39,349 nt of DNA from a virus. A program made the translations under genes and the position numbers. The stretch covers positions 1-39,349 of the IMG/VR virus record IMGVR_UViG_3300017813_000001. One strand, written 5' to 3'. Shown here in pieces: positions 1 through 39,349 of the stretch (positions within the stretch are counted from its first letter, which is position 1; the number at the start of each line of letters is the position of its first letter). The notes below the pieces were generated by a model. The model was given only the letters and a program-made list of their open reading frames with translations. It was not told where the DNA came from and did no database searches.

Positions 1-14
1 GTAAATATTTATCG

Positions 15-1394
15 CTATCTTTCGGCAGCGGGTACTGGCTTTAGTGGACTTCTCAAGTACATCACGGACGGCACATACAGAGTGTTCAGCGCGTAACTGC
101 GTGACTTCAGCATCTGATTGATGTTCGTTCCTGGAACAACCGCGCCAACACTCGCGTTGAAGAAGATGGGTTTCGCGCCTATTGACTGGATGTAGCTGAG
201 TAGATACGCAATTTGCGCCTGAAAAAGCTGGTTAGGCATGTCCTGGTAGTAATCATTTGTTCCGACCATGACCCACACGTAATCCGGCTTTTCCCTCACT
301 ACATCCTTGAAGAAGCGGGCTACGAGCTGATCGGAGCGGTTCCCAGGCACGCCCACTGTCACAACAACAGAATTATTCAGCCGTTCGGTTAGGCGGTCCT
401 TAATGCCTCCACCAGGTGCGAACCAGCTATCGCCAAGCATTACGTGCTTACCTTGATTGTAATCCTCGGCTGGAGACAGGGCGTGATAGTTGGTGACCGA
501 CCCAGGGTAAAAGACTGCGTCACCGGACGTAGGGACGGTGATCTTTACCCGCACCTTACTGCCGGCCATCACCGTATAGGGGATGTCTTGGGAGACGATC
601 GTGTTATCGCGGTTAACCCGGACCTTGGCCACCTCGATCACTTCACCAGTCTGGCGCAGCTCGGTAACAGAAATATCCAGCTCGGCGGACTGCTGACCCG
701 CATGGGTACCCGGATTGATCACCACATTGGTGACCATGTTTTCGAACCGGGCGACCTCCGGCCTTGTGGCGACACCGCCGCCAGCGACCCGGACATGCAC
801 GGCGATCCCCAGGCCATCATCCATCTGCCCACCGACGTCGGCATAGCCTGCCGTTGGGATGGTCTGCACCTGGGCGCCATTAATAGGCTCCCATCCTGAT
901 GCAACCTTGAACTTTGAGGCCTCTCGCAGCATCGGGCGCGTTGCGAGCTGACGTAATGCGTCGTCCACCACGCACGCATAGCCATATTTGTTGCCGTGAG
1001 CATCATTGTTATAAAAGTTGTAGACCTTCCCGCCGGAGGCAATGGGTGCTGGCAATGGTCGATCAATGCGAAGAGACTTTCCTTCCTCAATGGCTTTGAT
1101 CACCACCGGGTAATAGGTCTTGTCCTGGGATTCATAGCAGGCCAGTTGCCCACGGATGAATCCGGCGGTGCTTGAAACCGGAATGGTGAAGGAACCAGCA
1201 GATACCGTCGCATTGGCCGAAGCCTCAACCACGCCGCCAGTCTCAACTGGATACCAACCGACGCCGGAAAGAGTGCCGAAGTGAAGATCAATAAACGCAG
1301 GATTCTTTTCATCTCCGTATGTTGGCGCCATAAACGCCAACAAAAATGAATAGACCGTCGATAGGAGAAGCGGGCGCATGCAGGGTAAATCCAT
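15..1394 (-). CDS. Secreted SGNH/GDSL-like hydrolase, paralog of the adjacent tail fibre
   Basis: 459 aa from the chosen ATG at 1394, which has AGGGG nine bases upstream; an ATG six codons earlier (1412) has no good ribosome site. Residues 1-27 look like a signal peptide: a short n-region with Arg, hydrophobic LLLSTVYSFLLAFMA, then a polar PTYG-DEK boundary. The rest aligns by eye with the C-terminal half of the upstream 704-aa fibre (shared IDLHFGTL, NFY-DDAHGNKYG, DDALRQL, GDSWF, GVPGNR, VWVMVGTNDYY). SGNH blocks I (GDSW), II (GVPGNR) and III (GTND) are present, but no D-x-x-H block V is seen and there is no His after GTND. It lacks the last ~100 residues of its paralog. It is the last gene of the late operon in view. 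Inferred role: an exported or virion carbohydrate esterase, possibly altering host surface sugars. Confidence 0.7.
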   Translation of the reverse strand: MDLPCMRPLLLSTVYSFLLAFMAPTYGDEKNPAFIDLHFGTLSGVGWYPVETGGVVEASANATVSAGSFTIPVSSTAGFIRGQLACYESQDKTYYPVVIKAIEEGKSLRIDRPLPAPIASGGKVYNFYNNDAHGNKYGYACVVDDALRQLATRPMLREASKFKVASGWEPINGAQVQTIPTAGYADVGGQMDDGLGIAVHVRVAGGGVATRPEVARFENMVTNVVINPGTHAGQQSAELDISVTELRQTGEVIEVAKVRVNRDNTIVSQDIPYTVMAGSKVRVKITVPTSGDAVFYPGSVTNYHALSPAEDYNQGKHVMLGDSWFAPGGGIKDRLTERLNNSVVVTVGVPGNRSDQLVARFFKDVVREKPDYVWVMVGTNDYYQDMPNQLFQAQIAYLLSYIQSIGAKPIFFNASVGAVVPGTNINQMLKSRSYALNTLYVPSVMYLRSPLKPVPAAER

Positions 1395-1429
1395 CCGTAA
1401 ATTCCCCTGCATTGTGTCACATGTTGACC

Positions 1430-3544
1430 TTACACCAGAGACTGTTGCCAGCAGATATCAGCAAGAATTGTCGCGGGCACCGGAGTGCCGGTAGTATTTG
1501 TCACCCGGAGCGTAGGGAATCTGAGCGCGGTGTCTACCCTGGGTGCTAACCCGTCTTTATGAGGACCGACCCCGGCCCAAGTAGTCACATCGACTGTTGA
1601 TGCCCCGTCTGCAGTCGATGAGTAACCGAGGCTCAAGTTAAGGCCGCTGTTGGAAACGGTCATAAACCTAGCTACTGCCGGGGTTCGCGTGTAGCCGGGG
1701 CATACGCCTATTACAATAGTTGCCCCCGCCGCGACGGTAATGATCTGTGAGAAGGCCGCGTTTCGCGTCACCGCCCCGGCACCATTTGGCGCTATTTCCT
1801 GACCAGCATAACGGATGTTCGCCGCGTAGCTTCTCGACTTAGTAAGCTGTTCTGGCGTATAGCTTATTGCCCCAACCGTAGCATTAAAAAATATCGGCTG
1901 AGCACCAATACTTTGAATAAGCATTCTCAGCTGGTGTATCTGTTGCTCAAAATCAGTATTGCTTACATTTGCGTAATAGTCATTGGTTCCAACCATAACC
2001 CAGACATAGTCAGGATTTTGTGGCGCTACGTCTAATGCGAACCTACTGATGAGCTGTGAGGCTCTATTGCCTGGAACGCCAGCACTTATAACAGTTGCCT
2101 TGTTGAGCCTAGATATAAGTCGGTTATGGAAGTCGCCTCCACTAGTAAACCAGCTATCTCCTAAAAGTACATGCTTTCCTCGGTTTAGGTTATTAAGGTA
2201 ACCGCTCACCCTATTATGCTGCATGGCGCCGATCCAAAATCTCCACGGCCCGGAATTTGGTGAGGTTATTAGAACCTTAACCATGCTGCCAGGTCTCAAC
2301 GTGTACCTTGCTTTAAAAGACCTTGCGGACCCATACGAATTTACAATTTGATTGAATACAATGGTTTCTAGATTTCCGCCGCTGGTAACTTCAATAATAC
2401 TGATATTTAGAAACCCAGTAAAATTCCCGTCACGAATGCCGGGATTTAGATAGATCACGGTTTCATAGTCACCTCCGATAAGGCTAACAAGCGAGGACTC
2501 AGCGCCTGCGCCGACTGCCGAGCTCTGCACCAACACCCCCCTTTCGCCAATAAGTCCTGCACCAGGGTTATCATAAGATGTCGTAGTGAGTGCGGTAAGC
2601 GTTGCGCCAGATACCGCTGACCAAACAGCCGCATCCTTCGCGTGATATTCAGTTCTGAATAGCCTGGCAGAAATAAGCTGACGAAGGGCGTCATCTGCGA
2701 CGGCATTGAATCCGTATTTATTGCCGTGTGCATCATCCCTGTAAAAATTATAGAGCTTTGACCCTACTGATACTTCCTTAGGCAATGGAGCAGACATTGT
2801 AAGAGTTGCGGTGCCTATCAACTTTATAACAGATGTATAATACTGGTCATCGACCGCAAGGTAGGAAATAAGCTGGCCAGGATACAGTCCTGTCGCGTTA
2901 TTTACCGTTATAGTATTTACGGTTGAGCCTGTCACCGTTTTTTCAACAATTAGCCCCGGCTCTGATCCAGTCCATCCAACTCCTTGAAGGGTGCCGAAGT
3001 GCAGATCAATCACTGCTGGTTCTAGTGAGTTGCTGTAGGTTCTATCAGTGATAGATTTTATGTCTGCGGTCTTTTGATCAACGCTTGACGATAATGCGGC
3101 AAATGCTTGCTCGATGTTTCCCTGTGTTCCAGCTCCTACGTATTTCCAGCCGTCTGGCGATGCGAGAATTTGGCGCAATGAAACGTCGCCAACGGCCTGC
3201 AGTTTCGGCGAATCTGTAGCCCAGGTACCGGTTAGCGTGAGAGGGAGGTCAGACGCATTCATGACCCGGTATAGCTCACCACTGCGCTGCACCAGTTGAG
3301 TCTGCCGAGAAACGACCACACCAGGGCCATAGGCCAAATAGACAGACTCATAACCCTGAGCTGTGAGGTAATCGGTCACCTGCTTCATGATGCCCTGCCA
3401 CGACCGCAGAGGCACGCCGAGACGGCTAAGGTACTCGCTCAGCGGGCCATTCATCAGCTTGTCGAGGATCTGAACGTTATCGATCAAATCTCGCGGGTCA
3501 GTAGAACCATTCGGCTCGACAGGATTTCCGGTGTTATAGGCCAT
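1430..3544 (-). CDS. Tail fibre/spike protein with SGNH-hydrolase domain
   Basis: 704 aa; ATG at 3544 preceded by GGGGA at good spacing. Residues 1 to about 165 look like a virion-attachment region ('NPVEPNGSTDPRDLIDNVQILDK' style N-terminus, as in many Pseudomonas phage fibres), followed by a short heptad-like linker. From about 175 it matches the neighbouring 459-aa secreted protein: a beta-rich domain, then SGNH blocks GDSW, GVPGNR and GTND. The last ~100 residues form an extra beta-rich domain absent from the paralog. Known families: SGNH/GDSL domains on phage fibres deacetylate capsule or O-antigen. No canonical D-x-x-H block V is obvious, so activity is inferred, not shown. A terminator lies just upstream, so expression may be partly uncoupled from the J gene. 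Confidence 0.75.
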   Translation of the reverse strand: MAYNTGNPVEPNGSTDPRDLIDNVQILDKLMNGPLSEYLSRLGVPLRSWQGIMKQVTDYLTAQGYESVYLAYGPGVVVSRQTQLVQRSGELYRVMNASDLPLTLTGTWATDSPKLQAVGDVSLRQILASPDGWKYVGAGTQGNIEQAFAALSSSVDQKTADIKSITDRTYSNSLEPAVIDLHFGTLQGVGWTGSEPGLIVEKTVTGSTVNTITVNNATGLYPGQLISYLAVDDQYYTSVIKLIGTATLTMSAPLPKEVSVGSKLYNFYRDDAHGNKYGFNAVADDALRQLISARLFRTEYHAKDAAVWSAVSGATLTALTTTSYDNPGAGLIGERGVLVQSSAVGAGAESSLVSLIGGDYETVIYLNPGIRDGNFTGFLNISIIEVTSGGNLETIVFNQIVNSYGSARSFKARYTLRPGSMVKVLITSPNSGPWRFWIGAMQHNRVSGYLNNLNRGKHVLLGDSWFTSGGDFHNRLISRLNKATVISAGVPGNRASQLISRFALDVAPQNPDYVWVMVGTNDYYANVSNTDFEQQIHQLRMLIQSIGAQPIFFNATVGAISYTPEQLTKSRSYAANIRYAGQEIAPNGAGAVTRNAAFSQIITVAAGATIVIGVCPGYTRTPAVARFMTVSNSGLNLSLGYSSTADGASTVDVTTWAGVGPHKDGLAPRVDTALRFPTLRVTNTTGTPVPATILADICWQQSLV

Positions 3545-3559
3545 GGTTTTCCCCGAGGC

Positions 3560-3587
3560 AAAAAAAAGCCCGCTCAGTGGCGGGCTT
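3560..3587 (-). terminator. Rho-independent terminator after the J gene
   Basis: On the minus strand AAGCCCGC, a six-base loop, GCGGGCTT and then a run of T. It sits between the J-type tip gene (stop at 3602) and the fibre start (3544), so it should lower fibre expression relative to the tail genes or mark a module boundary. The same stem is used by the terminator at 33224-33249. Confidence 0.8.
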
Positions 3588-3601
3588 ATAAGGTTTGGTG
3601 T

Positions 3602-6600
3602 TTACGCCGCAGCGGGCGGGTAGTTGTCGTCGTCTGCATAGAAAGCAGGCGAGTACTCAGTAGCGGTTACAGCGCAGGACCCGTCCTGATTCGGGGCGAT
3701 TTCGGTAATCATTGCTGGGTAGCCGACTTGCTCGCTTGGCCCGAACAGGAATCGCGCGGGCTCAATGCTAAGGTCGGTGACTATGTCGAAGTCAATTGCG
3801 GTGAGCGGGACAAGCACCTGGTGAAATCCGGCTTCCTGCGGAGCAAACAAGCTGGTGACCGTGCCGTCGTGACGGCGAACCACGGCGCGTGGCGCGACCA
3901 TCGTCCAGTCCATCTGCTCACTGAGGGTGAGCAAATACATCTCTCCCACTTGCTCGACCTCCATGATCAGGGCGCTGCTCGTGGTATTGGGTATGTCGTC
4001 GGCCAGCGTTACGTGGTCGATGTCGTCGAACACCAGAGCATCCATTTCCGTGTCGACGGTATAGCCCCAGCGGGAGAACTGGTATTTGCGCAGCTGCCTC
4101 ATCCCTATGCGCCAGGCCCTGGTTCGGTCAGAAACACCGTCCAGTTGAATCTTGTCGACCTTGAGCCCAAGGCTTCCAGGAAGCCGGCATTGCACAGTCT
4201 CCTTTCGGTTGGTGTATTGGTCGATGTATTCGACATCTACCCCGTCGAAGTCGTCAGGGCTTGGCGCAGTGAAGCTGGCCGTCAGCTCGCTGGTCATCTC
4301 GTGCGGCGTGATCACCCCGCGCGGTGGCTGAACGCCTTCACGCTTGACGCTGAGCAATCCGTTGCCACTCGAAAGGTGAGACATCCCGGCAGTGAAAATC
4401 CCCTGCAGCACCTCTCGTACTGCTGCTGGCTTCTCATGCGACATGTCATAGAGCTCGCTGCGCGGCGTCCAATAGTCCTGGTCGACCGAATTCAAAGCGT
4501 CCATATCAATGAGAGATTCATCAATCCCAAGGCTCTGGCACACGTGCAGGGCCGCGCCCTTGATTGAGCGCGCCGGCGCATTATCGTAGATCCGAGTCGG
4601 CACGCAGTTGATCTGCCGTTCGGACTGGGCGCTGAGACGGTCACCGCCACGGATATCCATGGTGATGACGGTGATGCCCTCATAGGAGCCGGGGTCAGGA
4701 AGCAGGGTGCGCAATCCATACCACTGGATGGCGTCCCGCGCTTGGCCGCCCTCGACAGGCTGAACACGCCTCATCTGAAATTCAGGCCGTAGCGGATATG
4801 GGAAAACGACGCGGTGAGTGAACCCGATCTGGTCCGGGGTCGCCTCGGTGTATGCGTGCGTGATCGTGTTCCATGCGCCGCCCACCACCGAATCTCTCCA
4901 GCGCACCTCGATAGACTTGGTGGACATCTTGATATTGCCGGATTTGCTGTAGTAGCAAAGCCCCTGGCTGAAGAAGACATCATATTCAGCCTCGGTCGCC
5001 AGCTCATATTCGGGACAACCCATGAACGAGCCGATCCAGTTTGCTGCCCCGCCGCTACCAGACATTGAAAAGTCCAGGAGAGTTCTCGCTGTGAATCCGG
5101 CCCAGGCATTGTCGACCACACCCGCGTCAGTGATTCGCTTGACAGTGGCGGTTAGGCCGGAAACGGAGACGATCTGGAATCTGTAGCCACGGTAAGCAAG
5201 GGACAGCCGCTGCTGCCCAGCAGCGATGCCGGAGAAAGGCGTACCGTTGTCAAAGCTGAGGGTGATGCTCGCAAGCTGCTCAGGCGTACCGCCGGTGGAT
5301 GCCGTCCCGACTATATAGGTTGGACCAGAGCCGAAAATCGGTACTGGCGCACTGGTCTGCGAGATCGCCCCACCTTTGTAGGGGCTCAGCGGCTCGACCA
5401 GGCGAACCCTGCCAGAGCTGTCCTGCGCCACAAGCCCGGTGCCGGAAAGCTGAGATGAGATCGTCGACACCAGGCCGCTCATGTTCACATAGTTGGTATT
5501 CAGGGAAACGGTCTTGGTGATGCCCTGGAAGGTTACGGACCAGACCACTGCGCTCGAGGTGAAGTCATAAGTGGATGGTGCGGCGCTGCCAGTCACCATG
5601 GATGGCGAACCGCCAATACCTGGCACAGGCGCAACATATGGCGCCACGCTGGCCACCACCAGATCAATCTCGGAGTCACTGCCCAGCGTCACCTTCATGC
5701 CCACAAAAGGTGCCAGATCAGAGAGTGCTCCTGCGATTCGGCTGTACGCTCCCGCGGTCGTCACAGTGAAGGTGTCGGGGGTTACTAGACGAACGACGGT
5801 TCCTGCGGCCCACGCCTCTGGAAAGCGTGGATTGTTGCCAAGCAGCGATACGGTGCTGCCGCTGATAAGCATGGAATCCGCCAAGGCTACTGACTCAGCA
5901 GGCGCTGTACTGGACAGGTCCAGGCCGGCGGTGCCTGCGTTGGTTCCACCCACCTCCGTGGCTGGGTACCAGTTCCGTGCACGAGGGTCGCCCGAAAGCG
6001 ATGCTCCAGGCTCGTAGACGGTGTAGTTGAGGTCAGACCCAAACGCCGGGAAAGGAGTGTCACCCACCTTCCACGAGCTTGGCGGTATGGCGAGCCGACC
6101 CCTGCCAACTGACATAGCCAGGGTCGTGACCATCTTCCTTTTGTCGACGAACCTGGACACTGGCGGCACGAGCAGGTCGGGATAGACCTTGGCCATGCCC
6201 AGCACCTCGCGGATAGGCGAGTTCAGCTTGGCATGGTTGCCAGTAGCTGTAGCTGCGTCCAGATCATCGCCCTGCTGCTGCTTGGCGGCCTTTGCCTTTG
6301 GCATGGTCAGGATCATAACAATCGAGATTGCCGCCAGGGCCACAGCTGCCCAGGCGGCCGCTGCTGCCCCCACAGCGCGAGCCTCCGGGAAAATTTTCAC
6401 GTCTGTGTCGACATCAATAACGGTCAACGGCCACTCAGAAACAGGAACTACGACACCCTCTACCTCAATGCAGATGGGATGAACCGCGTCAATTTCGAAG
6501 CCCTTTGCGTTCTCAGACAGCCACCCAGCCAGGGTTGTCTGCTCTTTGACGTGATGGCTTTCCAGCGGCAAACAGTCGCCCTCTTTGACGCCAATTCGGG

Positions 6601-6619
6601 ATGGGTAGATCTCGATCAC
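3602..6619 (-). CDS. Tail tip protein J (host specificity, TipJ-like), probable I-J fusion
   Basis: 1005 aa from a GTG at 6619 whose GTGA overlaps the stop of the NlpC gene; GGAG lies eight bases upstream. An earlier ATG in frame (6673) lies inside the NlpC gene with no ribosome site. Residues 1-75 look like a beta-grasp domain, followed at about 80-105 by a strongly hydrophobic Ala-rich stretch (AAAAAWAAVALAAISIVMILTM), the layout of lambda gpI. Then come the long J-type domains, including 'LNSPIREVLG', 'RVVFPYPLRPEFQMRRVQP' and a tip module with 'DIRGGDRLSAQSERQINC'. Role: distal tail tip, receptor contact and baseplate-like hub. Order DUF1833 - NlpC - J is typical of this tail module. Confidence 0.9.
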   Translation of the reverse strand: MIEIYPSRIGVKEGDCLPLESHHVKEQTTLAGWLSENAKGFEIDAVHPICIEVEGVVVPVSEWPLTVIDVDTDVKIFPEARAVGAAAAAWAAVALAAISIVMILTMPKAKAAKQQQGDDLDAATATGNHAKLNSPIREVLGMAKVYPDLLVPPVSRFVDKRKMVTTLAMSVGRGRLAIPPSSWKVGDTPFPAFGSDLNYTVYEPGASLSGDPRARNWYPATEVGGTNAGTAGLDLSSTAPAESVALADSMLISGSTVSLLGNNPRFPEAWAAGTVVRLVTPDTFTVTTAGAYSRIAGALSDLAPFVGMKVTLGSDSEIDLVVASVAPYVAPVPGIGGSPSMVTGSAAPSTYDFTSSAVVWSVTFQGITKTVSLNTNYVNMSGLVSTISSQLSGTGLVAQDSSGRVRLVEPLSPYKGGAISQTSAPVPIFGSGPTYIVGTASTGGTPEQLASITLSFDNGTPFSGIAAGQQRLSLAYRGYRFQIVSVSGLTATVKRITDAGVVDNAWAGFTARTLLDFSMSGSGGAANWIGSFMGCPEYELATEAEYDVFFSQGLCYYSKSGNIKMSTKSIEVRWRDSVVGGAWNTITHAYTEATPDQIGFTHRVVFPYPLRPEFQMRRVQPVEGGQARDAIQWYGLRTLLPDPGSYEGITVITMDIRGGDRLSAQSERQINCVPTRIYDNAPARSIKGAALHVCQSLGIDESLIDMDALNSVDQDYWTPRSELYDMSHEKPAAVREVLQGIFTAGMSHLSSGNGLLSVKREGVQPPRGVITPHEMTSELTASFTAPSPDDFDGVDVEYIDQYTNRKETVQCRLPGSLGLKVDKIQLDGVSDRTRAWRIGMRQLRKYQFSRWGYTVDTEMDALVFDDIDHVTLADDIPNTTSSALIMEVEQVGEMYLLTLSEQMDWTMVAPRAVVRRHDGTVTSLFAPQEAGFHQVLVPLTAIDFDIVTDLSIEPARFLFGPSEQVGYPAMITEIAPNQDGSCAVTATEYSPAFYADDDNYPPAAA

Positions 6620-6996
6620 TTGTAGTACTCCACCCGCACGAAGCGGCGCTTGAGCCTGTGCAGCGGCAGGCAAATGACGTTCTGTTTCTCGGTGATCTCA
6701 ACTGCCTCGAGCGAGGCGCCACAGCGGACCACAACGCCTACATGACGCATCTCGCTACCCTGGTAGAGAGCGATCAAGGCGCCCTCTTCTGGCTCGCACG
6801 GGGTGAGCGTCGGGAACCACCTCCCGGCAACCTCCACCATGGAGCCGTCGCCGGCCCGGATGTCAGCCCACTCAGGCCAGTCCGGCAGGCCAAGGTCGCG
6901 CCGGACCTCCAGGACCAGCCCGTAGCAGTCAACGAACGGCCACACTCTCCCGCCCTCGTGGTACTGGCCCGCGAGGTATTTGTTGTGATCGATCAT
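6616..6996 (-). CDS. NlpC/P60-type tail peptidase
   Basis: 126 aa; ATG at 6996 overlaps the preceding stop (TAATG), implying translational coupling; longer in-frame starts lie inside the DUF1833 gene. The catalytic Cys is in 'VDCYGLV' (C24) and the catalytic His in 'RHVGVVV' (H85), the arrangement of NlpC/P60 cysteine peptidases. Short single-domain form, as in tail modules where the lambda gpK function is split. Likely cuts peptidoglycan peptide bridges at tail-tip penetration, or acts in tail-tip assembly. Confidence 0.88.
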   Translation of the reverse strand: MIDHNKYLAGQYHEGGRVWPFVDCYGLVLEVRRDLGLPDWPEWADIRAGDGSMVEVAGRWFPTLTPCEPEEGALIALYQGSEMRHVGVVVRCGASLEAVEITEKQNVICLPLHRLKRRFVRVEYYK

Positions 6997-7478
6997 TATT
7001 GGTACCGCATGCCTGGGGCAAAATCGCCGGTGTAGTTGAACCGAAGCCAGAGGGTTTCGAGCAGGTTGAAGTAGCCGGCCACGATCTGAGCCTCGGTTGC
7101 CGTCACGGAACCGCTTTTGACCTTGTACCGCAGGATTTTCGACGGATAGGCCAGGTCGGTGCTGATGTACTCCCTGTACACCATGTTGATCTCGCGACGG
7201 TCTTTCAGTGCGGTACGCAGGAAACCAGAAACACTGCCGTCGATGTTGCACAACGCGAACTTTAGGTCTTGCTTGCCGTCGCTGCCGCGCTTTGGCAGAG
7301 CAATCGATATCCCGCAGGCGAGAAACGTTGCCAGTCCGCCAGTCTCAAGACCAACTTCCAAATCCTCGAACCCATCCGTGAGGAAGTGGTGGGCCACGCC
7401 GTCCGTGATCTCAAGGGTTCCATGGAGGATCTCCGTGCCACCGCTTGAATACAGCCGGTTCAGTACATAGCTCTTCAT
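6996..7478 (-). CDS. DUF1833-family minor tail protein
   Basis: 160 aa, starting 'MKSYVLNRLYSSGG', with the DUF1833 pattern of 'LNRLYASGG...LEI...DGFEDL...LETGG'. It overlaps its upstream neighbour by ATGA and its downstream neighbour by TAATG. Position just before NlpC and J corresponds to lambda gpL and suggests a tail-tip hub or distal tail component. Function of the family is known only from synteny. Confidence 0.78.
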   Translation of the reverse strand: MKSYVLNRLYSSGGTEILHGTLEITDGVAHHFLTDGFEDLEVGLETGGLATFLACGISIALPKRGSDGKQDLKFALCNIDGSVSGFLRTALKDRREINMVYREYISTDLAYPSKILRYKVKSGSVTATEAQIVAGYFNLLETLWLRFNYTGDFAPGMRYQ

Positions 7479-7927
7479 TGCGGCCAGTCCTTGTTTATCG
7501 CCAGGTCGAGAAGATTCATTCCTAGGATGTATTCAGGTGCGTAGACAGCCCAGCCACCGGTGAGGATTGGCCGCTCCCACAGCTGCAGCGTGGCGCTGAA
7601 AAGGAAGCGGTTTACACCGAACAGCGCCGGGCCTTCGTACATGTCCTTGAAATGAGCCTTGTATGGAAGAAGGCCCTGGGGTGTTCGTAGCTCCACCTCA
7701 AACCATTGAGACCCAGAGATCAGCACTTCCTCGAACCAGGCCTCAAAGGACTGAGCTTCCTGCTCGCTCATGTTCCAAGTGACTTTCACATCGGTTGGAA
7801 CAGATGAATACTTTCTTCGATACCTGGTGCGCCCGGTCTGCATGGCCGTGGACTTCATCGGGCTGACAGGGCTGAACCCGTAGCCGTCTCGCAACGGATA
7901 CGGCAGTTCCTTTGGGTACTGGATCAT
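7475..7927 (-). CDS. Minor tail protein (gpM-like position)
   Basis: 150 aa with 'MIQYPKELPYPLRDGYGFSPVSPM', a central 'QEAQSFEAWFEEVL' helix and a beta-rich C-terminus ending in an LQLWERP segment. The layout (input matching strands, a helix reading 'F-x-x-W/F', then edge strands) resembles lambda gpM-type distal tail proteins. ATGA overlaps on both sides place it firmly in the tail operon between the tape measure and DUF1833. No catalytic motif. Call rests mainly on synteny. Confidence 0.65.
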   Translation of the reverse strand: MIQYPKELPYPLRDGYGFSPVSPMKSTAMQTGRTRYRRKYSSVPTDVKVTWNMSEQEAQSFEAWFEEVLISGSQWFEVELRTPQGLLPYKAHFKDMYEGPALFGVNRFLFSATLQLWERPILTGGWAVYAPEYILGMNLLDLAINKDWPQ

Positions 7928-10851
7928 CGTGCAGCCCTTCCCATCCCGAGCATCTGTTGAATGGCTTTGGCGCCTTTCCCGTTGTCATTGATGTTCGCAA
8001 CGAACTGATCAATCACCCATCTGCCATCTACTTCTCGCGACTGGCTTTGGCCGGCCTTGCTGGCATCCTCGATCACGTTGACGACTGGTGCGGCGCCCAT
8101 CTGCGTACGAGTCGCGTCAGGACCGCTCCCTTTGGCACCCGGCCGGATTGGCGAGACGTTGCCTTTTCGCAACGCCTCAACAGCCGCCACGCCGCCGTAA
8201 CGCTGGATGTCCTTCTGGCTCCAAACCACCTCCCCCTTGTGCACGGTGCCGGCGGCCTCATTGACCCCCCCGGAACCGGTGTAACCACCATTCGAGAAGC
8301 CAATGCCAGCGATGTTTGCCACGTTTGCGGCTGTGGCCACGCCCACGGCAGCTGCTGCGGCGAAGTTGAACGGCGGAGGGAATGCCGAAAGCGCCTTCTG
8401 CACGGCCAGGTAGCCGTCCATAGTGGCCTGGACGATTGCCGCAGCCTTGCCGATCGCGGCGAGCTTCTTGTTTCCCGACTGGCTGAGGCTGGCCATGTTG
8501 CCGAAGAAATCGGAAGCGCCCACCAGCAATGCCTGGTTCTTGGCCTCTTCGATCTTCTGGCGGTTGAGCGTGGCCTGCTCATCGATGTTCGCCACGCGTG
8601 CTGCGTAGGTCTCTTCGTTGATTGCCTTCAGGTCCAAGTAGGCTGCCTGACGTTCAAGTTCGGTAGCGCGCCACGCTTCCAGCTTTTCGGCGGCGGCATC
8701 GAGTCGGTCAATCTCACTCCCGGCGCCGCCGACAGCCGGATCCAGACCTGGTGCATTAGGGGCTTGAGTTACTCCCTCAATGGTCCCCGGCTTCTGCGCC
8801 GCCTTCATGTTTATGTCGCGGATCTTTATCAGCGTTTCAAGGCGCTTGGCAGCCTCTACGTTGCCCTGGCGCTCGTACTCGGCCAACTGCGCCGCATCAT
8901 CCAGGGACGACTTGAGGCTGTTTGCTTCGCGTAGCTGTCCGGTGAGCGTCAGCAGCTGCACTTGATCCTTCTGCGCCTGCTGAATGCCTTTGCTGATCTC
9001 CGCTTCACGCTCAAGCGCGACGTTCTTCTTGAGCTGGGCGGTGATAAGGTCCTGGCTTGCCAGTAGCGACTTTTGATCGGCGGTGAGCGTCTTCTTGCCT
9101 TTGATGTCGGCGAGTTGCTGCTCCCACTTGATCAGCGCTTGGGCTTGGACGCCTACGCGCTCGGTAGCGATGCCCTGGGCGTTCAGCGAAGCGTTCTGCT
9201 GGAGCAGGACGGCCTGGGTCTGGCGAGCGGCGTCCAGCGCCTTCATGCCGGCGTCTTCGGTGTAGGCTTTCTGTTTTTTGGGCGCCGACTCTTTGTAAAT
9301 CGAGTTCTCTCGAATAGCTTTCTGCGATGCAGCAGCCTGCTGTTCGGTGATGATATAGCCCGCGGCTCGAGCTGCGTTGATGCGCTTTTCATCATCCTCG
9401 AGCGCCTTATTCATCTTCTGGCGCTTGGTGAAGTTCTGCTCAATGCTTTTTTGGAAGCCCTCGTAGGCTATCTGTCCGTCTCGTTGTACCTGGGCGGCAT
9501 GGGCAGCGGCCGCCGCTGCATCCTGCTCCGCTTTGGCCTTTTTGGTGTAGCCATCCAGTTCCGCCTGGAGAGTTGCTATTCTCTGGCGGGCATTGCCGTC
9601 CTCGTACCCAGTGTCCAGTGTCGACTTTAGGTAGTTGATCTTCTGCTGAATGGCGGTCAGATCAGGACCACTATTCGACTCCCTGCCGATATCAAGGATT
9701 GCGTCCCAGCCAGACTTCGCTGCGCCGGCCAGGTCGTTCCATGCGCGCTCAAGAGTGCCAAGGTTCTGCTTGATATTCCCCGCTCGTTCGGTGAGCGCCT
9801 TGGCGTAGGCCTCCTCTGCGATCGTAGCAGCGGCCTGTTTGTCGCCCTGCTCCTGAGCAGCTCGTACCTGCTCGTAAACCGAAGCAGTGAGGAAGTTGTA
9901 TTTTTCGTTAAGCTCCGCTACGGCCTTTACCGGGTCGTCCGCAAGTTTGTTGAACTCGGCAATGGTCGTGCCGACAGCTTGGCCTGACGCCTTCTCCCAA
10001 GAGATAGCGGCTATCGCGATCTCTTCGAAGCTGGAACTGGCAATCTTCCCCGAAGCGGCAAGCTGGGCGAGCGCCGAGGCAGCCTGGCCGGTAGTTCCGA
10101 CAGTGTCACCGATGCGCCTGGCCATCTCGGCAAGTGCACCAGTAGTGGTTCCAGAGGCATTCCCCGTGGATACCAGCGACAGGCGAAAGGCATCCTGCTC
10201 CTTGGACCCCTGGTAGTAGGCGAGACCCAGCACGCCGACAGCGGCGGCTGCCACGGTGAACGGATTCACCAGGCCAAGGATGTACCCGCCAAGCGCCTTG
10301 GCCGCCGGCCCAATGCCTCCGAACATGTCCTTGAGCTGGCCTCCCTGTTGAAGGAACACGGTCAGCGGCGCCTGGCCACCCTGGAGCGAAACAGCGATAT
10401 CAGTAAATTGCGCGGGAACGCCACGCAGCGCTGCCGCCGTTGCCTTGGCGGTCATCCCGGTTTTGTTTAGGTCGGTATTGAATCGGCCAAGATCGGCGCG
10501 TGCCGTGCTGATCTTGGCTTGGTAGTCGGAAAACGTCTCCGCATCAAGCAATCCAAGCTTACGGTTCTTTGCCAGCTCTTTCTCTTGCTTGTCCAGCTCG
10601 CCGAGCTTGCGCGTAACCGGATCTATGCTGCCCAGAAGCTCTTCAAGCTCCTCCCGTTGGGTTTTGACCTTTTTCCCGGCGGCCTGGGAGGAGTCGCCAA
10701 CCGCATCAATTCCTTTGGCGGCCTTTTCCATTGCTGGCTTGGTGCGGAGCCCGGCATTCTCCAGCCCCTCAAGGGCCTTGCGTGTGTCGGCCGCCTTCTG
10801 CTCAGCGTCTCGGCTGTCGATCTCAAGGACCAGGCGTGAGGTTTGAGTCAT
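7924..10851 (-). CDS. Tail tape measure protein
   Basis: 975 aa from the ATG at 10851, which has a near-perfect GGAGGCAAC ribosome site; an ATG 20 codons earlier lacks one. Long coiled-coil N-terminus (residues 1-130), hydrophobic 'GLVNPFTVAAAAVGVLGLAYY' near 190, the lambda gpH-type segment with 'GLA/AEMARRIGD' near 245, long Ala/Gln/Lys-rich coiled coils, and the typical C-terminal 'FSNGGYTGSGGVNEAAGTVHKGEVV'. Sets tail length and helps DNA exit. Directly follows the two tail chaperone frames, the usual order. Confidence 0.94.
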   Translation of the reverse strand: MTQTSRLVLEIDSRDAEQKAADTRKALEGLENAGLRTKPAMEKAAKGIDAVGDSSQAAGKKVKTQREELEELLGSIDPVTRKLGELDKQEKELAKNRKLGLLDAETFSDYQAKISTARADLGRFNTDLNKTGMTAKATAAALRGVPAQFTDIAVSLQGGQAPLTVFLQQGGQLKDMFGGIGPAAKALGGYILGLVNPFTVAAAAVGVLGLAYYQGSKEQDAFRLSLVSTGNASGTTTGALAEMARRIGDTVGTTGQAASALAQLAASGKIASSSFEEIAIAAISWEKASGQAVGTTIAEFNKLADDPVKAVAELNEKYNFLTASVYEQVRAAQEQGDKQAAATIAEEAYAKALTERAGNIKQNLGTLERAWNDLAGAAKSGWDAILDIGRESNSGPDLTAIQQKINYLKSTLDTGYEDGNARQRIATLQAELDGYTKKAKAEQDAAAAAAHAAQVQRDGQIAYEGFQKSIEQNFTKRQKMNKALEDDEKRINAARAAGYIITEQQAAASQKAIRENSIYKESAPKKQKAYTEDAGMKALDAARQTQAVLLQQNASLNAQGIATERVGVQAQALIKWEQQLADIKGKKTLTADQKSLLASQDLITAQLKKNVALEREAEISKGIQQAQKDQVQLLTLTGQLREANSLKSSLDDAAQLAEYERQGNVEAAKRLETLIKIRDINMKAAQKPGTIEGVTQAPNAPGLDPAVGGAGSEIDRLDAAAEKLEAWRATELERQAAYLDLKAINEETYAARVANIDEQATLNRQKIEEAKNQALLVGASDFFGNMASLSQSGNKKLAAIGKAAAIVQATMDGYLAVQKALSAFPPPFNFAAAAAVGVATAANVANIAGIGFSNGGYTGSGGVNEAAGTVHKGEVVWSQKDIQRYGGVAAVEALRKGNVSPIRPGAKGSGPDATRTQMGAAPVVNVIEDASKAGQSQSREVDGRWVIDQFVANINDNGKGAKAIQQMLGMGRAAR

Positions 10852-10886
10852 GTTGCCTCCGGGCATAATTGCCGCAGGGCGGCGGA

Positions 10887-11204
10887 TCAGTCGTCTTCTT
10901 CGCTCAGGCAAATAACGTCCAGCGCAAACATCACCTCATCCACTTCCCGGCGATCCAGTGGGGATGGGTGAGCGTCGAGCCAGTCGGATATCTCGCGTGC
11001 AGACAGCGGCAGCGGGAAAGCTCCCACCATGGTTGTGATAAAGCGGCGGCCCCGGCAGACGCCGAAGAACGTGGCGAGCAGGTGCTTCGTGATGGGGTCG
11101 GTCGGCGGCTCTTCGGGGATCTCCATGCGCAGACGCTCATAGATTGCCCGGCGCTTGTCGGCCTGGCCGCCCCACTCCCTCTCCCACTCGAACCGGGTTA
11201 CTGC
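10887..11204 (-). CDS. Tail assembly chaperone extension (T part) made by -1 frameshift
   Basis: The -1 frame is open from the end of the upstream chaperone gene to a stop at 10887. Read after slippage it gives about 105 more residues, beginning 'AVTRFEWEREWGGQ' and including 'EEPPTDPITKHLLATFFG'. An internal ATG (11126) could start a 79-aa product, but it has no good ribosome site and would leave 26 well-formed upstream codons unused. By analogy with lambda gpG/gpGT the fused product (about 241 aa) would load the tape measure into the tail tube assembly. Frameshift use is inferred. Confidence 0.72.
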   Translation of the reverse strand, partial: AVTRFEWEREWGGQADKRRAIYERLRMEIPEEPPTDPITKHLLATFFGVCRGRRFITTMVGAFPLPLSAREISDWLDAHPSPLDRREVDEVMFALDVICLSEEDD

Positions 11205-11611
11205 TTTTCCACGGTTTCAGCCAGTTCTGTGCCGGCTTCAATCGTTGATTTGCTGCCTTCCTGCAGGACGAACAGGAAGAAGTCGATGTTGGCCTCGAGC
11301 AGCTCAGTGCACGCGATCGTGGTGAACTTCAGCGGGTTGCCCTGATCGTCCTGTACGCCGTCCCAGTCCTTGACGATGTACTGGGCCAGCAGCGCGCAGT
11401 GGCTCTGGTGCTCAGTCATCTCCCCTGCAACAACGCCGATCTCGCCCTGGGCAAAGCTTGCGTCATTGCGCTGGATGCGCCGGCGCACTCGCTCAAGCGC
11501 GATCAGGTATTCCGGGTTATCGATGCCGCCCAGCTGAATCTTGGTTTCTTCGTCGAACTTGGCCCAGCGCAGATCGCTGACTGGTGCCTTCTTGCTCAGT
11601 GTGAGAGCCAT
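11198..11611 (-). CDS. Tail assembly chaperone (gpG-like)
   Basis: 137 aa; ATG at 11611 with GAGG seven to eight bases upstream. Starts 'MALTLSKKAPVSDLRW', acidic overall, a helix-rich small protein sitting between the major tail protein and the tape measure, which is the constant place of tail assembly chaperones. Its last codons carry a slippery GGAAAAG. A terminator separates it from the major tail gene upstream, so it is made at lower level than the tube protein. Confidence 0.78.
   Translation of the reverse strand: MALTLSKKAPVSDLRWAKFDEETKIQLGGIDNPEYLIALERVRRRIQRNDASFAQGEIGVVAGEMTEHQSHCALLAQYIVKDWDGVQDDQGNPLKFTTIACTELLEANIDFFLFVLQEGSKSTIEAGTELAETVEKQ
11204..11210 (-). other. Predicted -1 frameshift slippery site GGAAAAG
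   Basis: In frame 0 it reads G-GAA-AAG, two codons before the TAA stop at 11198-11200. Slippage of AAG to AAA (and GAA to GGA with one weak pair) moves the ribosome into the open -1 frame. Lambda uses GGGAAAG at the same place in gene G. Confidence 0.62.
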
Positions 11612-11634
11612 GCTGAATCCTCAACGCCGCGCCA

Positions 11635-11676
11635 TAAAAAAGGCCGCCCAGGCAGGCGTTAGAGCCTGGGCAGCCA
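11635..11676 (-). terminator. Terminator after the major tail protein gene
   Basis: Minus strand: GGCTGCCCAGGC, a loop of about nine bases, GCCTGGGCGGCC, then TTTTTT. Strong GC stem plus T run. Consistent with high expression of the tail tube gene and reduced transcription downstream. Confidence 0.85.
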
Positions 11677-11690
11677 AAGGGTTGATCGTG

Positions 11691-12854
11691 TTACGCGGTG
11701 ACCGTGATCGTCGCAGTACCGGTCTTGGTACCGTCGGCAACGCTTGTGGCGGTGATGACGGAGGTGCCAGCGGAAACGCCGGTGACCAGGCCTGAACTGT
11801 TGACTGTTGCAACCGATGGGGTCGCACTGGTCCAGGTAACCGCCTGGCTTGCCCCGCCCGGAGCCACGGTAGCCGTCATCTGGCGAGTGGCAGCGACAGC
11901 GAAAGAGGCTGTAGTAGGCGCAACGGTCACGCCGGTAACAGCGGTCGGCGATGCCAGGCGCGTGATGGTCGGGCTGATCTTGGCGACGGTGTAGTTCAGC
12001 GTCACCTCAATCAGGTCGCGCTTGCCGCCGCTTGGCAGCTCGCCATCCACTTCAACCGCGGGGAAGTTGAAGGTGTACTTGTTGCCCAGGGCGTCGGTGA
12101 TCGGGAACACCACGGAGATTGGAAGACGGGTGAAGGTCTTCTTCCAGATCTCCCAGGCGCGCTTGGACCAGGCCAGGGTGATGGTGCCGGTGATGGCCGC
12201 TTCGGTAGCGATCTGCGCGCCAGGGCCGAGCTTGGTGTTGCCGATGCAGCGCTGGGCCTGGAGGCTGTTGTCGAGGTTGATGGTCATGGCCGATACGCAC
12301 GCCACGCCTTCCAGCGATTCGCCGTCTACCGAGATCGTACCGACGTTGTTGTTCGAAAGAAACGGCGTGGTTGTCGGCGCATTGGGCGAAACCACCATCG
12401 GCGTGTCGCTGTCGGCATAGTCCAGGCACGCCATATTGAAGGTGGTGGTCACCTTGCCGTCGGACGGAATGTCGAGTGCGAAGGTGGAGACGTGGGCGCC
12501 CTTGAATACCGAGTAGACGCCTACATCGCTGTAGCCCTTGGCGATGCTGTAGGTGTTTCGGGTATCACCCACAGACAGCACGTCGCCGGTCCAGGTGCCG
12601 TAGAAAGCGGCCTCAAGCAGCTGATCGAACGAGCCGAACGAGAATTCGGCAGTCAGGTCGCCACCGATGTCGGTGCTGGTGGCCACCGAGCCCTGGCTGA
12701 TGCGGGAATCGGTGATCTCGTCACTGACCGCTACGTTTACGGTCGGGGTCAGCGCGTTGCCGGTCAGGCGCAGCGTGTCCCAGGTGCCGACGGGGGTAAC
12801 GCCTGGCGTCACCTCCTTGATGATGTGGCTTACAACTTTTGCGCCCGAACTCAT
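11691..12854 (-). CDS. Major tail (tube) protein with C-terminal Ig-like (Big_2) domain
   Basis: 387 aa; ATG at 12854 after AAGGAGG at ideal spacing. Residues 1 to about 305 form the tube domain ('VTPGVTPVGTWDTLRLTG', 'DLTAEFSFGSFDQLLEAAFYGTW'), seen in siphophage tail tube proteins. Residues about 308-387 are a bacterial Ig-like group 2 domain: 'TVAPTTASFAVAATRQMTATVAP', 'VTWTSATPSVATVNSSGLVTG' and 'GTSVITATS', ending in 'ITVTA'. Such domains decorate the outside of tails and may weakly bind sugars. Strong ribosome site and a terminator right after it fit an abundant structural protein. Confidence 0.92.
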   Translation of the reverse strand: MSSGAKVVSHIIKEVTPGVTPVGTWDTLRLTGNALTPTVNVAVSDEITDSRISQGSVATSTDIGGDLTAEFSFGSFDQLLEAAFYGTWTGDVLSVGDTRNTYSIAKGYSDVGVYSVFKGAHVSTFALDIPSDGKVTTTFNMACLDYADSDTPMVVSPNAPTTTPFLSNNNVGTISVDGESLEGVACVSAMTINLDNSLQAQRCIGNTKLGPGAQIATEAAITGTITLAWSKRAWEIWKKTFTRLPISVVFPITDALGNKYTFNFPAVEVDGELPSGGKRDLIEVTLNYTVAKISPTITRLASPTAVTGVTVAPTTASFAVAATRQMTATVAPGGASQAVTWTSATPSVATVNSSGLVTGVSAGTSVITATSVADGTKTGTATITVTA

Positions 12855-12949
12855 CGGAGCCTCCTTAGATCAATTGGTCCGGGGAGGCGTGATGAGCAGA
12901 GAGGCCTTTAGGCGGGTCTGGTCAGCGTGCCCGGTGGTGCGGGATATTT

Positions 12950-13156
12950 TTAGATGGTTACTTCGAGCGATACGCCGCAAAGTAGTTTTTTCGGACGCTT
13001 GTCGAGTGAAACAAGATCGTTTTCAATCAAGCTGACTGACTGTACGTAAAGGCCGGTTTTTTCGTTGAAGTCATTGATCGCTTTCTGAATGAGATCGGAC
13101 AGGGCGTAAATCTCATCCTCAGCCTGGTCCAACGTGATGCTCTTGCGATCACTCAT
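12950..13156 (-). CDS. Small hypothetical protein
   Basis: 68 aa; ATG at 13156 with AAGGAGAAGGG upstream, the start sitting inside the last codons of the 35-aa gene before it. Helical first half ('DQAEDEIYALSDLIQKAINDF'), then strand-like residues 'LYVQSVSLIEND'. No family recognised. Lies between tail terminator and major tail protein, so a tail-related or accessory role is possible. Confidence 0.6.
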   Translation of the reverse strand: MSDRKSITLDQAEDEIYALSDLIQKAINDFNEKTGLYVQSVSLIENDLVSLDKRPKKLLCGVSLEVTI

Positions 13157-13256
13157 CGCCCTTCTCCTTTGCTGACAGCCAGCGCTCCCATGCTGCGAGC
13201 GCCCCTTTAGCGGCCCGGATAAGGCTGCGGTGCAATTCTTTCGTTACTTCGCTCAT
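13149..13256 (-). CDS. Very small (35 aa) basic-helical protein
   Basis: Reads MSEVTKELHRSLIRAA and then KGALAAWERWLSAKEKGDE, a single amphipathic helix. The TGAGGATTGC ribosome site overlaps the stop of the tail terminator gene, and the end overlaps the start of the 68-aa gene by eight bases. Such tight packing supports translation. Function unknown. Confidence 0.6.
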   Translation of the reverse strand: MSEVTKELHRSLIRAAKGALAAWERWLSAKEKGDE

Positions 13257-13265
13257 GTGCAATCC

Positions 13266-13661
13266 TCAGCCGGCTCGGAACCGGATGTTCACGTTGATCT
13301 GGTAAAATCCTTCAAACTCGCCGGCTATTACCTGGCTGGCCTCCATGCATTCGAGGTCGCCCGACATCCAGTAGGCAAAGTGGACTTCGAGCGCGTCGAC
13401 CAGCTGGTTAATGGATTTTGTGCCGGAGTGCACCCGGGCGAAGCATTGGATGCTGATCTGCCCGGGCTTGCGTGTGTATGGGCGGTCGGCCATGCCAGCC
13501 ATGAAGGCCGAGGCGTACTGAATGTTCAGGCGGCACCACAGCCCTTCGTCCGGCGGCGTGAACACGGTTGGATGGTTTGGGTAATCGATCCTTGCCTGCT
13601 CAATACCGGTGAACGCAACCATGCGTGCAGTGATGAGCTCCCTGATCTGCTCGTAGGTCAT
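13266..13661 (-). CDS. Tail terminator protein (DUF4128-like)
   Basis: 131 aa with 'MTYEQIRELITARM', 'RIDYPNHPTVFTPPDEGLWCRL' and 'GFYQINVNIRF', the pattern of DUF4128/lambda gpU-type tail terminators. Overlaps the gp10-like gene by ATGA. Role: caps the tail tube and joins it to the head completion proteins. Confidence 0.78.
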   Translation of the reverse strand: MTYEQIRELITARMVAFTGIEQARIDYPNHPTVFTPPDEGLWCRLNIQYASAFMAGMADRPYTRKPGQISIQCFARVHSGTKSINQLVDALEVHFAYWMSGDLECMEASQVIAGEFEGFYQINVNIRFRAG

Positions 13662-14233
13662 TTGTAGGCCTCGGATACGCTGATGAACGCTAGGTCATAA
13701 ACTCCGTTGGGCGTTTGCTTGGAATGCCCGAGCTCGATCATTTCCCCGTAGGGGATGTTCGTTTGGATGTAGATGACCGGGAACTGGCCTGAGGCCCTGA
13801 TGAGCATGCTGCCCTTGCTGATTGTTTCGCTGCCTGACGGGTCTATGTTTTCGGTTATGGACATGTCTGGCGCGCCGATGGAGACCATATGGCTGCCACG
13901 GTATCTACCGCCGACATATCCCTGCCCGGCCGCCTTGGCGTCGACAAAGAAGTTCTCTTTGCGCTCACGCTGAGTCAGCTTCTTGAATTTCTTGCGGCCA
14001 GTGTTGCTGGCGTTGCGTGCATCGACGTTGGCGTCATAGGCATCAGCCAAAGCCACGTTCCTGCTTTTGAGTGCTATGTTCGCCTGCCAGAGGTCGGGGT
14101 TGCCGACAGGAGAGCGATCCACCACTTCTTTGAGCATCGCCAGCGCAATAGCGCGAGCCATTTCCGTAACTTCCTCGCCAGCCTGATCCGCGAAATCCGT
14201 GAGGCTGTGACTCCAGCCGGCTTTAGCTGCCAT
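13658..14233 (-). CDS. HK97 gp10-like neck/tail completion protein
   Basis: 191 aa; helix-rich N-terminus with 'ALAMLKEVVDRSPVGNPDLW', the signature 'V-x-x-SPVdTG' style segment of gp10-like neck proteins, and a C-terminal 'NIPYGEMIELGHSKQTPNGVYDLA', also typical (YA-x-x-IE-x-G). Carries a Lys/Arg-rich loop near 78-90. One-base overlap with the upstream connector gene. Confidence 0.8.
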   Translation of the reverse strand: MAAKAGWSHSLTDFADQAGEEVTEMARAIALAMLKEVVDRSPVGNPDLWQANIALKSRNVALADAYDANVDARNASNTGRKKFKKLTQRERKENFFVDAKAAGQGYVGGRYRGSHMVSIGAPDMSITENIDPSGSETISKGSMLIRASGQFPVIYIQTNIPYGEMIELGHSKQTPNGVYDLAFISVSEAYK

Positions 14234-14592
14234 CAGACCTTCCTCAGCTGGATCTCGAAGTGCGCGCCTGCTGGATCCTTTTTAACGTTGACCACGTCAA
14301 AATCGTTGATCTTGTGGCCGATGTCAGGCACCCCGCCGATTGTTTCGTTGCTCAGGGCGATCAGCAGTTGGTCGGTGGCGCGGATGTTCACGCCGTCCAC
14401 CTGAGCCATTTTGAATGAGTCGAACACTCCCCGTCCGGTGTAGGCAATCACAACTGGCGCCCCTGCCGTTTCGGTGACAGGGTCCCACGTCCCGGGCAGG
14501 GTCACGCCGCCGGCGAACGCCTGAACAGCATCGGCCAGGTCGGTATCGAAGGCTTGGGCCAGATCTTTCTGCAGATCGTCGCGCAGGCCCAT
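14233..14592 (-). CDS. Head closure/head-tail connector protein
   Basis: 119 aa. Helical N-terminus 'GLRDDLQKDLAQAFDTDLADAVQAF', then beta-rich ('APVVIAYTGRGVF', 'RATDQLLIAL', 'FDVVNVKKDPAG'), the layout of small head-closure (gp16/gpFII-like) proteins. Stop overlaps the start of the gp10-like gene. Identified by fold pattern and position. Confidence 0.65.
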   Translation of the reverse strand: MGLRDDLQKDLAQAFDTDLADAVQAFAGGVTLPGTWDPVTETAGAPVVIAYTGRGVFDSFKMAQVDGVNIRATDQLLIALSNETIGGVPDIGHKINDFDVVNVKKDPAGAHFEIQLRKV

Positions 14593-14593
14593 A

Positions 14594-14962
14594 TCAGCAC
14601 CTCGCGACTTTTACCTGGCCCGAGCCGAGGTAATGAGCCAGCAGCGCCAAGGCGAAAGACTCGCCGGCGGTGATGGTACGGGATGATTCGGAGAACGACT
14701 TGCTGCTGGACACGCTACCAGCACTCACGGACTTCTCTGTCACGCCGGTTTCCTTGGTTCCGTAGATGTTGCCGGCGGCTGCCTCCATGGCAATCTCGGC
14801 GCCGGCCTGGATCACGTCATCCGGGATCGGGTCGAACTCTGGCAGACCGAGATTGGTAAGCCAGGTGTTCGCCATCAGCACCGCGCGCGGCTTCTTGTCT
14901 TCGGTGGTCCAGTTGGCACCCAGCAGGGCGTCCACCTGCGCGACACTGATGTAGATGGTCAC
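14594..14962 (-). CDS. Head-tail adaptor, DnaT-like family
   Basis: 122 aa with 'ISVAQVDALLGANW', 'ANTWLTNLGLPEFDPIPDDVIQAGAEIA' and C-terminal 'FALALLAHYLG'. This is the helical adaptor (gp6/gp15-like) that many databases label 'DnaT-like ssDNA-binding'; in this place it is a head-tail adaptor on the portal ring. DNA replication role not supported by context. Confidence 0.68.
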   Translation of the reverse strand: MTIYISVAQVDALLGANWTTEDKKPRAVLMANTWLTNLGLPEFDPIPDDVIQAGAEIAMEAAAGNIYGTKETGVTEKSVSAGSVSSSKSFSESSRTITAGESFALALLAHYLGSGQVKVARC

Positions 14963-14967
14963 TGGAT

Positions 14968-15240
14968 TTACTCCTGAACCGATTTATCGAGCAGTTCGGC
15001 GAGGGCTGGACGCTCGGCGCCATCATCGAACTGGACGCCCTTCTCGGTCAGCTTCGCCTTGATCTCTTCAACCCGCAGGCCCTTGGACGGCTTGTCACCG
15101 CCACCTTTTTTCATCGGCTCCGGGTGCTTGTAGTCATCCGGCGCGAACTTGGCGTCGATGATCTTGTAGCCCTTCTGGCGCAGTTCAGCTTTGCGCTCAG
15201 CCGTGACCGGGTGTTTCTCGTAAATGACTTTCTCGTCCAT
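14968..15240 (-). CDS. HeH/LEM-domain small phage protein
   Basis: 90 aa. N-terminus carries 'YEKHPVTAERKAELRQKGYKIIDAKFAP', a Lys/Pro/Gly-rich linker follows, and residues about 54-85 ('GLRVEEIKAKLTEKGV' to 'LAELLDKS') form a helix-extended-helix (HeH/LEM) domain. Such proteins often lie just downstream of capsid genes; a decoration or DNA-contact role is possible but unproven. Confidence 0.7.
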   Translation of the reverse strand: MDEKVIYEKHPVTAERKAELRQKGYKIIDAKFAPDDYKHPEPMKKGGGDKPSKGLRVEEIKAKLTEKGVQFDDGAERPALAELLDKSVQE

Positions 15241-15264
15241 GGTGGACTCCTGGAGGGTGGATCA

Positions 15265-15282
15265 GGCGGCCCGAAGGCCGCC
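15265..15282 (-). other. Strong UUCG-loop hairpin after the capsid gene
   Basis: Minus-strand GGCGGCC-TTCG-GGCCGCC: seven perfect GC pairs closed by a UUCG tetraloop, between the capsid stop (15290) and the next start (15240). No T run follows, so it is more likely an RNA-stability or processing element than a terminator. Confidence 0.6.
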
Positions 15283-15289
15283 ATCTCGA

Positions 15290-16258
15290 TTACTGAGCGG
15301 CATCGCCGATGGTGAGAACGCCAGCCGAGGCCTTGATGCTGTTCGCAACCAGGTCCCAGTTGGTGCCAGTGGCCAGCTCGGCGCTGGTTGGCGACTTGCC
15401 GCCGTTGGCGGTGTCCCAGGTGAAACCCTTCAGGCCCAGGCCGAAGGTGTAATCGGCCTGCATGGTGGTTTCGATGCGCTCCTTGCCGTTGGAGGTCTGG
15501 ATGTTGGTGATCAGGTCGGAACCGTCCATAACCACCGCCGCGCCATCAGCCAGGCTCAACACCTTCTCCTTGTTTGGAGTGCCGGCCTCATACAGAGCCG
15601 CGGCATCGGTAATGATCACGGCCTTGCCCAGAATGTCGACCACCTGCACACCGCTGAACTCGAACAGGCGATTGGCGTTCGCCAAGTTCTGGCCCAGCAG
15701 CTTGTGGTACATGGCGCCGGTCATGACCTGGGCAACCAGGCGCTGAGAGGCATCACCGAACAGTGCGTGGCCGTTGTTGATGGCGACGTAACTCACGCCG
15801 GCAGTGGCCGAAACATCGTTGGTGGCGGTTGGCTGGTTACCAATCGCAGCCACCAGGGCGGCAATGGCGGTATTCAGCTGGTCCGACATGATGGCCTCGG
15901 ACAGATTGCGGCTGATCACTTCCAGCGCCTCTTCCGGGTTCTTCTGCACCCACGACAACTGCGCCGGCTCCCACAGGATGGGACCGAAGCCGCCCGCGAT
16001 CTTCACGGAGTCGTACTGCTTTTGGGCCAGAGGGGTCGCTGCCTGGGCGCCGTTGGCCGCGTAACGGTCAACACGGCGCTGAGCGCTATGCAGGCCAGCC
16101 CAGAACGACTCTTGCAAGAAATCGCCGTCAATCCCTTGAGTGGTCAGGCGGATGGCACCTGCCGAAGCAGCGTTGAACTTCTCAACGTCTTGCGCCAGGG
16201 TCTCGATGGTGACGCGTTTGAGGTATTCGTTGAATACCTTCATGTTCGAAAGGGCCAT
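15290..16258 (-). CDS. Major capsid protein
   Basis: 322 aa. Starts 'MALSNMKVFNEYLKRVTIETL', includes 'GPILWEPAQLSWVQKNPEEALEVI', 'VMTGAMYHKLLGQNL' and 'VVDILGKAVIITDAAAL', the pattern of an HK97-fold capsid family found in many Pseudomonas siphophages. A separate scaffold gene lies directly upstream, so the capsid has no N-terminal delta domain. Strong AAGGAGG-type site precedes it. No protease gene is visible. Confidence 0.9.
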   Translation of the reverse strand: MALSNMKVFNEYLKRVTIETLAQDVEKFNAASAGAIRLTTQGIDGDFLQESFWAGLHSAQRRVDRYAANGAQAATPLAQKQYDSVKIAGGFGPILWEPAQLSWVQKNPEEALEVISRNLSEAIMSDQLNTAIAALVAAIGNQPTATNDVSATAGVSYVAINNGHALFGDASQRLVAQVMTGAMYHKLLGQNLANANRLFEFSGVQVVDILGKAVIITDAAALYEAGTPNKEKVLSLADGAAVVMDGSDLITNIQTSNGKERIETTMQADYTFGLGLKGFTWDTANGGKSPTSAELATGTNWDLVANSIKASAGVLTIGDAAQ

Positions 16259-16267
16259 TGGGCCTCC

Positions 16268-17014
16268 TTATTCGCTAGCGGTCAGGCCTTTGATAGCAGC
16301 GACTCGATCTTGCTTGCTGCCACCAAAATTGCCCTTGGATTGGTTGTTCGATCCACCGCCGTTGGGAGCGCCGCCGCCGTTGGCGCCGGAACCCTTCAGG
16401 ATGTGGTCACGATGGGGGTACTGCGAGACGAGGGCTTCAAGCGCTTCATTGAAGTCAGCCAGTTCGCCGGGACGCGCACGACTGAAAATCTTCTGGCCCT
16501 GGGTGTCGTAGGCGACCACCTTGCCTTCCTCGATCTTGAAGTTGCTGCCGAACGCGGCCTGAACCATGTCCGCTGGAACTGCCATCTTCTCGGCGATGAA
16601 CTGCGAACGGGCGAAGCTTCCACCGATCTTCTCGGCGTACAGCTGCTGCTCGAAGGTCTGCGCCTTGCCGTTGGCTTCATCCAGTTGGGTTTGGTAGGCC
16701 TTGCTGATTTCGCCCTTCACCTTCTCGATCTCACCGGCATCCACCAGCTTCTTTGCGTCGAGGTTGGCTACGGTCTCCAGGGCTTTCTTGGCGGCAGCGG
16801 CATCGTCGATACCTTCGAAGGCCTTGGCGACCTTCTCGAAGCTATCTGCGCGCTCACGATGAGACTTGGCCTCAGCGTTCAAGCGGGTGATGGTGTTGCG
16901 GGTACCAACTGCGTCGAAGGCGACATCTTTGCCATCGTCTTCCACGTACAGCGGCTTGCCATCCTGGATCTCAGCGTATTGCTTGCCATCCACTTCAACA
17001 GTCTTCAGTTTCAT
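16268..17014 (-). CDS. Capsid scaffolding protein
   Basis: 248 aa from the ATG at 17014 (AGAGAG upstream). Longer in-frame starts reach 17131 but run through a terminator hairpin, so were rejected. Highly charged and helical ('RLNAEAKSHRERADSFEKVAKAFEG', long Lys/Glu coiled coil to about residue 130), then Gly/Asn-rich low complexity near 215-230 and a short basic C-terminus 'SKQDRVAAIKGLTASE', typical of scaffolds that bind capsid with the C-terminus. Confidence 0.85.
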   Translation of the reverse strand: MKLKTVEVDGKQYAEIQDGKPLYVEDDGKDVAFDAVGTRNTITRLNAEAKSHRERADSFEKVAKAFEGIDDAAAAKKALETVANLDAKKLVDAGEIEKVKGEISKAYQTQLDEANGKAQTFEQQLYAEKIGGSFARSQFIAEKMAVPADMVQAAFGSNFKIEEGKVVAYDTQGQKIFSRARPGELADFNEALEALVSQYPHRDHILKGSGANGGGAPNGGGSNNQSKGNFGGSKQDRVAAIKGLTASE

Positions 17015-17091
17015 CTCGTCTCTCTGGGCCATCCGGCCAGTTGATGAGCCATCCGGCTCCTTGTCGCCCCGTCCGTCCGAACCGCAGGCAG

Positions 17092-17116
17092 AAAAAAGCC
17101 CCGCACTTGGCGAGGC
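17092..17116 (-). terminator. Terminator upstream of scaffold gene (second of tandem pair)
   Basis: Minus strand GCCTCGC, loop CAAGT, GCGGGGC, then TTTTTT. Together with the hairpin at 17136-17159 it separates the packaging/portal block from the scaffold/capsid block. Confidence 0.8.
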
Positions 17117-17135
17117 CTGAATAAATCTCATGCAT

Positions 17136-17159
17136 AAAAAACCCCGGCGGATGCCAGGG
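17136..17159 (-). terminator. Terminator after the 39-aa gene (first of tandem pair)
   Basis: Minus strand CCCTGGC, loop ATCC, GCCGGGG, then TTTTTT. Only 22 bases after the 39-aa gene. Two terminators in a row suggest the late antiterminator is needed to reach the capsid genes, or that capsid has its own promoter in this gap; no clear promoter was seen. Confidence 0.8.
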
Positions 17160-17180
17160 CTGGTTGAATTCGCTTACGGA

Positions 17181-17300
17181 CTACCAGTCCGTCTTCTTGG
17201 CGCGCTCGATGATCCGGGCCAGCGCCTGCTTGTAGGCTTCTTCATCCGCCTGTTTCGCACGCTTCCTGCGCGCCTCGGCCAAATCGACAATCTTGCTCAT
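17181..17300 (-). CDS. Small (39 aa) basic helical protein
   Basis: Begins MSKIVDLAEARRKRAKQ and ends ALARIIERAKKTDW: one long basic helix. ATGA overlap with the upstream zinc-ribbon gene and a terminator right after it support a real gene. Function unknown; size and charge would fit a nucleic-acid or scaffold contact. Confidence 0.62.
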   Translation of the reverse strand: MSKIVDLAEARRKRAKQADEEAYKQALARIIERAKKTDW

Positions 17301-17548
17301 GCGATAACCACCCTCTGCCCATTCATGAAGCAAAGGGCGCAGAGCACCTGCTTTGTCCCGCCAGTCGCCTTGCCATCCTTGTACATCATGCCGATCTTGG
17401 TTTGGAAAACCTCAGCGCCGCCACAGCGGTGACAGCGGATCATTTCGGCAGGGCGCGGCATTGACCGGGCACGCTTCATGGCCCGCTCTCTCGGAGTGTC
17501 AGGCGCTGGCGTGCCGTTGATGACGTGAAAGGTTGGCTTATCATTCAT
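17297..17548 (-). CDS. Small zinc-ribbon protein
   Basis: 83 aa from ATG 17548 ('MNDKPTFHVINGTPAPD'); longer frames overlap the head gene. Two CxxC knuckles, CHRC and CALC, about 30 residues apart, joined by 'FQTKIGMMYKDGK', suggest one zinc ribbon. Basic 'RERAMKRARSMPRPAEMIR' lies before it. Seen next to head genes in Pseudomonas phages; role unknown. Confidence 0.72.
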   Translation of the reverse strand: MNDKPTFHVINGTPAPDTPRERAMKRARSMPRPAEMIRCHRCGGAEVFQTKIGMMYKDGKATGGTKQVLCALCFMNGQRVVIA

Positions 17549-17555
17549 GCCGCCA

Positions 17556-18671
17556 TCATAGTCCTGCTTTCGCGAAAGATGCAGCATCACGCTCTCGCAA
17601 CTGATCCAGCGTGAGGAATTTGCCTTTGTCGTTGTAGAACTCGTCGAGATCCAGACCGCCATCCCTCAGCAACTTGCCCCGCACGGGACCCAAGACCTGG
17701 TCCTGCCGATCCGCGCTCTGCGACTTGATCCACTCGCCATAGTTTGTGGACTGGGGGACCTGGCCGTCCATGCTTGCCCGGGTTCCTTCGGATAGGCCCT
17801 TCGACAGGCGTAGCGCCTCGTAACTGGCAATGATTGCCATAGAGGTCGACCGGCAGTTGAAGTGCAGCTTGCCCGGTCCGCTGAGCCAGGGGACCTTATG
17901 CCCGACCGGAGCATGCCTGGTGTCATTGGTGTAGACGAGACGGTCACGCAGCCTGCACGGCGCCGAAGTCTTGTTGTCCAGCGTACTCAGCCAGCGCACC
18001 TCGGCGACAATGTCGTCGTTCGCCTTGTAGTAAGACTCTCGAGCACCCTGCGCCGTGTGGCTGATCGCCGTCCGAACCATCGTTTCAACGTCACGACGGC
18101 TACGCTCGATGAGCCCGTCCGCATAGGCCTGGGCCCTAGTACCCAAGATGCCGCGCACGATCTGGTCAGTTGTCTGCCCCTCGACCATGCCGATTCGAAT
18201 GGCATCTCGGATCCTTGCCGCTCGGCTCTCCTCCAGGTCACCCATCCACTCCTTGAGCAATCGCCCCTGGAATGGTCTGGACAGCGCGATTTCTCGCACC
18301 TGCTCCAGATTGACCGTATTCAGCTGGACCTGCACCAGAACTTGGTCGGGAATGACCCTGGCGAACAAAGATCCTTGATACTCGGCCTCATACTGGCCGA
18401 TATCCACGACCGACTCAGCCAAAACCTCGCCAATTGAGGCATAAACCGAACTGTTCAGCTCGTACACCGACGCGAGAACGGTGTTTAGCCGCCTGGCCGT
18501 GTACGAGTCAGGCCCAAGGCGATCAATTGCCTCCAGCAGCTTGGCGCGCAGATCAGCGTCCACTGCATTGAGCAAGCGGATGATCTTGCGAACCTCGGCA
18601 TTGCTCAAGTGCTGCAGGTCGACCGCGTGACCGATTGAAGCTGACTGCATCTGCTCGTTTACGGTGACCAT
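17556..18671 (-). CDS. Head morphogenesis protein, Mu gpF-like
   Basis: 371 aa; ATG at 18671 abuts the portal stop, with GGGAG eight bases upstream. Helical N-terminus, then 'ARIRDAIRIGMVEGQTTDQIVRGILG', 'VETMVRTAISHTAQGARESYY' and the diagnostic 'TLDNKTSAPCRLRDRLVY...GPGKLHFNCRSTSMAI' of Mu F-like minor head proteins. Role: minor capsid protein associated with the portal vertex, possibly ejected with DNA. Confidence 0.9.
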   Translation of the reverse strand: MVTVNEQMQSASIGHAVDLQHLSNAEVRKIIRLLNAVDADLRAKLLEAIDRLGPDSYTARRLNTVLASVYELNSSVYASIGEVLAESVVDIGQYEAEYQGSLFARVIPDQVLVQVQLNTVNLEQVREIALSRPFQGRLLKEWMGDLEESRAARIRDAIRIGMVEGQTTDQIVRGILGTRAQAYADGLIERSRRDVETMVRTAISHTAQGARESYYKANDDIVAEVRWLSTLDNKTSAPCRLRDRLVYTNDTRHAPVGHKVPWLSGPGKLHFNCRSTSMAIIASYEALRLSKGLSEGTRASMDGQVPQSTNYGEWIKSQSADRQDQVLGPVRGKLLRDGGLDLDEFYNDKGKFLTLDQLRERDAASFAKAGL

Positions 18672-20051
18672 TTACAGACTCCCGAGCTCCGGCCCCTGGC
18701 CTTCAATCTTCGCCAGTTCCTTGGCCCAGTCGTATTCATCACTGATGACACCGCGGCGCTGCATCTCGGCGAACAGGGTTTCCTTGGACAGCATCCCGGC
18801 ATTGGCCATGGCCACGAGCGTCGGCAGCGACACCTCTGGCATGTAGTCAACATCGAAGTTGCCGCGAATCTCGACCGTGCCGCCATCACCAAGGCTGCGG
18901 TAATCAGCCATGAACTGGAGCAGTTGCGCCAGGCAATCAGCGAAGTGGCTTGCCATTCGGGCCAGCGGGGAAAGCTCTTGTGCGGCCTCCTCTTCTGCCT
19001 GGGTGGCAGTCTTGGTGGCGCTCTTCTCTGGCGTGAGCAGCTTCGCCCCGGCCATGCGCATTTCGTCGAGTAGGTCTTGCAGCGCCTCCCGGCCAGCTTT
19101 GACCGCCGCGCCGGTGTGCTCGACGTACTTGAGGTCGCCATCCTTGGGCAGATCGGTGAGCGCGCCAGTGCCCACCTTGAATTCAGGCGGTATAGCCTTG
19201 CCCTGGTTGTCGAAGGTCGCCTGCACGCCAAGGCGAACCAGAATCGGCACACGGATAACGTGAAGGATGTTGTCCTGGTCGCTCTGGCTCTGCCAATGCT
19301 TGACGTTAAGGTGGGCCAGCTCCAGAAGCGGGGGCTTAGCGGTCATGAAGCTCGTGCGGCCCGTGTAGAAGGTCACCAAGGGAATGTAATTGAGGCTGTT
19401 CGTGCCCTCGGCATGCAGGACCAGCGCCCCGCCCTTCTCTGGCGCGCGGTAGGTCCGCCACGACCCAGGCTCAAGGACACGGACCTGCTGAACGCACTTG
19501 ACGCCAAACTCGCCGTCCGGCTCTTCGACAGATTCGGAGTATCGGAACATGGTGAGCTGGCCGCCTCTTGAGCGCCAACCCAGCACTTGCTCAGGCTTGA
19601 TCAGGACTGCATATGGGCGAACGCCTGCAGCGATCTCATCAGCCTGGGTGCGGACACCTTCGGCGACAGGATGATCCGCAAGCGCATGGCAAAGGCCATG
19701 ACTCAATCCTTCGCGGAAGAACTCAACAGCCCAGGAATTCAGGTCATTGCCAGCATGGTCGATGTCCTTGGTCATTTCCTTGATCTGATCGGGCACATCG
19801 TCGCCGACCTGCAAAGGCTCAGCGAACACCCTCGAGGTCATGTTGCCGACCGTCTCCGAATAGGCAGGCAGCAGCGTGGAAAGCCTCAGGCGCTCCTTGT
19901 AGGAGTGGTCATCCTCGGCAGGGTACTGAGGCAGCAATGCTTTGCCAGCCGCACGCATTGCCATGGTGCCGCTCATGAGTGGAGTAATCACATCCCAGTA
20001 GGCGCGCATGGCGTCGACAGCAGGCAGCGCGATTGCCGGGTTATCGCTCAT
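18672..20051 (-). CDS. Portal protein (DUF4055-like)
   Basis: 459 aa. 'AVDAMRAYWDVITPLMSGTMAMRAAG', 'SYKERLRLSTLLPAYSETVGNMTSRVF' and 'LLELAHLNVKHWQSQSDQDNILH' match DUF4055 portal proteins. Directly downstream of the large terminase (2-bp gap) and upstream of the Mu F-like gene, the standard order. Forms the dodecameric channel for DNA packaging. Confidence 0.9.
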   Translation of the reverse strand: MSDNPAIALPAVDAMRAYWDVITPLMSGTMAMRAAGKALLPQYPAEDDHSYKERLRLSTLLPAYSETVGNMTSRVFAEPLQVGDDVPDQIKEMTKDIDHAGNDLNSWAVEFFREGLSHGLCHALADHPVAEGVRTQADEIAAGVRPYAVLIKPEQVLGWRSRGGQLTMFRYSESVEEPDGEFGVKCVQQVRVLEPGSWRTYRAPEKGGALVLHAEGTNSLNYIPLVTFYTGRTSFMTAKPPLLELAHLNVKHWQSQSDQDNILHVIRVPILVRLGVQATFDNQGKAIPPEFKVGTGALTDLPKDGDLKYVEHTGAAVKAGREALQDLLDEMRMAGAKLLTPEKSATKTATQAEEEAAQELSPLARMASHFADCLAQLLQFMADYRSLGDGGTVEIRGNFDVDYMPEVSLPTLVAMANAGMLSKETLFAEMQRRGVISDEYDWAKELAKIEGQGPELGSL

Positions 20052-20053
20052 GG

Positions 20054-21373
20054 TTACATTCTCAGTGATTGGGTTGAGGTCATCTGCGCATTGATCGGGT
20101 ACCGCTTGGCGATGAAGTAGCCTGCGGCGTCGTTCATGTGGTCGTGACCCTTCTTTGGATCTTTATCCGGCTCGCCCTTGTCGGTGTAGGTCTGCCGCTC
20201 CAGGCACTGGGTAAGCTGCGGGCATTGGTCGATGTTGACCGTCATGCGCCGCTCGCCATACGTGTTCAGGAACATGGCGTTTACCGAGTTCACTCGGTCT
20301 TTCACGCTTGGGTTTGTCGAATCGACCACCACGGTGAAGCCGGCTTTCATGAGCAACGACAGATCGGACTCGCTGGCATTCTTGCTGCTGGTGTTCTGGC
20401 CACTGGCATCCGGGTAAACGGCAATGTTGTGCCCTACAAACCGCGCCCTGATCTTCTCGATCATGTCAGGCGTGTCACGCACGGAGTGGAACTCATCCAG
20501 GGCCAGAGGCAGCCCTTCGCGAACCACGTAGACCACTGCGGCCATCTTCATGACGTTGAAGTCCATGCCGATATGCAGCGCTTCGCCTGGCTTGATCCGC
20601 TCGCCGGTACGGCACTCTTCGCGATTGAACGTGTAGTAGACGACGCCAGAGTAGTTTTCGAACCCGGCCTCGTATTCCTGGCGGAATGTGCGAGGGTCCA
20701 TCTTCCGCTTGGCGGCCTCAAGCTCTTCAGGAGGGACGTTGCCACCCTGGAGCGAGGTGTATTGCCAGCTCTTGTGGTCAGGCTCACCGCCGGGCTTTCC
20801 GTCCAAGTAGGTGTCGTAGCAGTGATTGAAGCCTTTCGGCGTTCCGATGCGCAGCGCATGGCCGCCTTTTCGCAGGCCGATACCTGGGATTGTGTACTGG
20901 CAGGTCGAGAGCATCGGGCGCAGGACTTCCTCCCATGCCGCGTACTTGCAGTCAGCCCATTCGTCCACCAGGACAAAGAACAGGCCGGACCCGCGCAGAT
21001 CGTCGTAATTCTCCAGGCCAACGCACCGGATCAAGTGGCCGCTCTTGAGTGTGATCAGCATGTCTGTTTCGTTTGGCTTGCTCTCACGCCACTCTGGCGG
21101 GATGGCCTGCTTCAGCCTGCGCCAGAAGACGCGGCGGGCCTGCTTTTGCGTGGGAGCGGCGTACCAGATCTCATCCTCGACGCTCACGCCCCATTCAGCA
21201 GCCAGTCGCGCAGCTCGGCGCATCTCAGCCTTGCCCAGGAACGTCTTGCCGAACCGGCGGCCACACACCGCATCACGGAAGCGTGCATTTGGCTGGAATC
21301 CCCAAACGTAGATGTTGGCCTGCTTCTTCGTCAGATGGACAGGCGCATCATAGGTACGGGGTAGTCGGGACAT
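20054..21373 (-). CDS. terL: Terminase large subunit
   Basis: 439 aa from ATG 21373, overlapping the small subunit by 26 bp; an earlier in-frame start lies well inside that gene. Walker A-like 'CGRRFGKT' (residues 37-44), Walker B 'LFFVLVDEWAD' (D137, E138), coupling motif region 'RIGTPKGFN', and nuclease Asp residues in 'GMDFNV', 'YPDASG' and 'DHMNDAAGYF'. ATPase that packages DNA and nuclease that cuts concatemers. Confidence 0.95.
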   Translation of the reverse strand: MSRLPRTYDAPVHLTKKQANIYVWGFQPNARFRDAVCGRRFGKTFLGKAEMRRAARLAAEWGVSVEDEIWYAAPTQKQARRVFWRRLKQAIPPEWRESKPNETDMLITLKSGHLIRCVGLENYDDLRGSGLFFVLVDEWADCKYAAWEEVLRPMLSTCQYTIPGIGLRKGGHALRIGTPKGFNHCYDTYLDGKPGGEPDHKSWQYTSLQGGNVPPEELEAAKRKMDPRTFRQEYEAGFENYSGVVYYTFNREECRTGERIKPGEALHIGMDFNVMKMAAVVYVVREGLPLALDEFHSVRDTPDMIEKIRARFVGHNIAVYPDASGQNTSSKNASESDLSLLMKAGFTVVVDSTNPSVKDRVNSVNAMFLNTYGERRMTVNIDQCPQLTQCLERQTYTDKGEPDKDPKKGHDHMNDAAGYFIAKRYPINAQMTSTQSLRM

Positions 21374-21824
21374 TCTCGTCGGGCTCCAGCTTGTACTCAG
21401 CGATGGCGTGCTGCTGGTCAGCCTGGGAGCCAAGTGGCTTTTCTGGTTCAAGGCGGCGATTCACGAAGACATCGCCCACCTCTTTGGCGGCCTGCTCCAG
21501 TAGCTGGGCAGTCAGTGCCATGTTCTTCATGTTCTCGGCTTTCTCAGCCATGCGGCCTAGGGCACGCAGTCGGTACGCACGGTTGGCGATTGGGATGTCG
21601 ACCGTCTCCTCTCTGAAGCGCTTGCGGCACTCCTCGAAAAAGGTCTTCCATTTTTGGCCGAGATCGCGTCCGGAGTACTTCGTTGGGTCGTATCGCTCGC
21701 ACAGCTGGCGGGATACTTCGATGCCGTATTGATCCTTGACGGCCTGGCAAACCTGACTGGGCGTGTCGAAGCAGGCCAGGGCCTGGACAATAAAGGCCTT
21801 CACCTCATCTTTCAGGGCTGCCAT
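21348..21824 (-). CDS. terS: Terminase small subunit (DUF2280)
   Basis: 158 aa from ATG 21824 ('MAALKDEVKAFIVQALACFDTPSQV'), which matches the usual DUF2280 start; a TTG six codons upstream is possible. HTH-like N-terminus, then coiled coil. Recognises the packaging site and feeds the large subunit. Confidence 0.88.
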   Translation of the reverse strand: MAALKDEVKAFIVQALACFDTPSQVCQAVKDQYGIEVSRQLCERYDPTKYSGRDLGQKWKTFFEECRKRFREETVDIPIANRAYRLRALGRMAEKAENMKNMALTAQLLEQAAKEVGDVFVNRRLEPEKPLGSQADQQHAIAEYKLEPDENVPTTPYL

Positions 21825-21855
21825 AGGTTTGGTTTCCGTCAAGGGCTGTCAAGGG

Positions 21856-22479
21856 TTAAGCCAGCTTGAGCAGACAGGTTCCGCAGGCCCTCGATATGTT
21901 CAATTTCCCCACCTCAGCAGGACTGTTTGCAGCATCCACCAACGCTTGAACGTCAGGGCTCGCACCGTAGCGGCGGACCACACCGACGAACTCTTCGACG
22001 TCGTGTCCACGCATCTCAAGCTTCGGCGCCCCTTCCTTGGTGAAGGCAGGCTGGCCGTACTTATCGTTGGCGTGGGCGATGTGATAGAGCTCATGCTCCA
22101 CCAGGGCGCAGAAGTCGGTGTCACTGCACTGGGCGCAGTAGTCAGCAGCCAAGGTGATGATGAAGGTCGGCACATCACCGAACCAATCACGCATCTGTTG
22201 CTCCATTCGGGCTTTCTGCCAGCCGCCGGCGCGGAACGCTACCTGTTCGGCTTGGCCCAGCACTGTGCGACCCTGCTTATGGAAGCTCGACGACGCCCAC
22301 ATGACCTGGATGTCTGCATCCAGTAGGTGGGCATGGTCTTCGTTATGGATGCTGCCCGTGTCGGCAAGGATCTGGGTTTGAAGCCACTCCCATACCTCGG
22401 GAGCGGGTGTCAGGCGGATGCCGAAGTCGGATAGCTCAGACAGATCCAGCAGTGACGCCGGTGGCATTGGCCTATCCAT
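21856..22479 (-). CDS. Putative phage metallopeptidase
   Basis: 207 aa; ATG 22479 with GAGGA upstream. HELYH at residues 129-133 (HExxH) followed by H136, in 'LVEHELYHIAHANDK', plus a later 'RGHDVEEFVGVVRRYG' helix. This is the pattern of the phage metallopeptidase family often encoded next to terminase in Gram-negative phages. C-terminal 'CGTCLLKLA' holds an extra CxxC. Zinc-dependent peptidase activity is likely; target unknown. Confidence 0.75.
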   Translation of the reverse strand: MDRPMPPASLLDLSELSDFGIRLTPAPEVWEWLQTQILADTGSIHNEDHAHLLDADIQVMWASSSFHKQGRTVLGQAEQVAFRAGGWQKARMEQQMRDWFGDVPTFIITLAADYCAQCSDTDFCALVEHELYHIAHANDKYGQPAFTKEGAPKLEMRGHDVEEFVGVVRRYGASPDVQALVDAANSPAEVGKLNISRACGTCLLKLA

Positions 22480-22488
22480 TGGTTGTCC

Positions 22489-22740
22489 TCAGTCGCCGGC
22501 GTCCAGCAGTACATCTATCAGCTTCTGCTCGCCCAGGCGCATGGCACCCAGGCATTGCAGGTCGTCGCACTTGGGGCCGAGGCCGAACACGGTCACCTCT
22601 CCCTTCGCGCCGATCAGCGTCAAGGCGCCTACAGTGCACTCAGGATGCTCACCGGCATCAAGATCATCAGCAATCTTGCGCAGGGTCTTGGCGGCGTCGC
22701 GCCAGTCTTCCCGCTTGAACTCCAGAACCTTGACGGTCAT
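22489..22740 (-). CDS. Hypothetical protein
   Basis: 83 aa: 'VLEFKREDWRDAAKTLRKIADDLDAGEHPEC' then 'VGALTLIGAKGEVTVFGLG', an alpha-beta small protein. ATGA overlap with the 63-aa gene upstream; its stop region supplies the ribosome site of the metallopeptidase. No family recognised. Third gene after the Acb2-like gene, so it may belong to an accessory anti-defence cluster. Confidence 0.65.
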   Translation of the reverse strand: MTVKVLEFKREDWRDAAKTLRKIADDLDAGEHPECTVGALTLIGAKGEVTVFGLGPKCDDLQCLGAMRLGEQKLIDVLLDAGD

Positions 22741-22928
22741 TCGGTCACCATCTGGCGTGTCTGTGCATGGGCATGGCCGTGGAGCAATCCAACGATCAGG
22801 CCTTGGGGCAGCCCCGCAGTCTTTGCGACGTCCACCGCTTCGGCGATAGCCTTATCGAGAGCGCTTACTGCAGCGTTGACGTCTTGGCTCATTGGCAGCA
22901 CATGGCGCAGACGGGTTACCTTGCCCAT
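22737..22928 (-). CDS. Hypothetical small protein
   Basis: 63 aa from ATG 22928, which overlaps the Acb2-like stop (TGATG). Basic start 'MGKVTRLRHVLPM' then a helix-rich 'VNAAVSALDKAIAEAVDVAKTAGLPQG' and 'LLHGHAHAQTRQ'. Unknown. Translational coupling to the Acb2-like gene suggests a linked use. Confidence 0.62.
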   Translation of the reverse strand: MGKVTRLRHVLPMSQDVNAAVSALDKAIAEAVDVAKTAGLPQGLIVGLLHGHAHAQTRQMVTE

Positions 22929-23158
22929 CAGCTGAATGGATCGGCAGGCTTGGCGATGGAGCGCACGAACCACATGAAGCCCTGTTGCAGGTTGGTCTTG
23001 GCCAGAGCCAGCAGGCGCGGGTCAACACCTTCAATTTGGCCGATCTGCTTGAACAGCTCGCCGGCGTCAGCTTCGAGCGCCTTGATGGAGTTCATCCCGT
23101 CGATCTCGGACTGACTCAGGTCGCGGTAGCCGGTGATTTTCTTGTGCTGGTTATCCAT
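22928..23158 (-). CDS. acb2: Acb2-like anti-CBASS protein (Acb2/Tad1 hairpin family)
   Basis: 76 aa from ATG 23158 with GAGGAATCACCC upstream. The N-terminus 'HKKITGYRDLSQSEIDGMN' followed by 'SIKALE', and the later 'LLALAKTNLQQGFMWFVRSIAKP', match the Acb2 family as I know it: two antiparallel helices and a strongly conserved 'Lq-x-GFM-x-x-xRai-x-P' end. Tyr11 (GYRDL) and Lys26 (SIK) fall exactly at the numbered residues reported to contact 3',3'-cGAMP in Pseudomonas phage Acb2. Known role: a hexameric sponge that sequesters cyclic di- and trinucleotide signals and blocks CBASS immunity. Located between the holin candidates and metallopeptidase/terminase, an accessory slot. Confidence 0.85.
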   Translation of the reverse strand: MDNQHKKITGYRDLSQSEIDGMNSIKALEADAGELFKQIGQIEGVDPRLLALAKTNLQQGFMWFVRSIAKPADPFS

Positions 23159-23177
23159 GGGTGATTCCTCATGATTG

Positions 23178-23213
23178 CGCGCCACGATTTGGCGCATTCG
23201 AAAACGTGGCGCG
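23178..23213. repeat. Inverted repeat CGCGCCACG...CGTGGCGCG, copy A
   Basis: Nine-base perfect arms (23178-23186 and 23205-23213) around an 18-base spacer, in the gap between the 98-aa gene and the Acb2-like gene, about 20 bases before the latter's ribosome site. The right flank TCGAAAACGTGGCGCGGATT recurs almost exactly at 30410-30429. May be an operator, RNA hairpin or small mobile repeat. Confidence 0.75.
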
Positions 23214-23215
23214 GA

Positions 23216-23512
23216 TTACGGTGCAAGCCGCAGTTGTTGGTCGAACAGCTCCCGAATCTCTCCGAGTCTGCCCATCACAATCGGCTCACCCTTCAAATGG
23301 ATAAGGTGGGCCAACTGGTGAACGATCCCCTCATCCGAAAGCACCTGGCTTGTCGGCAGCTCCTTGAACCAGCACACGAACACTGCGAAGTGCAGAGCCC
23401 CTGGTAATTCCTTCAGGAAGCGCTTGTCAGTCATCTGGACGTATCGGGCGTGCTCTTCGCGTAGGTCTTGGTAGCTGGCTGAGTAGGTATGGTTACCGAG
23501 GACGTAATCCAT
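23216..23512 (-). CDS. Hypothetical protein
   Basis: 98 aa from ATG 23512 ('MDYVLGNHTYSASYQDLREEHARYVQM'); in-frame extension to 23686 overlaps the membrane protein gene and was rejected. Contains 'RFLKELPGALHFAVFVCWFKELP' (amphipathic or partly hydrophobic) and a helical C-terminus. No family recognised. Starts 18 bases after the upstream stop, same operon as the holin candidates. Confidence 0.6.
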   Translation of the reverse strand: MDYVLGNHTYSASYQDLREEHARYVQMTDKRFLKELPGALHFAVFVCWFKELPTSQVLSDEGIVHQLAHLIHLKGEPIVMGRLGEIRELFDQQLRLAP

Positions 23513-23529
23513 CCGCTTCACCCGCTTGA

Positions 23530-23802
23530 TTAACTCGTCGCACCGAATACGTGCCCGCGCCTGGCCCAGGCATAAGCCACCACTCCGGCATGAAGCATCA
23601 CGCCGAACGGGTTGACCCAGTGACCTTGGATGGCTGTTACGAAGGCGCCGAACGCGCCAATGGCTACCAGGTAGAAGGCTGTACACAGTAGAGGCTGATC
23701 GACTGGGCGAACCTTCCGCAGGTAGTCACACGCTGCCAGGGCGACCAGCACGCATAGGAGCGCATCAACCACCCCCATTGCTGATACAAGAATGCTGTTC
23801 AT
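23530..23802 (-). CDS. Small membrane protein, second holin candidate
   Basis: 90 aa from ATG 23802 with AGG nine bases upstream; a GTG three codons earlier is less well placed. Three hydrophobic segments: about 4-24 ('ILVSAMGVVDALLCVLVALAA'), 40-58 and 66-80. C-terminus is basic, 'ARRGHVFGATS'. Directly follows the first holin candidate. Size and topology fit a class I holin or antiholin; no sequence family recognised. Confidence 0.6.
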   Translation of the reverse strand: MNSILVSAMGVVDALLCVLVALAACDYLRKVRPVDQPLLCTAFYLVAIGAFGAFVTAIQGHWVNPFGVMLHAGVVAYAWARRGHVFGATS

Positions 23803-23803
23803 G

Positions 23804-24127
23804 TCAGGCACCTCGCGTCGTCGGGAAAGACCCTATGACTGCTTTGATGGCTGGGATGATGTTCATGGCGGTCAGGCCAAGTACGAAGGCAACACCGCAA
23901 AGAAGGTTGTCGTCCACCACAAGGTCGAGCCTTGTAGCGAGCCAGCCAGTGACGGGCTGTGTCAGGTACACCGAGAAAAAGAAGCCGGTAGCCACTGCTG
24001 CGGCCGCCTGGCCCCTGGTCAAATCCCTCAGGAAGCCGAGAGACAGGATCGAGCCAATGAATGCAGCCATGACCACGCCGTATTTCACCAGCAATACGCT
24101 GGCGGCAGTGCTCGTAGGTTCTGCCAT
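23804..24127 (-). CDS. Putative holin
   Basis: 107 aa; ATG 24127 after CTGGAG at seven bases. Three hydrophobic segments: about 12-32 ('LLVKYGVVMAAFIGSILSLGF'), 42-58 and 74-95, with a charged 'RDLTRGQ' between the first two. First gene of the late block after the tRNAs, the place of lambda S. Likely makes lesions in the inner membrane at lysis. No endolysin follows it in the window. Confidence 0.65.
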   Translation of the reverse strand: MAEPTSTAASVLLVKYGVVMAAFIGSILSLGFLRDLTRGQAAAAVATGFFFSVYLTQPVTGWLATRLDLVVDDNLLCGVAFVLGLTAMNIIPAIKAVIGSFPTTRGA

Positions 24128-24342
24128 TGGGTACTCCAGGATGAATAGGTCGGCTCACACAGCACTCCCAGCTCGGAGCAATGGGTGTGGTGGAGCCGAA
24201 AACGAAGAGGCCTCGCACTTTGTCGGGGCCCTGAATAGGCCCTCATTAAAATATGAGGGTTGCCGGTTACCTGATCCGGCGCCCTTAGGCGGTGTGTTGA
24301 GGCCTGATCCGCAGCGTTGTGCTGTTTCACTTCCTCCGTCGA
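24128..24342. other. Gene-free stretch between holin and tRNA genes
   Basis: 215 bases without a credible gene. On the minus strand it holds a weak hairpin CCTCAT...ATGAGG (24241-24258) and GGGCC-TATTCAG-GGCCC. It also carries the 13-base ATGAGGGCCTATT that recurs at the end of the Q-position gene (about 24618-24630). A late promoter may lie here, but no convincing -35/-10 pair was found. Confidence 0.4.
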
Positions 24343-24417
24343 TGGCTGGTGAGAGTGGGATCGAACCACTGACCGATCGGTTAACAGCCGATTGCACTAC
24401 CGCTGTGCTACTCACCA
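24343..24417 (-). tRNA. tRNA-Asn (GTT)
   Basis: Seven-base acceptor TGGTGAG pairs perfectly with CTCACCA, D-arm GCAC...GTGC, anticodon stem ATCGG/CCGAT around CTGTTAA (anticodon GTT), T-arm AGTGG-TTCGATC-CCACT, discriminator G and encoded CCA. Encoded three bases after tRNA-Thr, so probably one transcript. Confidence 0.93.
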
Positions 24418-24420
24418 ATG

Positions 24421-24496
24421 TGGTGCCGCCACGAGGATTCGAACCCCGGGCCATTCGCTTACAAGGCGACTGCTCTACCACTGGAGCTATGGCGGC
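24421..24496 (-). tRNA. tRNA-Thr (TGT)
   Basis: Acceptor GCCGCCA/TGGCGGC, D-arm GCTC...GAGC, anticodon loop CTTGTAA (anticodon TGT), T-arm CGGGG-TTCGAAT-CCTCG, encoded ACCA. The first base pair of the anticodon stem is a mismatch (G/A). Phage tRNAs usually supply codons the phage uses more than the host. Confidence 0.93.
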
Positions 24497-24510
24497 TGAA
24501 TTCGGGCAAT

Positions 24511-24540
24511 AAAAAACCCGGCGCGGTGGCCGGGTTTTCT
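24511..24540. terminator. Terminator between the Q-position gene and the tRNAs
   Basis: AAACCCGGC, loop GCGGTG, GCCGGGTTT with T runs on both sides, so it can act in both directions. In the leftward direction it lies after the Q-position gene and before tRNAs and holins, the position of lambda tR', the target of Q antitermination. Confidence 0.85.
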
Positions 24541-24623
24541 TGGATCATCGATTAAGTTGCCGAAGGCAAAACTCTAACAGTGGCGATAAGGTATCACCAG
24601 CCGCACGGGAACGCAATAGGCCC

Positions 24624-25205
24624 TCATGCGGCCTCGCGCATTTCGTAAATTACCGCTGCAATGGGGCTCAATGCTCGCCGATCCAGATCCTCGCAGCACT
24701 CGAAGATCAGTTGCAGCACGCCCCCCCAATCCCGCTCCCAATTGCAAGACTCCAGGCGCACTTCGTAAACCTGCCACATCCAGGCCCTGAACTTCTCGGC
24801 GTTGGCCAGCGGGTCTTCGTTGGACGATTGCCCGCCCTGGTGCATGTGCTGGTACCGGCGTAGCACGCCCTTCACGACGAACTCCAGTTTCTCTCGCTTG
24901 GCCGCCGTCATCCGTGGAGACCGGTTTTGCACCAGCAGGAATACGACCTCTTCCGCAGCCTCGCGGATATCGTCGCTCTGCTCGGCGGCGTACATGAAGT
25001 CACCGAATACGCGGATCTGCGGGTGCAGGCGAGCGATTGCCGACTGGATGTGCCCAGCCAGTGCCCCGTGCACAGCGTGGTTTGCCGTCGGACCGCGCTC
25101 GGTGTTCTGCACCACCACACCGAGCTGCACAACATCGGAGGTCTGGCCGGGGGCCGGGTTGTACTTGCAGTCATGCCAAGCCTGGCGCGCTGAGTTGATC
25201 TTCAT
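24624..25205 (-). CDS. Putative late-gene antiterminator (Q position)
   Basis: 193 aa; ATGA overlap with NinG. 'SARQAWHDCKYNPAPGQTSDVVQLG' N-terminus, basic middle 'SPRMTAAKREKLEFVVKGVLRRYQHMHQGG', C-terminal 'WERDWGGVLQLIFECCEDLDRRALSPIAAVIYEM'. I know this type from Pseudomonas phages only as a conserved unknown. Its place right after NinG and just before a terminator, tRNAs and holins is that of lambda Q. No zinc-finger quartet typical of lambda Q is visible, so the function is inferred from position. Confidence 0.5.
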   Translation of the reverse strand: MKINSARQAWHDCKYNPAPGQTSDVVQLGVVVQNTERGPTANHAVHGALAGHIQSAIARLHPQIRVFGDFMYAAEQSDDIREAAEEVVFLLVQNRSPRMTAAKREKLEFVVKGVLRRYQHMHQGGQSSNEDPLANAEKFRAWMWQVYEVRLESCNWERDWGGVLQLIFECCEDLDRRALSPIAAVIYEMREAA

Positions 25206-25876
25206 GCTGCCTGCCCCTTTTTCAGTTCTTTGGTCTTTGCCCGGTATTCGGCGGTTATGGCTTTCAGTTGCTCTACGGTTTCTTTGCGTGGCGTGTGGTC
25301 TGCTTCCAGCGCCTCTACAGCCTCCAGGCCGATGCGGGCGATCAGCCCTTCCCGGAACGCTTGCGAAACCGTTTGGCCCTTTCGGGCGTACTTGGACGAC
25401 CCGGCGTTACAACTTTTGCACTGGAGCCAGATATTGGTGGGCACCAGCCTTAACTCTGGCCGGGCGCCCTTGCCGAGGAAGTGGCCCGCATCGAATGCCC
25501 CGCCAGTCTTCCAGCCCTGGGCATGAAGGATTGATTCCTGCGACTCGCCACAGCTGATGCAGCCGCTGCCGATGCTCAACTCGTAGGTGCGCCGGTAATC
25601 GCGCACGGCCTTTTCAGCGTCCTTCATGTGGTCGGCGCGACTTTTCAGGGCCTCCTTGCGGACCTTGATGTCCCGGCGACCAACATCCGCCAGGGCCTTG
25701 CCGGCGATCGCCCGGCCCTTCTCGGATTTGCCGTGAGCGATGGCGCACTCGATCTCTCCGCACACTGCTTGCGCGGCGCGGGCTGGAGTGAACATCACCC
25801 GACACGAAGGGCAGCGCTTGCGACGTGGGCCCCCGGAGGTGAGCGGTGTCTTGCGTTGCAGTGGGGTGCGTTTCAT
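25202..25876 (-). CDS. ninG: NinG recombination protein (Rap-like)
   Basis: 224 aa. 'RKRCPSCRVMF', a long basic helix to about residue 95, 'GCISCGESQES', 'FDAGHFLGKGARPELRLVPTNIWLQCKSCNAGSS' with the DAGH and CxxCN motifs of NinG/Rap. Four Cys/CxxC pairs fit zinc binding and an HNH-like core. Promotes phage recombination at branched DNA. ATGA overlaps on both sides. Confidence 0.9.
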   Translation of the reverse strand: MKRTPLQRKTPLTSGGPRRKRCPSCRVMFTPARAAQAVCGEIECAIAHGKSEKGRAIAGKALADVGRRDIKVRKEALKSRADHMKDAEKAVRDYRRTYELSIGSGCISCGESQESILHAQGWKTGGAFDAGHFLGKGARPELRLVPTNIWLQCKSCNAGSSKYARKGQTVSQAFREGLIARIGLEAVEALEADHTPRKETVEQLKAITAEYRAKTKELKKGQAA

Positions 25877-26388
25877 GCGGCCTCCTTGAATGCTTCGAAC
25901 TCGGCCATTTCGGTCAGGCGCTCTTCCGTGAGCGTCGGCCAGTCATGCAGCACCAGGTACGCGCAGCACTGGCGCCAGAAGTCTTGGAACACCTCTTCGC
26001 CCATTGAGTCGTACGAGAGACTGCGAGGTGTCTTGCGGGTGAGCTGCCCCAGGCCGGGGATGTCGAAAGCTTCCTCGTCGCAGTACACGCCCGACTCCAG
26101 CTGCAGGGCCTTGATAGCGTCGTGTGACTGCTTGCCAGAGAAACGGTCGATGTTCTGGCTCAGCACCCGGCCCAGGCCGTGGACCAATCCATTGAACCGA
26201 GGGTTGCGCGGCTGCTTGAGGTCGGCGCGGATCTTCGTGTTGATCCGGAAATCCCGCTCGCGAAGGATTGACCGGTCGGCGTCAGAGGACGGCACAAACG
26301 CGGCCACCTCCTTGCCGGTGGCAGGGTCGACCAGACGGCGCAGCACCAGGTACACGGGCATTGGGCGAGGCTTGGCAGGCTTGGTCAT
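25873..26388 (-). CDS. DUF1367-family protein
   Basis: 171 aa. 'RINTKIRADLKQPRNPRFNGLVHGLGRVLSQNIDRF' is the DUF1367 signature (basic, 'rPRNpkfhrk'), followed by 'ALQLESGVYCDEEAFD' and 'PRSLSYDSMGEEVFQDFW'. Often found beside NinB/NinG in lambdoid phages; function unknown, perhaps DNA binding. ATGA overlaps on both sides. Confidence 0.78.
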   Translation of the reverse strand: MTKPAKPRPMPVYLVLRRLVDPATGKEVAAFVPSSDADRSILRERDFRINTKIRADLKQPRNPRFNGLVHGLGRVLSQNIDRFSGKQSHDAIKALQLESGVYCDEEAFDIPGLGQLTRKTPRSLSYDSMGEEVFQDFWRQCCAYLVLHDWPTLTEERLTEMAEFEAFKEAA

Positions 26389-26861
26389 GCTGCAACCTCC
26401 GCCAAAGGTTCGCCGGCGCGCCGGGCCAAAAGATGTTCACGCGAGATAAAGGCGTCGACGACGAAGCCGCCAAGGTCGATCGCCAGCGGAATGCCATCGC
26501 CCTTGCCGCGAGCCACGTAGTACTTGCGATCCTTACGCCCTTGAACCGGGTCAAGGACGAAGTAGGTCTCGTCGGTGACCTCGATCAGGATCTGGTGGTT
26601 GCCACCCTCGATGTTGAGCGACGGTGACGTGCACAGGTACACACCCTCATCGGCCAGCGGCGGGCAGTCCAGACTGAAGAACGCCGTGTATTCAACGCCC
26701 AGGCGCTCGAGCATCTGCCGTAAGGTCAGATCGCCGTCGCGATATGGCTGGTGCATTTCTTCGATTACTTCCTGTGCCGGGCGCCCAACGATCATTGCCA
26801 GGCAGGTCGACACGCAGCTGTACGGGCACGCTTGCATTTGGTGAGTGATGATCGGGCTCAT
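26385..26861 (-). CDS. Papain-like (C39-type) cysteine peptidase-fold protein
   Basis: 158 aa. 'HQMQACPYSCVSTCLAMIVGRP' resembles the Gln-x-x-x-x-x-Cys active-site helix of C39/C70-like peptidases (Q10, C16). A His follows in 'GGNHQILIEV' (H89) and an Asp in 'FVLDPVQGRK' (D104), the usual order Cys-His-Asp. 'EEMHQPYRDGDLTLRQMLERLGV' matches the helix-turn region of C39 domains. It could be an active protease or an inactive peptide-binding form. Early-gene neighbours of unknown role. Possible host-takeover or anti-defence factor (inference). Confidence 0.65.
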   Translation of the reverse strand: MSPIITHQMQACPYSCVSTCLAMIVGRPAQEVIEEMHQPYRDGDLTLRQMLERLGVEYTAFFSLDCPPLADEGVYLCTSPSLNIEGGNHQILIEVTDETYFVLDPVQGRKDRKYYVARGKGDGIPLAIDLGGFVVDAFISREHLLARRAGEPLAEVAA

Positions 26862-27337
26862 GACTGTTCTCCCTTCCCCATGGCAGCGCGACGGCCTTCG
26901 TGGAACGCCATTACGTCCTGCATTCCGTTATCCACAGCGACAATCTCACGGTCGAAGTAGGCCTGGCTGTCGGTCTCACCTTCTGGCGGCAGCTCACCCG
27001 GTCCCGCCAAGGAGTTGTAGATCCACTCCATTGCGGCGGCCGGGCCCTTGCCATGCTCTTCCTCGATGAGAGCCGAACGCATGGCGAGGATGTAGCGACC
27101 GAATAGCAGGTCCATCTCCTTGATGCGCATGCGAGCGAGTTCGTTCTCAGCCTTCAGCTCAGTATTCACCCGCTCGTAGGCTTCGTAGCCGGTCTTGAGG
27201 CCGGCGATCTCGGCGCGGAGCGCTTCAACTTCCTGCCAGAGTCGGTCGGCAAGCGGATCGAACCAGCCAGCCATTTTTTGCAGGCTGCGCATGTGTGCGG
27301 CAAGCTCGGCGGATGTTTGTTCCCGGACGTAGGTCAT
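26858..27337 (-). CDS. Coiled-coil hypothetical protein
   Basis: 159 aa with a long heptad region about 20-80 ('LADRLWQEVEALRAEIAGLKTGYEAYERVNTELKAENEL') and a C-terminal 'GKGPAAAMEWIYNSLAGPGELPPEGETDSQAYFDREI'. A frequent early-operon protein of Pseudomonas phages; function unknown. ATGA overlaps on both sides. Confidence 0.72.
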   Translation of the reverse strand: MTYVREQTSAELAAHMRSLQKMAGWFDPLADRLWQEVEALRAEIAGLKTGYEAYERVNTELKAENELARMRIKEMDLLFGRYILAMRSALIEEEHGKGPAAAMEWIYNSLAGPGELPPEGETDSQAYFDREIVAVDNGMQDVMAFHEGRRAAMGKGEQS

Positions 27338-27672
27338 AGCTCTTGCTCCAGTGACTCGCCGCCATCACCCGGCGCAGATCCAGCCTTCGCCAGCGCAATG
27401 ACCTTCTCAGCCTGCTCGAGCAGCTCAGGGTACTGATCGTTCCAGTTCTGCTTGTAGGCCTTGGCCATCATTGCTTCGAGGGTCTTCAGCGGCTCTGGCG
27501 CGGCGCGCATCAGGTATGCGTTTGCCCATGACTCATCGCCGATCACGAACTTGATGCCGTTGTGATCCATGGCGCCGATGGTGGCGATCTCAAGCGGTTC
27601 GCCATCTCGCATTACGCAGACGCAGTAGTCCTGGCGGTCTACGAGCCATTGTTCTTTGGTGTGGTTGCTCAT
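27334..27672 (-). CDS. Hypothetical protein
   Basis: 112 aa. 'KEQWLVDRQDYCVCVMRDGEPLEIATIGAMDHNGIKFVIGDESWANAYLMRAAPEPLKTLEAMM' looks like the widespread phage 'wANA-LMaaAPeLL-aLe' family of small alpha-beta proteins, which are common but of unknown role. ATGA overlaps on both sides. Confidence 0.72.
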   Translation of the reverse strand: MSNHTKEQWLVDRQDYCVCVMRDGEPLEIATIGAMDHNGIKFVIGDESWANAYLMRAAPEPLKTLEAMMAKAYKQNWNDQYPELLEQAEKVIALAKAGSAPGDGGESLEQEL

Positions 27673-27857
27673 GTCCGTTGCTCCGATGCTTCAGCGATCA
27701 ATGCCATGCGCTCAAATCGCTCAGCGGCCTGGCTGGCGAGATTGGCCATGTCCGCCTCATCCACCACCGGCATGCACACGAAGCGGATGCCGTGCTTGAC
27801 CATGGTGTTCGCCATCTCAAGGGATTGGCGTAGCTGTGCTGGGTTTGCTCGTTTCAT
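27669..27857 (-). CDS. DUF1382-family small protein
   Basis: 62 aa: 'MKRANPAQLRQSLEMANTMVKHGIRFVCMPVVDEADMANL' matches DUF1382 (usually 'MkrAtpaeLRkaLE-AN-lak-gi-FVpmPVl'). One-base overlap with the P gene. Unknown function. Confidence 0.78.
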   Translation of the reverse strand: MKRANPAQLRQSLEMANTMVKHGIRFVCMPVVDEADMANLASQAAERFERMALIAEASEQRT

Positions 27858-28609
27858 CAGAAGCCCTCCTTGCAGCGCTGTGCATCGCGCTTAATGTTCA
27901 TTTTTGCCAGCAGCAGCTCGCGGGCGGACTTGCCGTCGGCCGGGATGCCTTGCTGAATGATTTTTGCCTGGACCTGCTGGTCGGCCAGCTCGTTGGCGAG
28001 CTCGAAAGCCGTCTTCTGGCTGTCGTGGCCGATCCCGGTGAGGATCTTCCCGTTCAGCGGCTGGCCTTCCTGGGCGCGGCGGATCACCACGGCGTAGTTG
28101 TGATCGAAGCGCTGGCGCAGGCCCTTGTCTTCCTGCTTGGCTGAGCGCAGGTCGAACAGCCCCGTGGCAATAGCAGCGACCTTCACACCTTCGTGGCTGT
28201 AGACGCCCATCAATGCCTCCACCCATGCGTCAGCGCTCGCTGGCAGGCCGAACGCCTCAGGGCCGGGCGTGCACCAGCCTATGAACTGGCCGACGCTTGG
28301 GGCGAACGGTGAGCCGCTCTTGCGGCACTGCTCGATTCCATAACGGATTTGCTCCAGCGTGCGGATGCCGGCGGCCATGAAGCCCATCGTCCAGTTGCGC
28401 ATCGCGGCGGCCTTGGCCTTGTCGTCCGGCCAAGCCTGCTTGTGCGCCGGAAAGATGGCCTGCAACTGCCGAAACAGGCGCTCGACCACTTCACCGGTGG
28501 CGTCATCCACAACGCCCAGCTGGGTTCCGGTCTGCGCCGGGGCCTGATAAGGGGCGGCGGTGGCCAGGGCCCGCGCTGCACCTGGGATCATCTGAGTGAC
28601 GTTCTTCAT
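27857..28609 (-). CDS. P: Replication protein P (helicase loader)
   Basis: 250 aa. 'VVERLFRQLQAIFPAHKQAWPDDKAKAAAMRNWTMGFMAAGIRTLEQIRYGIEQCRKSGSPFAPSVGQFIGWC' is the lambda P signature. Recruits host DnaB helicase to the O-bound origin. Follows the O-like gene with ATGA overlap. Confidence 0.9.
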   Translation of the reverse strand: MKNVTQMIPGAARALATAAPYQAPAQTGTQLGVVDDATGEVVERLFRQLQAIFPAHKQAWPDDKAKAAAMRNWTMGFMAAGIRTLEQIRYGIEQCRKSGSPFAPSVGQFIGWCTPGPEAFGLPASADAWVEALMGVYSHEGVKVAAIATGLFDLRSAKQEDKGLRQRFDHNYAVVIRRAQEGQPLNGKILTGIGHDSQKTAFELANELADQQVQAKIIQQGIPADGKSARELLLAKMNIKRDAQRCKEGF

Positions 28610-29358
28610 AGGTCATCACTCGTATCGGTGCGCCACGACTGGTCGTAGTAGTCCGGCCCGTTGCCGACAGTCCTGCCACCCGCCACAACCTTTTCTGGGA
28701 ACAGGCCGGTCCAGCCGTTGCTGATGGACTGGTTGATCACAGCGTCAGCGTCGTGGTGCCCTTCGAGCGTCTTGGCTTGCTTGGCGCAGGTCGTGGCGGT
28801 CAGTGGGCGCTTAATCTCGGCGCGGTGCTGGCACCAGTCCTGCCAGGTCTGGTCGCTGACGCTTTCAGGCTTGGCGGTCACCGGATCAAACTTCGCAGCC
28901 TTGGTGCGCGAGGGTGCTTTAGCGCCCGAAGGTTTTTCAGTCCTTGCTTGCTGTTTCAGTCCTTGCTCACCTTCAATACTTACTAGTGTCGGATTTGCCG
29001 GATACGGTTGAGCCGGAAGCGGTTCAGCCGTATACGGTAAAGCCGGAAGCGGTGATTCAGAGACGACGTAGTGGGTTTCACCAAGCAAACCAGAACCCAA
29101 ACGATCCTGGCGGCGCTGTACGTAGCCGGCGGTGATCAGTTCTTGCAACAGGCCGTAAACACCGTCACGCCCGGTAGGCTTCGACGACTTAGAAGTCTCG
29201 TTGCGCAGGTGAGTGACTGACACGGCCCAGTGGTCAGGCTTACCCAGCAGGAACACCAGCAGGCCACGCGCAGCCCAGCTCAGGCGTGCGTCCTCGCTGA
29301 TCGACTTGCTGAGCATGTAGAAATTCGCCTCAGGACGAGGCGCACGAATAATGCTCAT
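28606..29358 (-). CDS. O: Replication initiator O-like protein
   Basis: 250 aa from ATG 29358, in ATGA overlap with the gene before it and with GGGAG upstream; an ATG five codons earlier is also in frame. Residues about 10-95 form a winged helix ('SWAARGLLVFLLGKPDHWAVSVTHLRNETS' and 'GRDGVYGLLQELITAGYV'), the DNA-binding domain of phage O proteins. A Pro-rich repeat linker ('PLPALPYTAEPLPAQPYPANP', about 101-121) is encoded by iterons. The C-terminal helical part likely contacts P. Confidence 0.85.
   Translation of the reverse strand: MSIIRAPRPEANFYMLSKSISEDARLSWAARGLLVFLLGKPDHWAVSVTHLRNETSKSSKPTGRDGVYGLLQELITAGYVQRRQDRLGSGLLGETHYVVSESPLPALPYTAEPLPAQPYPANPTLVSIEGEQGLKQQARTEKPSGAKAPSRTKAAKFDPVTAKPESVSDQTWQDWCQHRAEIKRPLTATTCAKQAKTLEGHHDADAVINQSISNGWTGLFPEKVVAGGRTVGNGPDYYDQSWRTDTSDDL
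28997..29056 (-). repeat. Four 15-bp iterons inside the O-like gene, probable replication origin
   Basis: On the plus strand: GCCGGATACGGTTGA, GCCGGAAGCGGTTCA, GCCGTATACGGTAAA, GCCGGAAGCGGTGAT, head to tail without gaps. Lambda ori has four 18-bp iterons in the same place within O. Next to them is an AT-richer stretch (28930-28996) with two copies of TTTCAGTCCTTGCT 19 bases apart. Confidence 0.8.
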
Positions 29359-29660
29359 TGCAAGGTCTCCCACTGAGGGAAGCGGCTACCCTGGAGGATC
29401 TTGCTGATAGCGGACTCGCGGATAGATTGAGGGTCAACGCCAGCAAGGCGACGGATCAGTACCTTGGACGCCAGCACGGCGGTTATCAGCTCGAACAGAG
29501 CATCGCCAGTGCAGCCTTCACACTTCGACTCTTCAGGGTCCAAATAGACACTCAGCGAGAACTCGCTTTTGTCCCAGGCCATAAAGGCGAGCTGGTCATT
29601 GCTGAACTGCTCCATGTAGGCTTCGTCAATGACGGTTGGTTTGATCGACTGCTGACTCAT
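29355..29660 (-). CDS. Hypothetical early protein
   Basis: 101 aa with 'YMEQFSNDQLAFMAWDKSEFSLSVYLDPEESKCEGCTGDALFELITAVLASKVLIRRLAG' and a C-terminal 'SIRESAISKILQGSRFPQW'. One CxxC. Lies where lambda has cII but shows no CII-like HTH. ATGA overlaps on both sides. Confidence 0.68.
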   Translation of the reverse strand: MSQQSIKPTVIDEAYMEQFSNDQLAFMAWDKSEFSLSVYLDPEESKCEGCTGDALFELITAVLASKVLIRRLAGVDPQSIRESAISKILQGSRFPQWETLQ

Positions 29661-30463
29661 GAGACACCACCTAGCATATCAGCTTCACGAGCAGCCCACA
29701 TTGCGCGGATCTTGGTCAGGCCCTTACCAGTAACGCGGGCCGTGGCCACGGTTGTCTTGCCGTTTTCTGGATGCTCGAAAGTGCTGAGCTTCGCCGTCAG
29801 ATACCCTGACTCAATAGGGGCTTGCATCGGTTCGTTTTTGCGCAGCGTTACCCAGCGTTTCTGGCGCAGGAAGTCCATGAGACGCTTCTGGCCGGTGCCA
29901 ATCAGTTTGGCCGCCTCGCCCACTGAGTACGTTTCGTGGGTCACCGTGACGGCATTGAAGAACTCAACCTTTGGCGCGTCGGCGCAAACCTTCTGCTCCA
30001 ACAGCTGGTTTTCATTGGTCAGCTCGGTATTGTCTGCCTCCAGGTGCACGACTTTTCGCACGTTGTCGGTCAGCAGGGCCAACAGGACCTTTGGGTCGTT
30101 CAGGCGACTCATGTCAAACGAAGGTTGCGATGCCGATTCCTCCAGCACCTGCCATCGATCGACCAACGCGCCAGTGAATTCGGGACTCAGCTGTGCAACC
30201 ACCACAAGGCTGTCACGCTTCCCTTTTTCGCCAGAGAATACGTATTCCTCGACCGGGCGCCCGCCAGTGGGCTTCTCCACCATTGGTGGGTTATCAATTA
30301 CGCCTTTGAATGCCAATCTTTCTATGGCTCGCTTCACGCTGTCGTGTCGAGAGCCAACCAGATCGGCAATTTCTTGCGATGACATACTGCGCGCCACGTT
30401 TTCAGCTATCGAAAAACGTGGCGCGGATTCGTTGGTATTGACGACGGATTGGGGAATAGGCAT
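29657..30463 (-). CDS. Rha/antirepressor-type regulatory protein
   Basis: 268 aa from ATG 30463 (TGGAG seven bases upstream). N-terminal Rha-like part: 'SSQEIADLVGSRHDSVKRAIERLAFKGVIDNPP' and 'YVFSGEKGKRDSLVVVAQLSPEFTGALVDRWQVLE'. Coiled coil at about 140-165, then a C-terminal ANT/KilAC-like domain ('TYSVGEAAKLIGTGQKRLMDFLRQKRWV', 'GYLTAKLSTFEHPENGKTTVATARVTGKGLTKI'). Likely DNA-binding regulator of lytic/lysogenic choice. Its 5' coding region contains a 13-bp perfect inverted repeat related to one near the Acb2-like gene. Confidence 0.82.
   Translation of the reverse strand: MPIPQSVVNTNESAPRFSIAENVARSMSSQEIADLVGSRHDSVKRAIERLAFKGVIDNPPMVEKPTGGRPVEEYVFSGEKGKRDSLVVVAQLSPEFTGALVDRWQVLEESASQPSFDMSRLNDPKVLLALLTDNVRKVVHLEADNTELTNENQLLEQKVCADAPKVEFFNAVTVTHETYSVGEAAKLIGTGQKRLMDFLRQKRWVTLRKNEPMQAPIESGYLTAKLSTFEHPENGKTTVATARVTGKGLTKIRAMWAAREADMLGGVS
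30390..30425. repeat. Inverted repeat CGCGCCACGTTTT...AAAACGTGGCGCG, copy B
   Basis: Thirteen-base perfect arms (30390-30402 and 30413-30425) with a ten-base spacer, inside codons 12-25 of the Rha-like gene. Related to copy A at 23178-23213. May be an autoregulatory operator. Confidence 0.8.
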
Positions 30464-30558
30464 TATTCGCTCCAGAACTTTGTTGTAAGTGCTGCACAAG
30501 AAGCCAGGCCACGAACCTGGCTTTTTTGTGCCCGTGATTTGGCAGTTCGGTATTTCAT
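30463..30558 (-). CDS. Possible 31-aa leader or small basic protein
   Basis: ATG 30558 has TTGAGGATC nine bases upstream; the frame MKYRTAKSRAQKSQVRG... ends with TAATG at the Rha-like start, so it could couple translation. Part of it is read through the hairpin of the opposite-strand terminator at 30501-30527, so coding status is uncertain. Confidence 0.35.
   Translation of the reverse strand: MKYRTAKSRAQKSQVRGLASCAALTTKFWSE
30501..30527 (+). terminator. Plus-strand terminator opposing the early right operon
   Basis: AAGCCAGG, loop CCACGAA, CCTGGCTT followed by a T run on the plus strand. In the direction of the known genes (minus) the hairpin has only TTCTTG after it, so it points against them. 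May block antisense transcription into the cro/cI region. Confidence 0.65.
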
Positions 30559-30590
30559 TGGCAGATCCTCAATAGTCCCTGAGGGGCTAA

Positions 30591-30779
30591 TCAGCCCTTG
30601 CGTCCTATGGAAGCGACGTTGCTCCGGCTCTTGGGTGGCCGGGTCATTCGATCCAGTGCCCGGTTCATAATTGTTGCGGCCATCTCTTCCGGCGTTATCC
30701 CGTTGCGTCTGGCCAATAGCTCCAGATCAGCGAGTCCCTGCCAGTCGAGCTGGATTTCCAGCGGTTTTCTTTCAGGCAC
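30591..30779 (-). CDS. Small regulator-like protein (ribbon-helix-helix type)
   Basis: 62 aa from GTG 30779 with a strong AGGAGG upstream. 'KPLEIQLDWQGLADLELLARRNGITPEEMAATIMNRALDRMTR' shows a beta strand and two helices of an Arc/MetJ-like fold, then a basic tail 'RPPKSRSNVASIGRKG'. Possible transcription factor in the cII region. Confidence 0.62.
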   Translation of the reverse strand: MPERKPLEIQLDWQGLADLELLARRNGITPEEMAATIMNRALDRMTRPPKSRSNVASIGRKG

Positions 30780-30797
30780 AGGGCCTCCTGGGCCACT

Positions 30798-30986
30798 TCA
30801 GGCCACGTCAGTTTTCGCGTTAAGCTCTTCCATCATCTGGTTCAGGCCGCGCTCGAGGATTTCCCGGGCGAGAACTGCTTTCTGCGTGCGCTGAAAACGC
30901 GCCATAGCAGTGAGCAGATCGTCGGCCACTTCATCTAGGCGGACCTTGGTAGGCTTGTCGTGCATGTGGCTTGGGTCGAAGTGCAT
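30798..30986 (-). CDS. Arc-like ribbon-helix-helix protein
   Basis: 62 aa; ATG 30986 with TGGAG seven bases upstream. 'KPTKVRLDEVADDLLTAMARFQRTQKAVLAREILERGLNQMMEEL' is a strand followed by two helices, the ribbon-helix-helix plan. Directly after cro. Probably a DNA-binding regulator of early genes. Confidence 0.7.
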   Translation of the reverse strand: MHFDPSHMHDKPTKVRLDEVADDLLTAMARFQRTQKAVLAREILERGLNQMMEELNAKTDVA

Positions 30987-31015
30987 CGTTTGTCTCCAGT
31001 GGCTGATGAATGGTT

Positions 31016-31222
31016 TTAAGCGGCTGATTTTTTAAGCTGGTTTTGGCTCGGGAACGGGCGAACCTCTTCGGCATGAAAGGTGCCGTCCGATGCCTCGGTC
31101 ACGAAAATGTCCCGGCCAACCCTGAGTGCTTTGTTCAGCGCACCCTGGGACATACCGAGCAACTGAGCGGCCTTGGTTTGGCCCTTGCTGATAGCGAACT
31201 GATTGAGAGTGATTCGGCTCAT
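31016..31222 (-). CDS. cro: Cro-like repressor
   Basis: 68 aa from ATG 31222, with GGAG eight bases upstream (a 24-base-longer start at 31246 lacks a ribosome site). 'RITLNQFAISKGQTKAAQLLGMSQGALNKALRVGRDIFV' followed by 'DGTFHAEEVRPFPSQNQ' parallels lambda Cro ('[28 protein letters not shown]', 'AEEVKPFPS'). Divergent from cI. Its ribosome site overlaps operator site a, so binding could also affect its own translation start. Confidence 0.92.
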   Translation of the reverse strand: MSRITLNQFAISKGQTKAAQLLGMSQGALNKALRVGRDIFVTEASDGTFHAEEVRPFPSQNQLKKSAA

Positions 31223-31228
31223 GGCCAT

Positions 31229-31317
31229 ATCTCCATTGGCATTCATGCGGGCAGATTATCTCCCATGGAGATACTTTGCAACTCCAATGGAGATGGTTAA
31301 CTATTTCCAGTGGGAAT
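31229..31317. promoter_or_regulatory. OR-type operator with four CI/Cro sites and promoters PR and PRM
   Basis: Four 15-bp sites of form ATCTCC-NNN-GGAGAT: a 31229-31243 (right arm degenerate), b 31258-31272 (perfect), c 31280-31294, d 31303-31317 (ATTTCC/GGGAAT). Centres are 29, 22 and 23 bases apart. On the minus strand TTGCAA (31276-31281), a 17-base spacer and TAATCT (31253-31258) form PR, covered by b and c. On the plus strand TATTCT at 31317-31322 could be the PRM -10. Confidence 0.82.
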
Positions 31318-31328
31318 ATTCTTGCGAA

Positions 31329-32120
31329 ATGAATAAAGAAAGACGCCAATTGCTTGATTGGGAGCGGGAAGAGTGCGCGGCCTTGAAAAAGGCAATTGCG
31401 GACTTCAATGCCTCGCGCCCTAAGGACAAACGCCTGACCCAGGATGAGATCGCTCACACTGTCGGTATGAGTCAGGGGACACTTGGTAGCCATCTGAATG
31501 GACATCGACCCCTCACACAGAAGCTTGCTGTTTCTATGGCCGAAATGCTGGGCGTGCCGATTGGCTCTTTCAGCAAGCGCATCGAGGACGACATAGGCCG
31601 CATGGCTTCGGCTGCAGGCTTGAGTCATGCGCCGGCCGCCCCAGATGCGGATAGCCGCACCCCCCCGCGCAGCTTCGATCTGAACGACGAATCCGGCTAC
31701 ACCGGCGTCCTGCAACTGACGGCGCGCGGGTCAACCGGCGACGGGGACGACAACCCACACGTCGAGATCCGCGGTGTCATGGCGTTTAAGTCGGCCTGGC
31801 TGCGCGCAAATAACCTCAACCAGAAGAACCTGGACGTGATCTATGCGAACGGGCACAGCATGGAGCCAACCATCAATGACGGCGACGTGCTGCTGGTTGA
31901 TGAATCAAGAGTGGAACCGAAGGACGGCCAGATATTCGCCATGCAGAGCGAATCAAAGGGCACGATCGTAAAGCGCCTGGTGAAGTCAGACTTCGACGGC
32001 TGGATCATCCGCAGCGACAACCCGGACAAGGCGCGCTATGGCGACGAGACCCTGCGTGACGGTGAGATAAACGAGGTCCGCATTATTGGACGTGTTGTCT
32101 GGCGCGGCGGGATGTTATAG
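31329..32120 (+). CDS. cI: CI-type repressor (HTH plus S24 peptidase)
   Basis: 263 aa from ATG 31329; upstream in-frame ATGs run through the operators. Helix-turn-helix in 'RLTQDEIAHTVGMSQGTLGSHLNGHRPLT' (residues 35-63). Ala96-Gly97 is a likely self-cleavage site. The C-terminal S24 domain has Ser177 in 'GHSMEPTI' and Lys215 in 'TIVKRLV'. No ribosome site precedes the ATG, and a -10-like TATTCT ends seven bases before it, so the message may be leaderless as in lambda PRM. Holds lysogeny; RecA-stimulated cleavage expected. Confidence 0.93.
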   Translation: MNKERRQLLDWEREECAALKKAIADFNASRPKDKRLTQDEIAHTVGMSQGTLGSHLNGHRPLTQKLAVSMAEMLGVPIGSFSKRIEDDIGRMASAAGLSHAPAAPDADSRTPPRSFDLNDESGYTGVLQLTARGSTGDGDDNPHVEIRGVMAFKSAWLRANNLNQKNLDVIYANGHSMEPTINDGDVLLVDESRVEPKDGQIFAMQSESKGTIVKRLVKSDFDGWIIRSDNPDKARYGDETLRDGEINEVRIIGRVVWRGGML

Positions 32121-32169
32121 CCGCGCCTTGCGCGAGAAATGCGAATAAAGAAAAATCAAGGATGTATCT

Positions 32170-32493
32170 ATGACGCATGACACTACAGAAGTCAGCCTCA
32201 GTGCGAACGGCCAGACCTCCCGAGATGACAACCCGGCGCTGAAGGTTCCCGTTGAGGCCGTCGTTGACTACCTGAACAGAGTTAACAAAGACAGCAAGTG
32301 CACATTTTGTAACACTGGAGACTACGGGGTTATTCCATCTCCGTCTGGCGGCACTGCCTCAGTGGTTGCGGCTCCAGTTCCCAACATTCAGCACCTTGGC
32401 GTGTGGTTTTTTCTCGCAACGTGCATGGATTGCGGCCACACCATCTTCTTCAATGCTCGGCATGTGCTTGCGAAAATGCGGAATGGACGATGA
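32170..32493 (+). CDS. Rex-position gene 1: zinc-ribbon protein
   Basis: 107 aa; AAGGATG ribosome site. C44-x2-C47 ('CTFC') and C85-x2-C88 ('CMDC') frame one zinc ribbon, with 'GVWFFLATCMDCGHTIFF' reading like a ribbon strand-knuckle-strand. First of three overlapping genes after cI, so expressed in the lysogen. The base composition of this trio is visibly more AT-rich than the structural genes. No named family recognised; candidate superinfection-exclusion or defence component by position. Confidence 0.75.
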   Translation: MTHDTTEVSLSANGQTSRDDNPALKVPVEAVVDYLNRVNKDSKCTFCNTGDYGVIPSPSGGTASVVAAPVPNIQHLGVWFFLATCMDCGHTIFFNARHVLAKMRNGR

Positions 32494-32897
32494 TGGCGAC
32501 AGCAATCAAACCTTATGACTATTATGATTTCATGGGTGAGGCGTTTTGCCTGACTCAGGACGTAATCTGCACCGTGACTACGGATTTCTTTTTCACTGAA
32601 AACATTGACGCATCAGTGATGTCTGAAAAAACGTTACCGGTGAGTTATGTGTACACTCATCAAATCGCAACCATCTGCTTTCAAAAAATGGAGGGAGCAA
32701 TGCGAGTTCTACTCAAGTACGACCTTCAAGACATTCCCGTGATGCTCGGCACTGCAACCTTTGTAGGTTCGGTTGCTGGAGTTTTGTGGGGACTTACATC
32801 AACGTCCACCACTCCAGCCGCGCTGACCATTTCGGCGGCGGTCGCTGGTCTATTTTTGGGCCGCCTTGTCTCTGAGAAGGCAAAGGTAGAAAAATGA
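32490..32897 (+). CDS. Rex-position gene 2: two-helix membrane protein
   Basis: 135 aa from ATG 32490 (ATGA overlap with gene 1). Soluble N-terminus of about 80 residues with several Cys/Tyr/Phe, then two membrane helices at about 84-101 ('VMLGTATFVGSVAGVLWG') and 109-126 ('PAALTISAAVAGLFLGRL'), ending in a basic 'SEKAKVEK' tail. No family recognised. May pair with gene 3 in the membrane. Confidence 0.72.
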   Translation: MMATAIKPYDYYDFMGEAFCLTQDVICTVTTDFFFTENIDASVMSEKTLPVSYVYTHQIATICFQKMEGAMRVLLKYDLQDIPVMLGTATFVGSVAGVLWGLTSTSTTPAALTISAAVAGLFLGRLVSEKAKVEK

Positions 32898-33202
32898 CGG
32901 CCGATGAAGCTTTTCTCTGGTACTTCGCTCACCTTCAGCCAATAAATATCGCGGCTGGCACACTTGCATGCCTTTTCTCTTTTTTTAAGCGAAGCGGGGT
33001 CGAGGCGCACGCTATTGATTCGATTGCGAAGGGAGCGACCTTCTGCTCCCTTCCGAGCGGAATTGCGTTTTTGCTATGCGCGGCCCATCCCGCATATGTA
33101 CCTAAAATCTCCGACGCAAGCCTGGCGTTCTTCGTGGGCGGCCTAGCGCTCCTGCTTATCCCCTTTTTAGACATGCGCAAACTATTCGCACCATCTCCAT
33201 AA
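32894..33202 (+). CDS. Rex-position gene 3: small membrane protein
   Basis: 102 aa, ATGA overlap with gene 2. Hydrophobic segments at about 17-32, 48-64 and 74-92 ('DASLAFFVGGLALLLIPFLD'). Like lambda RexB it is a multi-helix membrane protein at the end of the cI operon, but no sequence similarity to RexB is seen. Followed by a terminator 22 bases on. Confidence 0.72.
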   Translation: MTADEAFLWYFAHLQPINIAAGTLACLFSFFKRSGVEAHAIDSIAKGATFCSLPSGIAFLLCAAHPAYVPKISDASLAFFVGGLALLLIPFLDMRKLFAPSP

Positions 33203-33223
33203 TTCGCGAAGTCGCTGTCGCAG

Positions 33224-33249
33224 AAGCCCGCCATTGAGCGGGCTTTTTT
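33224..33249 (+). terminator. Terminator of the cI-rex-position operon
   Basis: AAGCCCGC, loop CATTGA, GCGGGCTT and a T run. Closes the immunity operon just before the left operator. Same stem as the terminator at 3560-3587. Confidence 0.88.
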
Positions 33250-33267
33250 GTGCCTTCGATAAAAATT

Positions 33268-33324
33268 ATCTCCATTGGAGTTGACATGAATATTTCCATA
33301 GGAGATATTAGCTCCATCGAGTCA
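33268..33324 (+). promoter_or_regulatory. PL promoter with OL-type operator sites
   Basis: TTGACA at 33281-33286, 17-base spacer, GATATT at 33304-33309. Three operator-like sites overlap it: ATCTCC-ATT-GGAGTT (33268-33282), ATTTCC-ATA-GGAGAT (33292-33306) and a weak AGCTCC-ATC-GAGTCA (33310-33324). Matches the OR sites, so CI and Cro should control both operons. Confidence 0.85.
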
Positions 33325-33359
33325 CCCAACAGGGACTCGCCAGGGCCTCAGGGCCTGAC

Positions 33360-33369
33360 CGCTCTTTAA
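33360..33369 (+). promoter_or_regulatory. boxA-like antitermination element
   Basis: CGCTCTTTAA about 50 bases downstream of PL, the boxA consensus of lambda nut and rRNA leaders. It is preceded by two direct CAGGGCCT repeats (33341-33356). A clear boxB hairpin was not pinned down, and no N-like gene is recognised. Confidence 0.6.
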
Positions 33370-33499
33370 ATCCGCTAAGCAACACTCCGCCCTACGCCTC
33401 GGCAGAAGCCCGGCAATAAGCCTGGGGGAGATAACGCAACGCAGCAATGCTCCCCTGCTCGACTTGTCGGCAGGCTGGTTTGCTGGGATTACCGAAAAT

Positions 33500-33550
33500 T
33501 TCACTGATGCAGCTTGGCGACAGGCTGCATTGGGAAATCACGGAGGGCAT
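33500..33550 (+). promoter_or_regulatory. Structured leader 1 (hairpin plus conserved GGGAAATCAC)
   Basis: TTCACTG, stem ATGCAGC/GCTGCAT with a ten-base loop, then T-GGGAAATCAC-G-GAGGGCA ending next to the ribosome site of the 119-aa gene. Same plan as leader 2, with different but still pairing stem bases. Confidence 0.65.
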
Positions 33551-33554
33551 AGAG

Positions 33555-33914
33555 ATGCCGAAGAAAGTCTACCGATGTGGCGATTGTGGAGAAGTTCACG
33601 GCTCGCATTGGGATGCCGAGCGCTGCTGCATGCCGACTCCAATGGAGGGCTGGGTTTGCCCTGTATGTGACGAGGTCTGCGACGACGAAGACGAAGCAGA
33701 AAGGTGCTGCGCCTCGGTAAGCCCCGAAGGCGAACTGGTGACCTGCCCCAACTGCTTCCGCGACCACGACGAGGTTGCTCATCAGGCGGAAGTACAGGTC
33801 GCCGGGCACTGCTCAGTATGCAACCCGGCATTCAGTGTCGATGAGGACTTCAAAATCCACGACATCGTCGCCGAGCATGCTCACGATCACGCAATGAAGC
33901 TGGCCGGCTGGTAG
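33555..33914 (+). CDS. Multi-CxxC zinc-binding protein
   Basis: 119 aa from ATG 33555, right after GGAGGGC. Cys pairs C8/C11, C24/C25, C35/C38, C51/C52, C64/C67, C86/C89 plus C42, so two to three zinc sites are likely. Acidic overall ('CDDEDEAERCC'). First coding gene of the early left operon; no family name recognised. Confidence 0.72.
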   Translation: MPKKVYRCGDCGEVHGSHWDAERCCMPTPMEGWVCPVCDEVCDDEDEAERCCASVSPEGELVTCPNCFRDHDEVAHQAEVQVAGHCSVCNPAFSVDEDFKIHDIVAEHAHDHAMKLAGW

Positions 33915-33933
33915 TGGCTGCATGATGGACCTT

Positions 33934-33983
33934 TTCACTGATGCCCATCCAGAGTGGTGGGCATCGGGAAATCACCGAGGGCA
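33934..33983 (+). promoter_or_regulatory. Structured leader 2 (hairpin plus conserved GGGAAATCAC)
   Basis: TTCACTG, stem ATGCCCA/TGGGCAT with a ten-base loop, C-GGGAAATCAC-C-GAGGGCA, then ATG at 33989. Stem bases differ from leader 1 at compensatory positions. Confidence 0.65.
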
Positions 33984-33988
33984 AGACG

Positions 33989-34204
33989 ATGCCGCACCCA
34001 AACAGCCCCAACGGCTGCTACCAGCGCCACGGCTATACGGTTGAGCGAACGCCACGCAAGAGCGGCGCCGGCCACCACCGAGCGATCTACGACCAGAACG
34101 GTCAGCAGGTCCTGAGTCGTGCTGGATACGACGCAGAGATCCAGTTCTGCCGCGAGCAAGGGCTGATGCTGAAAGAGGATCAGGTCCCGCTGCAGGCCGC
34201 GTAG
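33989..34204 (+). CDS. Hypothetical protein
   Basis: 71 aa from ATG 33989 ('MPHPNSPNGCYQRHGYTVERTPRKSGAGHHRAIYDQNGQQVLSRAGYDAEIQFCREQGL'). An earlier in-frame ATG (33941) is part of the leader hairpin. Small alpha-beta protein of unknown role, paired by its leader with the 119-aa gene. Confidence 0.68.
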   Translation: MPHPNSPNGCYQRHGYTVERTPRKSGAGHHRAIYDQNGQQVLSRAGYDAEIQFCREQGLMLKEDQVPLQAA

Positions 34205-34570
34205 CTGCAATTGGCAGCGCTTGAAACGGAATGCATGGACCTGAGCCACGACAGCCTGTCGTTAACTGCCCGATCCTCTCTATGAGAGCGCATCGGAACT
34301 CCCCAGCGCAGCAGCGGCAGCCAGCATGAAGTAGGCCGGGGCGCGTAAGTCGGTTGGGGATTTCCGATGCGGACGAAACTGCGGCCTATAACCGCCCACC
34401 TGCATCCTTATTCGATCAACCCGGCGCGGAGGATTGGCAGCCATGTGAACGCAATCAATTGGTACCCCCGCGCCACGTAGGGAGGTCTATGTGTCGCACC
34501 GAAAGCCCGGGCAATGTTCGGGCTTTTTTTGCGCCCGCCTAACCGGGTGAACCAACGAATGGAGAGAGTC
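34205..34570 (+). other. 366-base gene-poor structured region
   Basis: No convincing gene. Holds hairpins ACGACA-GCC-TGTCGT (about 34239-34253) and CTCTC-TAT-GAGAG, a GGAGG-ATTGGCAGCC-ATG-TGA start-stop, and a 17-codon frame MCRTESPGNVRAFFAPA running through the terminator at 34502-34530. Could encode a small RNA or attenuator. Confidence 0.4.
34502..34530 (+). terminator. Terminator inside the early left operon
   Basis: AAAGCCCG, loop of about nine bases, CGGGCTTT and a T run. Comparable to lambda tL1: read-through would need antitermination via the boxA element. Confidence 0.82.
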
Positions 34571-34810
34571 ATGCCTATCGATAATGGCGGGTCAGCCTTC
34601 CCGGCGACCGAAGCGAACTACCACAACGAAAACATGCGCGGCGAAGGCATGAGCCTGCGCGACTACTTCGCGGCCAAGGCAATGCAGGCCCTGCTGACTC
34701 GGATGAACTCAGGCCCAGGTAATCCAGCGGCTGCTGAACGCATGACCCGCGAATCAGCCGAGTACGCCTACGCCACTGCCGACGCGATGCTCGCCGCCCG
34801 TTCCGCCTAA
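34571..34810 (+). CDS. Hypothetical protein
   Basis: 79 aa from ATG 34571, GGAGAG upstream. 'DNGGSAFPATEANYHNENMRGEGMSLRDYFAAKAMQALLTR' is the common phage 'GGsAFP...GMtlRDyFAakamqaLl' family of small proteins, widespread in Gram-negative phages and of unknown function. Helical C-terminus. Confidence 0.8.
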   Translation: MPIDNGGSAFPATEANYHNENMRGEGMSLRDYFAAKAMQALLTRMNSGPGNPAAAERMTRESAEYAYATADAMLAARSA

Positions 34811-34831
34811 CCCCAAACACTGGAGGTCGCC

Positions 34832-35008
34832 ATGGCCGAAGAGCTTGTAGCTCACGTTTGCAAGATCTGCGGCAGTGCCTGGCCCAAGCGGAAGAAGGCA
34901 AAGCTGCACGTCAACCTCAAACACCACGACCGCGTCTACGCCCAGCACGGGCCGGGACAGCATGTCGCATACCTTTGGATGGATTTGGAACACTGGAGGT
35001 CGCCATGA
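34832..35008 (+). CDS. Small C2H2 zinc-finger protein
   Basis: 58 aa; GGAGGTCGCC ribosome site. C10-x2-C13-x12-H26-x4-H31 is the classical C2H2 spacing, in 'HVCKICGSAWPKRKKAK' then 'LHVNLKHHDRVY', with a basic finger. ATGA overlap with the DUF551 gene supports translation. Likely nucleic-acid binding; target unknown. Confidence 0.7.
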   Translation: MAEELVAHVCKICGSAWPKRKKAKLHVNLKHHDRVYAQHGPGQHVAYLWMDLEHWRSP

Positions 35009-35247
35009 GCGATTGGATCAAGGTAAGCGACAAGCTACCCGAGCTGGACACGCCTGTTTGGCTGCGAATGCCCGAGAACATCATGATCGTCGGCGAGCGC
35101 GGCTCCAGCACAGACGGATGGATGTGGGCGGCTTGCTACGGGTTCTATTTCAACGCCATCGGCGAGTGGGACGCAAACGAAAGCGATGCCAGCGATGAAT
35201 ACGAGCCAACCCACTGGCAGCCGCTTCCCGCCCCGCCCACCGAATAA
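35005..35247 (+). CDS. DUF551-family protein
   Basis: 80 aa: 'DWIKVSDKLPELDTPVWLRMPENIMIVGERGSSTDGWMW' and 'YEPTHWQPLPAPP' are the DUF551 pattern (WI-vsdrLPe ... vTHWmPLP-pP). Common early phage protein of unknown function. Confidence 0.85.
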   Translation: MSDWIKVSDKLPELDTPVWLRMPENIMIVGERGSSTDGWMWAACYGFYFNAIGEWDANESDASDEYEPTHWQPLPAPPTE

Positions 35248-35267
35248 CGCCACCCAAGGAGGCGACC

Positions 35268-35696
35268 ATGAACGCAGCATTGAAGATATGCCAGGAGCGT
35301 TATGACGCTCAGTTGCCGCCTCCAGTGAGCGAGTCGGCGGTGGAGATTGCCCGCAGGGAGTGGCTGTACAACGCCACGGAGCAGCTGGTGCGGTTCGGTC
35401 AGGATGTGAAGGTTCAGCGGCGTCTGCGCAGGCCTCAGGTCGTCACGGTCGCTGAACTGGCACTGGCGACGGATGAGCTGGCGAACAACCGGCAGGCGAG
35501 CTGTGAGGTCGGTACTCCGGCGCTCGGCTGGCTGCTGATCGCCAACAACTGCGGCCGGGCTGACAAAGAGTCGACCGCCGAACTTCTGGGCCACAGCGAC
35601 CACCCCCTCGGCAAGCTTGGCGAAATTGCAGAGGCCCTACTTCGGCCCCTCGCAGACGATGCACTGGCCGCCCAGGCCGAGGACGACGAACTATGA
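35268..35696 (+). CDS. Hypothetical early protein
   Basis: 142 aa; AAGGAGGCGACC before ATG. Helical throughout ('EIARREWLYNATEQLVRFGQDVKVQRRLRRPQ', 'LGKLGEIAEALLRPLADDALAAQ') with acidic end. Unknown. ATGA overlap with the next gene. Confidence 0.72.
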   Translation: MNAALKICQERYDAQLPPPVSESAVEIARREWLYNATEQLVRFGQDVKVQRRLRRPQVVTVAELALATDELANNRQASCEVGTPALGWLLIANNCGRADKESTAELLGHSDHPLGKLGEIAEALLRPLADDALAAQAEDDEL

Positions 35697-35908
35697 ATAC
35701 CCCTACCGCCCTCGCCCGCCTGGGCCTGGAAATCGCCAAGATGAAGAAGTCGTGCACCCCGGTACCGGACCGCACCTTCGTCATGGGCATGATCGAAATG
35801 GCCGAGTTCGCCGATCTGGTCGACTCCCCTACCGCCAACCGTTACCGCGATGCGCTGGACGCCAAGTTCGTCGAGCGAAATACGCAGCTCAAGGAGGCCG
35901 CCGCATGA
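35693..35908 (+). CDS. Hypothetical small protein
   Basis: 71 aa, all-helical ('TALARLGLEIAKMKKSCTPVPDRTFVMGMIEMAEFADLVD'). ATGA overlaps on both sides. Function unknown. Confidence 0.7.
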   Translation: MNTPTALARLGLEIAKMKKSCTPVPDRTFVMGMIEMAEFADLVDSPTANRYRDALDAKFVERNTQLKEAAA

Positions 35909-36108
35909 CCACGCCAATCCTGAAATCGCTGATCGACGAGCAAGTCGAAGAACTGCCCGCCGACCGCATGATCCTGGCGTTCACCCACACCAAGTGGCTG
36001 GGCGCCCTCTCGCTGGCCCATGACGCCGGCATCCCCAATGTTCACGCCTGGAGTGGTCGGGCCTGCATGTGTGGTGAGTGGACTGTCGCTTATGAGGTGA
36101 AGGCATGA
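35905..36108 (+). CDS. Hypothetical small protein
   Basis: 67 aa from ATG 35905 with AAGGAGG upstream: 'TTPILKSLIDEQVEELPADRMILAFTHTKWLGALSLAHDAGIPNVHAWSGRACMCGEWTVAYEVKA'-type alpha-beta protein with one CxC. ATGA overlaps on both sides. Unknown. Confidence 0.7.
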   Translation: MTTPILKSLIDEQVEELPADRMILAFTHTKWLGALSLAHDAGIPNVHAWSGRACMCGEWTVAYEVKA

Positions 36109-36359
36109 AGCTCAGAAGGTTCGACGCGACTGACACCGCGCGTATTCGCGCAGCGCAGAGCAAACGTAATAATCGAATTGAGCGCAACTACCGTAACGAA
36201 GCTTCTCAGGGGCGGGAGCCCGAGGGTTTGCAGCGGATCGGCAAAGTTTGGAAAGCAGAGTGCAGGTCGTGCGGGAATGACTACGTGTTCGACTGTGACG
36301 CGCATGAGTTCCACCCCGATTACAGCTACTGCGGCGGTAGCGAGCGGTGCATACCATGA
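36105..36359 (+). CDS. Small basic zinc-ribbon-like protein
   Basis: 84 aa. Very basic first half ('RIRAAQSKRNNRIERNYRNEA') and a Cys cluster 'AECRSCGNDYVFDCDAHEF' plus 'YCGGSERC', enough for one zinc site. ATGA overlaps on both sides. Possible nucleic-acid binding. Confidence 0.68.
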   Translation: MKLRRFDATDTARIRAAQSKRNNRIERNYRNEASQGREPEGLQRIGKVWKAECRSCGNDYVFDCDAHEFHPDYSYCGGSERCIP

Positions 36360-36460
36360 CGACCCGCCAAGCCATCCGCCTGACCTCGGCCATCGTCGGC
36401 CTGACCTTCATCGCAGTTGTATTCCTGGGCCCCGCCATCGGCGGCCTGATCACCCAATAA
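36356..36460 (+). CDS. 34-aa single-helix membrane protein
   Basis: Reads MTTRQAIRLTSAIVGLT then FIAVVFLGPAIGGLITQ: a short basic N-terminus and one membrane helix at about 9-31. Starts in ATGA overlap with the gene before. Function unknown. Confidence 0.62.
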   Translation: MTTRQAIRLTSAIVGLTFIAVVFLGPAIGGLITQ

Positions 36461-36503
36461 CCAACACCTTCAATCGCTGCGAGCATCGCGGCAAGGAATC
36501 CCC

Positions 36504-37700
36504 ATGTCCGCAGAACAACAACTGGCGATCCTGCCAGCCAAAGAAGTAGCCCTGGCAGTATTCAGCGCCCCTAACGGCCTGGACCCATACCTGCAGAGCG
36601 TCCGGGAAGAAATCGACAAGTTCAACGCCTCGGCACCTGACGTTAAAACCAAAAAGGGCCAAGACGCGTATCGCTCGATTGCTTACAGCCTGGCGGGATC
36701 AAAAACGAAACTCGACAGCCTGGGCAAAGAGCTTGTTGCAGAGCTGAAGGATGTACCGAAGAAGATCGACGCCGAACGCAAGCGCGTTCGTGAGCTGCTG
36801 AGCGAGTGGCAAGAGGAAGTTCGCAAGCCGCTGACTGACTGGGAATCCGCCGAGCAGGCTCGCAAGGATCAGCACGTCGATGCCGTACAGGCAATTGCGG
36901 ATTTTGCCCTGGATCTGTCGGATGTCACCGCCGCGGTACTGCTTGAGTCTATCGCCTCGGTTGAGGCGGTGAAGATGGGCGAGCACTGGGAAGAGTTCGA
37001 GGCTGAAGCTGCCCGCACCAAGGATCAGGTTCTGGACAAGCTGCGCGCCACCCTCGCCGCCCGCCAGAAATACGAAACCGAACAGGCGGAACTGGTCAGG
37101 CTGCGCGCCGAAACAGAAGCGCAGGCCCAGCGCGAGCGTGACGCAAAAATCGCCCGGGAAGCTGAGGAGCGCGCCCGCCGCCAAGCCGAGCAGCGTGCAC
37201 AGGCAGAACGTGATGCCGCAGCCAAGCGTGAAGCCGAAGCAAAAGCCGCCGCTGATCGCCGGGAGCTGGAGTTGAAGCTGGCTGCTGAGCAATCGGAGCG
37301 CGCCGCCGCCCAGGCAGCGCGGGACAAGATCGAATCGGAGCAGCGCGCCGCGCAACAGAAGATCGACGACGAGCAGCGACACAAGCAGGCAATGGCTCAG
37401 GCTGAGGCTGATCGTGTTGCTGCCGAACTGCGCGCCGAACAGGAGCGTATCAACTCGGAAGCGCGTCAGGCAGAAGCCGCCGAGCGCGCTCGACTGGCAG
37501 AGGTCGCTCGAGCCAACGCAGCCGCTGACGAAATAATTCGTCAAGCCGCAGCCCGCGAGGCTGACAAGGCTCACAAGATGAAAATCAACCGCGCCGCACT
37601 GGACGCCTTTATCGCTGGAGGCATGCCTGAGGAATGCGCCAAGCAGGCAGTCATCCTCATCGCCCAGCGCAAGATTCCAGCCATCGCCATCACTTACTGA
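36504..37700 (+). CDS. Long coiled-coil protein beside recombination genes
   Basis: 398 aa. Residues 1-130 alpha-helical ('DPYLQSVREEIDKFNASAPDVKTKKGQDAYRSIAYSL'), then about 180-350 is a continuous Ala/Glu/Arg/Gln coiled coil, ending in a small domain 'RAALDAFIAGGMPEECAKQAVILIAQRKIPAIAITY'. Similar proteins sit upstream of phage annealing genes in Pseudomonas prophages; TolA-like database labels come from the coiled coil. Possible recombination accessory; function unknown. Confidence 0.7.
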   Translation: MSAEQQLAILPAKEVALAVFSAPNGLDPYLQSVREEIDKFNASAPDVKTKKGQDAYRSIAYSLAGSKTKLDSLGKELVAELKDVPKKIDAERKRVRELLSEWQEEVRKPLTDWESAEQARKDQHVDAVQAIADFALDLSDVTAAVLLESIASVEAVKMGEHWEEFEAEAARTKDQVLDKLRATLAARQKYETEQAELVRLRAETEAQAQRERDAKIAREAEERARRQAEQRAQAERDAAAKREAEAKAAADRRELELKLAAEQSERAAAQAARDKIESEQRAAQQKIDDEQRHKQAMAQAEADRVAAELRAEQERINSEARQAEAAERARLAEVARANAAADEIIRQAAAREADKAHKMKINRAALDAFIAGGMPEECAKQAVILIAQRKIPAIAITY

Positions 37701-37707
37701 GGTCGTC

Positions 37708-38628
37708 ATGAACGAGATCATTCAAATGCCGGCACGCGAAAGCGCCGGCCTTACTGCCGCCGAGGTTCACCGCTTCTCGGCCGTAGAGATTCGCCAGCGA
37801 GTTAACTTGGTGCAGGAAGTGATGCAGGGCATCATGAAGCGGGAAACTCACTACGGCACCATCCCAGGCACCCAGAAACCAACCCTATACAAGCCGGGCG
37901 CTGAAGTGCTTTGTGTGACCTTCCGGGTTGCGCAGGAATACCGAATTGAAGATCTGTCCGGCCCAGGTGTAGCGCGCTACCGGGTCACTTGTGTTGGTCG
38001 TCATCAGATGACTGGCGTCGCCCTCGGCGAGGGTGTAGGCGAATGCTCGTCCAGCGAAGAGAAGTACAAGTGGCGCGGTGTCATCTGCAAAGCGGAATTG
38101 GACGCCACTCCGGAGAATCTGCGCCGGAAGAAATACTACAAAAACGGTAATACGGCCGACCAGATCCGCACCGAGCCAGCAGACCTGGCCAACACCATCC
38201 TCAAGATGGCCTGCAAGCGAGCCATGATCGCCATGACGCTCAACGTCACCGCAGCATCGGACATCTTCACGCAGGACATCGAAGATCTACCCGAGGAGCT
38301 GCGGCCACAGGAACAGACTCAGGCTCAGGCTCAAAGCCAGAAGGCAGCTCCAGTCCCTCATGACCCCGCCCTGTCCGCTCACTGGATTACCCAGGCCGAA
38401 GCTGCAATCACGCCCGACGCACTGACAGAAGTTTGGAAGGCCGGGGTGGCTGTCATCAATGACGCCAAGGACACAACAGCCTACGACCTGTTCAAGGCCG
38501 CAGTGGTGGCGTGCGGAGTGAAGCTCAAGGCCACCGAAGAGGCCAGGCCGGAAAGCGAGGACGTCGCAGACCAGCAGCCCGAACCACCAGCCGACGAAGA
38601 AGTTGAATTTGAGGAGGTCCCAGAATGA
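37708..38628 (+). CDS. Putative ssDNA-binding/annealing recombination protein
   Basis: 306 aa. Conserved-looking core 'IMKRETHYGTIPGTQKPTLYKPGAEVLCVTFRV', 'GEGVGECSSSEEKYKWR' and 'LANTILKMACKRAMIAMTLNVTAASDIFTQDIED' (residues about 42-195), then a Gln/Ala linker and an acidic C-terminal tail 'ADEEVEFEEVPE' like SSB-type proteins. Overlaps the exonuclease gene by ATGA, the normal place of an annealing partner. It does not clearly match RecT or Erf by eye, so the role rests on position and tail. Confidence 0.62.
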   Translation: MNEIIQMPARESAGLTAAEVHRFSAVEIRQRVNLVQEVMQGIMKRETHYGTIPGTQKPTLYKPGAEVLCVTFRVAQEYRIEDLSGPGVARYRVTCVGRHQMTGVALGEGVGECSSSEEKYKWRGVICKAELDATPENLRRKKYYKNGNTADQIRTEPADLANTILKMACKRAMIAMTLNVTAASDIFTQDIEDLPEELRPQEQTQAQAQSQKAAPVPHDPALSAHWITQAEAAITPDALTEVWKAGVAVINDAKDTTAYDLFKAAVVACGVKLKATEEARPESEDVADQQPEPPADEEVEFEEVPE

Positions 38629-39269
38629 TCATCGTGAATTGCGCGCAGGGGTCGGAAGAGTGGCACCAGGAGCGAGCCGGAGTTATCACCGCCAGCATGT
38701 TTGGCGATGCGCGAGCGAAGCTCAAGTCAGGACCGAACAAGGGCGAACCAACCGCCAAGGCTCAGGATTATGCATTCCGACTGGCTGTGGAGCGGATCAG
38801 CGGCAAGCCCCTTGATGGCGGCTTTGAGACCTGGCAAATGCGCCGGGGGCATGAGCTGGAACCACAGGCCCGCATGGAGCATGAAGCTCAAACTGGTTTG
38901 ATTGTCACCCAGGTCGGACTGGTCAAAACCGACGACGGCGCATTTGGCGCCAGTGCAGATGGCTTCATCGGCGAAGATGGCGGCTCGGAGTACAAGTGCT
39001 TCCTCGCCCCTGAAAAACTTCGGTCGTTCCACATAGACAATGACGCCAGCGAGATCATGGACCAGGTACAGGGTTGCATGTGGATCACCGGTCGCAAGTG
39101 GTGGCACATCGGGATGTACTGTCCAGCCCTTGAATCGGTCGGACGCCAGTTGTGGTGGCAGGAATTCAAGCGCGACGACAACTACATCGACAAGCTTGAA
39201 GAGGAGCTTTGGGAGTTCAAGCTGCTGGTGGACGGATATGAGGAGAAACTGCGGAGTAAAGCAGCATGA
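38625..39269 (+). CDS. YqaJ/lambda-type exonuclease
   Basis: 214 aa. 'GSEEWHQERAGVITASMFGD', 'RRGHELEPQARMEHE' (E79), 'FGASADGFIG' (D112) and 'SEYKC' (E122-x-K124) are the YqaJ nuclease motifs. Digests 5' ends to give 3' single strands for the annealing partner; together a lambda Red-like pair. Confidence 0.93.
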   Translation: MIIVNCAQGSEEWHQERAGVITASMFGDARAKLKSGPNKGEPTAKAQDYAFRLAVERISGKPLDGGFETWQMRRGHELEPQARMEHEAQTGLIVTQVGLVKTDDGAFGASADGFIGEDGGSEYKCFLAPEKLRSFHIDNDASEIMDQVQGCMWITGRKWWHIGMYCPALESVGRQLWWQEFKRDDNYIDKLEEELWEFKLLVDGYEEKLRSKAA

Positions 39270-39349
39270 TCAGCAACCACCTCAGCCTGGTCGAGCAGCA
39301 CAGCCAGGACGCTTACTCGATATCGGAGCGCACGGCGGAGTTCTTGGCC
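39266..39349 (+). CDS. Partial early gene, cut by window end
   Basis: Starts with ATGA overlap on the exonuclease stop: MISNHLSLVEQHSQDAYSIS, 28 codons seen and open at the edge. No family can be named from this much. Confidence 0.5.
   Translation, partial: MISNHLSLVEQHSQDAYSISERTAEFLA

Follow-up and report, generated by a model that had tools for sequence, protein, structure and literature searches.

A small, strongly conserved minus-strand gene of this Pseudomonas prophage, an IMG/VR virus record whose entire length of 39,349 bases is referred to here as the window, very probably encodes a short form of Acb2, a phage sponge for cyclic oligonucleotides; the ligands proposed for it below are those of the family. 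Acb2 soaks up the alarm molecules that trigger bacterial suicide during infection and leaves them uncleaved. Its sponge activity against CBASS has been published for Pseudomonas phages (PMC12043709). Our results support the view that the 76-aa protein is an unannotated addition to the known Acb2 family and not a new system.

The first-pass annotation of this DNA, which gave no strand, had placed the gene at 22928-23158, and one complete minus-strand ORF of 76 aa fills exactly this interval (Table 1). GAGG precedes its ATG at a spacing of eight bases. A scan for promoters and terminators near acb2 found none, which we regard as neutral. We rejected an antisense gene over acb2, since every opposite-strand frame is interrupted in at least some members of the clade; the most intact one runs without a stop in 90 of 128 sequences.

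Table 1. Features of the acb2 gene and its surroundings in the window
Feature	Positions	Strand	Evidence
Terminase large subunit, downstream	20054..21451	minus	PF17289, phrog_2
Probable terminase small subunit (DUF2280), downstream	21348..21842	minus	PF10045 4.6e-46
63-aa gene, phrog_15190, start overlaps acb2 stop (TGATG)	22737..22928	minus	sequence, phrog match
acb2-like gene, 76 aa (MDNQHKKITGYRDLSQ...KPADPFS)	22928..23158	minus	Pfam PF24729 8e-19; PDB p26/Acb2 5.5e-14
Hairpin helix 2, residues 47-69	22952..23020	minus	AlphaFold2 model, DSSP
Trp63 codon, defines minority Trp-swap subtype	22970..22972	minus	alignment of 86 relatives
Arg48 codon, aligned with PaP2 Acb2 Arg67	23015..23017	minus	84/86 relatives
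Hairpin helix 1, residues 16-40	23039..23113	minus	AlphaFold2 model, DSSP
Lys26 codon	23081..23083	minus	85/86 relatives
Tyr11 codon (= T4 Acb2 Tyr8)	23126..23128	minus	86/86 relatives; Y8A effect in PMC12657218
Shine-Dalgarno-like GAGGA ahead of acb2 ATG	23166..23170	minus	sequence
Holin, upstream, same block	23804..24127	minus	phrog_2359 lysis, 2e-23

The family assignment proposed in the first pass was borne out by a Pfam search, in which the protein gave one match, Acb2_Tad1_hairpin (PF24729), which scored 68 bits where the cut-off is 27 (E 8e-19) and covered profile positions 1-58 of 58. When PDB sequences were searched with phmmer, p26 of phage PaP2 was the best match (8h2j, 8ixz; 5.5e-14), followed by T4 Vs.4 (0.009); according to the phage record, PaP2 gp26 is the gene of the solved p26 Acb2. 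Matches were found by tblastn at 1e-5 in 219 phage records; IMG/VR yielded 327 confirmed relatives, and a genome collection 43 loci, mostly from Pseudomonas. A second viral scan with the alignment as query largely returned the same contigs. The relatives range in length from 73 to 117 aa, with most of the variation at the tip of the hairpin. Proteins of 74-76 aa are the most frequent in the set that we retrieved, whose composition is skewed by the queries used. Across the close clade, 128 different coding sequences gave mean values of 0.030 for pN and 0.54 for pS (pN/pS 0.056), a mark of strong purifying selection. Together with the Pfam E-value and the 219 phage records, this difference between pN and pS argues that the ORF is not a chance one.

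An AlphaFold2 model (84-row alignment; mean pLDDT 88.6) consists of two helices, residues 16-40 and 47-69, with residues 1-10 poorly defined. They form the antiparallel hairpin that the first-pass annotation had expected of the fold. In a Foldseek search against the PDB, ranks 1-6 were PaP2 Acb2 (E 1.9e-4 to 8.3e-4) and ranks 7-9 were T4 Vs.4 (E 0.0055-0.012), all with probability 1.00; the next match beyond rank 9 had an E-value of 2.4. Solved Acb2 has a short N-terminal helix and two long antiparallel helices (PMC12043709), and this short helix is absent from our model, where residues 1-10 have low confidence. Tad1 carries an N-terminal antiparallel beta-sheet ahead of its hairpin (PMC12043709). 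An identity as Tad1 was rejected, because the model is without any strand and has only 15 residues ahead of helix 1.

Tyr11 and Lys26 occur at the residue numbers claimed for them in the first pass. Across the 86 diverse relatives that we aligned, Tyr11, Asn23, Arg66, Ala69 and Pro71 are invariant; Lys26, which we take to be a cyclic-dinucleotide contact of Acb2, is present in 85, and 84 carry Arg48, which aligns with Arg67 of PaP2, presumably a contact for cyclic trinucleotides. Tyr11 corresponds to Tyr8 of T4, on which cyclic dinucleotide binding depends, as seen from the effect of Y8A (PMC12657218). By analogy with the known structures from PaP2 and T4, a hexamer would form from the helix hairpins. 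Its head-to-head pockets, with Tyr11 and Lys26, would hold cyclic dinucleotides (3',3'-cGAMP, for example), and its three-fold ends, with Arg48, cyclic trinucleotides (cA3, for example). CBASS effectors would then stay inactive after infection or prophage induction.

The two motifs that had been put forward as typical of Acb2 are both present, GYRDL at residues 10-14 and LQQGFMW at 57-63, but the terminal MW is typical only of a minority subtype (11/86), the last position being mostly Ala or Ser in the family. A tryptophan stands at position 49 in 72 of the 86 relatives, PaP2 included, and at position 63 in 11, this protein among them; these 11 have Leu, Met, Ala, Cys or Asn at position 49. 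Both positions lie on the second helix, and no sequence (0/86) has Trp at both. T4 Vs.4 aligns with the Trp63 type. On a tree built from 81 columns, with many forks left open, the Trp63 group needs at least three separate changes; columns 49 and 63 were left unmasked, which can only lower the count of switches. This exclusivity is possibly a detail new to the literature. The swap might also mark Acb2 subtypes that differ in messenger preference or oligomer packing, with the protein described here a short Trp63-type sponge of distinct ligand range, although we hold this tentatively and consider it unlikely on present evidence.

Comparison with the two solved proteins shows how far the likeness goes. 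PaP2 Acb2 (gp26; PDB 8H2J/8H2X/8IXZ) shares the N-terminal MDNQHKKI.GYRDLSQ.EID, the helix hairpin and the Tyr11/Lys26 numbering, and its Arg67, Thr74 and Arg85 correspond to Arg48, Thr55 and Arg66. It is, however, 93 aa long, against 76 aa here, where the tip is about 17 residues shorter, and it has Trp68/Ala82 in place of Leu49/Trp63. T4 Vs.4/Acb2 (PDB 7UQ2; T4 residue numbers are the chain number minus one) is alike in fold, in Tyr8 (Tyr11 here), in Thr68 (Thr55) and in the M-W position of the second helix, but identity is only about 24%. T4 Phe82 stacks on the ligand (PMC12657218), whereas the equivalent residue is Ala69 here and Ala in all 86 compared sequences, PaP2 included.

The shorter tip and the Leu49/Trp63 pair in place of the usual Trp49/Ala63 suggest that the ligand range may differ from that of PaP2. 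The protein could thus be a genuine Acb2 homologue with pockets adapted to messengers other than the 3',3'-cGAMP of CBASS, such as type III CRISPR trinucleotides or the Panoptes decoy 2',3'-c-di-AMP. Ligand range is reported to vary among homologues (PMC12043709), and T4 Acb2 binds 2',3'-c-di-AMP (PMC12657218). Tyr11, Lys26 and Arg48 are nevertheless all retained, and T4 Vs.4, with its Trp at the same alignment place, was solved with cGAMP; we therefore regard such retuning as improbable.

The gene lies in the late block, as the first pass had stated, downstream of the holin gene and upstream of both terminase subunits. The order on the minus strand is NinG, a phrog_3373 gene of unknown function, two tRNA genes, holin, two small genes, acb2, two small genes, a phage metallopeptidase, DUF2280 and the large terminase; the DUF2280 protein is the probable small subunit because of its place before the large one. 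This placement recurs in related Pseudomonas prophages: acb2 stays between NinG/holin and metallopeptidase/TerS/TerL, and the small genes around it differ from one prophage to another. The TGATG junction with the phrog_15190 gene is kept in many of these prophages, and the two genes are likely co-translated. The tRNA genes just upstream of the holin (24343-24496, minus strand) are tRNA-Asn (GTT) and tRNA-Thr (TGT); their placement recalls Stx phages, in which tRNA genes lie between Q and the toxin/lysis genes.

Phage relatives have similar surroundings. Zuri gp95 (73% identical) is encoded just upstream of the Zuri terminase genes, and in the P. aeruginosa phages 5400 and U2 the homologue follows the endolysin gene beside the terminase genes. 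Both gp95 and the 95% identical proteins of 5400, D14B and vB_Pae_U2 are annotated as hypothetical proteins only. In vB_Pae_U2, an opposite-strand gene called Rz-like spanin overlies the acb2 match. Record PP003914 (L126, 2980-3675) has an opposite-strand 'Rz-like spanin' over the acb2 homologue, probably a mis-call.

A position between holin and terminase, and the spanin call in one record, might point to an accessory protein of lysis or packaging whose likeness to Acb2 ends with the helix-hairpin fold. We find this highly improbable: family membership is evident at the sequence level, the ligand residues are invariant, and inspection by eye shows neither a transmembrane nor a signal segment. 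In PaP2, moreover, acb2 adjoins DNA primase/polymerase genes and not a late block, so the family as a whole is not tied to lysis genes. Acb2 reportedly works in lysogenic induction and not in maintenance (PMC12043709), which suits a temperate phage that carries the gene in its late block. Late timing may explain why acb2 sits where it does.

Some copies elsewhere are broken. Internal stops interrupt acb2 of P. lini (L106) and P. entomophila (L109), both around 10001-10240, and the copy of P. fluorescens FW300-N2E3 (L110, around 10001-10240) is without the first 12 residues. The family occurs in at least 20 of 250 genomes of the genus Pseudomonas (the scan missed one match in genome G001, so counts are lower bounds), and three of the 20 over-cut-off matches contain a TAG stop. 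The broken copies could reflect Panoptes selection or ordinary prophage decay. Three acb2 copies (L082, L087, L097) occur in one P. rustica genome, where two of the three lie on short contigs of 4.2 kb. That the gene studied here is itself a decaying relic, as these stops might suggest, is scarcely credible, since it is intact, its protein is identical to several prophage copies (L002, L013, L019, L021) and its clade is under purifying selection.

A SMODS cyclase was found in 3/20 acb2-positive and 5/60 acb2-negative Pseudomonas genomes, which gives no clear co-occurrence with CBASS. With 4/23 among the genomes that supplied the loci, we judged co-occurrence too weak to serve as support. Sponge activity can also be costly to the phage: T4 Acb2 sets Panoptes toxicity free, and acb2 is lost in T4 escapers (PMC12657218).

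Taken as an Acb2 sponge, the short form described here is a standing gene of the late blocks of temperate Pseudomonas phages, in which the checked neighbours are annotated as hypothetical proteins. The tryptophan swap offers a simple mutational test for the determinants of ligand range. Such a gene can decide whether a phage grows on CBASS hosts and, according to the T4 report, whether Panoptes is triggered.

Follow-up and report, generated by a model that had tools for sequence, protein, structure and literature searches.

A zinc-ribbon and membrane-protein gene trio in the rexAB position of Pseudomonas prophages and its possible role in phage exclusion

Ever since rexAB, the gene pair adjoining a lambda-type repressor has been difficult to explain. 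The locus studied here, in Pseudomonas prophage DNA, raises the same question with three genes: what do orf1, orf2 and orf3, which follow the repressor gene, do in the lysogen? We analysed the whole stretch of DNA (39,349 nt, referred to here as the window), in which the block order is cro-OR-cI-orf1-orf2-orf3-terminator-OL/PL. The original prediction was a candidate exclusion system in the rexAB position, composed of a zinc-ribbon protein, a two-helix and a multi-helix membrane protein.

We identified a cI-type repressor of 263 aa (31329..32120, plus strand) by profile matches to Peptidase_S24 (7e-16), to HTH_3 and to a PHROG transcriptional repressor (9e-38). The divergent gene on the minus strand (31016..31246) is probably a cro-like repressor gene, based on its position and on its sequence, judged by eye. 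Three ATCTCCATTGGAGAT-type sites between cro and cI form an OR-like right operator region (31229..31294). Two further sites form an OL-like left region (33268..33306) that overlaps a promoter-like element found by sequence scan (PL, TTGACA-17-GATATT, 33281-33309). Such sites are confined to 31229-31294 and 33268-33306, i.e., to both flanks of the cI-trio block, and their nine strand-matches (0.78 expected) were reached in 0 of 100 shuffles. The trio lies on the plus strand, as does cI, with orf1 (32170..32493) starting 49 bp downstream of cI and followed by orf2 (32490..32897) and orf3 (32894..33202). The intrinsic terminator ending the operon (33222..33247, plus strand) consists of a 10-pair hairpin and the U's that come after it, with a folding statistic of z -2.76, although it was absent from the output of a simple terminator scan. 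Operators on both flanks, cI upstream and the terminator give the arrangement of the lambda immunity region, except that the trio replaces rexAB between cI and OL/PL and on the strand of cI.

Thus, the rexAB position assigned earlier, directly after cI and before a terminator and PL, is confirmed. So are the head-to-tail overlaps (ATGA at both the orf1/orf2 and the orf2/orf3 junction), and the operon layout continues from cI. The AT-rich composition attributed to these genes was also found: their GC content is 51.1%, compared to 58.6% overall, and falls within the lowest 5% of equal windows, though it is not the record minimum. The lowest-GC stretch (45.8%, near 1850) is at 1800-2900, inside the gene at 1430-3544 at the tail-gene end, and is a candidate foreign insertion. 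The product of the first gene past PL (33555-33914) is rich in CxxC-type cysteine pairs, and what appears by eye to be a relative of this protein is encoded after the same type of block in L024 (9268-9627).

Orf1 (107 aa, CxxC...CxxCG) belongs with the phrog_4293 zinc ribbons by a significant profile match (E 1.2e-6) and by the conserved CxxC...CxxC; this family has no recorded function or partner. In an alignment of 13 diverse homologues the sole invariant residues are M1 and the four cysteines, and we infer from the sequence that Orf1 binds zinc. The structural model (pLDDT 74) has a disordered N-terminus, a helix at 28-38, a four-strand ribbon and a C-terminal helix. Fold searches with this model returned only weak resemblance, to the zinc ribbons of MqsA, NrdR, RNA polymerase subunits and RNase P or to beta-barrels, and no match with Z of 5 or more. 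The Orf1 profile had no match among PDB sequences. Nucleic acid and RNA polymerase are frequent binding partners of zinc ribbons.

The long form of Orf2 (135 aa) consists of about 70 fast-changing residues followed by two hydrophobic helices with a lysine-rich end. Hydropathy indicates that both helices are transmembrane, and AlphaFold places them at 81-103 and 110-134, in a model that is poor overall (pLDDT 55) and not confident for the N-terminal domain. The possibility that the N-terminal region is non-coding was rejected: it is open and in frame, and in most comparisons the rate of amino-acid change lies below the synonymous rate. Orf3 (102 aa), an integral membrane protein by hydropathy and alignment, contains roughly three hydrophobic segments as well as a conserved stretch (LPxGxAFxxC...K(I/L)xDxSxAF). 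The charge distribution suggests that its basic loop and C-terminus are in the cytoplasm. No family was found for any trio protein in Pfam, NCBIfam or PADLOC (the last searched at E up to 1). Likewise, tblastn gave no match for Orf2 and Orf3 in phage records or for an Orf3 relative in plasmids. The four invariant cysteines and the hydrophobic segments bear out the proposed zinc ribbon with membrane partners, as well as the multi-helix nature of Orf3. The "two-helix" description holds for the C-terminal half of Orf2 and leaves out the N-terminal region. The statement that no known family is represented stands for named families in these libraries, but the phrog_4293 match of Orf1 had been missed.

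In searches begun with Orf1, seven further Pseudomonas prophages showed this trio of genes in unchanged order after a repressor (genomes L020, L021 and L022; viral contigs L036, L037, L038 and L042), where the repressor is degraded in L020 and was read as a fragment only in L037. Searches with Orf3 only gave seven strong matches, six of which are trios. A chance association can be rejected, given the recurrence of the order at seven other loci and the return of Orf3 searches to trios. Amino-acid changes are suppressed relative to synonymous changes in orf1, in the transmembrane part of orf2 and in orf3, indicating purifying selection; the N-terminal part of orf2 (orf2N) changes fastest and is near neutral in one pair. 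Three subtypes can be distinguished: the window; L021, L022, L038 and L042; and L020, L036 and L037. Between the window and L022 or L038, the C-terminal 150 aa of cI are 75-76% identical, whereas the trio proteins are 41-53% and orf2N 26-35% identical. Since cI is here more alike than the trio proteins, and since the L036 trio accompanies a different cI type, we conclude that the cassette has been exchanged independently of cI. The search for homologous trios in other prophages, put forward with the original prediction, has been productive, and the idea of separate acquisition is supported. The remaining Orf3 match (L039, 6243-6888) is an orf2-orf3 pair that lacks orf1 and the internal ATG described below, adjoins an Rz-like lysis gene near mutS, and is a probable prophage remnant. 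Apart from this remnant, the trio form was found solely in the post-repressor slot.

Where the N-terminal region of Orf2 gives way to the first helix, all eight trios have a Met codon preceded by GGAGG or AGGAGG, a start overlooked in the original prediction. In the window, the internal Shine-Dalgarno GGAGG is at 32690..32694 (plus strand), a position kept in 8 of 8 trios. The duplex energy with the anti-Shine-Dalgarno sequence is -9.8 to -11.6 kcal/mol, which places this start in the top 0.4-1.7% among the 1198 ATGs in the window. By this measure it exceeds the orf2 start (-3.0 to -8.3), and no other start measured in the trio operons is stronger. The motif is encoded by different codons in the three subtypes (M-E-G-A, R-R-K-I and R-R-A-G-F), so it is the nucleotide signal that is conserved, not the residues. 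Because this internal start is conserved in all eight trios with a very strong Shine-Dalgarno, a short two-helix product is predicted. A membrane hairpin of 65-67 aa (65 aa in the window, 32700..32897, plus strand) is probably made besides the long form and probably in excess of it. The product of the internal start of sieB in P22 and lambda is Esc. The distinct peptides and translational switch of P22 sieB (PMC13397905) provide an earlier example of a membrane exclusion protein with regulatory long and short forms.

Relatives of Orf1 extend well beyond the trios. A scan of viral_contigs with the single Orf1 protein gave no match, but alignment-based queries did find relatives, and zinc-ribbon relatives are present in 29 of the 398 Pseudomonas genomes drawn. 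The distant zinc ribbons (L023-L029) are related to the near set (hhalign 99.1%), and Orf1 and its distant relatives match phrog_4293 with E values of 3e-6 to 7e-10. An S24 repressor is encoded within ~1.5 kb upstream at 16 of the 29 loci. The gene directly downstream, usually with an overlap of a few bases, encodes a membrane-helix protein at 23 or more of the 29; the helix threshold missed L044, L061 and L063, where the partners look membrane-bound too. Typically, the partner is a coiled coil with a C-terminal anchor. A two-gene branch without orf3 (Aurca01 L001, L006, L007, L008 and L040; orf3 absence seen in the contigs of L006, L007 and L040) has Orf1 proteins 46-59% identical, an Orf2-like protein with a single membrane helix and a long coiled coil, and a weaker internal start signal (-5.4 to -7.4). 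The zinc ribbon is the most widely retained part, whereas the membrane partner varies between loci. In Yersinia phage vB_YenM_30.14 (L004, 3887-4886), the gene directly after cI encodes a zinc ribbon with 27% identity, and the next two encode soluble proteins, the second being phrog_5954.

A gene for a protein of ~79 aa is often found between cI and the zinc-ribbon gene of other Pseudomonas prophages (L023 3790-4029, phrog_6388; L008 ~5637-5915; L028 7330-7563; L037 3364-3603). A few zinc-ribbon relatives with small membrane partners lie outside a recognisable prophage or repressor context. In L047 and L051, a gene that by eye resembles those of Tae4-type amidases adjoins the zinc-ribbon and small membrane-protein genes; the pair thus extends beyond prophages.

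The conserved soluble protein, the exchangeable small membrane partners, the slot that cI transcription in the lysogen would reach and the precedents together favour Rex-like exclusion. Experimentally tested precedents in or close to this slot are lambda RexAB, RexABpp of P. putida and CarolAnn gp44/gp43; Sbash gp30/gp31 is a further one. We estimate a probability of roughly 45% that the trio is a lysogen-expressed prophage exclusion cassette, RexAB-like in working and built from other proteins. More tentatively, the zinc-ribbon loci may constitute a new prophage exclusion family, sequence-unrelated to RexAB, that pairs a zinc-ribbon sensor with interchangeable effectors in the membrane. Within the trio branch, a single gene would give rise to a regulated long form and a two-helix effector, and a holin/antiholin-like or SieB/Esc-like balance would set the trigger. 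The promoter that maintains cI would also transcribe orf1-orf2-orf3 in the lysogen. Orf1 may act as a soluble sensor or adaptor, docked onto the membrane by contact with the N-terminal part of long Orf2. Short Orf2 and Orf3 would form the membrane effector, silenced by the Orf1/long-Orf2 arm. If a protein or nucleoprotein of a foreign phage disturbed this arm, the membrane complex could open as a pore, and the resulting depolarisation would abort the infection.

The post-cI slot does attract defence-type genes: in Pseudomonas phage phita81A (L003, 4617-5908), which has a related cI, it holds the PADLOC candidate defence pair PDC-M24A/B (DUF6978 and DUF1828). However, location after cI does not by itself make a gene a defence gene, because two genes between cI and rexAB in a P. 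putida prophage can be deleted and defence against the phages tested is kept (PMC12894663). Against Rex-like exclusion are also the absence of a PADLOC match to the trio and the occurrence of the pair form outside recognisable repressor contexts, where no prophage-exclusion role is needed. In the literature searched, we found neither a zinc-ribbon prophage exclusion system nor an experiment or published test of the zinc-ribbon family, and the zinc-ribbon/membrane family itself appears to be undescribed there.

The variable membrane partner is also compatible with exclusion at DNA entry, in which Orf2 and Orf3 in the inner membrane block the DNA of related phages in the manner of P22 SieA, the cell survives, and Orf1 stabilises or times them. 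The proteins are small and lack an enzyme domain, the roughly three helices of Orf3 agree with the number predicted for SieA (PMC10883804), and the fast change of orf2N fits an arms race over entry proteins. However, SieA is partner-independent, necessary and sufficient (PMC10883804), whereas here the zinc ribbon is most kept and the membrane partner changes, and we regard this explanation as unlikely.

Lysogenic conversion for an envelope, stress or competition phenotype other than defence would account for the zinc-ribbon relatives with small membrane partners outside a prophage context, one of them beside the Tae4-like gene. This seems quite improbable for the trio form, which, bar the one orf2-orf3 remnant, is confined to the post-repressor slot.

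It is similarly improbable that the trio is a toxin-antitoxin addiction module stabilising the prophage, with short Orf2 and/or Orf3 as a small membrane toxin and Orf1 as its antitoxin. A soluble first gene, small membrane proteins next and ATGA coupling have the expected arrangement, and the zinc domain of antitoxin MqsA is the top-ranked PDB match of the Orf1 model, though not a significant one (E 0.17). But Orf1 has no detected DNA-binding domain, the trio has no TA family match, and the layout would tie transcription to cI rather than to autoregulation. An MqsA-type identity of Orf1 was rejected, as the protein ends after the zinc ribbon, without an HTH match, and the fold match is not significant.

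Least probable is that Orf1 tunes the CI/Cro decision, with exclusion secondary, as proposed for lambda RexA: tight coupling to cI, the weak structural similarity between the Orf1 model and zinc ribbons of the transcription type and the effect of RexA in favouring the lytic state (PMC11077077) are consistent with this, but it leaves the conserved membrane partners unexplained, and the cassette moves between different cI types.

Pseudomonas prophages thus fill the rexAB slot with an undescribed, widespread module of zinc-ribbon and membrane proteins, whose exchange is independent of that of the repressor. Were it to exclude phages, PADLOC would be missing a defence family in a genus of use to phage therapy and biotechnology. 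The two conserved starts of orf2 suggest, in a directly testable way, how a small membrane effector might be silenced.

The trio resembles lambda RexAB in its position between cI and OL, in its expected co-transcription with cI and in encoding a soluble protein and then small membrane protein(s). The components differ: RexA has 279 aa, whereas Orf1 is a 107-aa zinc ribbon, and the trio comprises three genes with a predicted fourth product. Orf1 gave no match to DUF4747 or phrog_12654 and a BLASTP E value of 0.38 against lambda RexA. Orf2 and Orf3 gave no match to phrog_14878 and hhalign probabilities of 0.3% and 0.2% against lambda RexB. Lambda RexA and RexB were both detected by the same PHROGs library. 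Set beside the four transmembrane helices of a RexAB effector, the hydropathy counts are two for Orf2 and about three for Orf3. True RexAB membership is therefore rejected by sequence, and the trio is at most RexAB-like in working.

Among other systems, phrog_4293 is matched by Orf1 and its distant relatives, although the family entry offers no partner for comparison. SieB/Esc and P22 SieA are likewise small prophage membrane exclusion proteins, but by description those systems lack a zinc ribbon and orf3. Sbash gp30/gp31 and CarolAnn gp44/gp43, the latter co-expressed with its repressor, are similar as two-component prophage defences with a membrane effector (PMC6426596); gp30, however, carries the DUF4747 not matched by Orf1. 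RexABpp (PP_5643-5644) of a P. putida prophage combines a soluble activator with a 4-TM effector that damages membranes (PMC12894663). Compared by description, RexApp differs from Orf1 as a DNA-binding RexA homologue, and RexBpp has four transmembrane helices and more than 180 aa. RexABpp and the trio share a Pseudomonas prophage, a location downstream of cI, and the combination of a soluble with a multi-helix membrane protein.
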